64,000 bases of DNA. It comes from Halopenitus malekzadehii. GTDB taxonomy: Archaea; Halobacteriota; Halobacteria; Halobacteriales; Haloferacaceae. The stretch is taken from NCBI RefSeq assembly GCF_900108505.1, contig NZ_FNWU01000001.1:1-64000 (forward strand). Direction: 5' to 3'. Under the pieces are notes generated by a model. The model had not been told where the DNA came from. It saw only the letters and a program-made list of their open reading frames with translations, and did not search any database. Position numbers and translations under genes: made by a program. Of the stretch, positions 1 to 64,000 are shown one piece after another; position 1 is the stretch's first letter; each line of letters begins with the position of its first letter.

Positions 1-280
1 CCTTCTCTTTCTTCTTGCGAAGGTTCGAGAGGTTCCGATAGAAGCGTGCGACGGTGGCTTGGGCGGCCTTTGAGTGTAGTTTACTGAAGACGGGCCACTT
101 TCGCTTCCAGTCGGGAAGTTTGTTGTTCTGGTCGTACTCACTCGGCTTATTGTCTTCCGGGGCTTGTTCGTAGTCCCAGCGGACGTGGTTGTAGAGCTGG
201 CGATGAACATCCAGATGGTGTTCCAGTCCAGCCGCTACCTCTTGTGTCGGGTAAGCGTGGTAGCGGTGACTGTGTTCCAT
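1..280 (-). CDS. tnpB: TnpB-family RNA-guided nuclease, N-terminal part (runs off window)
   Basis: The minus-strand reading frame from the ATG at 280 is open to the window edge (about 93 residues). It begins with the pattern typical of haloarchaeal IS1341 TnpB proteins: a short beta strand, then a helix with H-x-L-Y-N-H-x-R-W-x-Y, and a basic stretch near the end of the visible part. TnpB proteins are omega-RNA-guided DNA endonucleases carried by IS200/IS605 elements. The RuvC catalytic residues lie outside the window, so activity cannot be judged. It belongs to a different subgroup from the TnpB at 51900-53216, because their N-termini align poorly. Confidence 0.8.
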   Translation of the reverse strand, partial: MEHSHRYHAYPTQEVAAGLEHHLDVHRQLYNHVRWDYEQAPEDNKPSEYDQNNKLPDWKRKWPVFSKLHSKAAQATVARFYRNLSNLRKKKEK

Positions 281-381
281 CGCTGTCTATTGATTAGTGA
301 CATATTCATTTAGTGGTTTGTATCACGAGTTGTCGGCTTCATCCCCGAGGTCAAGCCTCGAGGTATTCGCCTTGTCCGCCG
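1..381 (-). mobile_element. Left-end part of an IS1341-type (IS200/IS605 family) TnpB element
   Basis: The element runs off the window start. Its upstream end contains a hairpin at 343-363 (8-bp arms, one mismatch), then a conserved end sequence; the junction with chromosomal DNA is placed at 381/382. That junction is set by two things: reading resumes as a histidine kinase exactly at 382, and the same spacing to an ATAAA (TTTAT on the minus strand) is seen at the second element near 53374. No TnpA transposase is visible in the part shown. Confidence 0.75.
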
Positions 382-1482
382 ATAAACGCGGCGGCGATCG
401 TCGACGGGCACGCCGATCTCCTGCGCGAGACGGCCGATCCGCGATCGCGGTCAATACGGGCGATCGACGCCGCCGCAGACCGGATCCGGTCGACGGTCGA
501 GGAGGTCGCGTCGGTCGCACAGCCGTTCGAGACGACCCGACGAGTGGATCTCGAGGCGGCCGTCACGGACGCCGTCGCCGCGTTCGAACGCGACCATCCG
601 GACGTGACCGTGCGCGCGGACCTGGAGACGGACGGGACGGACACCCAGGTCGTGGGCGACGATCGGATCCGCCTCGCCATCGATGAACTGCTCGAGAACG
701 CCGTCGAACACGGGACGACGGACCGCGTCGCGGTCGGGATCCGCGAGGCGCCCGACACCGTGACGGTGTCGGTCAGCGACGACGGAACGGGGCTGTCCGC
801 CGACCAGCGCGACCTGTTGACTGCGGGGGAGTTCCCGGAGTACGACGATCCCTCAGCGGGATTCGGTCTGCAGATCGTTCACCTCATCGTCGGCCGGTAC
901 GGCGGCCAGGTCCGCGTCACCGCCGACGGGATCGACGGGGACGGAACGACCATCACGCTCGTGCTTCCCCGACACTCCCTCCCGGACCCGCTCGTGGAAT
1001 CCGTCTCCGTAACGTTCCCGAACCTCCGTCGGGCCGTCGCCGCGAGCCTCGTCGCCGGGCTGGCGATGGGGCTGTTCTTCCAGATCGCGAGCGGCCTGCT
1101 CCCCGTGATCGGCGCGCTCTACGGCGTCGAGCGCCCGGTGGTGGGGTGGATCACCCACCTGTTCCACAGCGTCGTCTTCGGGCTTCTCTTCGCCGCGGGA
1201 TGCTCGTGGTCGCGACTCCGGCGACACGCTCGAAACCCGGTCTCGGTCGGAACCGTCGGCGTGCTCTGGGGGATCGTCCTCTGGCTGGTCGCCGCCGGCC
1301 TGATCATGCCCGTCTGGCTCTCGCTGGTGGGGCTGCCCAGTGCGCTCCCGAACCTCTCGGCGCTCGGGTTCGTCGGGCACGTCCTCTGGGGAGCCGTTCT
1401 CGGGACGAGCTTCTGGTGGCTCGGAAACCGATCGATCGGCGAGTTCGATCGCGAGGATCCGCCGGTCGAGTTCCTCCGGTGA
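382..1482 (+). pseudogene. Sensor histidine kinase truncated by the TnpB element, with C-terminal membrane helices
   Basis: From 382 the frame reads as the end of a dimerisation (HisKA-like) region, then an HATPase domain with N box (DELLENAVEHG), G1 box (SDDGTGL) and G2 box (GFGLQIVHL). About 150 residues with roughly four membrane helices follow. The phospho-acceptor His and any sensor domain are missing; the first 23 residues of the open frame starting at 313 come from the insertion element. The ATP-binding part is intact, but without its His box and native promoter it is unlikely to signal. The C-terminal membrane block after the kinase domain is an unusual order. It is a disrupted gene rather than a short native one. 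Confidence 0.7.
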
Positions 1483-1585
1483 CGCCCTCCACCGTCGGAC
1501 TGCTGCGTCCGTTGCTCGCGTGGTGAGGCCGCCTCCGTTTCAACTCAACAGTCACTCTCAACCGACTTTTCGGAGGAAACCGTTA

Positions 1586-1665
1586 TAAAAAAAGGAGAAT
1601 ACCCGCGCCTTTAGGCGTCACCAGAACGCTCCGCGTTCTGGTTGGCGAACGAGACGATTTGCGTC
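1586..1665. repeat. Hairpin-rich scar, probably remnant of an IS end
   Basis: Three consecutive inverted repeats are visible: CGCC-TTTA-GGCG around 1606-1617, a 9-bp arm hairpin at 1621-1641 with loop TCC, and an 8-bp arm hairpin around 1649-1669. An A-rich run (1586-1593) precedes them. Hairpins of this kind mark the ends of haloarchaeal IS200/IS605 elements, and the adjacent HxlR gene has lost its start here. The assignment to an IS end is an inference from structure and position. Confidence 0.4.
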
Positions 1666-1883
1666 TCGTCAACGAACTCCAGGACGCCGTCGACGGCATC
1701 TCGAGCAGGGTGCTCTCCGACAGCCTCGAGGACCTGCAGGAAAACCGGCTCGTCGAACGCGAGATCATCAACGAGAAGCCGTTTCGCGTACAGTACTCGC
1801 TGACCGACCACGGCCGTTCCCTCGAACCGGTGATCTATGCGATGCGGGATTGGGGCGTCCAGCATTTGGCTCCCCCCAACTAG
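1617..1883 (+). pseudogene. HxlR-family transcription regulator, 5'-truncated
   Basis: The frame matches the second half of HxlR winged-helix regulators: DAVDGISSRVLSDSLEDLQE covers the recognition helix, and the wing continues through VQYSLTDHGRSLEPVI to a short terminal helix. Family members are about 100-120 residues and start with a conserved Cys and the helix PILxxL, which are absent. The only start (TTG at 1659) would give 74 residues without a full HTH. It abuts the hairpin-rich scar, so loss of the 5' half by an insertion/deletion event is the likely explanation. Confidence 0.65.
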
Positions 1884-2022
1884 CCACGGGCCACCCGACT
1901 AGCCGCAGGTCGAGGTCCGTTCCGCTCGTCCGCAGACCGTCGTCCCACGCAGATATGGGCGAGAACCGCGGTTACGTCCGGGTTAGGACGTTCTTTTGTC
2001 CCGGGAAGTAGTATGGTAACGT

Positions 2023-3165
2023 ATGACGAATAGCGTGACGCGACGGGCCGCCCTCGTCAGCGTCGGCACCGGAGCCGCGGCCCTCGCCGGGTGTCTCGGC
2101 GATCGGGGAGTCGGCAGCGCCGGCTCCGCGTCCTCGACCGACTCCCCGACCGAGGGCGACGGGTCGTCCGATCCGTCGACCGCCGACCGATCCGGACCGC
2201 CAACGCGGGACGACACGCTGCCGCTCCCGATGAATTCGTCGTCGATCCGGGACCGTGCGATCTCCGGCGGGCCGCCCAAGGACGGGATCCCCGCCATCGA
2301 CGATCCGCAGTTCGTCACCGCCGCGGCGGCTGCCGAGCGGCTGAATCCCGGCGATCCCGTGTTCGGACTCGCCAGGGGGGACGCGGTCAAGGCCTACCCG
2401 CAGTCGATACTCGTCTCCCACGAGATCTGCAACGACGTCGTCGACGGCGTTCCGGTCAGCGTCACCTACTGTCCGTTGACCGGGACCGCGATGGGATTCG
2501 AACGCGGCGACACGACGTTCGGCGTCTCCGGCCGCCTGGTGAACAACAACCTGATCATGTACGATCGGGCCACCGAGACGTGGTGGCCGCAGGTGCTCGC
2601 GACGGCGATCCCGGGGCCGTGGAACGAGTCGCCGGCAACGCGGTCGCTCCGGGAGTTCCGGGTCGTCTGGACGACGTGGGAACGGTGGGTGGATCGACAT
2701 CCGGAGACGCGGGTTCTCTCCCGCGAGACGGGATTCGCACGAAACTACGATGACGACCCGTACGGGACCTACAATCCGCGACTCGGGTACTACGAACCTG
2801 AATCCTCGCCGATGTTTCCGCCGCTCGCCACGGACGAGCGTCTCGAGCCGAAACGCGTCGTCATCGGCGCGCGGACGGCCGCGGGCGCGTTCGCCGTCGA
2901 GAAGAACCACCTCCGGGATGCGAAACTCGTCCGCGGGGAGCTCGGTGGGACCCCCGTGGTGGCGACCTACGACCAGGCCCTGGATACGGGGTACGTGTTT
3001 TTAAACCCCGACACCCGTCGATTCGACTACCGGCGTGGTCGGGTCCACGGCGCCGACGGTGGCACGCATCCGCCGGCGGACCTCCCGCTCGAACGGGTCG
3101 ACGCGTTCGACGCGATGTGGTTCGCCTGGCGCGGATTCTACCCCGAGACGACCCTGTATGACTGA
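2023..3165 (+). CDS. DUF3179 domain-containing lipoprotein
   Basis: 380 residues. The N-terminus has a twin-arginine-like start (TRRAALVSVG) and a lipobox ending at Cys24 (LAGC), followed by a Ser/Asp/Gly-rich linker, so it is predicted to be exported and anchored outside the membrane. The rest is a DUF3179 domain, recognised by the segment with SHEICNDVVDG, VSVTYCPLTG and the later conserved Trp/Tyr/Asn-containing stretches. The biochemical role of DUF3179 is not established. The stop overlaps the start of the next membrane protein by 8 nt, so the two are probably co-translated. Confidence 0.85.
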   Translation: MTNSVTRRAALVSVGTGAAALAGCLGDRGVGSAGSASSTDSPTEGDGSSDPSTADRSGPPTRDDTLPLPMNSSSIRDRAISGGPPKDGIPAIDDPQFVTAAAAAERLNPGDPVFGLARGDAVKAYPQSILVSHEICNDVVDGVPVSVTYCPLTGTAMGFERGDTTFGVSGRLVNNNLIMYDRATETWWPQVLATAIPGPWNESPATRSLREFRVVWTTWERWVDRHPETRVLSRETGFARNYDDDPYGTYNPRLGYYEPESSPMFPPLATDERLEPKRVVIGARTAAGAFAVEKNHLRDAKLVRGELGGTPVVATYDQALDTGYVFLNPDTRRFDYRRGRVHGADGGTHPPADLPLERVDAFDAMWFAWRGFYPETTLYD

Positions 3166-3787
3166 TCCCGGCCCCTCGACTCCCGTCCCGACCGATGGCG
3201 ACGCCGCCGACCCCGCCGATGCCAGCGTCCTCGCCCGCACCCGCGTCGCCCTCACGGCCGCCATCGAGCGGCGGGACTCCGGACTCCTCCTTTTCGGCGT
3301 CGCCCTCGGGTACCTCTGCCTGTATCTTGTCACCGTCGGCGACCTCTCGCTGGTCGGCCGGGACACGGGGACGGTCTCGATCCGGACCGCGGCGGACCTC
3401 TCGCGAGCGGTCGCCCGCCTCGGGTTCCTCCGGTTCGGCGCGATCGCCGTCGTCTCCGCGGGGCCGGTCACGTACCTGTTTGCCCCGCTCAACGTGCTGG
3501 TCGGGACGGTCCTCGCGCTTCTGGTCGGAGCGAACGCCGCGCTCACGTATCTGGGCGTGGTCCAGCCGCGAGCCTGCGGACTCGAGTCCTCGACCGGGAT
3601 CCTGGCCGGCGTCCCGGCGCTGTTGTCCGGAGCGGCTTGCTGTGGTCCAACGATCCTGCTCGTCGTCGGGATCCAGGCGAGCGCGGCACTCGTCGCGGCG
3701 TTCCAGCTGTTGGTGCCGGTCGCCGTCGTGTTGCTCGTCGCCGGGCTCCTTCTGGTCGGCCGCCGGATCGATCCCGCGCTGGTGTGA
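3158..3787 (+). CDS. Polytopic membrane protein with a CCGP motif, partner of the DUF3179 lipoprotein
   Basis: 209 residues from the ATG at 3158, chosen because it overlaps the previous stop (ATG inside TATGACTGA) and removes a non-hydrophobic extension. It has about five or six hydrophobic helices. A conserved-looking SGAACCGPTILL motif sits before the last two helices; paired Cys in such a motif suggests metal or thiol chemistry, but this is only a suggestion. The function is not recognised. Tight coupling with the DUF3179 gene argues for a joint envelope role. Confidence 0.75.
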   Translation: MTDPGPSTPVPTDGDAADPADASVLARTRVALTAAIERRDSGLLLFGVALGYLCLYLVTVGDLSLVGRDTGTVSIRTAADLSRAVARLGFLRFGAIAVVSAGPVTYLFAPLNVLVGTVLALLVGANAALTYLGVVQPRACGLESSTGILAGVPALLSGAACCGPTILLVVGIQASAALVAAFQLLVPVAVVLLVAGLLLVGRRIDPALV

Positions 3788-3810
3788 CCGATCGCCGGAT
3801 CGATCCCGCG

Positions 3811-4497
3811 TTACGCCTCGTCCAACGCGTCGGCCAGCTCGTGGAGCGATTCCACGATCAGGTTCGGGTCGGAACCGAACGGCTCCCACGGCGTCCCCTT
3901 CCGGTCGACCCAGACGCCCTGCATGCCGGCGTGTTTCGCCCCCTGGACGTCGAACCAGCCGGCGGTCACGTGGGCGATCCCGTCGATCGGCGTCCCCGTT
4001 CGCGCCGCGGCGTGGCGGTAGATCTCGGCGGCGGGTTTGAACGTCCGGACCTCGTCGGCGCTGATCGTGTCTACCACGAGGTCGCCGATGTCGGCGTGTT
4101 CCACCATCGAGGCCAGCATCTCCGGGTTTCCGTTGGAGACGACGTAACAGTCGTAGCCGGCCTCCCGGAGCCGCTCGATCCCCTCGCGGACGTCCGCGAA
4201 GACGTCGAGCTCGTGGTAGACCGCGAGGATCTCGTCGCGTTCCTCCCGCGGGAGGTCGACGCCGTGGGCGTCGAGGGCGTACTGGAGCGCGTCCCGGTTC
4301 ATCTCGTAGAAGGGTTGGTAGGCGTCGAGGTGGTTCGCGACGAAGGTGTACTCGATCGACCGCGCCCGCCAGAGCTTCGAGACCGGTTCGGGGTCGGACA
4401 CGCGGTCGGCAAGCGCGGACTCGGCCGCGTCCACGTCGACGAGCGTGCTGTACGAGTCGAAGGTCACGGTTCGAACGCGCTCGGGGTCGAAGCTCAT
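3811..4497 (-). CDS. Haloacid dehalogenase type II-like HAD hydrolase
   Basis: 228 residues. HAD motif I is FDSYSTLVD with the nucleophilic Asp, motif II is VVSNGNPEML (Ser after the core strand), and the Lys motif is in VRTFKPAAEIY. The overall match is to the (S)-2-haloacid dehalogenase type branch, with the helical cap in between. The second Asp of a phosphatase DxD is replaced by Ser/Tyr, as in dehalogenase-type members, so phosphatase activity is less likely. An alternative in-frame ATG lies four codons upstream (4509). It is convergent with the upstream membrane gene. Confidence 0.85.
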   Translation of the reverse strand: MSFDPERVRTVTFDSYSTLVDVDAAESALADRVSDPEPVSKLWRARSIEYTFVANHLDAYQPFYEMNRDALQYALDAHGVDLPREERDEILAVYHELDVFADVREGIERLREAGYDCYVVSNGNPEMLASMVEHADIGDLVVDTISADEVRTFKPAAEIYRHAAARTGTPIDGIAHVTAGWFDVQGAKHAGMQGVWVDRKGTPWEPFGSDPNLIVESLHELADALDEA

Positions 4498-4605
4498 CAC
4501 CGTCTCCACGAGCCCCGAGGTGATAACCCTCCGGCTTTCCCTTCCTCACCCGGTTTCCACTCGCTCACCTGGTGTCTCTATACGGCTTGCGCTCGTATCG
4601 CGGGT

Positions 4606-5040
4606 ATGGTCTCGCACACGCGCCTGTACGGCGCCGCGATCGCCGTCGCGTCCGGCCTGTACTCCGTCACGAGCGCCATAACGGGCTCACGAATGGGCGT
4701 CGGCGGCTGGATCATGGGTCTGATCGGCGTCGTCGTGATCGTCCACGGCGTCGCCTTGCTCACGGACGCCGCCACCCGGCTCGGGGGCGTTAGCGGACCG
4801 TTGATGGTCGGCTACGCGGTCGTGATGCTCCTCCTCCAAATTCTGTATGGGGTCGGTATGTTGGCCGTTGGAGGCACGTCCGGAATGGCTGGCGGCGGTA
4901 TGACCGGCGGTGGGGCCGGAATGGGCGTGACCGCCGGAATGGGGTGGGATGCGGGAATGGTTGCGTTGGCCCTGTTGATGCTGGTCAGCGGGCTCGTTAT
5001 GACGCGGGATGGCCCGACGGAATCGGGCCGGAGAATGTAA
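4606..5040 (+). CDS. Small membrane protein with a Gly/Met-rich loop
   Basis: 144 residues with about four predicted membrane helices (roughly 5-25, 34-54, 65-87 and 120-138). Between helices three and four lies a segment very rich in Gly and Met (SGMAGGGMTGGGAGMG). No family is recognised. The Met-rich loop could bind soft metals such as copper, as in some copper-handling membrane proteins, but no other metal gene adjoins it. The start at 4606 gives a short N-terminus before the first helix. Confidence 0.75.
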   Translation: MVSHTRLYGAAIAVASGLYSVTSAITGSRMGVGGWIMGLIGVVVIVHGVALLTDAATRLGGVSGPLMVGYAVVMLLLQILYGVGMLAVGGTSGMAGGGMTGGGAGMGVTAGMGWDAGMVALALLMLVSGLVMTRDGPTESGRRM

Positions 5041-5088
5041 CGCGAGGACGGCGGTGACGAGCACGATCAGCGGCGCTCGTCCGGCACG

Positions 5089-5118
5089 TCTCGGTCAAAC
5101 CGCTCTCGGTCAAACCGC
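5089..5118. repeat. Perfect 15-bp tandem duplication in an intergenic spacer
   Basis: The 15-mer tctcggtcaaaccgc occurs twice head to tail (5089-5103 and 5104-5118), just before the 3' end of the flavoprotein gene. No function is apparent. Confidence 0.8.
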
Positions 5119-5132
5119 TTGCCCCGGCCGAG

Positions 5133-6581
5133 TCACTCGGCGTCGGAGAGTCTGCCGTTCAGCACCTTCGCCGCGACCAGAACCGGATCCCAGACCGGGC
5201 TGAACGGCGGGGCGTAGGCGAGATCGAGCCGCTCGAGTTTCGGGACGGTGAGGTCGGATTCGAGCGCGGTCGCGAGCGTGTCGATCCGGATCGCGGCGCG
5301 GTCGGTTCCCACGATGCTGCCGCCCAGCAGCCGCCCGGTTTCGCGATCGGCGGTGAGCGTCACCGTCGTCTCGGCGGCGCCGGGATAGTACCCCGACCGC
5401 GATCCGGCCGTGACGGTCTCGGAGACGGGATCGAACCCGGCCTCACGGGCCCGGCCGTGATCAAGGATCCCCGTCCGTCCGCACTCCTGGTCGAACGCCT
5501 TCACGGCCGCGGTGCCCGCGATCTCGCCGACCGGCGTGGGATCCCCGGCGACCGTGCTCCCGATCGCCCGCCCGGCCCGGTTGGCCGTCAGTCCGAGCGG
5601 TACCCAGTCGGGCTCGCCGGTCACCGCGTGTCGCATCTCTGCGCAGTCGCCCGCGGCGAACACCCGGCCCGCCGTCGTTCGGCCGTACTCGTCGGTCGCG
5701 ATCGCGCCCGACGCGCCGCGTTCGATCGGGGTATCGTCGACGATCCCCGCGTTCGGTCGCACGCCGATCCCGATCAGCGCGAGATCGACCGACACCCGTT
5801 CGTCCGCGGTGACGACGGCCTCGACCCGGTCCGTTCCGGCCAGCCGCTCGACTTCGGTTCCGATCCGGACGTCGACACCGTGGTCGACGAGCGTCGCTTC
5901 GACCGTCTCGCCGACCGCCTGACCGAACTCCGGCAGCAGCCGGTCGGGCCGCTGGAAGAGATGGACGTCGAGGTCGTGTGCGCTGAACGCCTCGGCCATC
6001 TCGACGCCGACGTATCCGCCGCCGACGATCGCGACGCCCGTCGGCGGTTCCATTTCGGCGTACCGTTCGACGCGCTCGGCGTCGACGTATTCGAGGTCCG
6101 GGACCACACCACCCTTCTCGATATCGGTGCCGACGGCATTCGGCGGCGTGAGAAACGCTCGCAGCGCCGCGGCGGCGTCCATACTGTGCATCGTGAACGC
6201 GCCGGTCAGATCGCCCCCCGCGATCGGGTCCGCGACCGCGTGCGCGCCGGTCGCCACGATGAGGTCGCCATACGACCGTTCGAACCGGGTCGATTCACTC
6301 TCGACCGTCACGGTTCGATCCGCCGTGTTCACCGCCACGACCTCGTGGCGCCGCCGGAGGTCGATCCCGCGGTCGGCGACCGCCTCGGGAGTCAACGAGA
6401 GGAGATCACGCAGGGACTCGACCTCGCCTTTCACGTAGTAGGGCATTCCGCACTGTGCGTAGGACACCCACGACCCCTTCTCGAAGACGATCACGTCTCG
6501 GTCCGGCCGTTCCCGCTTCAGCTTGCTCGCAGCGCTCAGCCCCGCGGCGTCGCCGCCGATGACGACGAATGGGTCGGTCAT
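5133..6581 (-). CDS. CoA-disulfide reductase / NADH oxidase-like FAD-dependent oxidoreductase
   Basis: 482 residues from the ATG at 6581. An FAD Rossmann motif starts the protein (VVIGGDAAGLSAAS). A single redox Cys at residue 44 sits in SYAQCGMPYYV, the signature of the CoA-disulfide reductase / NADH oxidase / persulfide reductase branch rather than the CxxxxC of lipoamide dehydrogenase. A second nucleotide motif, VAIVGGGYVGVEMAE, binds NAD(P)H, followed by FAD motif FAAGDCAE and the C-terminal dimer domain ending in LAYAPPFSPVWDP. Likely substrates are CoA disulfide or per/polysulfides. A 27-codon upstream extension was rejected as non-conserved in character. Confidence 0.88.
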   Translation of the reverse strand: MTDPFVVIGGDAAGLSAASKLKRERPDRDVIVFEKGSWVSYAQCGMPYYVKGEVESLRDLLSLTPEAVADRGIDLRRRHEVVAVNTADRTVTVESESTRFERSYGDLIVATGAHAVADPIAGGDLTGAFTMHSMDAAAALRAFLTPPNAVGTDIEKGGVVPDLEYVDAERVERYAEMEPPTGVAIVGGGYVGVEMAEAFSAHDLDVHLFQRPDRLLPEFGQAVGETVEATLVDHGVDVRIGTEVERLAGTDRVEAVVTADERVSVDLALIGIGVRPNAGIVDDTPIERGASGAIATDEYGRTTAGRVFAAGDCAEMRHAVTGEPDWVPLGLTANRAGRAIGSTVAGDPTPVGEIAGTAAVKAFDQECGRTGILDHGRAREAGFDPVSETVTAGSRSGYYPGAAETTVTLTADRETGRLLGGSIVGTDRAAIRIDTLATALESDLTVPKLERLDLAYAPPFSPVWDPVLVAAKVLNGRLSDAE

Positions 6582-6688
6582 ACTCGATCTCTCTCCACGG
6601 AACGATATAAGTAACCGAGTGAGCTCGGGGTAGCCCGGCCGCGCCCGGGACGCGCCGCTCAAGCCGAGTCGGTGCTTCGAACTCGGTC

Positions 6689-7144
6689 TCAGTCTCGGTC
6701 CGTCCCCGGTCCGGGCTCACGCCGGTCGAACAGCAACAACGGCCGCATTCCCAACACGGGATCGGCGTCGCCGTGGACCGTCGTGTCGAACTCGACCAGT
6801 CCGGTTTTCGGGGATCGCTCCTCAGTCCGCACGACCCGCGTTTCGACCGACACCGTCTCGTCGGGTCGCACCGGTGCGGGCCACCGGAGCTCGTCGATCC
6901 CCATCGCGCCGACGAACGCGGCGTCGGCGGTGAGATGCTCGGACAGCAGCCGGATCGTCACGGCGAACGTGTGCAGTCCGCTCGCGATGATCCCTCCATA
7001 ACGCGACTCGGCCGCCCGATCCGCGTCGGTGTGGAACGGTTGAGGGTCGTACTCCTCGGCGAATGCGACGATCTCGGTGCGGGTCATCGTGACCGACCCG
7101 AAGCGGTCGGTTTCCCCGACGGTGAAGTCCTCGAAGTGGCGCAT
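6689..7144 (-). CDS. MaoC-like hotdog-fold (R)-hydratase
   Basis: 151 residues from the ATG at 7144. The hydratase dyad region reads AEEYDPQPFHTDADRA, which matches the Asp-x-x-x-x-His motif of MaoC/PhaJ (R)-specific enoyl-CoA hydratases, followed by YGGIIASGLHT. The single hotdog domain has the usual family length. Its physiological substrate is not determined by the neighbourhood. It is divergently oriented from the HMA-domain membrane gene, with a 135-bp AT-richer spacer holding both promoters. Confidence 0.85.
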   Translation of the reverse strand: MRHFEDFTVGETDRFGSVTMTRTEIVAFAEEYDPQPFHTDADRAAESRYGGIIASGLHTFAVTIRLLSEHLTADAAFVGAMGIDELRWPAPVRPDETVSVETRVVRTEERSPKTGLVEFDTTVHGDADPVLGMRPLLLFDRREPGPGTDRD

Positions 7145-7279
7145 CGGCGATGGCCATCGATCCGCGTGCCCGCCCCATACGTGTTCCGCCGCCGATTTTA
7201 TTACGTCCGGATTTTGGTGTATCATATCGGTGGATTGATGATCGCTGGCGGTCGATTTCCGGTAGAGGCTGGGATCACG

Positions 7280-8242
7280 ATGTCGACCACGACGCAGGAC
7301 TCCTCGACGACCGGACACGCCGCGCACCGCTGTCAACACTGCAGGGACGGGACGGAACCGGAGAGCGCCGACGGCACCGCCGGTCCGTCAGCACCCTCGA
7401 GAACCTACGCACCCGACGACGCGTCCCACGTCGTCTTCGAGGTCGACGGGTTCGACTGTCTCAACTGTCCCGACCGGATCGAGGCAGCGCTTGAACGACT
7501 CGCGGGCGTCCACGGCGCGACCGCGAGCTACGGCACGGAGACGGTGGGCGTGTACTACGATCCGGACGTTCGAACGCCCGCGGATCTCGTCGATCGACTG
7601 ACCGATATCGGCCGGACGGTCGAGAGCTGCGACGACGCCTTCCGGAACCGCCGGGCGCGACAGTGGGCCGACGCACGGTTCGCCGCCGGCGTGTTGGCGG
7701 GATTGATGGCGCTCGTTCCGTACGCGAGCGTGGTCTACCCGATGCGGTTCGAGTGGCTGCTCGGCCCCGAGATCGCCGCGCTCCTGCGGTCGGGACTGGC
7801 GACGACCGGTGGCTTCAACTTCTACCTGAACGTCGCCGTCCTCTCGGGGATCGTGCTCCGGTTCGCCGGCAAGCCGATGCTCGACCGGGCCCGTGCGGCC
7901 CTGTCGGCCGGAACCGTCACTCCGTCGCTCGTCGCCGCGGCCGTCGCGGTGCCAACCTATCTCTATAGCGTTGCCGTCGTCCTCGTCGGGGTCACCGCCG
8001 CCGTCGATCTCTCCACGACGCAGGTCCACTTCGACGTCGTCGTTCTGACCGTCCTCGGCTGGCTTACGGTCCAACACGGGCTCGGTCTGGAGGCGTCCAT
8101 CGCCAGCCCCGATTCGACGCCGTCGGCGTCGACCGCGGGACGCGCTTCCGATGCGGGCGTCGACGATACGTCCACGCCGACCGCCACGTCAGCCCGCACG
8201 TCGACTGCAACGTCCACCGTCGCCACGTCGACCGACGAGTAG
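7280..8242 (+). CDS. HMA-domain membrane protein resembling the N-terminal third of a heavy-metal P-type ATPase
   Basis: 320 residues. A His/Cys-containing leader (HRCQHCRDG) is followed by a heavy-metal-associated domain with FDCLNC at about 55-60. Next come about four to six membrane helices; the segment from GKPMLDRARAALSAGTVTPS through VAVPTYLYSVAVVL to VHFDVVVLTVLG aligns in order with the first helices of CopA/ZntA-type P1B ATPases. The protein then ends in a Thr/Ser/Ala-rich tail. Actuator, DKTG phosphorylation and ATP-binding regions and the metal-transport CPC motif are absent, and no continuation is found downstream. The intact frame suggests a real stand-alone protein. Confidence 0.75.
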   Translation: MSTTTQDSSTTGHAAHRCQHCRDGTEPESADGTAGPSAPSRTYAPDDASHVVFEVDGFDCLNCPDRIEAALERLAGVHGATASYGTETVGVYYDPDVRTPADLVDRLTDIGRTVESCDDAFRNRRARQWADARFAAGVLAGLMALVPYASVVYPMRFEWLLGPEIAALLRSGLATTGGFNFYLNVAVLSGIVLRFAGKPMLDRARAALSAGTVTPSLVAAAVAVPTYLYSVAVVLVGVTAAVDLSTTQVHFDVVVLTVLGWLTVQHGLGLEASIASPDSTPSASTAGRASDAGVDDTSTPTATSARTSTATSTVATSTDE

Positions 8243-8259
8243 CACAGCGCACGACGCCC

Positions 8260-8802
8260 TCACGGCGTGCCCAGGGTCTCGTGTCGCCGGTAGAGGTAGA
8301 CCACTCCCGCGACGATCCCCACGAACCAGATCGCGAGTCCGATGACCCACAGCACCGCGTTCGGGTCCCAGTCGCTGTTGGCGCTCACGTACTGGATGTC
8401 GAAGTACGCCGAGACCGGGAGTCCGACCCACGCAACAAGCAGCAACAGGCCGCCGATCGCGCCGAGGTTGCCGCCGGCACCGGACGCGATCAGAAGCAGC
8501 ACCCACAGCGCGGTCGCTCCCGCGACGCCGTACCACCACGTGTCGGACACGGTGGTCCCGCCCGTGGTGGCCGGTCCGGCCCCTGACGCCGCCGTCCCGG
8601 CCGAGGCCGTGGCGCCGGCGGCGGGACGACCGCCGCCTGCACCTCCCGACCCTCGTCGGCCGCCCCCCGCCGCGTCGTTTCGGACGCCGCAGTTGGGGCA
8701 CAGCTCGGCCTCCCGTTTGATCGGTTCACCGCAGCTCGTACAGTACACCTCGTCGGCTCGTACCGACCGATCGGGTGATCCCCGATCCGAACGTCTCGAC
8801 AT
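8260..8802 (-). CDS. Zinc-ribbon membrane protein
   Basis: 180 residues. An N-terminal zinc ribbon (YCTSCGEPIKREAELCPNCG, two CxxC knuckles) is followed by a Gly/Ala/Thr-rich linker and about three or four hydrophobic helices, ending in YLYRRHETLG. This architecture of zinc ribbon, low-complexity linker and small membrane domain is common in haloarchaea and has no assigned function. The gene at 45454-46074 has the same zinc-ribbon pattern but a TM2 domain. Confidence 0.8.
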   Translation of the reverse strand: MSRRSDRGSPDRSVRADEVYCTSCGEPIKREAELCPNCGVRNDAAGGGRRGSGGAGGGRPAAGATASAGTAASGAGPATTGGTTVSDTWWYGVAGATALWVLLLIASGAGGNLGAIGGLLLLVAWVGLPVSAYFDIQYVSANSDWDPNAVLWVIGLAIWFVGIVAGVVYLYRRHETLGTP

Positions 8803-8902
8803 ACTCGATCCTTGCGAGTCTCGCGATATAAACGTGACCGCCGGATGTCGCCCGCGTCGGGTGCTGTGGAATCGCTGGACGCGGCCGGACGTCGTCGATC
8901 CG

Positions 8903-9226
8903 TTAGAAGTGGTCGGCGGCGTCGGTCTCGTGTTGCAGCTCCCCGCCTCGGCCGCCCTCGACGGTCGAGGCGCCCTGATCCCCCGAGGAGGGCACGCGAA
9001 CCGTCACGTCGGTGACCGCCTCGAAGTCCGCGAGCAGGTCACGTTTGATGTTCGTCGCCGTCACGTTCGAGATCCCACAGCCCGAACAGGTGCCGCCGAG
9101 CTCGACGACGACCTCGCCGGTCTCGGGATCCGCCTCCCGGACGACGCTCGTGCCGCCGTGCATCTGGATGATCGGCATCTGTCCGACCATCCACGTCTCG
9201 ATCCGGTCCGCCAGGGACTCGCTCAT
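8903..9226 (-). CDS. NifU-like C-terminal domain protein (Fe-S cluster scaffold/carrier)
   Basis: 107 residues from the second of two adjacent ATGs (9226 rather than 9229). The core matches the NifU C-terminal (Nfu) domain: [12 protein letters not shown], then [14 protein letters not shown] with the CxxC that holds a bridging Fe-S cluster. A short acidic/His tail follows. Nfu proteins deliver Fe-S clusters to apoproteins in the cytoplasm. It stands alone here. Confidence 0.88.
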
Positions 9227-9311
9227 CATCCGCCCTTCGGGCCCGAGCCTTGGGAACCTTGCGGTCGATCCGGTCGCGTCTCGATCGGCCTCCCGGGTGC
9301 GGCGTCGATCG

Positions 9312-9770
9312 TTACCGGGTGTCCTCGCGCACGAACGTCACGGGACACGGCGAGGAGAGCATCACCGTTTGGGCGGTGCTCCCGAAGACGGCCTTCCCGG
9401 TCGGCGACCGCTTTCGCCCGCCGACGACCACGCGGTCGGCCGTTTCCTCCTCGGCCAGGTCCGCGATCGCCTGACCGTGGTCGCCGACCGCGCCGCGCAC
9501 GCGGTACTCGACGTCGGACTCCTCCATCGCGTCGGCCAGATCGCGGATCGTGGCGTGTCGCTTCGCGACGCCGTCGGGCGTCGCCGCCTCGCTGCCCGGA
9601 TCGATGTTCAACCGCTCCCGGCTCTCCTCCAGCGCCTCCTCGGTGAAGACGTGTGCCAACACGACCTCGGCCTCACACGGGCCGGCGACGTCGACGGTCT
9701 CCTCGGCAAGCCGTCGGACCTGTTCGTCGCCATCCGTTCCCACGCCCAGCAGGATCGTCTCGATGCTCAT
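9312..9770 (-). CDS. Universal stress protein (UspA family)
   Basis: 152 residues, one UspA domain. It starts with a hydrophobic strand ([13 protein letters not shown]) and ends with the nucleotide-binding motif [20 protein letters not shown], a good fit to G-2x-G-9x-G(S/T) of ATP-binding members. The final strand is [11 protein letters not shown]. The role in stress tolerance is known only in general terms. Confidence 0.88.
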
Positions 9771-9794
9771 AGGACCTATTATCCCCTAACCCTC

Positions 9795-10520
9795 CTAAAA
9801 TCGATCGACTCCCCGTTCCGGGCCGTCCGTGGGCGGTCGACCGTAATCGACGAGCCAGTCACGACCCCGCCATCGACCGACGTTTTCGGGCTTCAACTCG
9901 TCGAAATGCACCCGATCGGCGTACGGGTTCAGCGTCTCACGAACCGCCCGTAGCGCCGGCTCGGTTTCCGGATCGTCGGCCGTTCGAACGCGCACGCGGG
10001 GCATCAGTATCCAGTCGCCGTCGGGGTCCGCATCGATGACCGGCAGGAACGGGTGCGCGGCGATCGTCGCCCACAGCGTTTGCTCCCGTCGGTTCTGTCG
10101 GCGTCCGTCGCCCATCTCCGCGCTCGGGCCGTATCGCGCCAGCTTGATCACCCGGTCGGCCTCCGACGGGCCCGATTCGCCTCCGTCGGGGGTGGTGATC
10201 GATCCGCTCGTCGCGGCGGCATCGATCGACTCGTTCCCGACGGGAACGGCGAGGGCGACGCGCCCCGTCCCCACCCCGACCCGGGTGAGACCGAACCGGG
10301 CCTCCAACGCCGAGAGTACCTCGTCCTCGCCGTCACACAGCTCGAAGAAATACGGCAACTCCTCCCCACCCGGCCAGTACCACGTCCGGCCGTCGTACTC
10401 CCACCGTTTCCGGTCGGACGGATGTCTCTCGATCGCTTTCCGCCTTGCCGTGCGCATCTCCGTGACGACGTCGGTGATCGCCTCCTGCAGCGCCGTCGAC
10501 GTCACGTCCTCGAGCGCCAT
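9795..10520 (-). CDS. Uncharacterised protein with protein-kinase-like catalytic-loop motifs
   Basis: 241 residues from the ATG at 10520. The family is not recognised. Near the C-terminus two segments, FDELKPENVGRW and WLVDYG, resemble the HRDLKPEN catalytic loop and DFG motif of kinase-fold proteins; an N-terminal region with VIKLARYG could hold the nucleotide-binding Lys. The catalytic Asp of HRD is present as the D of FDELKPEN, and the metal Asp as the D of VDYG. A central loop (SGSITTPDGGESGPSE) is low complexity. Such minimal kinase-like folds occur in haloarchaea and their viruses, but there is no phage context here. Confidence 0.7.
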   Translation of the reverse strand: MALEDVTSTALQEAITDVVTEMRTARRKAIERHPSDRKRWEYDGRTWYWPGGEELPYFFELCDGEDEVLSALEARFGLTRVGVGTGRVALAVPVGNESIDAAATSGSITTPDGGESGPSEADRVIKLARYGPSAEMGDGRRQNRREQTLWATIAAHPFLPVIDADPDGDWILMPRVRVRTADDPETEPALRAVRETLNPYADRVHFDELKPENVGRWRGRDWLVDYGRPPTDGPERGVDRF

Positions 10521-10631
10521 CGTTCGACGCGGGATACGTCGCCCGCGGCAATACGCGTCGTGGTTCGCGTGCGGTAGCCGAACCGTACGGGACGGGGAAA
10601 TCCCTTTAGCCACCGTTCATCAAGGTCGTCC

Positions 10632-11255
10632 GTGTCCGAGATCCTGTTGGTCCGCCACGGTGAAACCTCCTGGAACGCCGCGGGTCGCGTGCAGGGCTGG
10701 GCGCCGGTGGGGCTGAACGCCGCCGGCCGCCGCCAGGCTCGCCGCCTCGCCCGTCATCTCGCGGCCGAGCACGAGGACGCCAACGTCACGCTCGTCACCT
10801 CCGACCTCGCCCGCGCTCGCGAGACGGCCGCCCCGATCGCTGCGGCGTTCGACGTCGAGCCGACGACCGACTCGCGCCTCCGTGAGCGGGACTTCGGCCG
10901 CTATCAGGGGCTCGATTCCACGGATCTCTTCGATCGGTTTCCGGAGCTCGACCTCCTCGCCGATGGATCCGATGCCGCCACCTACACCCCGGATAGCGGC
11001 GAGAGCTGGATCGACGTCCGTGACCGCGTTCTCGACGCCGTCGCCGACCTCAGGGAGCGTGCGCGGTCGGCCGACTGCACCGTCATCGCCGTGACGCATC
11101 ACAACCCGATCCGGCTCGCCTTCGGTCGACTTCGGGATCTGGACCTCACGACCGCGCTCACCCGTCACTCGTTCGAGAACGGATCGATAACCTGGATCCG
11201 TGACGGCCGGATCGATCTCGCCGGGCACGTGCCGTCCCTGTCCGACTCCGGCTGA
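10632..11255 (+). CDS. Histidine phosphatase family protein (phosphoglycerate mutase-like)
   Basis: 207 residues from a GTG start at 10632. The signature LLVRHGETSWN carries the phospho-acceptor His; the second catalytic His is in VTHHNPIRLA and the proton donor Glu region is LRERDFGRYQG. Size and motifs place it in the dPGM/broad-specificity phosphatase branch. It is divergent from the kinase-like gene across a 111-bp spacer. Confidence 0.88.
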   Translation: MSEILLVRHGETSWNAAGRVQGWAPVGLNAAGRRQARRLARHLAAEHEDANVTLVTSDLARARETAAPIAAAFDVEPTTDSRLRERDFGRYQGLDSTDLFDRFPELDLLADGSDAATYTPDSGESWIDVRDRVLDAVADLRERARSADCTVIAVTHHNPIRLAFGRLRDLDLTTALTRHSFENGSITWIRDGRIDLAGHVPSLSDSG

Positions 11256-11268
11256 TCCGTCCGTTCCC

Positions 11269-11300
11269 CGGGTCCACACTCGATCTCGGGTCCACACTCG
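11269..11300. repeat. 14-bp direct repeat with 18-bp period
   Basis: cgggtccacactcg occurs at 11269-11282 and 11287-11300, with a degenerate third copy near 11341. It lies between the convergent phosphatase and DHFR genes; no function is apparent. Confidence 0.7.
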
Positions 11301-11351
11301 GCCCCAGATCGATAGTCGATCCCGAACTCACACACCGTCCCGGACCCACAC

Positions 11352-11855
11352 TCAGTCGTCCGCAAGCGACGACACCGGAACCGGATCGCGATTGCGATAC
11401 CGAACGAGATCGAACCGGTCGTACTCGATCGTCTCCGTCACATCCCATCCTGCTCCGAGGTACGGGAAGGACACGTTGCCGCCGCTTCGTTCGGGGATCT
11501 CCGAGACGTACGCGCCGGTCGCATACGGGACGTAGATCCGGTAGACGGCCTCGCCGCCGTTGATGAAGACGCGGTCTGCCCCCGTCGCGGCGGCATCATC
11601 GATCGCCACAGTCGGATCGGTGACGAATTGGACCCTGGGGTCCGTCGACTCGAGCGAGGGTGTCCGGGTCAACACGATCACCGGATCCCCCGGCGGATCG
11701 CTCATCTGGTCGAACGTCCGTCTCCCCATGATCGTCGGGGCGTCGCCGATCCGATCGCGATACTGCGTGATGTCCTCGGGGTACTCCCAGGGAACGTCCT
11801 CGCCGGTCCCGATCGCGCCGTCGCGGTCGACCGCCGCGATGAGGTCGATCTCCAT
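11352..11855 (-). CDS. folA: Dihydrofolate reductase
   Basis: 167 residues. Family hallmarks run in order: IAAVDRDGAIGTGEDVPWEYPEDI (substrate pocket with Trp and acidic residue), then IMGRRTFDQM (NADPH-binding), VIVLTR, and VFINGGEAVYRIY with the paired Gly. It reduces dihydrofolate to tetrahydrofolate in the cytoplasm. It lies downstream of nusA on the same strand, a place more often occupied by ribosomal protein genes in haloarchaea. Confidence 0.92.
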   Translation of the reverse strand: MEIDLIAAVDRDGAIGTGEDVPWEYPEDITQYRDRIGDAPTIMGRRTFDQMSDPPGDPVIVLTRTPSLESTDPRVQFVTDPTVAIDDAAATGADRVFINGGEAVYRIYVPYATGAYVSEIPERSGGNVSFPYLGAGWDVTETIEYDRFDLVRYRNRDPVPVSSLADD

Positions 11856-11942
11856 ACCTACGGCTAGCCGTTCGAGCGTGGAATAGTCGTCGCCGATGGC
11901 ACGGTCACGCGTGGCGGCGTGGCCCCGCCATCCGTCTCAGTC

Positions 11943-12362
11943 TCACGTCAACTGGATGTCGTCGACGTCGACGTGCCGCTTCGCGAGCCGCCGCGCGGTC
12001 TCGATCGTCTCCCCCTCCTCGCCGATGGCCACTCCGCGGTCGGCCTCGGCGACCTCGACGTAGGCGACGCGGTCGTTCTGCTCGGAGATGGTCACCGCTC
12101 GGACCGCCGCCGGTGCGAGCGCACTCGCGACGAACGCCTCCGGGGTATCGGCATCCTCGACGAGCTCGATCGACCGGTCGAGCCGCTCTTCAGCACGCTG
12201 GACGGTCTCGCCGCCCTGTCCGATCGCCGCCGCCATCTCCCCCGCAGGGATCACGAACACCAGCCGGTCACCCTCCACGAGGCAGTCCGTCGGCGTCACG
12301 CCGGTCACCTCGTCGAATCGGGCGATGAACCGGCGCGCCTCGTCGGAGAGCTCGACGCGCAT
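11943..12362 (-). CDS. nusA: NusA-like transcription factor (archaeal, KH domains)
   Basis: 139 residues, the length of archaeal NusA, which keeps only two KH domains. KH GxxG-like motifs are AAAIGQGGETVQ and GVAIGEEGETIE. Start and rpoA2 stop share one base (TGATG), so it is translated with the RNA polymerase operon. It is inferred to modulate elongation or termination by binding RNA and RNA polymerase. Confidence 0.92.
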   Translation of the reverse strand: MRVELSDEARRFIARFDEVTGVTPTDCLVEGDRLVFVIPAGEMAAAIGQGGETVQRAEERLDRSIELVEDADTPEAFVASALAPAAVRAVTISEQNDRVAYVEVAEADRGVAIGEEGETIETARRLAKRHVDVDDIQLT

Positions 12363-14194
12363 CAGTCGTCGGCCGGCCCGGAGTTGCCGCTCGCTCCCGA
12401 TCCCATCCGGAGGTTGACGTCGCCGGTACCGATGGAGACGGGCTTGCCGGCGATGACGTTCTCGATGACGCCGTCGAGCTCGTCGTACTCGCCGTGGACT
12501 GCCGCGTCCAGCAGGTGGTTGACCGTCACCTCGAAGGCCGCCCGCGCGAGCACCGAGTCCTTCGAGCCGGAGATGCCGTGGCGGCCGATCGACTCGATCT
12601 CGCCGTTGTTCGTCATAATGTCGGCGACCAGCATCAGGTGCCGGATGTTCACGTCGTCGAGACCCTGCTCTTCGAGCGTGTTCATCGTCTCGTCGATGAT
12701 CGCCTCGCGGGCCGCCTCGACCCCGAGGTTGCGATAGATCTCGTGGATGTTGTTACACGTCGTTCGGGTGTCGTCGACGCCCTCGATCGGGAGCACGTCG
12801 CCGAAGGCGGACCCCTCGGTGTAGAGGACGAACTCCTCGCCGTCATCCAGTTGCTCCTTCCGGATGACGACGCGTTCGACCTCCTCGATGCCCTTGAAGA
12901 CGACCTCGCGGAGCTGCTCGACGAGCTGGAGCAGCTCGCGGTAGCTCGGCTGGTTCGGGCCGAACTCGATGACGGTGCCGGCCTGTCGGGTGTCGACGCC
13001 GAGCGCGTCCTCGATCGTCTCGGCGATGATCCCGGCGACCTCGGTCGCGTCCGAGTGGGTCGGCCACCGCTCCAACAGCGTCTCGTCGTTCAGATCGATC
13101 CGGACGAGCATGTCCGCCACGTTCGTTGAGACGTCCCCGAGCGCGAGGATCTTCGTCGACTCGATCGACCAGACGACCTCGTGGGCCTTCTCGCGGTCGG
13201 TCGCGTACTCGCCCTCGAGGTGGACCGTCATCATCGGCGTGTCCGGCGTCTTCCGGGCGTCCACCAGCTCGATGAGCCGGGGGAGCCCCTGCGTGACGTC
13301 GATCTCGGCGACGCCCGCGTAGTGGAAGGTGTTCATCGTGTTGTGGGTCACGACGCCTTCCGCAGTGGTGAACGTCTCGAGCCCTTCGACCGAGAAGTCG
13401 TAGACGTACTCGTAGTCGCTTTCTACGGTCTCGATCGATTCGATCCGATCCCAGACGACGTCGCCGCTTGTCGTTTCCGATTCGGGAGCGACGGCAACCG
13501 ATCCGCCGTCAGTTACTGCCGTTTCGAATCCAGTGACGTCCGCCGTCCGACTGTCCGGATCGAATGAGCCGATCGTCGGAAGGTCGTCGTCGACCGACAG
13601 GGAGTCGCCGCGGACCGGGACGATCTCGCCCCCGTCCTTGATCACGAACGAGTGTGCCTTCGTCGCACGGATCGTTCGTCCGGATTCGAGCTCGAAGCGG
13701 AGGAGTTCCTCGGGTGCCTCGTGACGACTTACCTCCTCGACGGGCTTCCACTTGACCGATTCGTCGCTCCGAAGCGAGATCACTTCCATTCCGTTCGGTG
13801 CGAGGGCGACCTCGTGGTCGTCGATCTCCCGACTCTCCTGCGTCTCGAGCACGTCGTCGACGACTGCTCCGATCTCAACGATGTCCGTCTCGCCGTCACG
13901 TCGGACGATGACGCGCTCGTCGTAGGGAACGCTCATCTGCGTTCCGGGCTCACCGATCGACTGCGCCGAGACGGTCCCGACGGGGTCGAGCGGTTCGATC
14001 CGGGTGTCGAGATACCGGCTCTCGACGCCGGTGATGATGTCGGCGGCCTGCTCGGTCGTGATTCCGCCGTATTCGGCGGCCTTCTCCTCGATCGTCTCGT
14101 AGACGTTCTCCTTGAGCCGCCGCGAGAGATCGGTGTCCTCGATCAGCGCCGCGATGTCGTCGGTGACGTGGTCGTAGTCGTCGGTTTCAGTCAT
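12362..14194 (-). CDS. rpoA2: DNA-directed RNA polymerase subunit A'' with an intein
   Basis: 610 codons; 412 residues remain after removal of a 198-residue intein (residues 88-285). The exteins match the C-terminal part of the largest RNA polymerase subunit: [16 protein letters not shown] joins to [18 protein letters not shown], the trigger-loop/bridge region that is highly conserved. It overlaps rpoA1 by 8 nt and is followed immediately by nusA. Splicing should be essential, because the intein splits a catalytic segment. Confidence 0.95.
13340..13933 (-). other. Mini-intein in RpoA'' (198 residues, Ser1, no homing endonuclease)
   Basis: The insertion lies between GTQM and TMNTF of the host. 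It starts with Ser ([12 protein letters not shown], block A), has block B with the TxxH dyad (RATKAHSFV), block F ([15 protein letters not shown]) and block G ending VVTHN, followed by Thr as the +1 nucleophile. All residues for standard splicing are visible: Ser1, His of TxxH, penultimate His, terminal Asn, Thr+1. No LAGLIDADG or HNH motif is present; the roughly 70 residues between blocks B and F are acidic and variable in character. Confidence 0.93.
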
Positions 14195-17123
14195 CGGATT
14201 CCACCTCCAGCCCCTGCGCCTTGTTCAGGCCGGGCCCGGCGTGTTCGGAGATGTTCGTCGGGCGCTGCTTGCGGCCGAGGAACTCCTTCTTCTCGGCCTC
14301 GTCCTCGAACTCCGACGAGAGGACGCGGTCGGCGATCCGATCGACCTCGATGTCGTTGTCCTCCGAGGAGGACACCTTGATCGGCGAGGTGCCGTCCTCG
14401 CCGAACTCGAACTGGACGACCGTCCCGGAGGTGTCCCGGACCGAGCCGTCGTACTGCGCCTCGAGCTCCGAGAGCGCGTTGATCAGCCGGCGCTGGAGGT
14501 AGCCGGACTTGGAGGTCCGGACCGCCGTGTCGACGAGCCCCTCGCGGCCGCCCATCGCGTGGAAGAAGAACTCACGCGGCGTCAGGCCGGCGCGGTAGGA
14601 GTTCTCCACGAAGCCGTGGGCCTCCGCCGAGAGGTCGTTCGGCTGGTAGTGTGACAGCGTTCGGTCCTCGTAGCCGCGGTTGATCCGCTCGCCACGAACC
14701 GCCTGCTGGCCGACACACCCGGCCATCTGCGTGAGGTTCAGCATCGACCCACGCGCACCCGAGCGGGCCATCACGACCGCCGGGTTGTCGTCGCCGAAGT
14801 GCTGGTCGGCGATCTCGCCGGCCGAGTCCCGGGCCTTCCCGAGCGTCTGCATGATCTTCATCTCGAGGGTCTCGTCGACCGTTCGGCCGGGCAGGCTCTC
14901 GAGCTCGCCCGCCTCGTAGGTCTCGATCAGCTCATCGATGCGGTCGTAGGCGTTGTCGATCGCCTCGTCGACCTGATCTTCGGCCTCGGGCGGGATGGAC
15001 TCGTCGTCGATCCCGATCGAGAAGCCGAAGTGCATGATCGCCCGCATCGCCAGCGCCGCGACCTCGTTGATGAACACGCGGGCGCGCGTCTCGCTGTAGA
15101 CCTTGGTGATCGTGTCGACGACGTCGCCGCCGAAGGCTCCGACCGCGTCCTCGTCGATCGTCCCCTCCACGAGCTGGCCGTTCTCGATGACGACGTCGTC
15201 GCCCGTCGAGGAGGTAAACTCGAGCTCGAGGTCGTCGGGCAGCAGCTCCGAGAACAGCGATCGGCCGGTCCAGTACTCCTCGCCGTCATCGTTGACGCCG
15301 TCGGCCTCGGGCAGCTCGTCCACCCGCGTCGCGCGCAGCAGGTCGAGCGCCTGCGTCTCGGTGAACTCGGGGTTGGTGTGGGTGAGTAGGTAGGTCCCCG
15401 AGATGTGGTCCTGAATGGCGCCGATGATGTTCTCCCCGAACCGCGGCGAGAGGATCTGCTCCTGGACGCGCATCAGCACGCGCGCCTCCGCCCGCGCCTC
15501 CTCGTTCTGGAGGGCGTGCATGTTCATCTCGTCGCCGTCGAAGTCGGCGTTGTAGGGCGGACAGACCGTCGTGTTCAGCCGGAACGTCTTGTACGGCATC
15601 ACCACGACCTCGTGGGCCATGATCGACATCCGGTGCAGCGACGGCTGCCGGTTGAAGATCACGATGTCGCCGTCGATCAGGTGGCGGTTGACCTCCCAGC
15701 CCTCCTCGACCTTCTCGGCGAGCTCCTCGCAGTTCTTCTCGGTCACCTTAAGCCGGCGGCCGTCCGGACGGCGCACGTAGTTCGCGCCCGGATGCGCTTC
15801 CGGTCCGTTGTGGACGTACTGACGCGCCTCCTCGACGTTTCGCTCGGTCACGTTCAGCGTCTGGGTCATCTCGGTGGCAACCCGATCGGGGACGCCGACC
15901 TCGTTGAGCGAGAGGGTCGGGTCCGGCGAGATGACGGTCCGGGCCGAGAAGTTCACGCGCTTGCCGGACAGCGACCCGCGGAAGCGCCCCTCCTTGCCCT
16001 TGAGCCGCTGTGAGAGCGTCTTCAGCGGGCGACCGGAACGGTGTCGAGCCGGAGGCGTCCCGGAGATCTCGTTGTCCACGAACGTCGTGACGTGGTACTG
16101 CAACAGCTCCCAGAGGTCCTCGATGATGAGCTGTGGCGCGCCCGCCTCGCGGTTCTCCATGAACCGCTGGTTGATCCGGATGATGTCGACCAGCTTGTGC
16201 GTGAGGTCGTCCTCCGACCGCTGGCCGTTGTCGAGGGTGATCGACGGGCGGGTGGTCACCGGCGGAACCGGCAACACCGTCAGGATCATCCACTCGGGTC
16301 GAGAGTTCTCGGCGTCGATGCCGAGCACCTCCAGGTCCTCGTCCGGGATGTCCTCGAACCAATCGCGCACGTCCGAGGGCATGAGCTTGTTCATGTCCTC
16401 CTCGGTCAGATCGACGTCGAGCGCGCGCTCGATCGCCCGTCGGTCCTCGTCACGAGGCCGGAACTCGCCCGCGAGGATGTCGTTGATCCGGTCGAGTGCG
16501 ATCCCGGTCTCGTCCGCGAGTTCGGAGGGCGCGGTTCCCGTGTCGTCCTCCTCGTCGGGGTCGGGCTGCATCGCCTCGGCGATGCGTTCGGAGTATTCCC
16601 CCGAGAGGACGTCCTGAACCTCGTAGTAGGTCGTCGGCTTCTCGTGTTTGATGTCCGCCTGCGGCTCCCCACAGAACGGACACGTCGAGGCCTTCCGAGC
16701 CTGTCGAACGGCCGCCTTCAGCACGTCCGTTTGGTCGTCGCCGAGCTCCCGCGCCCGCTCGTAGCGGTCGCTGAACTCCTCGCGTTCGTGTTCCTCGAGC
16801 GCGAGCCGACCACACTCACGACACGTCGATCGGAGCAGCCGCCGGATGAGCTTCGTGAAGCCGACGTGGATGACCGGCGCCGCCAGCTCGATGTGGCCGA
16901 AGTGGCCGTTACACGACCCCGAGTGGGAGCCGCAGGTCCGACACTCAAGCCCCGGATCGATGACGCCGAGCCGGGGGTCCATCAGCCCCATATCGATCGG
17001 ATAGCCGTCGTCGTCGTAGGTGTCCGCCGTGATGACCTTCGTGGCGGACATGTCCCGATACGTCTCCGGGTCCATCAGCCCGAAGGAGATACCGCCGAGT
17101 TGTTTCGGTGTTTGCATTGACAT
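14187..17123 (-). CDS. rpoA1: DNA-directed RNA polymerase subunit A'
   Basis: 978 residues. The N-terminal clamp has zinc motifs ([17 protein letters not shown] and CRECGRL with CPFCGEP). The catalytic metal motif is [12 protein letters not shown], with RQPSLHRMS just before it. No intein interrupts this subunit. An insertion rich in Asp/Glu occurs around residues 190-245. The start at 17123 (MSMQTP) has an alternative two codons downstream. The gene is the fourth of the rpo operon. Confidence 0.96.
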
Positions 17124-17131
17124 TGTGTGGT

Positions 17132-18961
17132 TTAGACCGCGTCCTCCAGTTCGAGCTTCGGGCGAATGCCCAGCGCGATCATCTCGTCGAGCAGGAGCTT
17201 GAACGCGTAGCTGACCTCCAGCTCGTGGATGTCGTCCTCATCGCCGGTGACCGGGTCGTACACCCGACGCTGTTCGCGGTCCTCGACCGCGACCAGTCCC
17301 GTCTCCGCGGAGATGTACACCTGCTCGGCGTCCGAGGACTCCAGCAGCCGCTCGTTGAGCACCATCGCGGCGCCGTGGCCGATGACGGTGTCACGCTCCA
17401 TCTCGCCGACACGGAGGCCGCCCTCGCGAGCACGCCCCTCTGTCGGCTGACGGGTGAGCACCTGCACCGGCCCGCGGGAGCGGGCGTGCAGCTTGTTCGA
17501 CACCATATGGTAGAGCTTGTGGTAGAAGATGGTGCCGACGAAGATCTCCGCCTCGATCTTCTCGCCGGTGACGCCCGAGTACATGACCTCCTTGCCCGAG
17601 GACTTGAATCCGTTCTCCTCCAGCGAACCGCGGAGCTCGTCCTCGTCCTCGCCCTGGAACGGCGTCCCGTCGACGCGCTCGCCGCGTAGCGATCCGACCT
17701 TGCCGCCGAGCATCTCCAGCACGTGGCCGACGGTCATCCGCGAGGGGAGCGCGTGCGGGTTCAACACGAGGTCCGGCACGAGTCCCTCCTCGGTGAAGGG
17801 CATGTCTTCCTGGGGCGCCAGGTGTCCCACGACGCCCTTCTGACCGTGTCGGGACGCGAACTTATCACCCAGTTCCGGGATCCGCTGGTCGCGGACCTTC
17901 ACCTTCGAGAGCTTGGAGCCGTCCTCGCCCTCCATCAGCGTGACCGTGTCGACGACGCCGTCCTCGCCCGAGCGCATCGTGACCGACGTCTCACGCCGCT
18001 TTTGCGGGGAGAGGCCGCCCATGTCGTCCGGCTCCTCGAGGAACCGGGGCGGGCTGGTCTTGCCGAGCAGGACTGAGGACTCGTCGACCTTGGTCTCGGG
18101 GTTGACGAGGCCGTCCTCGTCGAGGTGGGTGTAGGCGTCCTCGCCGCGCGCGCCGCGGACGTCCTGGCTCGGGATCTCGAAGCGGTCCTCCTGGCCGCCG
18201 GGGTAGCGGCGCTCCTCGCCCTCGTAGGTTCGGAAGAAGTGCGATCGTGCGAGCGCACGATCGACCGAGCCCTGGTTCATCACGAGCGCGTCCTCGATGT
18301 TGAACCCCTCATAGGACATCACGGCGACGACGAAGTTCTGTGCGGCCGGCCGGTCGTCGAAGTTGATCTGCTCGGTGGTCTGCGTTTTCACCATCGACAG
18401 CTGCGGGTAATGCATCAGGTGCTGTCGGGTGTCCGGACGGATCCGGTAGTTCGCGGAGGGCAGCCCGAGCGACTGCTTCATCATCCCCGCGCCCATCGTG
18501 ATCCGGGGGCTGGCGTTGTGTTCCGGGTACGGGATCATCCCCGCACCGATCCCGAAGATGAGCTGCGGATCGATCTCGAGGTGGGTGTGTTCCGCCGAGA
18601 CTTCGTCCTCGTCGACGGCGACGTAGACGTCCTCCTCCTCCTCGGCGTCGATGAACTCGACGTAGCCGCGGTCGACGAGGTCCTCGAACTCGAGGTCCGC
18701 ATCCTCGAGCGCATCGATGTCCTCGTCCGACAGCAGGGGTTCGCCGTCCTCGACGACGATCAACGGTCGGCGCGCCCGGCCCGCGTCCGCGTTCACGATC
18801 ACTTCCTTGGTGCGGTCCTTCACCGAGACGTTGACCATCTCGGAGACGTCGCCGCGTCGCCGTGCCTCTCGAATCTGCTCGGCGAGCTCGTTCGGGTCCG
18901 GATGCGTCCCGACGAGGCTCCCGTTGACGTAGACTTTCGCTTCGCGTTCTGATGATGCCAT
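17132..18961 (-). CDS. rpoB1: DNA-directed RNA polymerase subunit B'
   Basis: 609 residues from the ATG at 18961, which lies right after the rpoB2 stop. It contains the conserved C-terminal half of the second-largest subunit: [44 protein letters not shown] (active-site Lys and Arg region), and [13 protein letters not shown]. The split of B into B' and B'' is standard in haloarchaea. A longer frame to 19018 overlaps rpoB2 and was not chosen. Confidence 0.95.
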
Positions 18962-18962
18962 A

Positions 18963-20528
18963 TCAATCGTCCGCCGTGGTTCGGTCGACGCCCTCGATGC
19001 CGGGGATCCCCTCGACACCCATCGACGCCAGTTCGCGTTTGAGTCCCTGTTCGTCCTCGATGTCCTGTGACAGCTCCATCGCCTGCGCGAAGTTCTTCAC
19101 GAGCCCACAGTTCGGGCCCTCCGGCGTCTCGGAGGGGCAGATGCGCCCCCACTGGGTCGCGTGCAGGTCCCGCGCCTCGAAGTGCGGCTGCGAGCGCGAC
19201 AGCGGCGATCGGAGACGACGCAGGTGTGAGAGCACGCCCATGTAATCCGTCCGATCGACGAGCTGGGAGACGCCCGACCGGCCGCCGACCCAGTTGCCCG
19301 TCGCGATCGGGTGTTCGAGTCGCTCGGTCAACACGTCCGAGCGGACGACCGTGTTGACGGTGAGATCGCGGTTCCGCATGTTGGCGCGCTCGAGCTGGTA
19401 CTTCACGTCCCGCGCCAGCTTGTTGAGCGCCGTCCGGAACAGGTCCTTCATCAGGTCGCCGGAGACCTTGAGCCGCTTGTTCGCGTAGTGGTCTTTGTCG
19501 TCGGACTCCCGGCGCCCCAGCGCCAGCTCGAAACACGCCTCCGCCATCCGGCAGAGGTAGTAGGCCTTGTTGATCCGCACGTCCTCCTCCTCGACACCCT
19601 CCTCGTGGAGGTGCGGCAGGAGGTAGCGGTCGATCACGTAGTTCGCCCGCTTCAGCTGGTAGTTCTTGCCCTGTCCGCTGGCGACGCGCTTGCCCAGCTC
19701 CTCGATGGCCTCCTCTTCGGTCTGAACGGACGCCTCCTCGAGGTTCTCGAGCATATACTTCACGATCTCCGGGTCGTCGGAGACGCGGTGGACGATCTCC
19801 TCGTCCGACTCGAGACCGAGCGCGCGCACGAGCGTGACGAAGTCGATCGATCCCGAGACGGACGGGAACGAGACCTCGAGCAGTCCCTCGCGGTTGCGCT
19901 CACACAGCACCAGCGCGCGGTAGCCACGTCGCTGAGAGAACGTCTTGGCGACCTGGATCTCGTCGCCGTACTTCGAGTCGTACTCCGCGAGGATCTTGTT
20001 CGGCGCGAGGTCCTCGGAGGTCATCAGGACGCGCTCTGAGCCGTTGACGATGAAGTAGCCACCGGGATCGACGGGGTCCTCGCCGATGTCGATCAGTTCC
20101 TCGTCGGAGAAGCCGGCCATATTGCACTTCTCGGAGCCGACCATGATCGGCATCCGACCGACCTTCGTCTCCGTGGTGTCGACGACCGTTTCCGGCTCAT
20201 CCTCGCCGCCACGGACGATGGACATCTCCATAAAGACCGGCGCGGAGTAGGTGATGTTCCGCAGACGGGCCTCCTGGGGATACAGCAGTTCCTCTGACCC
20301 GTCGGCCTCGCGGACCCGCGGTGTGACCATTCGAACGTCGCCGAGTTCGACGTAGACGGGCTCCTGGCCCTCCTTGTCGCCGATGTCGGTTTCGATCGTC
20401 TCCTTCTCGTCGACGACGTCCTGCATCCCGCGGTTCAGGAAGTTGTTGAACGAGCGGAAGTGGTGTTCTGCGAGCCGTTCATCCGAGAAGTATTCGCGTG
20501 AAACGACGCGTCGGTCTTCCCTATTCAT
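18963..20528 (-). CDS. rpoB2: DNA-directed RNA polymerase subunit B''
   Basis: 521 residues. It holds the N-terminal half of the second-largest subunit: protrusion and lobe, the [13 protein letters not shown] segment, and near the end the fork region with [20 protein letters not shown] and [18 protein letters not shown]. The start overlaps the rpoH stop by 4 nt. Sequence from the start ([20 protein letters not shown]) is typical of the family. Confidence 0.95.
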
Positions 20529-20755
20529 GAGATCACGAGTCGATAGACGATCGCCTGGTCGGTCGTTCGGGACTCCCGGGTGATCTTGACGACGTCTCCG
20601 GGTTCGGCGTCGTCGGGTAGTGCCGGGTCAGTGCGTTTGATACGCGGCAGGTCTGTTTTCGATATGTTGTACTCCGTGAGCACCTCCTCGACCCGCTCCG
20701 GGTCGTCGAGAAGCTCGTGGTCGGGAACGAGTTCGTGGTCAGTTACGTTTACCAT
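20525..20755 (-). CDS. rpoH: DNA-directed RNA polymerase subunit H
   Basis: 76 residues, the normal length of archaeal RpoH (equivalent to the RPB5 C-terminal domain). Conserved LVPDHELL and [21 protein letters not shown], then [12 protein letters not shown]. It is the first gene of the operon rpoH-rpoB2-rpoB1-rpoA1-rpoA2-nusA, all minus strand with overlaps or very short gaps. Confidence 0.96.
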
Positions 20756-21076
20756 GGGTGATGGGGAAAGAAGCTATCACGAGATACTACAGGTCGCTAT
20801 TGGCCCCACGCTCATAAGAGTTGCCAACCGAGGCGCGAAGCGCGGCTGCCGGCTGGCGGGCGAGTGATATCCGAACACACGGTCGGTCAATATAAAAGGG
20901 TGACGCCGCCGCTGGGGCCGCTCGTCGCGCTGCGGCGGATCGGTGGAGTCGGCCAGCTCCTCTCCGTGGTCCCAAACCGATCGAATGGGGCCAGCTGATC
21001 GGATGTGACCGATCGACACGCCTGCCCCGGATGACAAGCCTTATTTATACTACTCGGCTATCCGAGAGTGCAGCAG
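20756..21076. promoter_or_regulatory. Divergent promoter region between the rpo operon and tRNA-Asp genes
   Basis: No gene is seen in these 321 bases. A strong TATA-like box for the rpo operon reads TATAAAA on the plus strand at 20891-20897 (minus: CCCTTTTATATT), implying a start near 20867 and a leader of about 110 nt. A second weaker box (minus TCTTATGA, about 20812-20819) would give a leader of about 35 nt. For the tRNA genes a box TTTATAC at 21044-21050 lies about 27 bases before the mature 5' end. A small GCGC-GAA-GCGC hairpin lies at about 20832-20842 inside the long leader. Confidence 0.6.
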
Positions 21077-21149
21077 GCCCGGATGGTGTAGTGGCCCATC
21101 ATACGACCCTGTCACGGTCGTGACGCGGGTTCAAATCCCGCTCCGGGCG
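21077..21149 (+). tRNA. tRNA-Asp (anticodon GTC)
   Basis: 73 nt. The acceptor stem GCCCGGA pairs with TCCGGGC, discriminator G; the anticodon stem CGACC/GGTCG encloses CTGTCAC with GTC at 21111-21113; the T-arm is GGGTTCAAATCCC. No CCA is encoded and there is no intron. Confidence 0.97.
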
Positions 21150-21180
21150 CTCTTGCTGCGACCGACCGCGAACACCGGCT

Positions 21181-21253
21181 GCCCGGATGGTGTAGTGGCC
21201 CATCATACGACCCTGTCACGGTCGTGACGCGGGTTCAAATCCCGCTCCGGGCG
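21181..21253 (+). tRNA. tRNA-Asp (anticodon GTC), second identical copy
   Basis: Identical over all 73 nt to the copy at 21077-21149, after a 31-bp spacer that shows no clear TATA box of its own. A TTTT run follows at 21254-21257, suitable for termination. The two copies are probably transcribed together. Confidence 0.97.
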
Positions 21254-21439
21254 TTTTACGAACAACACGACGAGCGGAGCGAACCGTCCGTCGAAAACGC
21301 AGATGACGGGAATTTCTGCCGTCGCAACAACGAGTGAGGAGCCACGCGAGTCGATCGCCACTCAACCGTGAGCGAGGAGCATTTTTCCATCGAGGGGATT
21401 CACTCTCCCGCGAGAGCATTCCCTCTCCTCCGGGAGGAT

Positions 21440-21703
21440 TCACTCCTCCTCGAGGAGGCCGAGATCGCGCGCGACCAGGTCCGCAAGCCGGTCGGCGATC
21501 CCCGGCGCGACCTCGGCGATCTCCTCACCGTCGTGGCGGGTTCGGTTGTGGCGGTCGATCGCGTCCGCCAGCGACGACAGCGGGACGCGCGTCGTCGTCT
21601 CACAGGCCGAACACCGGATCGGGACGGTCGGTTCGTCCTCGTCCGTGGCCGTCACCGGTTCGGTGCCGTCGGCGGCGTCGTCCGCCTCACTGGTGTCGCT
21701 CAT
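21440..21703 (-). CDS. Small acidic protein with a C2H2-like zinc finger
   Basis: 87 residues from the ATG at 21703. An acidic N-terminus (SEADDAADGTEPVT) is followed by a candidate finger, CSAC then HNRTRH (Cys-x2-Cys and His-x4-His about 17 residues apart), and an acidic, Leu-rich C-terminal helix. Small zinc-finger proteins of this type are common in haloarchaea and mostly uncharacterised. The function is unknown. Confidence 0.7.
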   Translation of the reverse strand: MSDTSEADDAADGTEPVTATDEDEPTVPIRCSACETTTRVPLSSLADAIDRHNRTRHDGEEIAEVAPGIADRLADLVARDLGLLEEE

Positions 21704-21810
21704 TGACGATGAGATGGTCCCGCGGCCGACATAAACACGTTGAACCGGTCGCCCACGTGGCGGCGGGAAAGGGGAATCCTTATCGCTCCGATCCGTGATA
21801 TCATCGCACG

Positions 21811-22539
21811 ATGCATACGGCACGCTTCCGCGATCCGGCGGGCACCGTTCGAACCGGCGAGTGGACCGACGATGGCCTCCACGCTGCGGGCGAGATCTAT
21901 GACGTCGACGCGGTCGACGTCCTTCCGCCCGTCTCCCCGAGCAAGATCGTCTGCGTCGGGTTGAACTACGTCGACCACGCGGCCGAGTCCGGGAAGGACG
22001 TGCCGGACCGGCCGCTGTTGTTCCTGAAGCCGCCGAACACGCTGTCCGGCCACGGCGACACGGTCACGCTCCCGGCGGGACCGGACCGGATCGACCACGA
22101 GGCCGAACTGGGCGTCGTGATCGGTCAGCAGTGCCGCAACGTCGACGCGGCCGACGCCGAGGACGTGATCGCGGGCTACACCTGCGTGAACGACCTCTCG
22201 AACCGCGACGACCAGCGCCAGGAGCAGAACTGGGTCCGCGGGAAGGCGTTCGATAACGCCGCTCCGATCGGCCCGGTCGTGGCCGACCCCGCGGACGTCC
22301 CCGACGACGCCGCCATCGAGTGCCGCGTGAACGGCGAGACGCGGCAGTCATCCAGCATCGACGCCCTCAGCTTCTCGCCCGCGGATCTGATCGCCGAGAT
22401 CACCGACTTCATCACCCTCGAACCCGGCGACGTCATCGCGACCGGGACGCCGGCAGGGGTCAGCCCCCTGGCCGACGGCGACGAGGTCGTCGTCGAGATC
22501 GAGGGTATCGGCGCGCTCGAGACGACCGTTCGGCGGTGA
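21811..22539 (+). CDS. Fumarylacetoacetate hydrolase family protein
   Basis: 242 residues. The catalytic core motifs are KIVCVGLNYVDHAAE, LFLKPPNTLSGHG, HEAELGVVIGQ (metal-binding Glu), and GYTCVNDLSNRDDQ, with the C-terminal FITLEPGDVIATGTPAGV. This is the compact bacterial/archaeal form that acts on acylpyruvates or oxaloacetate-like beta-keto acids, or 2-hydroxyhepta-2,4-diene-1,7-dioate. The exact substrate cannot be read from the context. Confidence 0.9.
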   Translation: MHTARFRDPAGTVRTGEWTDDGLHAAGEIYDVDAVDVLPPVSPSKIVCVGLNYVDHAAESGKDVPDRPLLFLKPPNTLSGHGDTVTLPAGPDRIDHEAELGVVIGQQCRNVDAADAEDVIAGYTCVNDLSNRDDQRQEQNWVRGKAFDNAAPIGPVVADPADVPDDAAIECRVNGETRQSSSIDALSFSPADLIAEITDFITLEPGDVIATGTPAGVSPLADGDEVVVEIEGIGALETTVRR

Positions 22540-22650
22540 GGCCGGCTCTCTCGATCGGATCCCTCGGCCGGATCGCTGACGCCTGACGCCGGTCGTCCCC
22601 GCTCGAGCAACCACACCGCTTATTCGACGCCCCGTCCAACTCCGGTCACG

Positions 22651-23820
22651 ATGGACCCGCTGTACGCGCGGTATCCGTTCTTCGAGGCGGCCCGCGAGGC
22701 GGTCGCCGGCGCCGACGTCTCGCTGCCCGCGCTCGTCGCGTCTGACGCGCCGGCGGTCGAGCGCGGTCGCGAACGCGTCGAGCGCGCGCTCCGTTCGGGA
22801 ACGACCGCGAGCGAGACGCCAGATGCCTACGACGTGACGGCGGAACTGCTCTCGTATCCGATCGCCCGGATCCTCGTCTCCCTGCTGGAGTCGACCGCCG
22901 CCGTCGAGAAGTACGCGAGCGCGGAAGCCGCCACCGCCGCCGACCGGATTCGCGAGGACCTCGAGCGCGAGGACGCCCTCCGATCGACCGATTCCGTCTC
23001 GCTCGATCTCTCCGACGTTCTCCGGGAGTTCGACCTCGCGGACGCGGTCCGACCCGCGGTCCGTGGGACGAACGGTGGAGCCGGATCGACGGGTCAGGTG
23101 GTCGAGCCCCACGTGCGTGGCGGCTCGTCGGGACGACCGTCCACGCGCGATCCGGAGTGGTTTCGGATCGACGTGGGTCCGTATCTCCAGTTGTTCGACG
23201 CGGAGTGGGGCGATCGGTGGCGTCTCGTCAACCGCGAGCTCCGGGACGGCACGGTTTGGATCGATCGGGCCGACCTCGACCGATGTCTGGAGCGGGCAGC
23301 ACGATCGCGGATTCTCGAGGGGCTTCCCTTCGAGTTCGCGGACGACGACGGGATCAGCAGCGACCTCGAGGCACACGTCGCCGACCTCCGTCGGCTTCTC
23401 GACGAGCGGGCGACCGTCGGCAGCTTCGACGTCGTGGTCCCTGAGCTGTTCCCGCCGTGTATGCGAAACCTGATCGACAAGGCCGAGCGGGAGGCGGCGC
23501 TGTCGCCCCCCGAGAGCCTCGCGTTGATGGCGTTTCTGACGGCCATCGGGATGTCGCCCGACGAGATCGTCGCCTTCTGTGCCGACACCAGCCTCGACGC
23601 CGAGGGCATTCGCTACCAGACCGAATATCTCCGCGACGAGGCCGGGGCTCAGTACCCGCCGCCGACCTGTGAGACGCTCTCGGCGTACGGGATCTGTCAC
23701 AACGAGGACGACCACTGGCAGGTCGCCGGCGATCCGCTGGCCTACTATGAGGCTCGGTTGGAGGCAGCCGAGGATATCGTCGACTGGCGAGACCGAAACG
23801 ACGTCGCCGAGGCGGCGTGA
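22651..23820 (+). CDS. priL: DNA primase large subunit PriL
   Basis: 389 residues. The N-terminal helical domain begins DPLYARYPFFEAARE; the C-terminal Fe-S domain has four Cys in PPCMRNL, AFCAD, PPTCETL and GICHNED, the set that binds a 4Fe-4S cluster in archaeal/eukaryal primase. A roughly 20-residue Gly/Arg-containing insert occurs near residues 138-165. With PriS (not in this window) it makes RNA primers for replication. The small membrane gene downstream converges on it. Confidence 0.93.
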   Translation: MDPLYARYPFFEAAREAVAGADVSLPALVASDAPAVERGRERVERALRSGTTASETPDAYDVTAELLSYPIARILVSLLESTAAVEKYASAEAATAADRIREDLEREDALRSTDSVSLDLSDVLREFDLADAVRPAVRGTNGGAGSTGQVVEPHVRGGSSGRPSTRDPEWFRIDVGPYLQLFDAEWGDRWRLVNRELRDGTVWIDRADLDRCLERAARSRILEGLPFEFADDDGISSDLEAHVADLRRLLDERATVGSFDVVVPELFPPCMRNLIDKAEREAALSPPESLALMAFLTAIGMSPDEIVAFCADTSLDAEGIRYQTEYLRDEAGAQYPPPTCETLSAYGICHNEDDHWQVAGDPLAYYEARLEAAEDIVDWRDRNDVAEAA

Positions 23821-23832
23821 GTCGGCGGCGTC

Positions 23833-24075
23833 TCAGACCGCCCCGTCGGTTCCGTTCGCCCGCATCAGGTAGACGCCGACGAGCGCCATCAACAGGACGA
23901 ACCCGCCGAGCAGCCCGACCAGCGCGATTCCGCCCGCCGGCGCCAGCGAGATCCCGTCTGTGGAACCGCTTCCGGTCCCGAACCGACTTCCGACCGCGAC
24001 GAGACCGACGACGAAGACGAGGACAGCGGCGAGGGAGACGACGATCTGGCGACGAAGCTCCGCGTCGATTTCCAT
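23833..24075 (-). CDS. Small two-helix membrane protein
   Basis: 80 residues from the ATG at 24075, with helices at about 9-28 and 45-68 separated by a Gly/Ser-rich loop, and a short C-terminus. The family is not recognised with confidence. It sits between priL and hjc in the opposite orientation to priL; a role with these genes is not indicated. Confidence 0.65.
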   Translation of the reverse strand: MEIDAELRRQIVVSLAAVLVFVVGLVAVGSRFGTGSGSTDGISLAPAGGIALVGLLGGFVLLMALVGVYLMRANGTDGAV

Positions 24076-24155
24076 ACGTCCGGCTCCGAACGGCCGGGTC
24101 AAAAGCATGTCGAACCGGCGATCCACGTTCGTCGCCTCGGATGTCGTCGAGGGGA

Positions 24156-24593
24156 TCAGCCGTCGCCGTTCCGGATGTCGTCGAGCGTCGTCCGTTCGGA
24201 GTCGCCGACGAACTCCGCGAAGTCGGTCCCGTCGGCGAGCGCGGTCTCCTTCTTCACCCGGTAGTTGCCGCCGTCGGTCGTGTAGAGGTCGCCCGGATGG
24301 AAGAAGTACCAGTCCTCACGGTCGAACCGGACGGCGATCCGGGCCTTCGCGCCGAAGTTCCGCGAGAAGAACAACAGCGCCTCGACCTCCTCGCCGTCGA
24401 GGTAGATCGGGTCGCCGGCGCTGGATTTGGCCTCGATCGCGTAGAACCGCTCGCCGTTGCCCGCGAGCACGTCCGGAAGTTCGCGTTCGGTTGCACTCCC
24501 GCTTGCGGGTGCGCGCATCACCGCGAACCCGGCCTCGTCGAGGGCGTTGACGAGCTCGCGCTCGCGGCGGTCGCCCTTCCGGTTAGCAGACAT
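24156..24593 (-). CDS. hjc: Holliday junction resolvase Hjc
   Basis: 145 residues. The nuclease residues are present in order: Glu in [15 protein letters not shown], Asp in ELPDVLAG, and Glu-x-Lys in YAIEAKSS. Archaeal Hjc is a homodimer that cuts four-way DNA junctions in recombination repair. The C-terminal part after residue 110 is somewhat longer than in crenarchaeal Hjc. Confidence 0.93.
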
Positions 24594-24715
24594 CGATCGG
24601 CCTCCGGACGGCGGGTCGGTCGCAGTCGCGTGCGTCGGTCATATCGGTCGTTTCGTGCACCCGGGTAAAAACGCGACGCCCGACGTCGGTTCGGGCGACG
24701 CCGCCCGGTTCGGCT

Positions 24716-26002
24716 CTATGTTCCGTGTTCCCAGCTGTCCATATACTCGCGCTGTGTCTCCGACAGCGAGTCGTACGCGACGCCCTCGGCGGCGAGCTTG
24801 ATCTCGGCGACCTCGCGGTCGAGCTCGTCGGGGACGTCGTGGACGCCCGCCGCGTAGTCGTTGCTGTTCTCGACGAGCTCGCGCACGCAGACCGCCTGGA
24901 TCCCGAAGCTCTGGTCCATCACCTCGACCGGATGACCGAGCGCGATGGGCGCGGCGAGGTTGACGAGCCGCCCCTCGGCGATCACGTTCAGCTCGCGGCC
25001 GTCGGCCATTTCGTAGGCCTCGACCCCGTCGCGGGCCTCGAACTGGTCGACGGCGAGCTCCTCGAGATCTTCGAGGTTCACCTCGACGTCGAAGTGGCCG
25101 GCGTTCGCCAGCAGGACGCCGTCCTGCATGACCTCGAAGTGTTCCTTCGTGATCACGTCGCGGTTGCCGGTGGTCGTGATGAAGACGTCGCCCGTCGCGG
25201 CGGCCTCGTCCATCGGCAACACGTCGTAGCCCTCCATGTGCGCCTCCAGGGCGCGCCGGGGTTCGACCTCGGTTACGATGACGTTCGCGTTCTGGCCGGC
25301 CGCCTTCTTCGCGACGCCTTTCCCGCAGTAGCCGTACCCGCCGACGACGACGTTCTTGCCCGCGAATGAGAGGTTCGTCGTCATCGCGATGGTCGCCAGC
25401 GAGGACTCGCCCGTGCCATGGATGTTGTCGAACAGCCGCTTCATCGGCGTGTCGTTGACCGCGAAGACCGGGTACTGAAGCTCCCCGTCGGCGTCCATCG
25501 CCCGCAGGCGGTGGACCCCCGTCGTCGTCTCCTCGGCCCCGCCGACGATCGAGTCGATCAGCTCGGGATACTCCTCGTGGACGAGCTTCACCATATCCAT
25601 CCCGTCGTCAACGGTGATCGTCGGGTCGTGGGCGACGACCGCGTGCATCGCGTCGTAGTAGTCCTCGTCGTCGACGCCGCGGACGGCGTAGGAGGTGATG
25701 TTCTCGTGTGCGTCCAGCGCGGCGGAGACGTCGTCGTGGGTCGACAGCGGGTTACACCCGGTGATCGCGACCTCGGCGCCGCCGTCGGCCAGCAGCTCGA
25801 CGAGGTTCGCCGTCTTTGCCTCCACGTGCATCGCCATCGCGATGACCTCGCCCGCAAGCGGCTGGTCCGCGACGAACGACTCGCGCAGCTCCGTGAGGAT
25901 CGGCATATGCTGGAGGGCCCAATCCATCTTCCGGCGTCCCTCCTCGCGGGCCGTCTCCGGCTCCGCGAGATGCTCGACGACCGGTGAGTAGTGGTCGCTC
26001 AT
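24716..26002 (-). CDS. ahcY: Adenosylhomocysteinase (S-adenosyl-L-homocysteine hydrolase)
   Basis: 428 residues, the usual size for archaeal enzymes. The NAD-binding motif VVVGGYGYCGKGVAKKA and the conserved ANAGHFDVE are present, as are the N-terminal GAEVAITGCNPLSTHDDV and the C-terminal LAAEGVAYDSLSETQREY. It splits SAH into adenosine and homocysteine and keeps methyltransferases free of product inhibition. An SAH/MTA-type deaminase gene lies upstream on the same strand, beyond a 429-bp leader region. Confidence 0.95.
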   Translation of the reverse strand: MSDHYSPVVEHLAEPETAREEGRRKMDWALQHMPILTELRESFVADQPLAGEVIAMAMHVEAKTANLVELLADGGAEVAITGCNPLSTHDDVSAALDAHENITSYAVRGVDDEDYYDAMHAVVAHDPTITVDDGMDMVKLVHEEYPELIDSIVGGAEETTTGVHRLRAMDADGELQYPVFAVNDTPMKRLFDNIHGTGESSLATIAMTTNLSFAGKNVVVGGYGYCGKGVAKKAAGQNANVIVTEVEPRRALEAHMEGYDVLPMDEAAATGDVFITTTGNRDVITKEHFEVMQDGVLLANAGHFDVEVNLEDLEELAVDQFEARDGVEAYEMADGRELNVIAEGRLVNLAAPIALGHPVEVMDQSFGIQAVCVRELVENSNDYAAGVHDVPDELDREVAEIKLAAEGVAYDSLSETQREYMDSWEHGT

Positions 26003-26431
26003 GGCCGATACTGGTCGAGCCCGCTAGAAAACCCTACCGACACGCCTCGCTATCGGGTGGTGGATCGACGCGGACGACGACGGTTGGTGGTGTGGGTGAG
26101 ACGGTGGTGAGTGGTGGTGGGTGATGATGTAGGGGTCCCACGGTGAAGTGGTGAGTGTGTGGTGAGTGGTGTGGGTGCCCATCCGGACGGATGGGTCGTG
26201 GGAAACCCCCCATCGTGTGCCTCTCCCCGCGTCGCCCGCACTCGAAGACACGGTGGTGGTATCAATAAATCCCCCTCGCCGTTCGAACCGTGGAAACCGT
26301 TTAGAACCGTTTATACCGCCGATTTTCCCGTAAACGGTCGAAACTATCCGGTCGATCGCGCGGCGGGACCGTTCGGTTCGGTCGATTCGATCGCGGGGTG
26401 ACTCGGGCTGGCGCCGTGGCGTGTTCCGCGT
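26003..26431. promoter_or_regulatory. Long leader/regulatory region of ahcY with CA-rich tract and repeated ACCGTTTA motif
   Basis: 429 bases without a convincing gene. Seen in it: (1) ACCGTTTA as two direct copies at 26296-26303 and 26306-26313 and one inverted copy at 26331-26338; (2) a minus-strand TATAAA at 26310-26315 overlapping the second copy and a second box (minus TTTATTGA) near 26261-26268, either of which would start a 240-290 nt leader towards ahcY; (3) a perfect 8-bp inverted repeat CCCATCCG-GA-CGGATGGG at 26178-26195; (4) a tract at 26081-26177 almost purely G/T on the plus strand, so the leader RNA would be CA-rich. Regulation is inferred. Confidence 0.5.
26034..26213 (-). CDS. 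Possible 59-residue His/Pro/Thr-rich leader ORF upstream of ahcY
   Basis: From the ATG at 26213 the frame is open to a TAG 31 nt before the ahcY start. The peptide is rich in His (about 10), Pro and Thr, with runs such as HPHHSPHTHHF and HHHPPPLTT. Composition follows from the repetitive CA-rich DNA, so coding is doubtful; it is also unlike the acidic proteins around it. It could be a translated leader peptide or just open by chance. Confidence 0.2.
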   Translation of the reverse strand: MGGFPRPIRPDGHPHHSPHTHHFTVGPLHHHPPPLTTVSPTPPTVVVRVDPPPDSEACR

Positions 26432-27733
26432 TCACTCAGCTCGCGCCACGAGGTCGGCCGCGTGTTCCGCCGCCCGGTCCATCACGGCCGCCGCGTCGAG
26501 GGTGGTGACCTCCCGATCGCGCATCAGAACCGTCCCGTCACAGACGGTGTGGCGGACGTCGGAGCCACGGACCGCGTACGCGAGGTGTGACACGACGTCG
26601 TGAGCCGGCGTCAAATGCGGCGCCTCAAGGTCGACGACGATCAGGTCCGCCGCGGCGCCCGTCTCGATCCGGCCGCCGGGGAGACCGATCGCGTCGGCAC
26701 CGTCGCTCGTCGCCATCTCCACGACCGCCGCGGCCGGCACCGCCGACGCGTCGTCGGCGCCGATCTTGCCGACCATCGCGGTGTCGCGCATCTCACCGAA
26801 GAGGTCGAGGTCGTTGTTCGAGGCCGCGCCGTCGGTACCGATCCCGACGGTGACGCCCGCCTCCCGGAGGTGCTGGACCGGGGCGATCCCGGAGGCGAGC
26901 TTCATGTTCGAGGCCGGACAGTGGACCACCGCGGTGTCCGTCTCCGCGAGCAGTTCGATCTCGGTGTCGTCGACGTGTACGCCGTGAGCGAGGAACCGGT
27001 CCGGGCCGAGCGCGCCCCGGTCGGCCGCGTACTCCAGCGGGCGAACGCCGTGATCCTCGACGATTGGCTCCACCTCGCCCATCGTCTCGTTGGCGTGGAG
27101 ATGGACCCACAGGTCGTCTTCGTCCGCCGACTCGATCCCCTCCGCGAGCAGACCCTCCGGCACCGTCGTCAGCGAATGGGGCATAAACGCCGTCCGGATC
27201 CGGCCGTCCGCGGCGCCGTCGTAGGTTCGTGCGAACTCGAGGCTCCCCTCGAGGTCCGCGCGTGCATCGGCCTCATCCTTGCCGACGGCGACGACCCCCC
27301 GGCCGAGCCGCGCGCGGACCCCAGCCCGGTCGACCACGTCCGCGACGCGGTCCATCGAGAAGTACATGTCCGCAAACGCGGTCGTCCCGGACCGGATCAT
27401 CTCGAGGACGCCCAACTCCGCACCGACTTCGATGTCCTCGTCCGTGAGCTCGGCCTCGACGGGCCAGATGTCCTCACGCAGCCACGACTCCAGCGGCTTG
27501 TCGTCGGCGTGGCCGCGCAACAGCGTCATCGAGACGTGGGTGTGGCCGTTGACGAGCCCCGGCATCACGAGTCCCCCCTCGGCGTCGAGCGTCCGGGCGA
27601 TCTCCCGACCCGTGGTGACGTCCTCGCTGACCGCCTCGATCCGGCCCGCGTCCGCGTCGATCAGTACGTCCGCCTCGCTGACGCGGCCGTCGGGATGGAG
27701 CACCCGACCGCCGGTCACGGCAAGCGCGTTCAT
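26432..27733 (-). CDS. Amidohydrolase, 5-methylthioadenosine/S-adenosylhomocysteine deaminase type
   Basis: 433 residues from the ATG at 27733. The metal site motif is PGLVNGHTHVSMTLLRG, with further catalytic residues in DLWVHLHANETMGEV, FLAHGVHVDD and GIGTDGAASNNDLD. This is the MtaD/SahH-type deaminase of the amidohydrolase superfamily. It deaminates SAH or methylthioadenosine to inosyl products, and it fits with ahcY downstream. A long 5' extension of the frame (80 codons) was rejected: it is Arg/Ser-rich and runs into hisH. Confidence 0.9.
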   Translation of the reverse strand: MNALAVTGGRVLHPDGRVSEADVLIDADAGRIEAVSEDVTTGREIARTLDAEGGLVMPGLVNGHTHVSMTLLRGHADDKPLESWLREDIWPVEAELTDEDIEVGAELGVLEMIRSGTTAFADMYFSMDRVADVVDRAGVRARLGRGVVAVGKDEADARADLEGSLEFARTYDGAADGRIRTAFMPHSLTTVPEGLLAEGIESADEDDLWVHLHANETMGEVEPIVEDHGVRPLEYAADRGALGPDRFLAHGVHVDDTEIELLAETDTAVVHCPASNMKLASGIAPVQHLREAGVTVGIGTDGAASNNDLDLFGEMRDTAMVGKIGADDASAVPAAAVVEMATSDGADAIGLPGGRIETGAAADLIVVDLEAPHLTPAHDVVSHLAYAVRGSDVRHTVCDGTVLMRDREVTTLDAAAVMDRAAEHAADLVARAE

Positions 27734-27806
27734 GCGCAACCGTTCGCTCAGCGACGGCGTAACTCCACCGAAACCGGTCGGGTTGCGACGGGGTGGCGCC
27801 GGCCCG

Positions 27807-28466
27807 CTACTGGTCCGCGCAGTACTCCACGAAGTTCCGCAGGATCCGCAGCCCGGTCTCCCCGCTCTTTTCGGGGTGGAACTGCGTGCCGAACACGTTG
27901 CCCGCCTCGTTGGCGACGATCGCCGGGAACTCGACGCCGTGCCGGCTCGTGGCGACGACCGCGTCCGGATCATCGGGTTCCGCGTAGTAGGAGTGGACGA
28001 AGTAGGCGTACTCCCCGTCGACGCCCGCGGCGACGGGATGATCGTGATCGACGGACAGGTCGTTCCAGCCCATGTGCGGCACCTTCTCGTCGACGTCGAA
28101 CCGGACGTTCGTCCCCGGGATCAGGTCCAGCCCGCGAACCTCACCCTGGCCGGCGTGGTCGGCCTCCTCGCTCGAAGTGAGCAGCATCTGCATTCCGAGA
28201 CAGATGCCGAACAGTGGGCGGCCCGCCTCGGCGTGCTCGACGAGCGCGTCGCGGTACGGCCCCGCGTTCTCCATCCCTTCGCGGAACGCGCCCACGCCCG
28301 GGAGGACGACGCCGTCGGCGGCGGCGAACGCGTCGGGATCGTCAGTGATCGTCACGGACGCGCCGGCGCGCTCGAGCCCGCGCGTGGCCGACCGCAGGTT
28401 GCCGAGGCCGTAATCGACGATCACGACCTCGGCCAGCGCCTCGTCCGGGGGCTCCGGTATGCTCAT
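27807..28466 (-). CDS. hisH: Imidazole glycerol phosphate synthase, glutaminase subunit HisH
   Basis: 219 residues from the ATG at 28466. It is a class I glutamine amidotransferase with nucleophile Cys in PLFGICLGMQML, oxyanion motif LPGVGAFREGM and catalytic His/Glu in GTQFHPEKSG. It supplies ammonia to HisF in histidine synthesis; hisF is not in the window, so his genes are dispersed. Confidence 0.94.
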   Translation of the reverse strand: MSIPEPPDEALAEVVIVDYGLGNLRSATRGLERAGASVTITDDPDAFAAADGVVLPGVGAFREGMENAGPYRDALVEHAEAGRPLFGICLGMQMLLTSSEEADHAGQGEVRGLDLIPGTNVRFDVDEKVPHMGWNDLSVDHDHPVAAGVDGEYAYFVHSYYAEPDDPDAVVATSRHGVEFPAIVANEAGNVFGTQFHPEKSGETGLRILRNFVEYCADQ

Positions 28467-28533
28467 ACGGTCCCTCGGCGGGCCGTCGTCAAATCGGTTT
28501 CCCTCGGGGCCGGCAGTCTCGGAACCCGACCGC

Positions 28534-29238
28534 TCAGAACTCGCCGAGCCGGGACTGGCCGCCGCCGTTCCCGCCATCGCCCGGCCGGCCATCGCCCGGG
28601 CCGCCGCCGCTTCCGCCGTCGGTGTCCGCGTTCGCATCGTCGGCGCTCCCGATCCCCGCGATCCGGGCCGCCTCGGCGATCGACTCGAAAAACCCCTCAC
28701 GCTGGCTCCGATCGTACAGCGTTGCGGCCGGATGGACCGAGAGGAGGACCCGTCGGGAGGCGTCCCCGATGCGCGCGTCGACGACCGACCCGGCCTCCGC
28801 GGTGATCGCGACGTCCCGATCGAGGACGTGCTGGCTCGGGACCTTCCCCAGGGTGACGAGGAGCTCGGGATCGATCCGGTTCAGCTCCGCCGCCAGATAG
28901 CCGCGACAGTTCGACAGCTCCTCGACCGACGGGTCCCGGTTGTCCGGCGGCCGACACCGGACGCAGTTCGTGATCCGAACGTCGGACCGAACCAGCCCGG
29001 CCGCCCGAAGCGCCTCGTCGAGCACGTCACCTGATCGGCCGACGAACGGCTCTCCCTGCTCGTCCTCGTTCTGGCCCGGTGCCTCACCCAGAAACACCAG
29101 ACTGGCGTCCGTCGGTCCGACCCCGTTCACGATCCGGGACCGGGACTCCACCAGCGCCGGACAGCGCTCACAGCCGGTCACCCGGAGGTCGTCATCGAGC
29201 GTCGCGGTCGCCTCCCCCGATCCGTCGTCGCCGTTCAT
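28534..29238 (-). CDS. Uracil-DNA glycosylase, Fe-S (family 4/5-like)
   Basis: 234 residues from the ATG at 29238. The active-site motif is LGEAPGQNEDEQGEPFVGRSG and the second motif LSVHPAATLYD. Cys residues that bind the 4Fe-4S cluster are in GCERCPAL and in NCVRCRPPDNRDP with NCRGYL. GEAPG with Glu rather than Asp fits family 4 (UDGa). The C-terminus carries about 35 Gly/Asp-rich residues of low complexity. It removes uracil from DNA in base excision repair. Confidence 0.9.
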   Translation of the reverse strand: MNGDDGSGEATATLDDDLRVTGCERCPALVESRSRIVNGVGPTDASLVFLGEAPGQNEDEQGEPFVGRSGDVLDEALRAAGLVRSDVRITNCVRCRPPDNRDPSVEELSNCRGYLAAELNRIDPELLVTLGKVPSQHVLDRDVAITAEAGSVVDARIGDASRRVLLSVHPAATLYDRSQREGFFESIAEAARIAGIGSADDANADTDGGSGGGPGDGRPGDGGNGGGQSRLGEF

Positions 29239-29295
29239 ACCGATCGGGTGTCCGGGAGGGGCCAAAAACCCGATCGGGTTCGACCGCGTCCCGCC

Positions 29296-29848
29296 CTACT
29301 GCTGCTCGGCTGCGAACCGCCGGAACGCCCGCGCGGCCCGTTTTGCGACGCGAACCGGCTCCGGACGATCGTCGTCGTCCACCGTCACCTCACGGACGAT
29401 GTCGGCGGCCCGGTCGGGATCGATGCCGACCGCGCGCACGAACGGCGCCGTCGTGCCCCGTCGATCCGGCAGCGACCGATACGTCGCGAGCCGGGCCGCG
29501 AGTGCGCCGCCCTCGAACTGCTCCCGGAGAGCCGGCTCCAGGCCCGGGCTCGCCTCGAAGGAAACCGAAATCACCGGCCGGTCGACCGCCCGATGGATCA
29601 CCCCGATATCCACCACAATTGAACCACGCGGGCGCGACCCCGGCGATCACGAGCCGGCGTGCGTCCTCGCGGTCGAGCCGCTCGACGAGGCCGATGACCG
29701 ATGCGGTCGCGTCGGTGCCGCCGACCGTGCACGTGCCGCCGACCAGGTCGTCAACGCGTCCGTTCGTCCGGACGAGCGCGCCCGCGATCCAGCTCCGATC
29801 GTCCCCGTCGGAGAAGGCGATCCCGAGCGAGCGGCTCCCGGATTTCAC
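29296..29848 (-). pseudogene. DUF99 family protein (endonuclease V-like fold) interrupted by a +1 frameshift
   Basis: The N-terminal part (from ATG 29848: SLGIAFSDGDDRSWIAGALV, then TCTVGGTDAT and LVIAGVAPAWFN) and the C-terminal part (VVDIGVIHRAVDRPVISVSF through FEGGALAARL) are both typical DUF99 but lie in different frames. They join at AAT-T-GTG on the minus strand, around 29617-29620: removing one T restores N-V-V-D-I and a 183-residue protein (553 nt = 184 codons + 1). Either a real inactivating insertion or a sequencing error; the rest looks well preserved. Confidence 0.85.
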
Positions 29849-29857
29849 GCGTGGTCG

Positions 29858-30037
29858 TTACTCGCCCTGTGTTTTGATGTCCTGGAGCCGGTCCAACAGC
29901 TCGTCGCTGGAGGCGCCGATCTCGTATTCCACCCGTCCCTGGTGGTCGTTCTCGGCGGTGCGGACCCCATCGTCATCGAAGTCGGCGTCCAGATCCTGAT
30001 TCTCCTGTTCGGACTCGTCGTAGCTTCCGAAACCCAT
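29858..30037 (-). CDS. Small acidic DUF5786-like protein
   Basis: 59 residues: starts MGFGSYDESEQENQ, then an Asp-rich stretch, the segment VEYEIGASSDELLDRLQDIK, and stop TAA at 29858-29860. The GFGSYDESEQE start and strand-helix tail fit the small haloarchaeal family DUF5786 as I recall it. Function unknown. It lies just upstream of the DUF99 gene on the same strand, 9 bp apart, so both are probably co-transcribed. Confidence 0.75.
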   Translation of the reverse strand: MGFGSYDESEQENQDLDADFDDDGVRTAENDHQGRVEYEIGASSDELLDRLQDIKTQGE

Positions 30038-30123
30038 ACACGTGGATGTTGGTGATCAACCGGCAAAAAACCACTGCCGCCGTGGATCCAGTCCGTTCCG
30101 ACCGGACCTGACCCGACGACGCG

Positions 30124-31377
30124 TCAGTTCCCGGCGCTGATCGAGACGAACTCGAAATCGGGCGATCGGTCCTCAAACCGGTCGAGTTCGAAGGGATCCC
30201 GCGGAAACGGCGGGTCCGATCCCTCGAGGAGGCACCGAACGAGCGTCGCGGCGATCGGCGAGGTCATGATTCCGCGGCCGTGGAAGCCGGTCGCGACGAT
30301 CAGCCCGTCGGGCGCGTCCGCCGGCGCGTCGATGATCGGCCGCGTGTCCGGCGTCGCGCCGTCGACGCCCGCCCAACCGTCGACGAGCCGCATCGCCCCC
30401 GGAGAGTCGACGAACCGCGGAACGAGGTCGGCGACGTGGTCGCGGAACGCCTCGTCGGCCGACCGGCTCGCGTCGTCCGGGTCGTCCTCGGCGAACGACC
30501 AGCCGCCGACGAGCAGGTCGCCGTTCGCCTCCGGCCGGAAGTAGACGTGTTCGCCGGGGATCCACCCCATCGGGAACGATGCCGGCAGGTTCTCGGGCGG
30601 CCGCAGGACGATACACTGCGTCCGGTAGGGCCGCACCGGCAGCTGCAGGTGGGGAGCAAGCAGGTCCCGGGTCCGCCATCCCGCCGCGGCGACGACGTGG
30701 TCGCACGCGATGAACCCCTGGTCGGTTTCGACGCCGGTCACCTCGTCGCGGTCCGCCGCGACCGCCATCTCGGTGACGGTCACGTCCGTTTCGAAGCGCG
30801 CGCCCGCTTCGGCCGCCTCGGCCTGAACAGTCGTCGCCAGCGTGTACGGGTCGACGTGCCCGGTCCCGTGATACCGCGCGACGCCGACGAACTCGTCCAT
30901 ATCGATCCCCGGCCACTGTTTCCGGGCGTCGTCGGCCTCGATGAACGCGACGTCGACGCCGTTCCCACGCTGTCGCTCGACACGGGCACGCACGGTCTCC
31001 TCGCGTTCGGGCGTCACGAGCTCCACGCTCGGAATCTCCGCGAACTCGAAGGCGCCGGTCCCGTCGTACGACCGGAAGAAGTCGAGCCCGTGGGTCGCGA
31101 TCGACGGGTAATCGGGGTAGGAGGGGATCATCGTGATCTCGCCGGCCGCCCGGGCGGTCGCACCCTGTGCGATCCCGTCCCGTTCGAGGACGAGCACGCG
31201 ATGCGTGTCCGCGAGCTCCCGGGCGACCATACAGCCGATGATGCCGCCGCCGATGACGACCACGCGTGGCTTCCCGCTCCCCGTGTCGTCGTCGATTTCC
31301 GTCCCGTTGCCGTCGCTTTCCGTCCCGTCGGGATCGAACCCGATCGACGCCGCCGTCCCGTCGTGTTCGGCTCCCAT
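30124..31377 (-). CDS. FAD-dependent amine/amino-acid oxidoreductase (DAO family)
   Basis: 417 residues. An acidic 35-residue leader precedes the FAD-binding VVVIGGGIIGCMVARE. The DAO fold continues with a GATARAAGEIT flavin-contact segment, HVVAAAGWRTRDL, and the C-terminal GFHGRGIMTSPIAA. The family includes glycine, sarcosine, D-amino-acid and polyamine-chain oxidases. Together with the class III aminotransferase 31 bp upstream it probably oxidises an amine or amino acid imported by the adjacent ABC system. Last gene of the minus-strand group. Confidence 0.88.
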   Translation of the reverse strand: MGAEHDGTAASIGFDPDGTESDGNGTEIDDDTGSGKPRVVVIGGGIIGCMVARELADTHRVLVLERDGIAQGATARAAGEITMIPSYPDYPSIATHGLDFFRSYDGTGAFEFAEIPSVELVTPEREETVRARVERQRGNGVDVAFIEADDARKQWPGIDMDEFVGVARYHGTGHVDPYTLATTVQAEAAEAGARFETDVTVTEMAVAADRDEVTGVETDQGFIACDHVVAAAGWRTRDLLAPHLQLPVRPYRTQCIVLRPPENLPASFPMGWIPGEHVYFRPEANGDLLVGGWSFAEDDPDDASRSADEAFRDHVADLVPRFVDSPGAMRLVDGWAGVDGATPDTRPIIDAPADAPDGLIVATGFHGRGIMTSPIAATLVRCLLEGSDPPFPRDPFELDRFEDRSPDFEFVSISAGN

Positions 31378-31408
31378 CGTTAGTGTGCTCCCGTCGCTCG
31401 TGGCATCG

Positions 31409-32791
31409 TTAGTACTCGTGATCGACCGCGCGGAAGGCGTCCTCGGCGACTTCGAGCGCGTCGTCGATCTGCTCGTCGGTGTGGCTGTAGGTGGTGAAGA
31501 ACCGCTCGCCCTGCATCGGGTTGCCGAAGAGGACCCCGTCGGCGGCCGCCTCGAGCCACCAGTCGGCGAACCGGTCCCCGTTCGCGTGCCAGGTGTCGCG
31601 GTAGGACGCGATCTCGTGGTCGGTCATGTACACCTGCCCCATCGACCCGATGTGTTGAACGTTCACCGGCAGGCCGACGTCGTCGGCCACCTCCTGGAGG
31701 CCGGTGAACAACCGATCGCCGAGCCGGTCGATGTGCTCGTAGACGTCCCGGTCGTCCAGGATCTCGAGCGTCTTGAGGCCCGCCGCGGCCGCGACCGGGT
31801 GCCCGTTGTACGTGCCGCCGTGGAATGCCGAGGAGTTCCACTTCGAGGCCTCCTCCTTGCGCGGGGGGATGATCTCCTCCATAATGTCGGTTCGCCCGCC
31901 GAACCCGGCGACCTGGTAGCCTGCGCCGGCGGCCTTCGCGAACGTCGTCATGTCGGGGGTGATCCCGAACCGACCCTGTGCCGATCCCGGCCCGAGGCGG
32001 AACCCGGTCATTACCTCGTCCCAGATCAGGACGATCCCGAGCTCTTCGGTGAGGTCCCGGAGGAACTCGTGGTAGCCGTCACGGGGTTTCAGACAGCCGC
32101 ACGAGAACATCACCGGCTCGATGATCACGGCCGCCATGTCGTCGGCGTGTTTCCGGAGGATCCGCTCGGTCGCCTCCTTGTCGTTGAACGGAATGGCGAC
32201 CATCGTCTCGCTGACTGCGTCCGGGATCCCCGTCCCGTAGGAGACGGTATTCGGCTCCTTGGCCGGCCCGAGCGCCTCCTCGCTCGCGTAGACGCTCTGG
32301 AGCGCGTAGTCGTGGGCACCCGCATAGCCACCCTCGGGTTTCGCGATCTTCTCCTTGCCCGTGTACGAACGCGCCACGCGCATCGCGTGCATCGTGGCCT
32401 CGGTGCCGCTGTTGGCCATTCGGACACGCTCGATCGACGGGGTCATCTCCACCACCTTCTCCATGAACTCGATCGCGATGGGCTGTGGCGTTGCCGTCAG
32501 GTCGCTCGTGTCGACCTGCGCTTTGACCGCTTCCCGGACCTCGGGGTGGCCGTGACCGAGGATGATCGGGCCGAGCGCGAGCAGGAAGTCGAGGTATTCG
32601 TTCCCGTCCATATCGGTGACGTAGGAGCCGTCCGTCTCCTCGATGTAGAACGGATACGGGTCGAACGATCGAACGTTCGACTCGACGCCGAGCGGCGTCA
32701 CCGACGACGCGCGTTCGTGAAACGACCGGCTGTTCGACGTCCGTTCCTGCAATCGCTTTGCGTGATCGTGCTCGTTGTCTCCGAGACTCAT
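31409..32791 (-). CDS. Class III (PLP) aminotransferase, glutamate-1-semialdehyde aminomutase-like
   Basis: 460 residues from the ATG at 32791. PLP-site features: ANSGTEATMHAMRVAR, IWDEVMTGFRLG (Asp that contacts the pyridine N), the catalytic Lys in TTFAKAAGAGYQVAGFGG, and AFHGGTYNGHPVAAAAG. It resembles HemL in layout but the context is amine catabolism, so it is more likely an omega- or beta-amino-acid/amine transaminase. A minus-strand TATA-like TTTATT at 32816-32822 predicts a start of transcription near 32794, which favours 32791 over the ATG at 32800 and a leaderless message. Confidence 0.87.
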   Translation of the reverse strand: MSLGDNEHDHAKRLQERTSNSRSFHERASSVTPLGVESNVRSFDPYPFYIEETDGSYVTDMDGNEYLDFLLALGPIILGHGHPEVREAVKAQVDTSDLTATPQPIAIEFMEKVVEMTPSIERVRMANSGTEATMHAMRVARSYTGKEKIAKPEGGYAGAHDYALQSVYASEEALGPAKEPNTVSYGTGIPDAVSETMVAIPFNDKEATERILRKHADDMAAVIIEPVMFSCGCLKPRDGYHEFLRDLTEELGIVLIWDEVMTGFRLGPGSAQGRFGITPDMTTFAKAAGAGYQVAGFGGRTDIMEEIIPPRKEEASKWNSSAFHGGTYNGHPVAAAAGLKTLEILDDRDVYEHIDRLGDRLFTGLQEVADDVGLPVNVQHIGSMGQVYMTDHEIASYRDTWHANGDRFADWWLEAAADGVLFGNPMQGERFFTTYSHTDEQIDDALEVAEDAFRAVDHEY

Positions 32792-32921
32792 TGTCACCAT
32801 CGACGGCAGGAGAGGAAATAAATCTTTGCCAAAACGTGTGTTCTACCGAAATTCGTACGACAACATGCTTCGGAGATCGTCAACAGTTCGAAGGTGGTCG
32901 AGCCACGGGCCGGACGCCGAC

Positions 32922-33812
32922 TCACTCCTCCACGGACGCTCGCTCCAGGGGGAGGACCAGCCCCTTCGGGCCGCCCCCGGCCTTCCGGATCTCCTGAGCC
33001 GTCAGTTCGACGACCTCGAACCCACGTGCTTTCAGGGCTGCACGCACCTCGTGGTTCCCGGAGGGGAGCAGGATCGTCCCCGGCTCGACGACGATCGTGC
33101 TCGTCGCACGGTTTCGTTGCTCGCGCATCGGCACCGGAATCGTCTCGATCCCGCGGTCGTGGAGCGTGTCGAGGAACTCCGGCGGCACCGCCTCCGAGTA
33201 GACGAGCGCCAGATCCGGCGCGACCATACTGAACACCAGCGCGAGGTGCGTCTGGCCGGTGCTTTCGGTGCTGCCGAAGATCGGCACCTCGATGACGTCG
33301 ACCCCGTAGGTCTCGAGCACCGTCCGCACCTGTCGAATCCCGGCCGCGTTCGTCGTCTGCGACCGCCCGATCGCGACCGTTCCCTCGTCGATCCACACCA
33401 TGTTGCCGGCCTCGAACCCGCCGTCGCCGTGGACGCTGTGGTAGATCGGCGCCCCCAACTCGATCACGCGCTCGGAGAGACGCCGCTCCTCGCCGTGACG
33501 CGTCTCCTCGACCATGTTCCCGACGACGATGCCGCCCTCGATGGCGAAGCCGACATCCCGGACGAACAGCGACTCCGCCAGGTCGTCTGCGGCGTCGGTC
33601 AGCTGGTGAACGGTGACGCCGCGGGACTCGAGCGCCTCCACGAGCCCCTGGTGTTCCTTGGCCGCCCGCTCCTGTCGCGGCAGGCCGTCCCAGTTCCATG
33701 CGTCCGGGTCGACGACCGTGTTGAACTCCGCGCCCGGCTCGTGAACGAGCACACGTTCGAGCCGGCCGTACTCCGATCGAACGGACGGTTCGAGGTCCCA
33801 GACGTCGCTCAT
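32922..33812 (-). CDS. Amidinotransferase / arginine deiminase-fold protein lacking the catalytic Cys
   Basis: 296 residues. The fold is recognised from SLFVRDVGFAIEGG, GDGGFEAGNMVWID (the EGGD-equivalent region), STGQTHLALVFSMV with the catalytic-type His189, and the C-terminal KAGGGPKGLVLPL. In arginine deiminases, DDAH and amidinotransferases the last motif is GGG-x-R/H-C with a nucleophilic Cys; here residue 284 is Gly. The Asp after His (HLD) is also Ala. Ordinary Cys-dependent deimination is therefore unlikely. Its start overlaps the Lrp gene's stop by 4 nt, tying it to the regulator and the amine locus. Confidence 0.8.
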   Translation of the reverse strand: MSDVWDLEPSVRSEYGRLERVLVHEPGAEFNTVVDPDAWNWDGLPRQERAAKEHQGLVEALESRGVTVHQLTDAADDLAESLFVRDVGFAIEGGIVVGNMVEETRHGEERRLSERVIELGAPIYHSVHGDGGFEAGNMVWIDEGTVAIGRSQTTNAAGIRQVRTVLETYGVDVIEVPIFGSTESTGQTHLALVFSMVAPDLALVYSEAVPPEFLDTLHDRGIETIPVPMREQRNRATSTIVVEPGTILLPSGNHEVRAALKARGFEVVELTAQEIRKAGGGPKGLVLPLERASVEE

Positions 33813-34264
33813 TCGTGATCGATCCGCAGCGTGTGTTCTTCCTTGACGCTGCGCAACGCGACGTCGGTCGCGGTGTCCTCGACGCCGTCGTACTGGCCGA
33901 TCTCCCGCAGCAACTCGGTGAGTTCCCGGCGATCGGCCACGCGAACCTTCAACAGGAGGTCGGCGTCGCCGGTGAGCTCGTGGATCTCCTGGATAGCGGT
34001 GACCTCGACCAGACGTTCGGCGACCTCCGAAGAGCGGCCGGCGGTCGTGTTCACCCGCACGAACCCGACCTCGTTGCGGCCCAGCAGATCTGGATCGAGC
34101 ACCGCGCGGTACTCGCGGATGTAGCCCTCCTCCTCCAGCGCGTTCGTCCGTTCGTGGATCGTCGCCGTCCCCATGTCCAGCCGTCGGGCGATCTCCGAGA
34201 GTGCGGCGCGCCCGTCCGCCTGCAGGATGGCGAGGATCTTTCGGTCGACCTCGTCGAGGTCCAT
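33809..34264 (-). CDS. Lrp/AsnC family transcription regulator
   Basis: 151 residues from the ATG at 34264. N-terminal HTH: DRKILAILQADGRAALSEIA with recognition helix MGTATIHERTNAL; C-terminal RAM ligand domain with the LTGDADLLLKVRV strand. It is the first gene of the minus-strand amine group and diverges from the ABC transporter over a 179-bp spacer, so it is the likely local regulator of both directions. A longer frame (to 34489) crosses the opposite gene and was not used. Confidence 0.92.
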   Translation of the reverse strand: MDLDEVDRKILAILQADGRAALSEIARRLDMGTATIHERTNALEEEGYIREYRAVLDPDLLGRNEVGFVRVNTTAGRSSEVAERLVEVTAIQEIHELTGDADLLLKVRVADRRELTELLREIGQYDGVEDTATDVALRSVKEEHTLRIDHE

Positions 34265-34443
34265 ATGGACCGGTGCAGTCGCATCCCCCCTAGGTGTTTT
34301 GTTTGGCGACACGGTGTTCAGCCCGATCGATGGGCTCTGAAAACATAATATTTCCTCAAACACCTTTGTTCTCATAGAATCGTCTGCTATTCGGCTACTA
34401 TACAAAACATATTTCACTCTCTGCGCTATACTCCCACAGGACA
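34265..34443. promoter_or_regulatory. Divergent promoter region between the Lrp gene and the ABC importer
   Basis: 179 bases, AT-rich compared with the flanks. For the Lrp side a minus-strand box AATATTATG lies around 34344-34352. For the importer side ACTATACAAAAC (about 34397-34408) is the best TATA candidate. A short dyad GCCC-N7-GGGC lies at 34321-34335 between them. Lrp operators are usually degenerate, so no site can be named with confidence. Confidence 0.45.
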
Positions 34444-35454
34444 ATGGGACGTGATACCAAGCGGTCGGCGTCGGGGATCGACGCCGCACTCGTCCGGCGG
34501 CTCCGCCGGAACCAGTACACCGGCGCGGTCGTCAACCTGGCGCCGAGCGCCTTCTGGCTCGGCGTGTTCTTTCTCGCCCCGCTGGCGGTGATGTTCCTCT
34601 TCAGCTTCGGCCAGCGCGGCGCGTTCGGTGAGGTGTTGCTCGCGCCCGAGAACCTCGGGCTCCAACAGTATCGGGAGTTCTTCATCCCCGACGATCGGTC
34701 GCTGATCGGCGGGCTCTGGGTTACGATCGCCTGGGCGATCGAGGCGATCGTGCCGTTCGAACTGTCGCTGACGAGCGGCCAGGCGACGCCGTACGTCAGG
34801 TTGCTGTTCAAGAGCATCGGCTACGGCGTCGTGGCCACGGTCGTCTCGCTCGTCGTGGGCTACCCGATGGCGTACTACCTCGGTCATCTCGCGCCCGAAC
34901 GCTACCAAAACCTGCTCGTCGTCCTCGTCATCCTCCCGTTCTGGGCGTCCTTCCTGGTTCGGATCTACGCGATCCAGCTGCTGTTGTCGGCAAACAGCGT
35001 TCTGATGAACGCGCTCGCGGTCCTGCCGGGGATCGGAGCCGACGTCTCGTTGATGAATTCCCGGTTCGCCGTCCTGCTCGGGCTGGTCTACATCTGGATC
35101 CCCTTCATGATCCTCCCGGTGTACGCGAGCATCGAGGAGATCGACTTCACCTACCGTGAGGCGGCGATGGACCTCGGTGCCGACCGGCTTGAGGCGTTCG
35201 TCCACGTCGTCTTCCCCCTCTCGAAACCCGGCGTGATGGCCGGCAGCGTGCTCGTGTTCATCCCGAGCGCTGGCGCGTACGTGATCCCCGAGCTGCTCGG
35301 CGGAACCGACAGCCAGATGATCGGTAACCTGATCGCCGACCAGTTCGGATCGGCCGGCAACTGGCCGCTCGGGGCGGCGGCGTCGTTCGTGTTGATGGGC
35401 GTGATGCTGTTGAGCATCGCTGCCTATCAGCGCGGCGGGGGTGAGCTCGCGTGA
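34444..35454 (+). CDS. potB: ABC transporter permease, PotB type (spermidine/putrescine-like)
   Basis: 336 residues with about seven predicted membrane helices, the first near residues 37-58. The EAA loop that contacts the ATPase reads YREAAMDLGADRLEAFVHVVFPLSKPGV, as in PotB/PotH permeases. A region of about 50 residues between helices 1 and 2 is longer than in E. coli PotB. First gene of potB-C-D-A; its stop overlaps the next GTG start. Confidence 0.9.
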   Translation: MGRDTKRSASGIDAALVRRLRRNQYTGAVVNLAPSAFWLGVFFLAPLAVMFLFSFGQRGAFGEVLLAPENLGLQQYREFFIPDDRSLIGGLWVTIAWAIEAIVPFELSLTSGQATPYVRLLFKSIGYGVVATVVSLVVGYPMAYYLGHLAPERYQNLLVVLVILPFWASFLVRIYAIQLLLSANSVLMNALAVLPGIGADVSLMNSRFAVLLGLVYIWIPFMILPVYASIEEIDFTYREAAMDLGADRLEAFVHVVFPLSKPGVMAGSVLVFIPSAGAYVIPELLGGTDSQMIGNLIADQFGSAGNWPLGAAASFVLMGVMLLSIAAYQRGGGELA

Positions 35455-36281
35455 GCGGCGTCCTCGGTCGGATCCGGTCCGGCCTGTTCAAACGCGGGAC
35501 CGGGATCCTGCTCGGGCAGACGGCGCTCGTCTACCTGTTCTTGTACATTCCCATCGTCGTCCTCGTCACGCTCTCGTTCAACGACTCGCGATACGCGATC
35601 GTCTGGCAGGGGTTCACCACCGAGTGGTACGCGGCGCTGTTGAGCGGTGAGACGGTCGCCCGGGTGGATCCGAACGCCGCCTGGGCCGCGCTCAGCAACT
35701 CCGTCGAGATCGCCGCGGCGAGCGTGATCATCAGTACGGTCTTCGGGACGATGCTCGCGTTCGCGCTCGACCGCTACGAGTTCCCCGGCAAGCGCCTGTT
35801 CACCGGCGTGGTGTTCATGCCGATCATCATCCCGAGCATCGTGATGGGGATCTCGCTGCTGTTGTTCTTCAACATCGTCGGGATGCAACTCAGCATCCGA
35901 ACCGCGGTCATCGGTCACGTGGCCTTCGGCATCAGCTTCGTCGCCGTCGTCGTCGCGGCGCGGCTCCAGAACTTCGATCGAACCCTCGAGGAGGCGGCGA
36001 TGGACCTCGGGGCCAACGAGCTCGAGACGTTCCGATACGTCACGCTGCCGGTGATAAAGCCGGGCGTCCTCGCGGGCGCGCTGTTGGCGTTCGCGATGAG
36101 CTTCGACGACTACGTCGTGACGTTCTTCATCATCGGCCAGGAGAACACGCTCCCGATCTACTTCTTCGGGATGGTGCGACAGGGGATCTCCCCGGGCGTC
36201 AACGTCATCGCCGCGCTGATCGTGGTCTCGACGATGGTGCTCGTCGGGATCGCCCAGTGGTTCCAGGGGCCGACCTGGTGA
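35451..36281 (+). CDS. potC: ABC transporter permease, PotC type
   Basis: 276 residues from a GTG at 35451 (GTGA overlap with potB). Six or seven helices; the EAA loop is LEEAAMDLGANELETFRYVTLPVIKPGV, followed by the helix with FAMSFDDYVVTFF, a strong signature of PotC/PotI permeases. It forms the membrane channel with PotB. Confidence 0.9.
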   Translation: MSGVLGRIRSGLFKRGTGILLGQTALVYLFLYIPIVVLVTLSFNDSRYAIVWQGFTTEWYAALLSGETVARVDPNAAWAALSNSVEIAAASVIISTVFGTMLAFALDRYEFPGKRLFTGVVFMPIIIPSIVMGISLLLFFNIVGMQLSIRTAVIGHVAFGISFVAVVVAARLQNFDRTLEEAAMDLGANELETFRYVTLPVIKPGVLAGALLAFAMSFDDYVVTFFIIGQENTLPIYFFGMVRQGISPGVNVIAALIVVSTMVLVGIAQWFQGPTW

Positions 36282-36341
36282 GCGGCTGCCGTTCCACGTT
36301 CGGCAAAACTTAGTCGATTATCTGGTCTCTCTGACGAAATA

Positions 36342-36384
36342 TTTATGACTCTTGGCGGCAATTTAGAAAAAAGAGACGGTGATA
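36342..36384 (+). promoter_or_regulatory. Promoter and ribosome-binding site of the binding-protein gene
   Basis: A TATA-like TTTATGA (36342-36348) lies in the potC-potD spacer, predicting an extra transcript start near 36371. GGTGAT at 36379-36384, four bases before the ATG, complements the archaeal 16S 3' end. An extra internal promoter fits the need for more binding protein than permease. Confidence 0.5.
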
Positions 36385-36388
36385 ACTG

Positions 36389-37555
36389 ATGACACGACAC
36401 CAGAAAAGCGATCGACGGACGTTCCTCCGGACGACCGGCGCTCTCTCGGCCGGCGCGCTCGCCGGGCTTGCGGGTTGCTCCGGTAACGGCGGCGGGGATG
36501 GAAACGGCGGCGGGAACGGTAACGGCGGCGGGAACGGTGGCGGCAATGGCAACGGCGGCGGCGAGATCGAGGACGAGCTCGCCGTCTTCCAGTGGACCGA
36601 TTACTGGCACAACGGGTTCATAAGCGGCTTCGAGGAGGAGTACGACGTCTCGGTTTCGGTCTCGAACTACGGCTCCAACGAGGAGATGTTCAACGCCCTC
36701 CAGGCCGGCGGGACCGGCCAGTACGACGTCATCTTCCCGAGCGACTACATGGTCAACGTCCTCCACGACCAGGACATGATCCAGCCGCTCGACCTCGAGG
36801 CCATCCCCAACTTCGAGAACCTCTCCGAGCGGTTCCGGAACGCACCCTACGACCCCGGCGAACAGCGGTTCTCCGCGCCCTATCAGTGGGGAACCTCCGG
36901 GGTCGCCTACAACGAGAACATGGTCGGCGACATCGAGGTCTCCTCCTGGGAGACGATGTGGAACGAGGAGTTCGCCGGGCAGATGTCGATGCTCGACGAC
37001 GTCCGCGAGACGATGGGTGCAGCCCTGAAGCAGCTGGGCTACTCGCTCAACACGACCGACGAAAGCGAGATCGAGGAGGCAAAGGAGCTGTTGATCCAGC
37101 AGAAGGATCTCCTGTCGACCTACGACTCGACGAACTTCCCGACGAACCTCATCAACGAGCAGATGAGCCCGGTCCACGCCTGGTCCGGCGGCGCCTTCCA
37201 GGCCTACTGGGAGACCTTCGAGGACGGAAGCTCGCCGATCAACTACGTCATCCCCGAGGAGGGAAGCGTCGTATGGGTCGACACCGCGGCGATCACGGCG
37301 GAGGCCGAACACGTCAACGCGGCACACGCGTTCATCGATTACTTCCTCGACGCGCAGGTCGGCGCGGAGATCACGAACTACACCTACTACGGCAGCCCGA
37401 ACGAGGCGGCCGAGGAGTACATCTCCGAGGACGTCCTGAACAACGAATCGATCTACCCGCCCGAGGAGACGATGGAGAACCTCGAGTACATCCAGAACAT
37501 CGGACAGGCCACCACGCTCTATGACGAGGCCTGGCAGGAGATCAAGACGGCGTAA
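36389..37555 (+). CDS. potD: ABC transporter substrate-binding lipoprotein, PotD type
   Basis: 388 residues. Twin-arginine signal (DRRTFLRTTGAL) and lipobox LAGC with Cys30, then a Gly/Asn-rich linker to about residue 55, then the spermidine/putrescine-binding domain: LAVFQWTDYWHNGFISGFEE, YDVIFPSDYMVNVL, and PYQWGTSGVAYNENM. The acidic ligand residues of PotD/PotF cannot all be assigned by eye, so the ligand may be another cationic amine. Tat export and outer membrane-surface lipid anchoring are expected. Confidence 0.9.
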   Translation: MTRHQKSDRRTFLRTTGALSAGALAGLAGCSGNGGGDGNGGGNGNGGGNGGGNGNGGGEIEDELAVFQWTDYWHNGFISGFEEEYDVSVSVSNYGSNEEMFNALQAGGTGQYDVIFPSDYMVNVLHDQDMIQPLDLEAIPNFENLSERFRNAPYDPGEQRFSAPYQWGTSGVAYNENMVGDIEVSSWETMWNEEFAGQMSMLDDVRETMGAALKQLGYSLNTTDESEIEEAKELLIQQKDLLSTYDSTNFPTNLINEQMSPVHAWSGGAFQAYWETFEDGSSPINYVIPEEGSVVWVDTAAITAEAEHVNAAHAFIDYFLDAQVGAEITNYTYYGSPNEAAEEYISEDVLNNESIYPPEETMENLEYIQNIGQATTLYDEAWQEIKTA

Positions 37556-37558
37556 TCG

Positions 37559-38692
37559 ATGACGACGTACGACGTCCGGATGGAGGGGGTGACGAAGCGG
37601 TTCGACGACGTGGTCGCGGTCGACGACGTCGACCTGTCCGTGGAATCCGGGCAGTTCCTGACCCTCCTCGGTCCGAGTGGCTGCGGCAAGACGACTCTGC
37701 TTCGGTGTATCGACGGGTTCGAGACGCCGACGGAGGGGACGGTGTACATCCAGGACGAGGACGTGACGTACGTTCCGCCGTTCGATCGCGACACGAGTAT
37801 GGTCTTTCAGTCGTACGCCCTGTTCCCGCACATGACCGTCGGCGAGAACGTCGCCTTCGGACTCCAGATGCAGGGCCTGGACGCGGGGGGCGAGGCCGGC
37901 CGCGGCGGGGTTGGCAACTCACTGAAACGACTGTTCCGTCGGAAGTCCAACGAGGAGATCGAGGCGCGCGTCTCGCGGATGCTCGAGCTCGTCGAGCTCC
38001 CCGGAACGGCGGACCGCGACGTGAGCGAGCTCTCCGGCGGTCAACAGCAACGGATCGCGCTGGCGCGGGCACTCATCACCGAGCCGACCGTCCTCCTGCT
38101 CGATGAGCCGCTCGGCGCGCTCGATCTGAAGCTGCGGAAGAATATGCAGGTCGAGCTGAAGAACCTCCAGGAGGAGCTCGAGACGACCTTCGTCTACGTG
38201 ACCCACGACCAGGAGGAGGCGTTGACGATGTCCGACCGGATCGCGGTGATGAACGACGGACGGATCGAGCAGCTCGGCACCGCCACGGAGATCTACGAGG
38301 AGCCGGCCACCGAGTTCGTCGCCGACTTCATCGGCGAGACGAACCTGATCCACGGTGACTACGGCGAGACCGACGATGGCGCCGTGATCGAACGCGACGG
38401 GACGCGCTTCCACGTCCCGCGTGACCCCGCGGCGGGGACGAGCGCGGCCTTCGCGATCCGCCCCGAGAAGATCCGCGTCGGCGCCGACGCCGACGGCCTC
38501 CGGAACGTCTTCGACGGGGAAGTCGTCGACGAGATCTACAAGGGCAACCTCGGCAAGTACGTCGTCGAACTCGACACCGGCGACCGGCTGACCGTCGATA
38601 TGCAGATCCGCGATCAGGGCGGATCGCTGCGGCGCGGCGAGACCGTCCGTCTCGGCTGGGCCGCCGACAACTGCGTCGTCCTCACTGAATAG
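37559..38692 (+). CDS. potA: ABC transporter ATP-binding protein, PotA type
   Basis: 377 residues, 3 bp after potD. Walker A GPSGCGKTTLL, signature LSGGQQQRIALARAL, Walker B VLLLDEPLGALD, switch His in THDQEEA, then a C-terminal TOBE domain. Between the Q-loop (FQSYALFPHM) and the signature there is a Gly/Arg-rich insert of about 25 residues near positions 101-128 that standard PotA lacks. Confidence 0.92.
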   Translation: MTTYDVRMEGVTKRFDDVVAVDDVDLSVESGQFLTLLGPSGCGKTTLLRCIDGFETPTEGTVYIQDEDVTYVPPFDRDTSMVFQSYALFPHMTVGENVAFGLQMQGLDAGGEAGRGGVGNSLKRLFRRKSNEEIEARVSRMLELVELPGTADRDVSELSGGQQQRIALARALITEPTVLLLDEPLGALDLKLRKNMQVELKNLQEELETTFVYVTHDQEEALTMSDRIAVMNDGRIEQLGTATEIYEEPATEFVADFIGETNLIHGDYGETDDGAVIERDGTRFHVPRDPAAGTSAAFAIRPEKIRVGADADGLRNVFDGEVVDEIYKGNLGKYVVELDTGDRLTVDMQIRDQGGSLRRGETVRLGWAADNCVVLTE

Positions 38693-38745
38693 AGCGAATC
38701 GCCCACGACTCGACGGGGACGAACCGCTCTCGACGATCCGGCCGG

Positions 38746-38832
38746 CGCCCCGGATGATCGAGCAGGCACCCCGGACGATCGAGACGGACACCCCGGACGA
38801 CCGAGACGGACACCCCGGACGACCGAGACGAA
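38746..38832. repeat. Four tandem copies of a 22-bp unit downstream of potA
   Basis: Unit caccccggacgaccgagacgga; two perfect copies (38889 is not included; copies are 38746-38766, 38767-38788, 38789-38810 and 38811-38832), the first two diverged. It lies between the potA stop and the aldehyde dehydrogenase start. A 22-bp unit cannot stay in frame, so it is non-coding. Confidence 0.85.
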
Positions 38833-38886
38833 CCGCTACGGAACCGATTCAACTGCGAGACCGCGACGACACACGACACGATACGG

Positions 38887-40386
38887 ATGCACTACACAGG
38901 CACGCTCCAGGAGACGCACGCACAGGCACGCGAGGACATCGACCGCGAGTTCGGCGCCGTCATCGACGGCGAGACGCGGTCGGCGGCCTCCGGCGAGACG
39001 TTCGAGCCGACCGATCCCGCCGTGAACGAGCCGATCACCACGGTCCCCAGCTGCGACGCGACCGACGTCGAGGCCGCCGTCGAGGCGGCCGACGCGGCCG
39101 CCGACGAGTGGGGCGGGATGGACGCGAGCGACCGGGAGGACCTGCTCCGCGAGTGGGTCGCCGCGATGCGCGACCACCTCGACGAGTTCGCGCTGCTCGG
39201 AGCCCTCGAGGTGGGCAAGCCGCTCGAGTTCGCCCGCGCGGACGTCGAGAACGGCCTCGACTTCCTCGAGTACTACGCGAGCGTCGCGGTCGCCGAGACG
39301 GGCGAGTACGTCCCGACCGGCGACGACTCCCACACGTACGTCCGCCGGGAGCCCTACGGCGTCACCGGCCAGATCCTGCCGTGGAACTACCCGATCCTGC
39401 TGATGGGCTGGAAGGTCGGCGCCGCCCTCGCGGCCGGCAACACGGCCGTCGTGAAGCCGCCGAGCCCCGCACCGCTGTCGGTCATCCTGGCCGGCCAGCT
39501 GGCCGCCGAGACGCTGCCGGACGGCGTGGTGAACGTCGTCCCCGGCTCGGGCTCCGAAGTCGGCGATCCGCTCATCGACCATCCCCGCGTCGGCAAGATC
39601 TCCTTCACCGGCTCCGTTCCTGTGGGCCAGGCGATCATGCGGACTGCCGCGGACACGGTCACGCCGGTCACGCTCGAGCTCGGCGGGAAGAATCCCTTCA
39701 TCGTTTTCCCGGATGCCGACGTCGAGGAGGCGGCCGCAACGGTGGCGACCGGCGGGATGTACAACGCCGGCCAGTCGTGTGACTCGGCGACCCGGATCTT
39801 GGTTCACGAGGACGTCAAGGAGGAGTTCCGCGAGGCCTACCTCGAGGAGCTCGACGGCTGGGAACCCGGCGATCCGCTCGCCGAGGGAACCACGATGGGG
39901 CCGCTCGCCTACGGCGGCCACTTCGATGACGTCGACGACTACGTCGACCTCGGCCGCGAGGAGGGCGCGACGCTGCTCCGCGGCGGTCCGCTCGAGGACG
40001 AGGACTACGCCGACGGCGCCTTCTACCGGCCCACGGTCTTCGACGACGTCGACCCCGAGATGCGAATCGCCCAGGAGGAGGTGTTCGGCCCGGTCCAGTT
40101 CCTCTTCGAGTTCGGCGACTACGAGGAGGCGATCGAAATCGCCAACGGCGTCGACTACGGGCTCACCGCCGGCATCGCGACCGGGAACCCGTCGGTCGCC
40201 CATCGCGCGGCCGCCGACGTCGAGGCCGGCAGCGTCTGGGTGAACCGCTACTTCGGCACCGTTCCCGGCACGCCCTTCGGCGGGTTCAAACAGTCCGGCT
40301 TCGGCCGCGAGTGTGCCGCCCAGGCGATCGAGGAGCACCAACGCGCGAAGTCGGTCAACATGGCGATCGACGAGCCGCCGTACTAG
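38887..40386 (+). CDS. NAD(P)-dependent aldehyde dehydrogenase
   Basis: 499 residues. Conserved ALDH features: PWNYPILLMGWKVGAALAAGN (cofactor/oxyanion Asn), TGSVPVGQAIM, catalytic Glu264 in LELGGKNP and Cys298 in NAGQSCDSATR, and the late EEVFGPV. Closest in type to betaine-aldehyde / 4-aminobutyraldehyde dehydrogenases. Same strand as the pot genes, 194 bp after potA; it probably oxidises the aldehyde formed from the imported amine. Preceded by a 22-bp tandem repeat. Confidence 0.9.
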   Translation: MHYTGTLQETHAQAREDIDREFGAVIDGETRSAASGETFEPTDPAVNEPITTVPSCDATDVEAAVEAADAAADEWGGMDASDREDLLREWVAAMRDHLDEFALLGALEVGKPLEFARADVENGLDFLEYYASVAVAETGEYVPTGDDSHTYVRREPYGVTGQILPWNYPILLMGWKVGAALAAGNTAVVKPPSPAPLSVILAGQLAAETLPDGVVNVVPGSGSEVGDPLIDHPRVGKISFTGSVPVGQAIMRTAADTVTPVTLELGGKNPFIVFPDADVEEAAATVATGGMYNAGQSCDSATRILVHEDVKEEFREAYLEELDGWEPGDPLAEGTTMGPLAYGGHFDDVDDYVDLGREEGATLLRGGPLEDEDYADGAFYRPTVFDDVDPEMRIAQEEVFGPVQFLFEFGDYEEAIEIANGVDYGLTAGIATGNPSVAHRAAADVEAGSVWVNRYFGTVPGTPFGGFKQSGFGRECAAQAIEEHQRAKSVNMAIDEPPY

Positions 40387-40484
40387 CGAACATTCTTCGC
40401 TAACTGGTTCAAACACCGAAACATATTCGACCGCCGTCGGTGCGGGACGGTTCGGCAAGCGTCCGGCGCCCGACGACGCGACCG

Positions 40485-40943
40485 CTATTCGACGTCGATC
40501 CGATGACCGTCAGCGTCGACGTCGGTCTTCGGCAGCTCGACCGTCAACACTCCGTTGAAGTACGCCGCCTCCGCCGCCGTCTCGTCGACGTCGCTCGGGA
40601 GCCGGACCCGGCGGGAGACTGACCGGCGACGTCGCTCGCGCCGGTGATACTCGAGCGCGTCCTCCTCGTCGACGCTGTGTTCGACCGACTCGTCGCGCTC
40701 GGCCGCGATCGTGAGCGTTCGGTCGGAGACCGTGACGTCGATGTCGTCGCGGTCGTACCCTGGCAGGTCCGCGGTGACGGTGACTGTCGATTCATCCTCG
40801 GCGACGTCGATGGAGATCTCCCGTCCGAGGCCCGACTCCAGGTCGCCGAAGCCGGCCTCGAGGTCGCCACCGATCCGCTCGAACTCGCGGTTCATCCGCT
40901 CGAACAGCCGTTCCATCTCCTCGAAGGGGTCTCGGCGCGTCAT
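40485..40943 (-). CDS. Hsp20/alpha-crystallin family small heat-shock protein
   Basis: 152 residues from the ATG at 40943. N-terminal amphipathic helix (FEEMERLFERMNREFE), then the crystallin domain with VTADLPGYDRDDIDVTV, LTIAAERDE and the conserved FNGVLTVELPK. It is an ATP-independent holdase. A second, shorter Hsp20 lies at 49277-49657. Confidence 0.9.
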   Translation of the reverse strand: MTRRDPFEEMERLFERMNREFERIGGDLEAGFGDLESGLGREISIDVAEDESTVTVTADLPGYDRDDIDVTVSDRTLTIAAERDESVEHSVDEEDALEYHRRERRRRSVSRRVRLPSDVDETAAEAAYFNGVLTVELPKTDVDADGHRIDVE

Positions 40944-41080
40944 ACGGTCGATCGTAGGTCGTCGATCGACTTGAACGTTGCCGGCGTCCCCGTCAAGGGG
41001 TGTCGGATCTGTCGGGGAGTCGGAGAAACGGGAGACGGGAGTTCGCGAGATGCGAGGCCGGGGACGGGAGACGGACCCGG

Positions 41081-41902
41081 TCACACCACGTGCGTCGTGT
41101 CGTAGGACCCCAGCACGCGTACCCAGCCGTTCTCGGCGATCGCCTCGAGCGTCTCGAGGGCGTCCTTCGTGCGTGGTTCATAGAGGCCGGCCTCGACGTC
41201 GAAGTGGAACAGGTAGTCGCCGAGGCGATTGCCGCTCGGGCGAGATTCCACCCGCGAGAGGTTCACGTCCCGGTCGGCGAACGCCTCGAGCATCTCGAGG
41301 AGGAGCCCGGGGTAGTTCGCGTCCGGATAGACGATGAGGGTCGTCTTGCCGCCGGCCTCGCTGCGTGCAGACTCGGGGGCGATGACGAGGAAGCGGGTCG
41401 CGTTCGAGGAGCGATCCTGGATGTCCTCGGCAAGGATCCGGAGGCTCGTCCCCTCACCGTCGAGCGGCTCGGCGTTGTCCGGGTGGCCGATCCCGGCGAC
41501 GCGGGCGTCCTCGCGGGCGCGTTCGACCCCGCGGGCCGTGGAGGCGACCGCCTCCCGGTCGACCTCGGGATACTCCCGCTCGAGGAACGAGCGACACTGC
41601 GCGAGCGCCTGCGAGTGGCTCGCGACCACGTCGAAGTCCTCCGCCTGCGCCAATAGGGCGTGCCGGATCGGCGTCACGATCTCCTGGACGACCGCGACCT
41701 CCTCGTCGGCCAGCGCGTCGAGGCTCTCCGTGACCGAGCCCTCGATGCTGTTCTCGATCGGGACGACGCCGCGGTCGAAGGCGCCTGCCGAGACCGACTC
41801 GACGATCGCCGTGACCGATTCGCGGAACGCCACGTCGTCTGCGACGGCCCGCGCGGCCCGGTGGGAGTAGGTGCCGGCGGGACCCAGCGTGACAACGTTC
41901 AT
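41081..41902 (-). CDS. pheA: Prephenate dehydratase
   Basis: 273 residues. Catalytic domain with VTLGPAGTYSHRAA and GVVPIENSIEGSV, then the regulatory ACT domain containing VYPDANYPGLLLEMLEAFADR and LSRVESRPSGNRLGDYLFHFD (the ESRP motif of phenylalanine binding). It converts prephenate to phenylpyruvate, and the ACT domain implies feedback control by Phe. Confidence 0.94.
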   Translation of the reverse strand: MNVVTLGPAGTYSHRAARAVADDVAFRESVTAIVESVSAGAFDRGVVPIENSIEGSVTESLDALADEEVAVVQEIVTPIRHALLAQAEDFDVVASHSQALAQCRSFLEREYPEVDREAVASTARGVERAREDARVAGIGHPDNAEPLDGEGTSLRILAEDIQDRSSNATRFLVIAPESARSEAGGKTTLIVYPDANYPGLLLEMLEAFADRDVNLSRVESRPSGNRLGDYLFHFDVEAGLYEPRTKDALETLEAIAENGWVRVLGSYDTTHVV

Positions 41903-41987
41903 CGTCCGGGATAGCCCGGCGCCGCTGAAAAGCGTGCCGGAGCGGCGGTGTTCCGAGACGTGGATCGACCCCGCTTCCCCCCGATCG

Positions 41988-44759
41988 CTACTCCGCGATG
42001 TCGATCGCCGGCCGCCCGGGCTCCGCGTTGCGCGCGACGTCGGCGGCCGCGTCCTCGGCGCGGACGACCCGCACCGGTGCGTCGAACTCCCGCTCGATCA
42101 GCCAGGCGGCCGCCCGGAGGGCGTCGTACTCGGCGTCCCCGCGCAGGGTCATCGAGAGCGCCTCGCGCTCGGCCTGGAGGTCCTGGCCGTACGCGGCCGC
42201 GGCGTCGCCCTGGTCGCGGATGTGGTCCTCGGCCATCAGCTCGCCGATCAGGTTGTCGGCGTCGCTGTCGATCGCGATCTCGAGGGCGTCGTACTTCCAG
42301 TCGGGGGCGACAACGACGTCGATCGACTCGGGATCCTCGATGCCGGCGACGTCGATGATCTGTCGAACGTCCTCGCGGGTGTTCTCGACGAGTCGCCGCC
42401 GTTTTCGAACCGTCTCGCGGTCGACCGACGCCTCGGGCCACTCGGCGGCGAGCACGACGCCCCCCTCGACGGCCGCCTCGGCGTCGGCGTCGTTGCTCGG
42501 ATCCGCGCCCTGTAACTGCGCGTACAGCTCCTCGGCTAGGTGCGGCGTCACGGGCGCAAGCAGCCGGACCGCCGCCGAGAGGCCGCGGCTGAGGACCGCC
42601 GGATCCGGATCGTCGACGGCGTCGGCGTAGCTGCGGAGCGTGCGGACGAGCTCCTGGGCCTCCCGCAGCGCGACGTTGAACGTGAGATCCTCGTACTCCG
42701 CGGTGGCGATGGCGATCGCGGCGTCGACCTCGTCGGTCACGTACGCGGCGATCGGATCCTCGTCGGCGTCCGCTCCCGCCGCCGTCGCGTCCGCCGCCAC
42801 GATCGCGTCGGCGTGGTTCTCGACGAGCGCTTTGAGCCGGGCCAAAAAGCGGTTCGTCGAACGAACGCCCTCCTCCGACCAGTCGAAGTCGCGTTCGGGC
42901 TGGGCCGCCTGCATCATGAACAGCCGGGCCGTGTCGGCGCCGTACTCCTCGACGATCCGCTGAGGGGAGACGACGTTGCCCTTCGATTTCGACATCTTCT
43001 CGCCCTCGAGCTGGACCATCCCCTGGGCCAGCAGGTTCTCAAACGGCTCGCGGTGCTCGAGCCCCTCGTGGTCGGCCAGCACCTTGGTGAAAAACCGCGA
43101 GTACAGCAGGTGCATCACCGCGTGTTCGATCCCGCCGACGTACTGGTCGACCGGCATCCAGTCGTTGGCCCGTTCGAGATCGAAGGGCGCCTCCTCGAGG
43201 TCGGGGGAGACGTATCGCAGGGGGTACCACGAGGAGTCGACGAAGGTGTCCATCGTGTCGGTCTCCCGCTCCGCGGGGCCGCCACACTCCGGACAGGTCG
43301 TCTCCGTCCACTCCTCGGCGGCGTCGAGCGGATTGCCGGTGGTGTTGATGAACTCGGGGAGCTCCACGGGGAGGTCCTCCTCCGGGACCATCACCGGGCC
43401 GCAGTCGTCACAGTGGACGACCGGGATCGGGGTCCCCCAGTAGCGCTGCCGGGAGATGCCCCAGTCGCGCAGCTGATACTGGGTCGCCTCGCTGGCGCTC
43501 TCGATGTCCTCGGTCAGGCGATCGCGGGCCGTCTCGCTGTCGAGGCCGTCGTACTCGCCGGAGTTGATGAGGATGCCGTCCTCGGTGAACGCGTCGTCCT
43601 CGACGTCGGGGACGGTCGGGTCCGCGCTCTCCATATCCGCCTCGTTCGCCTCCTCCATATCTTCCTCCTCCACGTCCGCCGCGTCCGGTTCGGGCGCGAT
43701 CACCGGCCGGATCTCGATGCCCTTCTTCTCGGCGAAGGCGTGGTCGCGCTCGTCGTGGGCGGGGACCGCCATCAGCGCACCGGTGCCGACATCCGAGAGG
43801 ACGAAGTCGGCGACGTAGACCGGGATCTCCTCGCCGGTCACCGGGTTCGTGGCGGTCAGTCCCGTCGCGATCCCGTTTGGCTCGTCGCCCTCGGGGTCGG
43901 CCGCTTCCTCGATGAACCGGCGGACGTCGGCGTCCGTCTCGGCGAGGGCCTCGCTGATCGGGTGGTCGGGCGCGAGCGCGAAGAAGGTCGCGCCGTGGAT
44001 CGTGTCGACCCGGGTGGTGAACGCCTCGACGTCGCCGTGCCCCTCGATCTCGAAGGACAGCTCCGTCCCGTGCTGACGGCCGATCCAGTTGCGCTGCATC
44101 TGCCGGACCGAGTTGGGCCACCCCTCGAGGTCGTCGATTGCCTCGAGGAGCTCGTCGGCGTACTCGGTGATCCGCAGGAACCACTGATCGAGCTCCCGGG
44201 TTTCGACCGGCGTGTCACACCGCCAGCACAGCTCCGCCTCGCCCTCGACCTGCTCGTCGGCGAGGACGGTCTCACAGGAGGGACACCAGTTCACCTCGGC
44301 GTCCCGGCGCTCGACCAGTCCCTCCTCGTGGAACCGGGTGAACAGCCACTGGTTCCACCGGTAGTAGTCGGGCGTGCAGGTCGTGATCTCCCGGTCCCAG
44401 TCGTAGCCGAACCCCATCGACTGCATCTGGCCCTTCATCGTCTCGATGCAGTCGAGCGTCCAGTCGCGCGGGTTCGTGTCCCGCTCCTTGGCGGCGTTCT
44501 CGGCGGGCAGCCCGAAGGCATCCCATCCCATCGGGTGGAGGACGTCGTCGCCGCGCAGCCGGCGGTAGCGCGCGTACGCGTCCGTGATCGTGTAGTTCCG
44601 GACGTGCCCCATGTGCAGCTTCCCCGAGGGGTACGGGTACATCCCGAGCACGTACGTCGGGTCCGCGACGTCGTCGGGTGTCCGATACGCGTTCGCCGCC
44701 TCCCACGCGTCCTGCCACCGGCGTTCGATCGCCGTGTGGTCGTATCCCTCGTCGGTCAT
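41988..44759 (-). CDS. leuS: Leucyl-tRNA synthetase
   Basis: 923 residues from the ATG at 44759. HIGH-like motif PYPSGKLHMGHVRN and KMSKSKGNVVSP; the bacterial-type architecture is recognised by the editing domain with AVPAHDERDHAFA and a zinc-finger-like CPSCETVLADEQVEGEAELCWRC. In the editing domain there is an insert of about 35 residues made almost wholly of Asp/Glu/Ala/Met, unlike the rest. A start 15 codons upstream (44804) is possible but unneeded. Confidence 0.95.
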   Translation of the reverse strand: MTDEGYDHTAIERRWQDAWEAANAYRTPDDVADPTYVLGMYPYPSGKLHMGHVRNYTITDAYARYRRLRGDDVLHPMGWDAFGLPAENAAKERDTNPRDWTLDCIETMKGQMQSMGFGYDWDREITTCTPDYYRWNQWLFTRFHEEGLVERRDAEVNWCPSCETVLADEQVEGEAELCWRCDTPVETRELDQWFLRITEYADELLEAIDDLEGWPNSVRQMQRNWIGRQHGTELSFEIEGHGDVEAFTTRVDTIHGATFFALAPDHPISEALAETDADVRRFIEEAADPEGDEPNGIATGLTATNPVTGEEIPVYVADFVLSDVGTGALMAVPAHDERDHAFAEKKGIEIRPVIAPEPDAADVEEEDMEEANEADMESADPTVPDVEDDAFTEDGILINSGEYDGLDSETARDRLTEDIESASEATQYQLRDWGISRQRYWGTPIPVVHCDDCGPVMVPEEDLPVELPEFINTTGNPLDAAEEWTETTCPECGGPAERETDTMDTFVDSSWYPLRYVSPDLEEAPFDLERANDWMPVDQYVGGIEHAVMHLLYSRFFTKVLADHEGLEHREPFENLLAQGMVQLEGEKMSKSKGNVVSPQRIVEEYGADTARLFMMQAAQPERDFDWSEEGVRSTNRFLARLKALVENHADAIVAADATAAGADADEDPIAAYVTDEVDAAIAIATAEYEDLTFNVALREAQELVRTLRSYADAVDDPDPAVLSRGLSAAVRLLAPVTPHLAEELYAQLQGADPSNDADAEAAVEGGVVLAAEWPEASVDRETVRKRRRLVENTREDVRQIIDVAGIEDPESIDVVVAPDWKYDALEIAIDSDADNLIGELMAEDHIRDQGDAAAAYGQDLQAEREALSMTLRGDAEYDALRAAAWLIEREFDAPVRVVRAEDAAADVARNAEPGRPAIDIAE

Positions 44760-44887
44760 CTGTTTATAGACGCGTGGTGGCGTCTCCGTCGTATACCTTT
44801 CCATCCGCGGGGAGGACGGTCCGTCCCTTTCACCACCGCTCTCGACCGGTCCGTAGCCTTTTGCCGGTCGCTACCGTCGATCCCGAC

Positions 44888-45355
44888 GTGGACCGTGACG
44901 TCCTCACGCGGGAGCTGCGCGCCGGGCTCGCCGAGACGCGTCGGTACCTCCTGTCCCATCACAAACCGGCGGAGTACGATCGGTGTCACCGGATCTCGAT
45001 CGGTTCGCTGACGCTCCGGCTGTGCGCGCGCTGTTCCGGCATCTATCCCGGAATTATGGCGGGAATTGCCCTCGGGATCGGCGGCTGGCTGCAGGGACCG
45101 ATCGGTCTCCTCGTGATCGCGGTCTTCCCGATCGCGGCGCTCGTCGATTGGGCGCTCACCGCGGGCGATCCCGGTGCCGGGTCCAACCGGATCCGAACCG
45201 TGACGGGGCTCCTCCTCGGGATCGCGTATGGACTCGGGATGCATCGGCTTCTACTCGACGGCGATCTGCGGATCCTTGCGATCGGCGTCGGATACGCCGC
45301 CGTCGTCCTACTTATGCTCAGGATCCATCCCGGATCGCCCGTCGGGACACCTTAA
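44888..45355 (+). CDS. DUF2085 membrane protein
   Basis: 155 residues from a GTG at 44888. The segment CHRISIGSLTLRLCARCSGIYPG is the DUF2085 signature, with conserved His/Cys residues next to the first membrane helix. Three more helices follow, with TGLLLGIAYGLGMH before the last. Function unknown; the Cys/His pattern hints at metal binding. It diverges from leuS across 128 bp. Confidence 0.8.
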   Translation: MDRDVLTRELRAGLAETRRYLLSHHKPAEYDRCHRISIGSLTLRLCARCSGIYPGIMAGIALGIGGWLQGPIGLLVIAVFPIAALVDWALTAGDPGAGSNRIRTVTGLLLGIAYGLGMHRLLLDGDLRILAIGVGYAAVVLLMLRIHPGSPVGTP

Positions 45356-45423
45356 GCGAACGTCGGCCACTCCGCCGTCTTTCGGGATTCGGCAGTTGGG
45401 ACCGTCCTCGCCGGTCACATAGT

Positions 45424-45431
45424 TATAAATA
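45424..45431 (+). promoter_or_regulatory. TATA box of the TM2-protein gene
   Basis: TTATAAAT is centred about 27 bases before the ATG at 45454, predicting a leaderless transcript and supporting that start codon. Confidence 0.6.
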
Positions 45432-45453
45432 TCCCCGGAAACACCTCGAAACT

Positions 45454-46074
45454 ATGCCAGGTCCCACTGACGACGACTCGACCCGTGACCGACGATCGCG
45501 ATCCGACGATTCGGACGACGACGACGATCGAGTTGCCCCTGCCGGCGATGGCCCCGACGACGCGGGATGGGAGGACTCAGACGATCGCGGTGCGGATCGG
45601 ACCGGTCGCCGCGACGCGGATGACGGTGGTGCCGCCGGCCGGAACGGCGGTCGAAGCTCGGAGCCGAACGCACAGGCTGGCCCCAACGGACAGGCCGACC
45701 CGAACGGACAGCCCGGTCCCAACGAACAGTTCTGTTCGAGCTGCGGGACCATCATCAAGAAGCAGGCCGAGATCTGTCCGGAATGTGGCGTCCGGCAGGG
45801 CGGTGCGGCCGCTGGCGGCGCCGGCGGTGCAGCCGGGGGCGCCCCGGCGGGCGGTGCCGGCGCCGCCAGAAGCTCCAAGGACCGCACCACTGCGGGGATC
45901 CTCGCCCTCCTCCTCGGCGGGATCGGGGCACACAAGTTCTATCTCGGCGAGAACGGGATGGGACTGCTGTACCTCTGTTTCTCCTGGACGTTCATCCCGG
46001 CCATCATCGGGTTCATCGAGGGGATCCTCTATCTCACCAAGACCGACGAGGAGTTCCAGCGGCAGTACGTGTAG
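45454..46074 (+). CDS. Zinc-ribbon and TM2-domain membrane protein
   Basis: 206 residues. A long disordered Asp/Arg/Gly-rich N-terminus includes short imperfect repeats (AGPNGQADPNGQPGPNEQ). A zinc ribbon with two CxxC knuckles (FCSSCGTIIKKQAEICPECG) comes next, then a Gly/Ala linker. The C-terminal TM2 domain is KDRTTAGILALLLGGIGAHKFYLG and LCFSWTFIPAIIGFIEGI. TM2 proteins are two-helix membrane proteins of largely unknown role. Confidence 0.85.
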   Translation: MPGPTDDDSTRDRRSRSDDSDDDDDRVAPAGDGPDDAGWEDSDDRGADRTGRRDADDGGAAGRNGGRSSEPNAQAGPNGQADPNGQPGPNEQFCSSCGTIIKKQAEICPECGVRQGGAAAGGAGGAAGGAPAGGAGAARSSKDRTTAGILALLLGGIGAHKFYLGENGMGLLYLCFSWTFIPAIIGFIEGILYLTKTDEEFQRQYV

Positions 46075-46192
46075 GAAACGGAACGGCGAATCCAGGCACC
46101 GCTAGCCGACGAGACGCCCCATCACGCCCGGTTCCGTCGGCGTCGCCGAATACACAATCCTTATGCCCAATAATGCCCTATATACGGGTGCA

Positions 46193-46387
46193 ATGTCTAC
46201 CGGAACGGTTGACTTCTTCAACGACACTGGCGGCTACGGCTTCATCTCGACTGAGGACGCGGACGACGACGTCTTCTTCCACATGGAGGACATCGGCGGC
46301 CCCGATCTCGAGGAGGGACAGGAGGTCGAGTTCGAGATCGAGGACGCCCCCAAGGGCCCGCGCGCGACGAACCTTACCCGACTGTAA
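46193..46387 (+). CDS. cspA: Cold-shock domain protein (CspA family)
   Basis: 64 residues. The RNA-binding motifs are GGYGFISTEDAD (RNP1-like) and DVFFHMEDI (RNP2-like), on the OB fold starting STGTVDFFNDTG. A TATA-like CTTATG around 46160-46165 predicts a transcript start near 46188, so the upstream ATG at 46163 is excluded. It acts as a nucleic-acid chaperone. Confidence 0.92.
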   Translation: MSTGTVDFFNDTGGYGFISTEDADDDVFFHMEDIGGPDLEEGQEVEFEIEDAPKGPRATNLTRL

Positions 46388-46515
46388 GGTCTCTCGGCGA
46401 TCTCACTGACGCATCGGCATATGGCTGCGTTTTCCGTTTTCTCGCCCGGACAGCGACGTCGCCGTCGTGCCGTGACCCGATGGGCTCCCGATCGACGGCA
46501 GATTCGCCGACGTCA

Positions 46516-46558
46516 TCCCGCTCGACGCCCGACGCGACGGGTTCCCGCTCGACGCCCG
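46516..46558. repeat. 16-bp direct repeat in the cspA-nucS spacer
   Basis: tcccgctcgacgcccg occurs at 46516-46531 and 46543-46558, a 27-bp period. The 215-bp spacer holds no gene; a T-run follows at about 46571-46574. Confidence 0.75.
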
Positions 46559-46602
46559 CCCGGGCGGCGCCCTTTTGACTGCGCGCCGCCTAGCCGTCGG
46601 CC

Positions 46603-47484
46603 GTGCCCGTCACGACCCGCCACGACCCGAGCCATCGGGAGGCGCTGTGGGAACTCGAGTCCGCCTTCGACCGCGGCGCGCTGATCACCGTCTTCGGCGC
46701 CTGCAGCGTCGAGTATCGCGGTCGTGCCGCATCCTCGCTCGGCCCGGGTGACCGGCTCCTCATCCTCAAGCCGGACGGCGCGGCGCTCGTCCACACCGAC
46801 GAGCAGCGAACCCCGGTCAACTGGCAGCCGCCCGGATCGACCCACCACGCCGCCGTCCGTGACGGGCGGCTTCGGGTCCGGTCGGAACGGTCCTCGCCCG
46901 ACGAGACGCTCATCGTGCGGTTCTCGACGGTCCACCAGCTCTCGGCGATGGCGGTGACCGGCGGTCGTGACCTGGCGGTCACCGGCAGCGAGGCGGACCT
47001 CCGGCGGCGGATCCTCGCGGATCCCGCCCTGATCGAGCCGGGCTTCGAGCCGACCGCGATCGAACGCGACAGCGCCGCCGGCCCGATGGACGTCTTCGGC
47101 GTCGACGCCGCCGGGACGCCGGTCGTTCTCGAGTTGAAACGCCGGCGTGTCGGCCCGAGCGCCGTCAGCCAACTCGGCAGGTACGTCGACGCCGTCGCCG
47201 AGGAACGGTCCGCGGCGGCGACCGCGGACGACCCGGATTCGGACGACCCGGATGCGGCCGACTCCGGGACCGCCGCCGACGCATCCGACACGGACCGGGT
47301 CCGCGGGATCCTCGTCGCACCCTCGATCACCGACCGGGCGGCGGAACTGCTTGCCGATCGCGGGTTCGAGCACGTCGCGCTCGATCCCCCCGCCCCGGCC
47401 GGCGACGACACAGGCGCTGACGACACGGACGCCGATGACGCGGATACCGACGACGTGGACGCCGACGACGCGCCGTCCTCGTAA
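46603..47484 (+). CDS. nucS: Endonuclease NucS (mismatch-specific, EndoMS)
   Basis: 293 residues from a GTG at 46603. N-terminal beta-rich dimer/DNA-binding domain with GDRLLILKPDGAALVH and VNWQPPGS; C-terminal RecB-like nuclease with the Asp in GPMDVFGVDAAG, the Glu-x-Lys in VLELKRRRVG, and AVSQLGRYVD. An acidic insert of about 25 residues sits between these and the final strand-helix, plus an acidic tail. NucS cleaves both strands at mismatches in archaea and actinobacteria that lack MutS/MutL. Confidence 0.92.
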   Translation: MPVTTRHDPSHREALWELESAFDRGALITVFGACSVEYRGRAASSLGPGDRLLILKPDGAALVHTDEQRTPVNWQPPGSTHHAAVRDGRLRVRSERSSPDETLIVRFSTVHQLSAMAVTGGRDLAVTGSEADLRRRILADPALIEPGFEPTAIERDSAAGPMDVFGVDAAGTPVVLELKRRRVGPSAVSQLGRYVDAVAEERSAAATADDPDSDDPDAADSGTAADASDTDRVRGILVAPSITDRAAELLADRGFEHVALDPPAPAGDDTGADDTDADDADTDDVDADDAPSS

Positions 47485-47598
47485 CGTCGGGGGCGGTTCG
47501 TCGGGAGATCCGACGGCGAGCGGACGCCTCTCAGGGGGTGAACGGCCGCCTTTCGAAGGGTTTATTCGCGCAGCGGCGGGTATACTCGACAAGTAACC

Positions 47599-48129
47599 AT
47601 GTCAGAAAAGCCGGCCTCTATGTACCGGACGATCAGCAAGCCCTCGTACACGCGTCGCGAGTACATCACGGGCATTCCGGGTTCGAAGATCGCACAGCAC
47701 AACATGGGAGACCTTCAGGCCGACCCCGACGACTACGAGGTCGAGATCAGCCTCCGCGTCGAGGAGACGCTCCAGATCCGCCACGGGTCCCTCGAGAGCG
47801 CCCGCCTGTCCGCCAACCGCCACCTTCTCACCGAGATCGGCGAGGGCGAGTACAAGATGGTCCTCCGGAAGTTCCCCCACCAGGTCATCCGGGAGAACAA
47901 GCAGGCGACCGGCGCCGGCGCCGACCGTGTCTCCGACGGGATGCGGCAGGCGTTCGGCAAGCCGGTCGGCACCGCGGCACGGGTTATGGTCGACGAAGCC
48001 GTCTTCACGGCGTACTGTGACCCCGAGGACGCCTCGGCCGTCAAGGAGGCGTTCCGACGCGCGTACAACAAGATGTCCCCGTCCTGCCGGATCACCGTCG
48101 ACCGCGGCGAGAAGCTGCTCGTCTCGTAG
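47599..48129 (+). CDS. rpl10e: 50S ribosomal protein L16/L10e (uL16)
   Basis: 176 residues. Archaeal L10e features: [47 protein letters not shown], and [21 protein letters not shown], the loop near the peptidyl-transferase region. A promoter-like GTTTATT lies about 40 bases upstream. Monocistronic here. Confidence 0.95.
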
Positions 48130-48238
48130 GATCGATCGTCGATCGACGGTCTCCGGCGTCTTCTTCGGGTCGTCGCCCGTGTCCCAGTTTCGACCATCGT
48201 CGCGAGGCTTATCCCCGTTGCCCCGTTCGTGTGGATCG

Positions 48239-49219
48239 ATGCTTCGGCTCGCGATGAGTACCCGTTCGGAAACCTTCGAGCGCGTTCGTGACCCCCTCGC
48301 GGACCGCGGGATCGAGGTGGTTCACCTCCGCGCGAAACAGCGGCCGATCCGGGTCACCGACGCCCCGGATGCCCCCGCCGATCCCGTCGAGCCGATCCCC
48401 GACGCGGTCGACGTCGGCTTCGTCTATCCGACGCGACTGATGGAGGGGGCGGCGCTCGACGCACGCCTCGAGATCCCGTGGGTCAACGACCGCGAGGTCG
48501 TCCTCACCTCGCGGAACAAGGGCGGCGTCACGAGCGCGCTCGATGCGGCCGGCGTCCCGGTTCCTCGGACCGTGATGGTCTCGAACCCGGTCGATGAGGC
48601 CGCGGTACTCGATGCGGTCGACGCCGCGGGGCTGTCGTATCCCCTCGTCGTCAAGCCGAACTCCGCGACCCGTGGCGTCGGCGTCGCGAAGGCGGTCGAC
48701 CGGGACGACCTTTCGGGAACGATCGACTACCTCGATCTGATTCACGACAATCCCGCGACCGGCGATAAGTCCTACCTGATCCAGGAGTTCCTACCGAACG
48801 CGCGCGACTACCGACTGATGGTGGTCGACGGCGAGTGTCTCGGCTCGGTCGAGCGCCGCCATCCGCCATCCGGGACGGCGTCCCGCGACGATGATGACGC
48901 CGTCATGGTTGATACAGCCGACGACGATGCCGCCGCCGCGATCGACGCCGACGGCGCAAGCCGGTGGAAACACAACGTCCACCGCGGGGCGACCGCGACT
49001 GCCGTCGATCCGCCCGAGCGCCACCGGGCGATCGCGGAACGAACCGCGGCCACGCTCGGGATCGACTATCTCGGCGTCGACCTCCTCGAAACGGACGATC
49101 GGCTCGTGGTGACCGAGACCAACGCCCGGCCGACGGTGGACGCCGCCGAGAAGTACGCGGAGGAGTTTTACGACCGGCTGGCGGCGCTCATCCGGCGAAC
49201 CGCGGCCGGCGGTGGCTGA
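48239..49219 (+). CDS. RimK-like ATP-grasp ligase
   Basis: 326 residues from the ATG at 48239. An N-terminal preATP-grasp part is followed by the ATP-grasp core: PLVVKPNSATRGVGVAKA (ATP Lys and Gly loop), YLIQEFLPNARDYRLMVVDG, and metal-binding GVDLLETDDRLVVTETNARP. This is the RimK/LysX/MptN branch, which joins amino acids (often Glu) to protein or cofactor carboxylates. The partner is not visible. A 20-residue acidic insert interrupts the core near residue 215. Confidence 0.85.
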   Translation: MLRLAMSTRSETFERVRDPLADRGIEVVHLRAKQRPIRVTDAPDAPADPVEPIPDAVDVGFVYPTRLMEGAALDARLEIPWVNDREVVLTSRNKGGVTSALDAAGVPVPRTVMVSNPVDEAAVLDAVDAAGLSYPLVVKPNSATRGVGVAKAVDRDDLSGTIDYLDLIHDNPATGDKSYLIQEFLPNARDYRLMVVDGECLGSVERRHPPSGTASRDDDDAVMVDTADDDAAAAIDADGASRWKHNVHRGATATAVDPPERHRAIAERTAATLGIDYLGVDLLETDDRLVVTETNARPTVDAAEKYAEEFYDRLAALIRRTAAGGG

Positions 49220-49276
49220 TCGGAGGCCGAGCTGTTCGGACTTCGGGAACGGCCGGCGCTGGCTTCCCGCCTCACC

Positions 49277-49657
49277 TCACGCGACGTCGATCGACGCCGA
49301 GTCGTCCGCACGGTCGAAGGTCACTTCGAGAATCCCGTTGTTGAACGTCGCGGACGCCGACCGCTCGTCGACGCGGACCGGAAGCGAGACGCGCTCGTCG
49401 TACTCCCGGCGGTCGGAGGCGGCCGACACCGTCAGCGTCTCGCCGTCACACTGCAACGAGAGGTCCTCCTTGGAGACGCCGGGCAGGTCCGCGACCAGGC
49501 GCACGGTGTCGTCCTCGACGTACGTGTCTACGTGCGTCTCCGTGCCGAAGCCCGCGTCGTCGGCGTGCTCGCCGTCCGCGTTGGCCATCTGGTTCATCAT
49601 CCGTTCGATCTCCTCGAAGAAATCGCCGAACGGATCGTCGCGGTCGTCTCTGTCCAT
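49277..49657 (-). CDS. Hsp20 family small heat-shock protein (second copy)
   Basis: 126 residues from the ATG at 49657. N-terminal FGDFFEEIERMMNQM, crystallin domain with VRLVADLPGVSKEDLSL, LTVSAASDR and the late ATFNNGILEVTFDR. It lacks the I/L-x-I/V C-terminal anchor seen in many oligomeric Hsp20s and ends in an acidic tail. Divergent from pgk across a 206-bp spacer that holds only promoter-like AT patches. Confidence 0.9.
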   Translation of the reverse strand: MDRDDRDDPFGDFFEEIERMMNQMANADGEHADDAGFGTETHVDTYVEDDTVRLVADLPGVSKEDLSLQCDGETLTVSAASDRREYDERVSLPVRVDERSASATFNNGILEVTFDRADDSASIDVA

Positions 49658-49863
49658 ACGCGAAGGCAGGGCTGTGAGTCGGATAAGCCTTCTGTCAGCC
49701 GCGGTTTCAGCCGTTTCCCTGCGCCGCATATCGTCACCGCTGGGGCGACGAATCGGGCGAATCGATCGTCCCGTGACTGCCACGCACCGCCACCGTGTGT
49801 GAACACACGTCACCCCGGGTGCGTTTCCCCACGGCTAAGTGAGCCCTCTTCGTTCGGGCACGT

Positions 49864-51078
49864 ATGGCACCGTTCAAGACGCTCGACGACCTGCCGGGCG
49901 ACGCCCGCGTGCTGGTGCGTCTGGACCTCAACTCGCCGATCGAGGACGGACGACCGCGGGACAACCGGCGGTTCAAACGCCACGCCGCCACCGTCCGGGA
50001 GCTCGCCGAGCGGGGGCATCCGGTCGTCTGTCTGGCCCACCAGGGACGGCCCGGCAACGACGACTTCGTGTCCCTGGAGCGACACGCCGATCTGCTCGAA
50101 TCACACGTCGGCCGCGAAGTCGCCTTCGTCGCGGATACCCACGGGGTGGCCGCCCACGAGGCGATCGAGGCGACCGATCCGGGTGAGATCCTCCTGCTCG
50201 AGAACGTTCGAATGGCCGATGACGAGCTTCCCGAAGCGGACCCCGAGACCAAGGCCGAGACCGAGTTCGTCCGCTCGCTCGCACCGTACTTTGACGCCTA
50301 CGTCAACGATGCCTACTCGGCGGCCCATCGTGCACACGCGTCCCTCGTCGGCTTTCCGCGCGTCCTCCCCGCCTACGCCGGGCGAGTGATGGAGGCCGAG
50401 TACGAGGCCAACACGGCGATCGCGACCCGCGAGTTCGACGGTCAGGTGACGATGATCATCGGCGGGACGAAGGCGATCGACGTCATCGACGTGATGGACG
50501 CCCTCGAGGGGAAGGTCGACCGGTTCCTGCTCGGCGGCGTGGCCGGCGAACTCTTTTTGCGCGCCGCCGGCCATCCGGTCGGTCACGACCTGAAGTGGAT
50601 GGATCTCTTCGACGAGCAGTGGGACCGAACCCACGAGACCGTCGAGACGCTGCTTTCTGAGCGCGGCGACGAGATCGAGCTGGCGGTCGATCTCGCCTAC
50701 GAGGACGAGAACGGCAACCGAACCGAGATCGATGTCGATGACGTCGAGGAGAAAACCGACGCGTACCTGGACATCGGCTCGGCGACGGTCGACGCCTACG
50801 GCCCCGTGATCCGGGACTCGGCGGCCGTCTTTATGAAGGGGGCACTCGGCGTCTTCGAGGACGAACAGTTCGCCGACGGCACCGTCGGCGTCCTCGAGAC
50901 GATCGCCGATACTGATTGCTTCTCGGTGATCGGCGGCGGCGACACTTCCCGGGCGATCGAACTCTACGGGCTCGACGAGGACGACTTCTCACACGTCTCG
51001 ATCGCCGGCGGCGCCTACATCCGAGCACTCACCGGCGAACCGCTGCCGGCCGTCGAGGAGCTGCAACGAACTGCCTGA
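49864..51078 (+). CDS. pgk: Phosphoglycerate kinase
   Basis: 404 residues. N domain: VLVRLDLNSPIEDG and VVCLAHQGRPG; the hinge area contains MIIGGTKAIDVIDVM; the C-terminal ATP site has FMKGALGVFEDE and FSVIGGGDTSRAI. It interconverts 1,3-bisphosphoglycerate and 3-phosphoglycerate. The GAPDH gene for the preceding step is 2.4 kb away, separated by a GNAT gene and an insertion element. Confidence 0.95.
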   Translation: MAPFKTLDDLPGDARVLVRLDLNSPIEDGRPRDNRRFKRHAATVRELAERGHPVVCLAHQGRPGNDDFVSLERHADLLESHVGREVAFVADTHGVAAHEAIEATDPGEILLLENVRMADDELPEADPETKAETEFVRSLAPYFDAYVNDAYSAAHRAHASLVGFPRVLPAYAGRVMEAEYEANTAIATREFDGQVTMIIGGTKAIDVIDVMDALEGKVDRFLLGGVAGELFLRAAGHPVGHDLKWMDLFDEQWDRTHETVETLLSERGDEIELAVDLAYEDENGNRTEIDVDDVEEKTDAYLDIGSATVDAYGPVIRDSAAVFMKGALGVFEDEQFADGTVGVLETIADTDCFSVIGGGDTSRAIELYGLDEDDFSHVSIAGGAYIRALTGEPLPAVEELQRTA

Positions 51079-51083
51079 GGCGG

Positions 51084-51740
51084 TCACTCGGCCCGCAGCG
51101 CCGGCGGATACTGGACCTCGATCGCCGTCGCCGTCGACAGCGGCAGTCGCATCTCGATCTCCCGCGCCTTGCGCTCGACCACCTCGAACCCGAGCCGCCG
51201 GTAGATGCCGCAGGCCACCGAGTTCGACGGCTCGACGGTCAACTCGATCGCCTCCCGTCCGTTCGCCGCACCGAGGGCGATGATCTGTTTGCACAGCTCG
51301 GTTCCGAGCCCCCGACCGTGGGAGGCCGGTCCAACGAAGACCGCGAGTTCGGGGTCGGCCACGTACGTCGGCGTGTACACCGCGTGCCCCGCGATCCCGT
51401 CCGGTCCGACGGCGACGACGTTGAGTCCTCGGTCGAACAGCCGGTCGAGCCACGTCTCGATCTGCCGATCGTTGACCGGCGGGAGCCCCTGGGCCCGTTC
51501 GGCCGAGGTGAACGTCTCGTACATCTCACGAACCCCCTCACGATCCATCTCGGTCGCCTCTCGGATCGTCCAGGGCGTGCCGTGTTTGTCCACGAACCGC
51601 GGACAGCGCGGCGGACAGTGTGGCGTTCCCTCACAGTCGTCGGGGGCCCAGTACGAGCAGGCGGCCTCCGGGCTGGATTCGGCGGTGACGTCGGACTCGA
51701 GGGTGTCGTCGGGGTTGAGGGTGTCGTCGGGATCGGTCAT
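51084..51740 (-). CDS. GNAT family N-acetyltransferase
   Basis: 218 residues from the ATG at 51740. A Cys-rich N-terminal segment (CSYWAPDDCEGTPHCPPRCPRF) precedes the GNAT domain; the acetyl-CoA motif A is FVGPASHGRGLGTELCKQII and motif B is VEPSNSVACGIYRRLGFEVVER. The Cys-rich part may bind zinc. The substrate is unknown. The insertion element begins about 108 bp upstream of its start. Confidence 0.87.
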   Translation of the reverse strand: MTDPDDTLNPDDTLESDVTAESSPEAACSYWAPDDCEGTPHCPPRCPRFVDKHGTPWTIREATEMDREGVREMYETFTSAERAQGLPPVNDRQIETWLDRLFDRGLNVVAVGPDGIAGHAVYTPTYVADPELAVFVGPASHGRGLGTELCKQIIALGAANGREAIELTVEPSNSVACGIYRRLGFEVVERKAREIEMRLPLSTATAIEVQYPPALRAE

Positions 51741-51848
51741 GGGTCTGTGGGTGGTCCGTGTGCGGTGTGCGAGCTGTTCTCGTTGTACACTCACTACTAC
51801 GGGGAGGATGCCCTTTAATGCGACTGCGAACATCTTCGGACCCGATCT

Positions 51849-51995
51849 TGACATCCTCCTCCACCTGAAGGTGGAGGAATCCCGACCGCAGTTGGGATAT
51901 TATGGTTTGCAGTCTACCACTTCTCGTTGCGGTTGGAATCCGCAGGAGAGGTCATAGAGGTAGACTCCGGGCTGTGCCAACCAGCCGGTACTCCT
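51849..51995 (-). ncRNA. Predicted omega-RNA (reRNA) at the right end of the TnpB element
   Basis: TnpB nucleases use an RNA made from the 3' end of tnpB through the right end, with the guide copied from the flanking DNA. Here the right-end hairpin (51858-51877) lies 23 bases past the tnpB stop. The guide would start just outside the element, reading GATCGGGTCCGAAGATG on the minus strand. The extent is inferred from the family, not seen directly. Confidence 0.35.
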
Positions 51996-53216
51996 ATCTT
52001 CGTCCAAATTGTCCCAAGACTCGGAGTTACTTTCGTCATTGATGTTGAGACGGATGTTCTCCGCCCCGTTCACATCAGCGTTGAACGCTGCGTCACACTC
52101 CTCGCACACGTACAAGCCGCGTTCGACACGCTGACTCTCATCTTCTCTCCCACAAACGCAACACGTCTTGCTTGTGTCACGCTCGGACACCTCGACGACC
52201 TCGATACCCTCAACCTTCGCCTTGTATTCAAGGATGTTGGTGAAGCGGTCGAATGCCCACCCGTGTAGATCAAGGTTGCCGTGCTGACCCCAGTTCTTCG
52301 AGTCGCCATTCTCGTCCTCGCGCACGCCTTCCAAGTCCCCGACATTGATACGGCCAACATCCTTCTCAATACATCGTTGAACGATATGTTTGGCGAGGCT
52401 GTGGAAGAAATGGGTGCGACGCTCCGACCACTTCGCGTGGAGACGTGTGGCTCGTTCACCACTGCTGTCGTCGCAGTTGGCGATTTCTTTCGGGAAGTAG
52501 TAGCCGTCCTGCTTCAGGCGGTTCCCCAGGTATAAATCCGCTTCTTCAGTGCTGTACGCGACGGCGGCGAAGTTGCAGATGCCGAGGTCAACGCCAGCGG
52601 TTTCGTTGCCGGGTGCGGTGGGCGTCTCGATTTCGTCTTTGCAGACGAGGTGGAGTTCCCATCGCTCGTTCTGCTGGTCGTAGACAGCGCGAACCTGTTG
52701 CAGGTTATCAACTTCGACACCGGGTCGCGTCTTGTACTCGACAAGGATGTACTCCCACGCTCGGGGGTGTTCCTTGTGATTCGCGCCCTTCGAGAGGCGG
52801 ACACGGTTGTTTTTTGTGTCGTGACGGATACCATTTTGCTTCCACGTCACCGTGCTGCGGGGATGTTCTTCGTGGACGCGGCGGTCTTGGTCGTCATAGT
52901 AGTTTTGTTTGCGGTAGCCGGGCGGATTGTCCCGGTCATCGTCGGAGTTGTACCATGAGTTGAAGGCTTCAGCGAGTTCCTCCAGAACCCGCTGACTGGA
53001 CTGACTGTGTAGTCCCTTGTATTTGGTGTGAGTCTTCAACTCGTCTTTCAACTCCTCGTGGTCGGGGATTTCGCCCGTCCCCTCCCAGACTTCTCGGGAG
53101 TAGTAGTTGGCGACGTTCCAGAGTTTGCTGGCCGACCATCCGTGCCGGTCGAACGAGTCCGCGACCTGTGAGTGGTTGCGGATTTTCGCTCGATGGGTGC
53201 GGTGGACTTCCAGCAT
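51900..53216 (-). CDS. tnpB: TnpB RNA-guided endonuclease
   Basis: 438 residues, full length. RuvC catalytic residues are all present: Asp210 in AGVDLGICNF, Glu296 in VGDLEG, Asp381 in AFNADVNGAENI. A zinc ribbon (TCCVCG ... VCEECD, about 352-374) sits between the last two. The N-terminal wedge/REC part has several basic stretches. No stop or frameshift, so the nuclease looks functional. Confidence 0.93.
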   Translation of the reverse strand: MLEVHRTHRAKIRNHSQVADSFDRHGWSASKLWNVANYYSREVWEGTGEIPDHEELKDELKTHTKYKGLHSQSSQRVLEELAEAFNSWYNSDDDRDNPPGYRKQNYYDDQDRRVHEEHPRSTVTWKQNGIRHDTKNNRVRLSKGANHKEHPRAWEYILVEYKTRPGVEVDNLQQVRAVYDQQNERWELHLVCKDEIETPTAPGNETAGVDLGICNFAAVAYSTEEADLYLGNRLKQDGYYFPKEIANCDDSSGERATRLHAKWSERRTHFFHSLAKHIVQRCIEKDVGRINVGDLEGVREDENGDSKNWGQHGNLDLHGWAFDRFTNILEYKAKVEGIEVVEVSERDTSKTCCVCGREDESQRVERGLYVCEECDAAFNADVNGAENIRLNINDESNSESWDNLDEDRSTGWLAQPGVYLYDLSCGFQPQREVVDCKP

Positions 53217-53472
53217 TCTAAACGTCCGTATAATCGTTTATACTTATGTTTCTTGTAAAGATTGGGTTTGAGAACGGTGGAATATCCGGCCCTGCCGGAG
53301 TCGGTGGAATGGGTCACTGAGTGACGGCGCGTATCCACGGCCTGAAGGCCGTGGTATTGCGCCTGCTCAGCGTATAAAAGGGACGTCGCCGATCCGACCG
53401 GTTGCCACTTGCAGGCCGAGCTCGACCGTCGGAACGGCTCCGCCGTCGGTGGGGATCGGGCTTCGGTGGGAC

Positions 53473-54537
53473 TCAGTCGTCGACGGGGACCGCTTCCCGG
53501 TCGTCGTGGGCATCGAACAGGCTTTCGAGCCCGACATCCAGCGCCTCGTTGGTTCGATCGATCGACGCCGCGGCGTCGACGTCGGTCACCATCGCGCGGA
53601 TCGCGTCGATGTTCTCCGGGATGACGTCCGACTCCTGGTGGACGTTTTGGAACAGGTACAGGTCCGGTCCCTCCATCCCGACCGACTCCGCCCAGACGCA
53701 GTTCTCCCAGAGATCGCCACGGGGACGCCCCGAATCGAGGGCGTAGTCCTTCAGCTTGCCCGCGCCGTCGATGTCGGCGGTTTCCGGGATCGTGAAGATC
53801 CGTGATTCGTCCGCGAGGAGGTCCAGGATCGCCGACTCGTCGGGCTCCGATTCGAGGGTGACGTTGAGGCTGTGGGTGTGCATCAACGTCGTCGGGGCCT
53901 TCAACGCGAGCGTGTCGATGTCGACGTCGGGGAAGATCGTGTTGACGTCCGGGCCGTGGTGGGAGGGGATCGAGACCGGATCCGGAAGCACGTCGTTGAC
54001 CGGTCCGCGACCCGTCTCGGAGGGATCGCCGCTGCGACGGACGAGGGTGACTCGCACCTTCTCGATGCCGTACTCCTCCTCGAGCGGCGCGATGACCCGC
54101 GAGAGGGCGGTCGTGTTACACGAGACCACGCGGACGTAGTCGGCGTCGCGGGCGTCCTCGAAGTTCGACCGGGCGTTGAAGGAGACGTCGGCGATGTCGG
54201 CGCCCTCGCCGCCCTGGAAGATCGCGGGTGTGTCGCGGTCCTCGTAAACGGGTCGGTTCTTCGGGCCGATGTCGCTGGGACAACAGTCGACGACGATGTC
54301 ACTCGCCTCGATCAGCTCCTCCAAGCCGCCGGCGACGTCGAGGCCGGCATCCGCGAAGGCGTCAGCGCGGTCATCGATCGCGGCATAGAGGTCGTAGCCA
54401 CGTCGAACCGCGGTTTCGGCCTCGTAGTTCGGGCGGGTCTTCGCGACGCCGCTGACGGTCATGTCCGGCTGGGCCGCGACCGCGTCCGCGACGCGTTTTC
54501 CGATCGTTCCGTATCCGTTGACGCCCACGTGGATCAT
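53473..54537 (-). CDS. gap: Archaeal (type II) glyceraldehyde-3-phosphate dehydrogenase
   Basis: 354 residues from the ATG at 54537. Rossmann start [17 protein letters not shown]; catalytic Cys140 in [28 protein letters not shown] and [25 protein letters not shown]. This is the archaeal phosphorylating enzyme class (GapB/Gap2), distinct from bacterial GAPDH; it usually serves gluconeogenesis in haloarchaea. A longer frame to 54969 overlaps the next gene and was rejected. Confidence 0.93.
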
Positions 54538-54691
54538 ACCCGGAAGTCGGCCCGCGGCCCGTATAATCGTTACGAGACCGTCAGTGACGGTCGTTGGGAG
54601 CCGTTCCCACCGATCGGCCGTCATCGACGACCGATCGATATCGGCACCGCGAGAGGCAAACGCTAACGGGATGGACGTTCCACCGTGGAGT

Positions 54692-55657
54692 ATGTCGAGC
54701 GACGTCACCGACGCCGACCTCGCGACCGCCGCCGACACCGCCGTCGGGCAGTGTCTGAACCTCGCCGCCGACGAATCGATCGTGATCGTCACCGACGACG
54801 AGCGCCGCTCGATCGGCGAGGCTCTATACGCGGCTGCCCGCGACGTGACCGACGACGCGACGATCCTGCAGTATCCGCCGGGCGAGCAACACGGCGGCGA
54901 GCCCCCCGCGGCCGTCGCCGAGGCGATGGCCGCGACCGACGCGTTCCTCGCGCCGACGACCAAGAGCATCAGTCACACGCGTGCACGTAGCGAGGCGTGT
55001 GACGCCGGCGCCCGCGGTGCGACGCTGCCCGGGATCACCGACTCGGTGTTCGTAACCGGGCTCGATGCCGATTACGCCGCCATTGCGGATCACTGCGCCG
55101 CAGTCCACGACCGGGTCGTCGGCGCCGACACGATCCGCGTTACCTCCCCTTCCGGAACCGACATCACGTTCGAGCCGGGTGCTCGCGAGTGGCACACCGA
55201 CACCGGGATGGTTCACGAGCCGGGCGACTTCTCGAACCTCCCCGCCGGCGAGGTGTTCGTCTCGCCGGAGACGGCCGACGGAACCTACGTTGTCGATGGA
55301 ACGATGCGTCCGCACGGGCTGCTCGCGGACGACGAACGGCTCACCTTCGAGGTCGAGGACGGCTTCGTCACCGACATCTCCGACTCCGACATCCGTGAGC
55401 AGGTCGAGGCGGGGGCCGAGTCGGTCGGCCGGGACGCGTACAACCTCGCCGAGCTCGGGATCGGAACCAACGTCGGCGTGACCGACCTCGTTGGATCGGT
55501 CCTTCTCGACGAGAAGGCCGCCGGAACCGTCCACATCGCGATCGGCGACGACGCCAGCATCGGCGGCGACACCGAGGCCCCGCTGCATCTCGACGGGATC
55601 CTGCGGGACCCCACGGTGTACGTCGACGGCGAGGCGATCGACCTCCCATCAGCCTGA
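54692..55657 (+). CDS. M29-like aminopeptidase / DHP-dioxygenase fold protein
   Basis: 321 residues from the ATG at 54692 (an ATG at 54671 is in frame). Metal-ligand-like features of the M29 fold are the acidic/His pattern in [32 protein letters not shown] and AELGIGTN, with a late HLDGIL. The family covers leucyl aminopeptidases and 2,5-dihydroxypyridine dioxygenase, which share this fold, so the exact activity is open. Confidence 0.82.
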
Positions 55658-55845
55658 GCACGAGCAATGAATGGGCGTCCGCCCCTCGACCGTCCGTCGC
55701 GGCATCACTCTCCGATGTGCCTCCGGGGCTGATCGTCCAGCCGGTGTTCGTCCGGTCAGCATTCCTTCCCGACGCACGCGCGAGTCACCCACACGCGCCG
55801 CCCGACACACGCGGGTTTTTACGCGTCGACGGGATAACGCCACCA

Positions 55846-56496
55846 ATGAGCGATACACGCGAACGCGTCGGTCTCGTCTGCCCGTCCTGTTCGTCGGGCG
55901 AGCCGACGGTCCACGAGGTGCTCAGCCCCGGCGGACAGGCGACCGTCAGGTGCACCGACTGCGGTCACACACACAAAACCGAGATCTCGGAGCCGGAGAC
56001 GGAATCCATTGACATCGTCGTCTCACAGGACGATCAGTCGTTCTCAACGACGATGGAGGTTCCTGCCGACACGTACGCCGAGGTCGGCGGCGAGTTTGTC
56101 GTCGACTCTCCGGAGGCACTGTTGCAGGCCCGGGTGACCGATATCGAGGTCGGCCCCGAGGAACGTGTCGAAGAGGCCGATGCCGAGGACATCCAGACGC
56201 TGTGGACTCGCGCGGTCGACAACGTCTCGGTAAAGGTGACGCTCCATCCGTCGGACGGCAACCGCGACCGAACGCGCCCCCTCTCGGTCGCCGTTCCGGG
56301 CGATTACGAGTTCGAGATCGGCGAGACCGAGACGTTCGGGGACGAGGAATTCACCGTCGAGGGCGTCCAGATCCGTGAGAACGCTCCCGACTATCGGTTC
56401 GACAAACTCGATCACAAGGGCGACATCGCCTTCGCGAAGGACGTCAAGCGCCTGTACGCGCGCGATGAGACCTCGACGGCCTGGTCGGCCTGGTGA
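55846..56496 (+). CDS. HVO_0476-type zinc-finger protein
   Basis: 216 residues. N-terminal zinc ribbon: VCPSCSSGEPTVHEVL and VRCTDCGHTH. The rest is beta-rich with conserved IRENAPDYRFDKLDHKGD and AKDVKRLYARDE, the pattern I recall for the haloarchaeal HVO_0476 family. Function unknown; RNA or chromatin binding is only a guess. Transcribed towards pcm, 134 bp away. Confidence 0.8.
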   Translation: MSDTRERVGLVCPSCSSGEPTVHEVLSPGGQATVRCTDCGHTHKTEISEPETESIDIVVSQDDQSFSTTMEVPADTYAEVGGEFVVDSPEALLQARVTDIEVGPEERVEEADAEDIQTLWTRAVDNVSVKVTLHPSDGNRDRTRPLSVAVPGDYEFEIGETETFGDEEFTVEGVQIRENAPDYRFDKLDHKGDIAFAKDVKRLYARDETSTAWSAW

Positions 56497-56630
56497 GCTG
56501 CCTCGGCTTTGATCTCCGTGATCCCGCCGACCAGGTAGATCCAGCCGGCTGATCGACTGATGTTCTCCTCGATAGACGGGATTCTTGTGGGACCACAGCT
56601 TTCAGGATTCTCTCTGTTTTATGGTACCAT

Positions 56631-57263
56631 ATGTCACTCAGCGACGCTCGCGATCGCTTGGTCGAGCGACTCCGGGAGCGGCTGGACGTCGACGAGGCCG
56701 TTCTCGCCGCGATCGGGTCCGTCCCCCGCCACGAATTCGTCCCCGACGCCACCGTCGAACGCGCCTATGCCGACCGTCCCTTACCGATCGGGTCGAACCA
56801 GACGATAAGTGCGCCGCATATGGTCGCGCTGATGGCTGACCTCCTCGACGTTTCGACGGGCGATCGCGTGCTCGAAATCGGGACCGGTTGTGGGTACCAC
56901 GCCGCCGTCATCGCGGAACTCGTCGGCGAATCCGGACACGTCTACAGTGTCGAGTACGTCGATGCGCTCGCCGTCGCCGCCCGTGAGCGACTCGATCGGC
57001 TTGGGTACGCCGCCGTCGACGTTCGCGTCAGCGACGGTCGGGACGGGTGGCCGGAGTACGCACCGTACGACGCCGCCTCCCTCACCTGTGCCGCCGCCGA
57101 GGGAATCCCGAACGCGATCATCGAGCAGACACGTCTCGGCGGGCGGATCGTCGGCCCGGTCGGTCGACGAGGCGATCAGGAGTTGATCCGGGTCACCGTC
57201 CAGTCGGACGACCTCGACCGTGAGCGACACGGCGGGGTTCGGTTCGTCCCGATGGTCGGCTGA
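56631..57263 (+). CDS. pcm: Protein-L-isoaspartate O-methyltransferase
   Basis: 210 residues. PCMT signature ADRPLPIGSNQTISAPHMVALM, SAM-binding motif VLEIGTGCGYHAAVIAEL, and motif post-I YSVEYVD. It methylates isoaspartyl residues in aged proteins to begin their repair. A paralogue lacking several of these residues follows. Confidence 0.92.
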   Translation: MSLSDARDRLVERLRERLDVDEAVLAAIGSVPRHEFVPDATVERAYADRPLPIGSNQTISAPHMVALMADLLDVSTGDRVLEIGTGCGYHAAVIAELVGESGHVYSVEYVDALAVAARERLDRLGYAAVDVRVSDGRDGWPEYAPYDAASLTCAAAEGIPNAIIEQTRLGGRIVGPVGRRGDQELIRVTVQSDDLDRERHGGVRFVPMVG

Positions 57264-57347
57264 CGGACCCGGATCGCTGCGGTTCGACGTCCGTATGCCC
57301 CGCCGTCGAGCGTGCGGTTCATTACGACCCACGCCCGACCGTCGAGT

Positions 57348-58166
57348 ATGGACGAGACGACGTTGCGGGCGGACATGATCGAGCGCCTCGAACACCGCCT
57401 CGATCGGCCGCTCGATGAGCGGGTACTCACCGCGCTGCAGCGTGTGCCCCGCGAAACGTTCGTCTCGGAGTCCCCGTACGATGATCGCGCCGGTCGCGAA
57501 CACGGCACGCGAACGCTTGCGCCCTCGACGGTCGTCCGGATGATCGCCGCCCTCGATCCCTCACCCGACGAGGAAACCCTCGTCGTCGGCGCCGGCGTCG
57601 GCTACACAGCGGCGGTGCTTGCGGAGATCGTCGGCGCGCGCCACGTCCACGCGATCGACATCGACCGGGAGATCGTTCACGTGGCGCGGTCGAACCTCTC
57701 GGCGGCCGGCTACGACGCCGTGCTGGTCGATCGGCGGAACGGGTCGACCGGTCTCCCCGAGTACGCGCCGTTCGACCGGATCCTCCTCGAGGCCGCCGTC
57801 GCCGACCCGCCACGCGCCCTGATCGAGCAGCTCGACCCCGATGGCCGGTTGGTCTTCCCCAACGGGACCGGTGAGCAGACGCTGCTTGCCGTCGAACCCG
57901 AGGCAGGGGGTGGCGTCGACGCCGGCGGCGTCGACAGATCGGACCGGCCTGCTTCGCCGACGTCCCCGTCCGCCGGCCGCCGTGGCGGCTACCGCGTCCG
58001 TGAACGGGCGGGTCCCGTTCGGCTACAACCGATGCTTGCCGACGGCGAACGCGGCCCGATCGAGCGCAACCGCACCCGTCGTGAGGACGCCGAACGCGCC
58101 GTCACCAACGCCGCCTCCCGGCAGGGGTGGGAACAGGACTGGGTCGATTGGGACGATCTCCGGTGA
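57348..58166 (+). CDS. PCMT-like methyltransferase paralogue
   Basis: 272 residues from the ATG at 57348. The SAM motif is LVVGAGVGYTAAVLAEI with post-I HAIDIDRE, but the substrate loop of Pcm (IGSNQTIS) is replaced by GTRTLAPSTVV. A C-terminal extension with a Gly/Asp/Ser-rich linker and VRERAGPVRLQPMLADGE has no counterpart in Pcm. It is probably a diverged duplicate of the adjacent pcm with another target. Confidence 0.85.
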   Translation: MDETTLRADMIERLEHRLDRPLDERVLTALQRVPRETFVSESPYDDRAGREHGTRTLAPSTVVRMIAALDPSPDEETLVVGAGVGYTAAVLAEIVGARHVHAIDIDREIVHVARSNLSAAGYDAVLVDRRNGSTGLPEYAPFDRILLEAAVADPPRALIEQLDPDGRLVFPNGTGEQTLLAVEPEAGGGVDAGGVDRSDRPASPTSPSAGRRGGYRVRERAGPVRLQPMLADGERGPIERNRTRREDAERAVTNAASRQGWEQDWVDWDDLR

Positions 58167-58247
58167 CCGTCTCTCCCGTCACTGCTCCGTCACCGTTCCG
58201 TTCACTGACATCCGTCATCGTTTCCGTCCGCCGGCTGCTTGGACCGG

Positions 58248-58724
58248 TCATTCCCGCACCACCAGCACGTTCGTGTTCTCGCGATCGTCGGTGTATTCGC
58301 TGCCAGCTGGCGGCTTGACGTCGACGACGAGGGTTCCATCGGCCTGGTTGGGCCCGAGCCTCGGATCGACGGTTACGGTCGCGGTGCCGGACGCGTCGGT
58401 TCGTGCGGTCGCCACCGAATCGATCCGAGCGGTCTCTCCACGAACCACGACGGTTGCATCGGCAACCGGTTGCCCGTCGGGATCGACGACGGTGAACGCG
58501 ATCTCCTGTTCACCCGGCGTCGTCACCTCGGGTTCCGGCTGGACGTCCAGCTCGATCACCGCCAGGCCCTCGATCCCACTCACCATACTCATCATCACGC
58601 TCAAGCTCGCGACGCCGACGACGAGCGCGATGACGAGGCGGATCGGTAACCCCTCGATCGCTCGTTCGTCACGTCGGAGATCATCGAGCCCGTTTCGGAT
58701 CGCTGACCCGGCGGTTTCGATCAT
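58248..58724 (-). CDS. Pilin-like membrane-anchored protein with an Ig-like C-terminal domain
   Basis: 158 residues from the ATG at 58724. An N-terminal segment RRDERAIEGLPIRLVIALVVGVASLSVMM combines a charged stretch with one hydrophobic helix, as in archaeal type IV pilin-like (class III signal) proteins. The exposed part is a beta sandwich resembling carboxypeptidase-regulatory/Big domains: FTVVDPDGQPVADATVVV and TDASGTATVTVDP. Divergent from the HerA-like ATPase gene by 74 bp. Confidence 0.75.
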   Translation of the reverse strand: MIETAGSAIRNGLDDLRRDERAIEGLPIRLVIALVVGVASLSVMMSMVSGIEGLAVIELDVQPEPEVTTPGEQEIAFTVVDPDGQPVADATVVVRGETARIDSVATARTDASGTATVTVDPRLGPNQADGTLVVDVKPPAGSEYTDDRENTNVLVVRE

Positions 58725-58798
58725 AGGCCGTCTGGTCCCGGATTCGTATATAAACACTCGCCCTCCGGTTTTCATATGATGGCGACACACCGACCGTA

Positions 58799-59980
58799 AT
58801 GTTCGATCACGGCGAATCGACCGACGTGTGCGGCCGTACTGGTGTTTCCGGGACGCACACGTACTCCTCGTCACAGGCTCCACGGCTGGATACGGCACCG
58901 TCGGAGGACACACGCTCGACTGCGACACCGGCGGACGTGGCACCGTACGTACTCGGTCGGGAACCGGGAACGGGCGGGCCACGCGCTCATCTCGGTGCGT
59001 TCCTCGCCCGTGACGGGAGCGCGGGTGCTCCGGTCGGGATCGACCTCGATGGGCCACACGCCGGAGTGCTGGTCGGGAAACGCGGCACCGGCAAGTCCTA
59101 CACGCTCGGCGTCCTCGCCGAGGAGATCGCGATGACGGCCGGCGTGTCGCCGGTCGTTCTCGATCCGATGGGTGCCTTCGACGGCCTCGCTGCGCTCCCG
59201 GGTGGCCGGGTGCTTACGGCGTCGATCCACCCGGACTCGTTGCCGCCGGATCGCTGGCCCGCGATCGCGCGCCTCGATCCCGATCAGCCGCCCGGGAGCC
59301 TTCTCTGGCGGATCGTTGAAACGGTCGCGGACGAGCCGGGACCGGTGTCGATCCCCGCGATCCGGCGGGCCGTAACCGACGCTGACGTACCCGTGGAGAC
59401 GAGCCGAACCGTGCGAAACCACCTCGACTTGCTCGCGGCGTGGGACGTCTTCGACACCGATGCGCCGTCGATCGACACGATCGTCGGCGGTGGTCCGACC
59501 GTGATCGATTGTCGGTCGCTGCCGCCGACCGCGCTGGACGCCATCGGCTACGCGATCGCGCGCGGGATCTACGACCACTGTGTCAACGCCGCTACCGACG
59601 TATTCCCGTGGTTGCTCGTCGATGAGGCACACGCGTTCCTCGACGGGATCGCCGCCGACGCCTTTCGAACGCTGTATACCCGTGGTCGGGCGCCCGGCGT
59701 GAGCGTCGTCTGTGCGACACAGCGTCCGAGCGCGCTTCCGCCCGTCACGGTCTCCCAGTCGGATCTCGTTATTGCCCACCGGTTGACCGACGAACGGGAC
59801 GTTGAGGCGCTCTCGACCGCCCAGCCGACCTACCTCGCGACCGATCTCGCTCGCACCGTGCCTGCCGGCGTCGGTCGTGCACTGGTCGTGGACGACGCCA
59901 CCGAGGACGCACAGACGGTCCGGATCCGTGAACGCCGCACCGACCACGGCGGCGCGAGTCCGTCCGTCAGCGATCGGTAG
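58799..59980 (+). CDS. HerA/DUF87-like ATPase
   Basis: 393 residues. Walker A GKRGTGKSYTLG, Walker B FPWLLVDEAHAFLDG, and sensor-type ATQRPSALP; a DUF87/HerA-VirB4 helicase core. The first 60 residues are polar and probably disordered. HerA proteins pump DNA or work with NurA, but no nuclease gene adjoins; here it neighbours membrane and pilin-like proteins, so a DNA-translocation or secretion link is possible but unproven. Confidence 0.85.
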   Translation: MFDHGESTDVCGRTGVSGTHTYSSSQAPRLDTAPSEDTRSTATPADVAPYVLGREPGTGGPRAHLGAFLARDGSAGAPVGIDLDGPHAGVLVGKRGTGKSYTLGVLAEEIAMTAGVSPVVLDPMGAFDGLAALPGGRVLTASIHPDSLPPDRWPAIARLDPDQPPGSLLWRIVETVADEPGPVSIPAIRRAVTDADVPVETSRTVRNHLDLLAAWDVFDTDAPSIDTIVGGGPTVIDCRSLPPTALDAIGYAIARGIYDHCVNAATDVFPWLLVDEAHAFLDGIAADAFRTLYTRGRAPGVSVVCATQRPSALPPVTVSQSDLVIAHRLTDERDVEALSTAQPTYLATDLARTVPAGVGRALVVDDATEDAQTVRIRERRTDHGGASPSVSDR

Positions 59981-60011
59981 GTACAGGCGTCTCACCCACG
60001 TAGGGGCGAGC

Positions 60012-60380
60012 GTGACCGCCGAGACAGATGGCGCCGATCCGGATGCGGCTGACCGGCCCGACGGCACGGACGGTGACCACGATCAGTCCGATCCCTATGC
60101 CCGGGATCGGCGTTCTCAGGATCGTCGTGACACCGATCGTCGATCCGAGGCCACCGATATGTCGGAGATTCAACTTGACGAATTGACGCTCCCACAGCGA
60201 GTGTTCGTCGCGGCGGTTCAGAACCCGTTCCGCGGCGTTCTGATCGCGCTCTTGTTCGGGTTTGCGTTCTCGTTTTTCATCGCGCTGTGGCTCGCGTTTC
60301 CGCGGCTCGCGGCCGGATTCTCTCTCGCCACGCTCGTCGTGGTTGCCGTGATCGTCGGCGTGGTTTCGCTGTTGCGATAA
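60012..60380 (+). CDS. Small membrane protein downstream of the HerA-like ATPase
   Basis: 122 residues from the GTG at 60012, which follows a GGGG run; an internal ATG at 60159 would give 73 residues starting SEIQLDELTLPQRVF. The first 49 residues are Asp/Arg-rich and disordered. Two hydrophobic helices (LIALLFGFAFSFFIALWLAF and the C-terminal LATLVVVAVIVGVVSLL) end the protein. It is 31 bp after the ATPase gene, so likely co-transcribed. The stop codon lies in the first copy of a 21-bp tandem repeat. Confidence 0.65.
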   Translation: MTAETDGADPDAADRPDGTDGDHDQSDPYARDRRSQDRRDTDRRSEATDMSEIQLDELTLPQRVFVAAVQNPFRGVLIALLFGFAFSFFIALWLAFPRLAAGFSLATLVVVAVIVGVVSLLR

Positions 60381-60435
60381 GCGGGATCGGGATTGCGATA
60401 AGCGGGATCGGGATTGCGATAAGTGGGAGCCGGGA
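60372..60435. repeat. Three tandem copies of a 21-bp unit spanning a stop codon
   Basis: Unit ttgcgataagcgggatcggga: perfect at 60372-60392 and 60393-60413, degenerate at 60414-60435. The TAA stop of the membrane protein lies in the first copy. Farther on, 60518-60556 has shorter GATCCGAT-type degenerate repeats. The spacer 60381-60602 shows no gene. Confidence 0.85.
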
Positions 60436-60602
60436 GACCGAGGTTTCGAGACACGGCGATCCGGGAGCGCGATCGAAAACAACGATCGGTGACGCGACGG
60501 ATGAGCGCTGCGTGGAACCGATCCGATCTGATCCGATTCGATCCGAATACGGGCCGTGGGCTGGCCCGGCCGGCGGACCCGGCCCTTCCTCCGAACGCGT
60601 TT

Positions 60603-61451
60603 TCAGTACCGGGACGGCATAAACGCGAACGCGATCAGGAACACCACGAGGCCGATCGAGACCCACTGAACCCGGGTCAAGCCGGACATTCGCTGTTCGA
60701 ACTGGTCGATCTGGGCTTGCTGTGCCTCGTAGGACTCCATATCGTTCGACAGCGAGACGGTCGAGCTGTCCTGGAAGATCACGATGAAGTCGGTCCCATC
60801 AAGCGTCACCGTTCCCTGTTGGCTCAGTTCTGCTGAGGCCGTCTCGACGATTTCCCACTGAAGCGTGGCCTCGCTCGTGGTAACGTTTCCAACGGTCGCG
60901 TCGTGACCGTCGTACGATATCGTTTCACCCTCCGAGATCCGTCGCTCCTCGGGCTCGGGGAAGTACTCCTCGGCCGGGACGAGCGTCGCGGACCCATTTT
61001 CGTCGCGAACCACGACGTATTCCTCGCCGTCGCTCTGGACGGTCTCGTTGTCGGCGGCCGAATCGTTCTGCAGGATCGCCGTCCGATCGAGCTGGTCCTG
61101 TAGCGTGACTGTGTCGGGGTCCTCGCCGTCGATCACGACGCGCCAGTCGTTTCCGTCGTAGGTCACGGTCGAGTCGTTCGCCCACGTCGCCGACTCCTCG
61201 ACTGTTCGATTCCACTCGATCGTTCCAACCAGTGTCGTGGTCGTTGCCCCGTGGCTCTCCGACGTTTCCTCGGTTACCTCGGTGACGGTGTACGTCGTCC
61301 CGTTGTACTCGAAGGAGTCACTCGCACCGCCCTCGAACGCCGGGTTATCGAACGAGACCTCCGGAGCGTCCGCAGTCGCCGTAAGTGTGCCCGCTGCCGC
61401 GCCCACCAGCAGGAAGAGCACGGCGTACACGGCTACAGCGCGTCGTTGCAT
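60603..61451 (-). CDS. Secreted surface protein with internal beta repeats and a C-terminal anchor
   Basis: 282 residues from the ATG at 61451. A signal peptide (RRAVAVYAVLFLLVGAAAGTLTA) is followed by a Thr/Asp/Glu-rich exposed region and one C-terminal helix (VQWVSIGLVVFLIAFAFM). The exposed region looks like about five degenerate copies of a 40-50-residue unit whose core is x-V-T-Y-D-G-x-D/T-Y/W-x-V, for example TVTYDGNDWRVVIDG, TISYDGHDATV and TVTLDGTDFIVIF. No family is recognised. Confidence 0.75.
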   Translation of the reverse strand: MQRRAVAVYAVLFLLVGAAAGTLTATADAPEVSFDNPAFEGGASDSFEYNGTTYTVTEVTEETSESHGATTTTLVGTIEWNRTVEESATWANDSTVTYDGNDWRVVIDGEDPDTVTLQDQLDRTAILQNDSAADNETVQSDGEEYVVVRDENGSATLVPAEEYFPEPEERRISEGETISYDGHDATVGNVTTSEATLQWEIVETASAELSQQGTVTLDGTDFIVIFQDSSTVSLSNDMESYEAQQAQIDQFEQRMSGLTRVQWVSIGLVVFLIAFAFMPSRY

Positions 61452-61660
61452 AGTTCCAGCATAGGCCACCCGGCGTATAACGGTTACTTTCCCTCTCGCG
61501 GATCGGGAATGCCGGCGGCACCTTCTTTCTCGATCCTCTCCATCGTGGCGATCGGAAGTCACTTTTTCGAAAGTTCCCGATCGGGGTTTGCGTCCAGGTC
61601 GTTTGACTCGGTCACGTCGATGCTCCTACCGTCTGACTACCGCCTGACGGCTCCGGTGTA

Positions 61661-61678
61661 ATATGTTAAGCAACATAT
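61661..61678. promoter_or_regulatory. Inverted repeat upstream of the BCAA-type importer
   Basis: ATATGTT-AAGC-AACATAT, perfect 7-bp arms, just upstream of the TATA-like TTTAAAA at 61690-61696. Its position at the TFB/BRE side fits a regulator binding site. The regulator is not encoded nearby. Confidence 0.5.
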
Positions 61679-61702
61679 ATACCGATAGTTTAAAACCGTC
61701 AT

Positions 61703-61727
61703 AGATGCCTACTGGCAGTAGGTATCT
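61703..61727. promoter_or_regulatory. Near-perfect palindrome overlapping the transcription start of the importer gene
   Basis: AGATGCCTAC-TGGCA-GTAGGTATCT, 10-bp arms with one mismatch, ending directly before the ATG at 61728. With a TATA box at 61690-61696 the transcript should start within it (about 61717-61722), so it could be a repressor operator or a 5' hairpin. Confidence 0.5.
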
Positions 61728-62978
61728 ATGGACAGACGAACCTTCCTGAAGGCAAGCGGCAGTGCAACGAGCGTAACCGTCCTCGCAGGCTGTATCGGCG
61801 GGAACGGAAACGGTGGCGGGAACGGAAACGGTGGCGGGAACGGAAACGGCGGTGGCAACGGTAATGGAAACGGCGGCGGTTCCGATGACCCGATAGTGAT
61901 CGGCGCCATTCAGCCCCTGTCCGGGAACTTCGGTCCCTGGGGACAGGCCCACCAGGCCGGTCTTGAGTACGGTATACAGGAGATCAACGCCGACGGCGGG
62001 GTTCTCGACCGCGATCTGGAGGTCGTCTCAAACGACACGGCAAGCGATCCCTCGCAGGCGGACAGCTACTTCCGGGAGTTCGTCGAGCAGGACGACGCGG
62101 TGGCGATCACCGGCGCCGTTTCGAGCGATGTTGGGATCCGAACGTCGGACACCGCCCAGGAGCTTGAAGTTCCGAACTTCCTCCATATGGCGGGCGCCGA
62201 CGCGGCGATCAACGACCAGCGTCAGCACTCGTTCCGCGTCGGTCTCTTGCCCGCGTCGAACACGATGATCGCGCAGTCGCAGCTCATTGAGGAACGTGGC
62301 TACGAGAACATCGGCGCGATCGTCGGCGACTACGCGTGGGGGCGATCGATCCAGGCCGCCATGGAGGAGCAGTTCGGCGGCGACGTCCAGATCGAGGTCG
62401 CACCGGTCGGCACGTCCGACTTCCGGCCCTATCTGCGGAGCTTCGACGAGGACATCGAGTTCCTGAACGCGACCGGCCACCCGCCGGGCAACTTCACGAT
62501 CACCCAGCAGGCGTTCGACATCGGTCTCGATCCGGATGTCGTCTCCGGCTCCGGATTCCCGCCCGGGGTTATCCAGGGCGCGCTCGGCGATCTCGCCCAG
62601 GAGGCGTATCTCCACTACCACATGTCCGATTACACCACCGAGGAGTACGTCGGTATCGCCGAGGGGTTCTCGGAGGAATTCCCGGAGCAGGACTTCGATA
62701 CGCACCACAGTTACGGCTACGTTACCGCACACCTGATCGCGGCGGCGATCGAGGAGGCCGGCGAGGCGACCTCGGCAGCGATCACTGAGACGGTTCGAGA
62801 CATCGAGTTCGAGACCCTCTACCCCGAACCACTCCAGTATACGAACGGCGGCGAGCCGGACGGACAGGTTCAGATCTACAGCGAGTTCACTTCGGAGGCG
62901 CCCGACTACGCGCCCGACCGTGACTGGGGTCTCTCGGAAGTGTTCCGTTCCGACCCGCTTCCGGCCCGCGAGTACTGA
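61728..62978 (+). CDS. Branched-chain amino-acid-type ABC transporter binding lipoprotein
   Basis: 416 residues. Twin-arginine signal DRRTFLKASG and lipobox with Cys22 (VLAGC), then a Gly/Asn-rich linker to about residue 52. The periplasmic-binding-protein type I domain is IVIGAIQPLSGNFGPWGQAHQAG, VEQDDAVAITGAVSSDVG and a late HHSYGYVTAHLIAAAI. LivJ/HAAT family; ligands include Leu/Ile/Val but also amides and urea. The permease follows after 278 bp. Confidence 0.9.
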   Translation: MDRRTFLKASGSATSVTVLAGCIGGNGNGGGNGNGGGNGNGGGNGNGNGGGSDDPIVIGAIQPLSGNFGPWGQAHQAGLEYGIQEINADGGVLDRDLEVVSNDTASDPSQADSYFREFVEQDDAVAITGAVSSDVGIRTSDTAQELEVPNFLHMAGADAAINDQRQHSFRVGLLPASNTMIAQSQLIEERGYENIGAIVGDYAWGRSIQAAMEEQFGGDVQIEVAPVGTSDFRPYLRSFDEDIEFLNATGHPPGNFTITQQAFDIGLDPDVVSGSGFPPGVIQGALGDLAQEAYLHYHMSDYTTEEYVGIAEGFSEEFPEQDFDTHHSYGYVTAHLIAAAIEEAGEATSAAITETVRDIEFETLYPEPLQYTNGGEPDGQVQIYSEFTSEAPDYAPDRDWGLSEVFRSDPLPAREY

Positions 62979-63256
62979 TCCAGGAGACCATCTCCGGAAT
63001 CTCGACTCCGGACCCGGGTTCGGCGACGCTTGCCACCGCGTTCGGCGACGCCTGGCTCCGCGTTCGGCGACGTCCGTATTCGGGTTGGAGACCATCGAGC
63101 CCCGTTGGACGCGGCTGCGACGATCGCCGGATCGGCCCGGGTCCCGACGGCCGGATGCCTCACGCCGCGGTCTGCCGACGATCGAACACACTCACGAGCG
63201 AACAACTAATCCGTAAGGTATACGATGACACCACATCGCAATAGGCGTAGAAGTAT
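62979..63256. repeat. Spacer with three copies of a 12-bp motif at exact 22-bp period
   Basis: The motif (g/c)gttcggcgacg occurs at 63017-63028, 63039-63050 and 63061-63072. No gene is seen in the 278 bases. An AT-richer part before 63257 (TAAGGTATACGATGACACC) may hold a promoter for the permease gene. Confidence 0.75.
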
Positions 63257-64000
63257 ATGGTAGCAACTAACACTTTGATCGCTGTCGGGATCGACGGGAT
63301 CGCATACGGGATGTTTCTGGCGCTTCTGGGCGTCGGGATCACGCTCGTGTTCGGGTTGGGTGAGGTGCTCAACCTCGCGATCGGAATGTTCGCGATCCTC
63401 GGCACGCTGATGGCTCACTATCTGTCGACGGCAGTCGGTCTCGGATCGGTGCCGGCGTTCATCCTCGGCGTGGGTCTGGTCGGGGTCCTCGGCGTCGCCG
63501 TCGATCGAACGCTGCTGTCGCTCGTGTACCGCTCGGACGGGGAGGAACGGATCCTGTTGGGGATCTTCGTCACCCTTGGCCTCTCGATCCTGCTTGAGGG
63601 AACGCTGACCAACTTCTTCCCCTCGCGATACTCGCTCTCGCTCGGGTTGCCCCGCGTCAACGTTATTGGCATCACGATACCCGGGTCCTCGCTTCTCGTC
63701 ATCGCCGTCTCGGCGGTGGTGCTCGTCGCCCTGTTTGCGTTCCTGCGCGGGACGTTCCTCGGGAAGGCCGCTCGAACGGTCTTCCAGGACGAGGTCGGCG
63801 CGCTGCTGATCGGGGTCGATCCACGACGAATCCGGGCGATCGTGTTCGTTCTTGCGACTATCGTTGCCGGCATCGCCGGCGTCGTGTACGGCACGAGCGC
63901 GACCCTTGGAGTCACGAGCGGCTTTCAGTTCACGATCTTCGCGCTGATCGTCTCGATCGTCGGCGGCATCCGAAGCATCGAGGGAACCGCCATCGCGGGG
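63257..64000 (+). CDS. Branched-chain amino-acid-type ABC permease (LivH-like), cut by the window end
   Basis: 248 codons are visible from the ATG at 63257 and the frame is open to the last base. Multiple hydrophobic helices; LivH-type features are GITLVFGLGEVLNLAIGMFAILG near the start, VDRTLLSLVYR, the ATPase-contact loop with GKAARTVFQDEVGALLIGVDPRRIRA, and VYGTSATLGVTSGFQ. It continues the importer started by the binding protein at 61728. Confidence 0.9.
   Translation, partial: MVATNTLIAVGIDGIAYGMFLALLGVGITLVFGLGEVLNLAIGMFAILGTLMAHYLSTAVGLGSVPAFILGVGLVGVLGVAVDRTLLSLVYRSDGEERILLGIFVTLGLSILLEGTLTNFFPSRYSLSLGLPRVNVIGITIPGSSLLVIAVSAVVLVALFAFLRGTFLGKAARTVFQDEVGALLIGVDPRRIRAIVFVLATIVAGIAGVVYGTSATLGVTSGFQFTIFALIVSIVGGIRSIEGTAIAG

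Follow-up and report, generated by a model that had tools for sequence, protein, structure and literature searches.

The open reading frame at positions 32922-33812 (minus strand) of the window, the 64,000-nucleotide stretch of Halopenitus malekzadehii DNA analysed here, encodes a 296-residue protein of the arginine deiminase (ADI) superfamily which has lost the catalytic cysteine. Together with its orthologs, it makes up a real, clade-wide, and apparently undescribed variant of a known superfamily. The clade protein probably no longer cuts arginine-like molecules; its role is more likely to sense or process another compound in a nutrient pathway of the polyamine type. As the best reading, to which we assign a probability of roughly 0.4, we propose a non-hydrolytic ligand-binding protein that would act with the Lrp/AsnC-type regulator encoded next to it.

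The frame is intact and open over its full length, and its coordinates and strand had been given correctly in the preliminary description. The Pfam ADI profile matches the protein with 78.9 bits (cut-off 22.8), and this is the only match of the profile in the 3.1-Mb genome of H. malekzadehii. Among solved structures, arginine deiminases and DDAH match best; by this homology alone, the protein would adopt the five-bladed alpha/beta propeller fold. An AlphaFold2 model computed from a shallow alignment of five sequences (the window protein and four orthologs) reached a pLDDT of 40. Three scans of viral contigs, performed to deepen the alignment, gave no relatives. In public records, the clade proteins are annotated as 'arginine deiminase family protein'; a publication describing the cysteine-less clade was not found in the literature searched.

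The characterised guanidino-acting enzymes of the superfamily rely on a cysteine. ADI, DDAH, and NnhA use this residue for catalysis, and in the related enzyme NnhA the exchanges C357A and C357S abolish activity (PMC11659421). In the window protein, the C-terminal motif reads A-G-G-G-P-K-G-L-V-L-P: the codons of Lys283 and Gly284 (32961-32966, minus strand; Gly284 at 32961-32963) stand in place of the (His/Arg)-Cys nucleophile motif of the superfamily. Gly284 aligns with the cysteine of the ADIs from Streptococcus pyogenes and P. aeruginosa and of DDAH, exactly where the cysteine had been said to belong. Because the whole protein contains not a single cysteine, no other one can fill the active site; a substitute nucleophile, for which a check had been proposed, is thus ruled out, and no cysteine is conserved in the orthologs either. 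With both the nucleophilic cysteine and the second guanidinium-binding aspartate gone, the covalent hydrolysis of the superfamily should be impossible in the clade protein, and arginine deimination very probably cannot occur.

In order to determine the extent of the clade, 392 genomes of the same order were searched. Orthologs with 65-92% identity occur in 19 other genomes from five families, among them Halopenitus persicus, Halorubrum californiense, Hrr. ezzemoulense, Natribaculum, and Haladaptatus, which gives a clade of 20 genomes. The motif of all orthologs is G-G-[PL]-K-G-[LI]-[VI]-L-P. In a profile-based count, which left out 16 fragments lacking the nucleophile column, this column holds glycine in 21 of 21 distinct clade sequences and cysteine in 40 of 40 distinct outside homologs. 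Cysteine is present in the homologs of Thermomicrobium, Kozakia, Ensifer, Enterococcus, Streptomyces, Shinella, and Sinorhizobium, in those of genomes of the same phylum outside the haloarchaea, and in the other DDAH/ADI-like proteins of the order. In a rapidly computed tree whose outgroup branches are long, the Gly sequences occupy one side of a branch with an SH-aLRT value of 99; on this tree the group is monophyletic and the glycine had one origin. The alignment proposed beforehand therefore shows that Gly284 defines a conserved clade, and a point mutation in one deviant sequence is ruled out.

The remaining pocket was compared in a 27-row alignment, in which 112 of the 296 columns are invariant within the clade. 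We take the roles of the pocket residues to be those known from ADI and DDAH, carried over by alignment. Asp86, Arg105, Glu134, and His189 do not vary among the 20 members; these include the catalytic histidine, whose motif had been noted as well kept, and its glutamate partner. The pocket therefore gives the impression of remodelling and not of decay. Relative to the cysteine-bearing bacterial relatives, Arg85-Asp86 is kept, and the changes are Cys to Gly284, the preceding His/Arg to Lys283, and Asn to Ser238; Lys283 and Gly284 are each invariant and do not drift. Arg153 of most relatives, presumably the ligand of the substrate carboxylate as in ADI, is Thr153 in the clade. Of the two guanidinium-binding aspartates of ArcA, Asp86 is present, and the one of the HLD motif is replaced by Ala191; this column contains alanine in 19 clade members and threonine in one, and aspartate in all seven bacterial relatives and most other homologs. 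The HLA motif at 189-191 is thus real, but it is less diagnostic than had been claimed: a solved DDAH aligned to the clade protein reads HLK at this place, and a haloarchaeal arginine-deiminase-like protein (L030) has MHLL instead of MHLD while keeping its cysteine (GGLHC), so that the aspartate varies even among cysteine-bearing members. The loop 'GSTESTGQ' preceding His189 was considered as a clade-specific insertion and rejected, as canonical ADIs have a loop of equal length; the shorter form is consequently a deletion in some bacterial relatives.

Two further types of relatives deviate at the active site. A second ADI-superfamily protein of two congeners (L094:6935-7894 and L095, the matching region of G153), which was not found in the H. 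malekzadehii genome, keeps the cysteine (NSGSIHCC) and lacks the catalytic histidine (ETKG replaces xHLD); by its motifs, it is another active-site-degenerate relative. In small genomes assigned to the same order (L025, L026, L027, L106), an ADI-like protein retains GGGIKC and HLD, has asparagine for the first guanidinium-binding aspartate (RTMSN versus xxxRD), and isoleucine for Arg105.

A lost catalytic residue is typical of a gene decaying on its way to loss, and the missing cysteine is the only observation that supports such a fate here. We compared dN/dS against two congeneric and three more distant genomes. For the ADI-like gene, the values of 0.11-0.21 signal purifying selection; they are lower than nearly all values of the transporter, aldehyde dehydrogenase, and oxidoreductase genes of the surrounding island and higher than those of the aminotransferase and lrp, the class-III aminotransferase having the lowest or second-lowest value in the island. 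Given these values, the intact frame in the orthologs, the single origin of the glycine, and the 112 invariant columns, decay is refuted for all practical purposes.

The gene lies in what its neighbours suggest is an island of amine or polyamine catabolism. On the minus strand, lrp and the ADI-like gene are followed by a class-III aminotransferase of the glutamate-1-semialdehyde aminomutase/GntE/beta-transaminase group (31409-32800) and an FAD-dependent amine/amino-acid oxidoreductase of the DAO family (30124-31377). Divergently, on the plus strand, there are a polyamine-type ABC transporter and an aldehyde dehydrogenase resembling betaine aldehyde or aminobutyraldehyde dehydrogenases (38887-40386). 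The transporter consists of a PotB-like permease (34444-35454), a permease named PotC-like from its place in the cluster (35451-36281), a solute-binding protein resembling PotD/PotF (36389-37555), and an ATPase named PotA-like from sequence and place (37559-38692). Profile matches identify all of these except PotC and PotA, which are assigned from their open reading frames and synteny. This gene order recurs, slightly varied, in the 19 orthologous loci: in some, a second class-III aminotransferase is added, and in three the aldehyde dehydrogenase match is only 32-38% and may not be an ortholog. One congener (L036 of G076) has lost potBCD and the larger part of potA; the other genes of the island (lrp, ADI-like, aminotransferase, oxidoreductase, and aldehyde dehydrogenase) are still present there under purifying selection. 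Carbon-nitrogen hydrolases are known partners in guanidino and ureido degradation; in each of the seven loci of one family (f17), and in no other locus, a gene for one separates lrp from the divergent transporter genes (for example L040:8021-8998 and, reverse-complemented, L044 8578-9423, besides five others). Sister aminotransferase loci (L138, L139, L140, L141, L147) possess FAD oxidoreductases and a ligase resembling glutamine synthetase, which may be a gamma-glutamyl-amine ligase; none of the loci examined combines it with the ADI-like gene. It is the combination of transporter, enzymes, and sister-locus ligase that suggests the catabolic role. Note that the H. malekzadehii genome also contains three ureohydrolase-family genes for guanidino compounds.

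The closest genomic tie of the ADI-like gene is to the Lrp/AsnC-family regulator of 151 residues (33809-34264, minus strand; Pfam AsnC_trans_reg and HTH). A comparison with orthologs of 149-152 residues places its true start at 34264, not at 34489. In the window the overlap of the two genes is 4 bases; across the loci there is either such an overlap or a gap of a few bases, and the genes are adjacent in every locus examined. At a threshold of E <= 1e-40, the 20 genomes with the Lrp ortholog, out of 392, are precisely those that carry the ADI-like gene. The idea that the protein is a partner of the overlapping Lrp gene is strengthened on its genomic side by this count; a physical or functional link with Lrp, the binding of a ligand, and the polyamine-like nature of the substrate are inferred. 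The aminotransferase occurs in 31 genomes, with 12 further loci that lack the lrp/ADI-like pair. In the aminotransferase tree the pair-less loci appear in several places, with at least three changes of state by the starred branches; this scatter indicates that the two genes are passed on together, with some independence from the core of the pathway. At locus L137, transporter and aminotransferase are retained, and lrp and the ADI-like gene are both absent, a joint absence more readily explained by a regulatory unit than by an enzymatic step that is obligatory. Inheritance as a unit favours a regulatory role of the pair, although neighbouring genes that are simply inherited together would give the same picture. 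The divergent intergenic region between the lrp and transporter operons (34265-34443) contains the inverted pair AGGTGTTT (34292-34299) and AAACACCT (34358-34365), which is a possible Lrp operator. Near the start of lrp, close relatives retain a conserved stretch (CAAAACACCTAGGG; CAAAACAC(C/A)TAGGG).

According to our preferred reading, the pseudo-deiminase would keep the scaffold of a guanidino-modifying enzyme and part of the substrate pocket, bind one of the compounds that the island around it handles, be it a small amine, a guanidino compound, or an amino acid, and control this island together with the coupled Lrp protein; the divergent promoters would be expected within 34265-34443. In a stricter form, which we consider speculative and rather unlikely, lrp and the pseudo-deiminase would constitute a two-gene unit in which the ADI fold serves as dedicated ligand sensor; the unit would detect an amine or guanidino compound after import and govern both its uptake and its breakdown. 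An active second paralog in the same genome is ruled out as partner by the single ADI-family match, and for the same reason the protein has no other family member to pair with, which argues for a role beside Lrp. Against such a role, it must be considered that the shared occurrence of adjacent, overlapping genes can mean joint inheritance and not joint function, that Lrp/AsnC proteins own a ligand-binding domain, which is present here, and need no partner, and that the retained His-Glu dyad exceeds what simple binding needs. We know of no ADI-fold protein that acts with Lrp or has been described as ligand sensor of an archaeal Lrp, and the literature searched contained no precedent for the former.

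The dyad leads to the main rival, a tentative but serious alternative: an active enzyme of non-cysteine chemistry, in which His189-Glu134 would serve as general base that activates water or abstracts a proton from a substrate carbon, thereby adding a step to amine catabolism, and in which Lys283 and the space left by Gly284 would adapt the pocket to a new substrate. The invariance of Asp86, Arg105, Glu134, and His189 in 20 of 20 members and of Lys283 and Gly284 is consistent with this chemistry, as is the position of the gene among catabolic enzymes and a transporter, the presence of some cysteine-bearing relatives in ABC-transporter operons, and the carbon-nitrogen hydrolase adjoining lrp in the seven loci. 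However, the characterised guanidino-acting enzymes of the superfamily use cysteine, the second guanidinium-binding aspartate is lost as well, and the aminotransferase persists at loci without the ADI-like gene, so that the ADI-like protein is not an obligatory step of the aminotransferase pathway. The same loci bear on the improbable case of a non-catalytic subunit or scaffold that stabilises or tunes an island enzyme. The aminotransferase would be the most likely client, being adjacent in nearly all loci and, like the ADI-like protein, strongly conserved; yet its orthologs without the ADI-like gene still share 68-80% identity, and at L052 and L053 other genes lie between the two. Continued hydrolysis of guanidino compounds, either by single displacement through a water molecule activated by the histidine or by means of a thiol that the substrate provides, is more doubtful still: one guanidinium-binding aspartate (Asp86), Arg105, and the His-Glu pair remain for it, but the cysteine and Asp191 are both lost, the genome already has its three ureohydrolase-family genes, and we know of no precedent.

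Since the clade protein is annotated as arginine deiminase and yet very probably cannot deiminate arginine, metabolic reconstructions in which it figures as ADI would be in error. If it proves to be a sensor or a new catalyst, a fold of covalent catalysis would have been reused after loss of the nucleophile, with the acid/base pair kept. The hosts of the clade are halophilic archaea open to genetic manipulation.

Among known systems, ArcA (Pfam PF02274, NCBIfam TIGR01078) matches the clade protein significantly along most of its length and shares with it the REQ stretch, a loop of the same length ahead of the catalytic histidine, the GG-x-x-(C) C-terminus, and Asp86, Arg105, Glu134, and His189. 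It differs in having the nucleophilic cysteine and the HLD aspartate and in its size of about 410 residues with a helical insertion, as compared to 296; the TIGR01078 score of the window protein is 95.6 bits, whereas the curated cut-off is 489.1. Bacterial DDAH (PDB 1h70, 3bpb) resembles the clade protein in its single-domain size, in the alignment over residues 30-283, and in lacking the HLD aspartate, but it possesses the cysteine, and the window protein reaches 69.6 and 63.6 bits against curated scores of 340 and 450. The factors eIF6 and aIF6 are non-enzymatic and bind the ribosome; we know of no close sequence relation between them and the clade. Both are listed in the same fold superfamily (PMC11659421). 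Human PADI6 is a superfamily member in which alanine replaces the catalytic cysteine and which is inactive on standard substrates (PMC11402830). It differs from the clade protein in being a vertebrate protein with no operon or regulator link, and its alanine is flanked by two cysteines, one of which has been proposed as possible catalytic residue. Haloarchaeal GlnA-2 or Puu-type polyamine catabolism, with a glutamate-putrescine ligase activity known in Haloferax mediterranei (PMC8394153), is resembled by the sister loci with their glutamine-synthetase-like gene and FAD oxidoreductases; in contrast, no glutamate-putrescine ligase-type gene is present in the island loci searched, and the H. malekzadehii genome has one elsewhere. 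The closest outside relatives are the 'arginine deiminase family' proteins of Thermomicrobium roseum, Kozakia, Ensifer, and Shinella, which share 28-38% identity over nearly the full length and in some cases likewise belong to ABC-transporter operons, but all of which carry GGG-x-H-C-S-T and HLD or HID.
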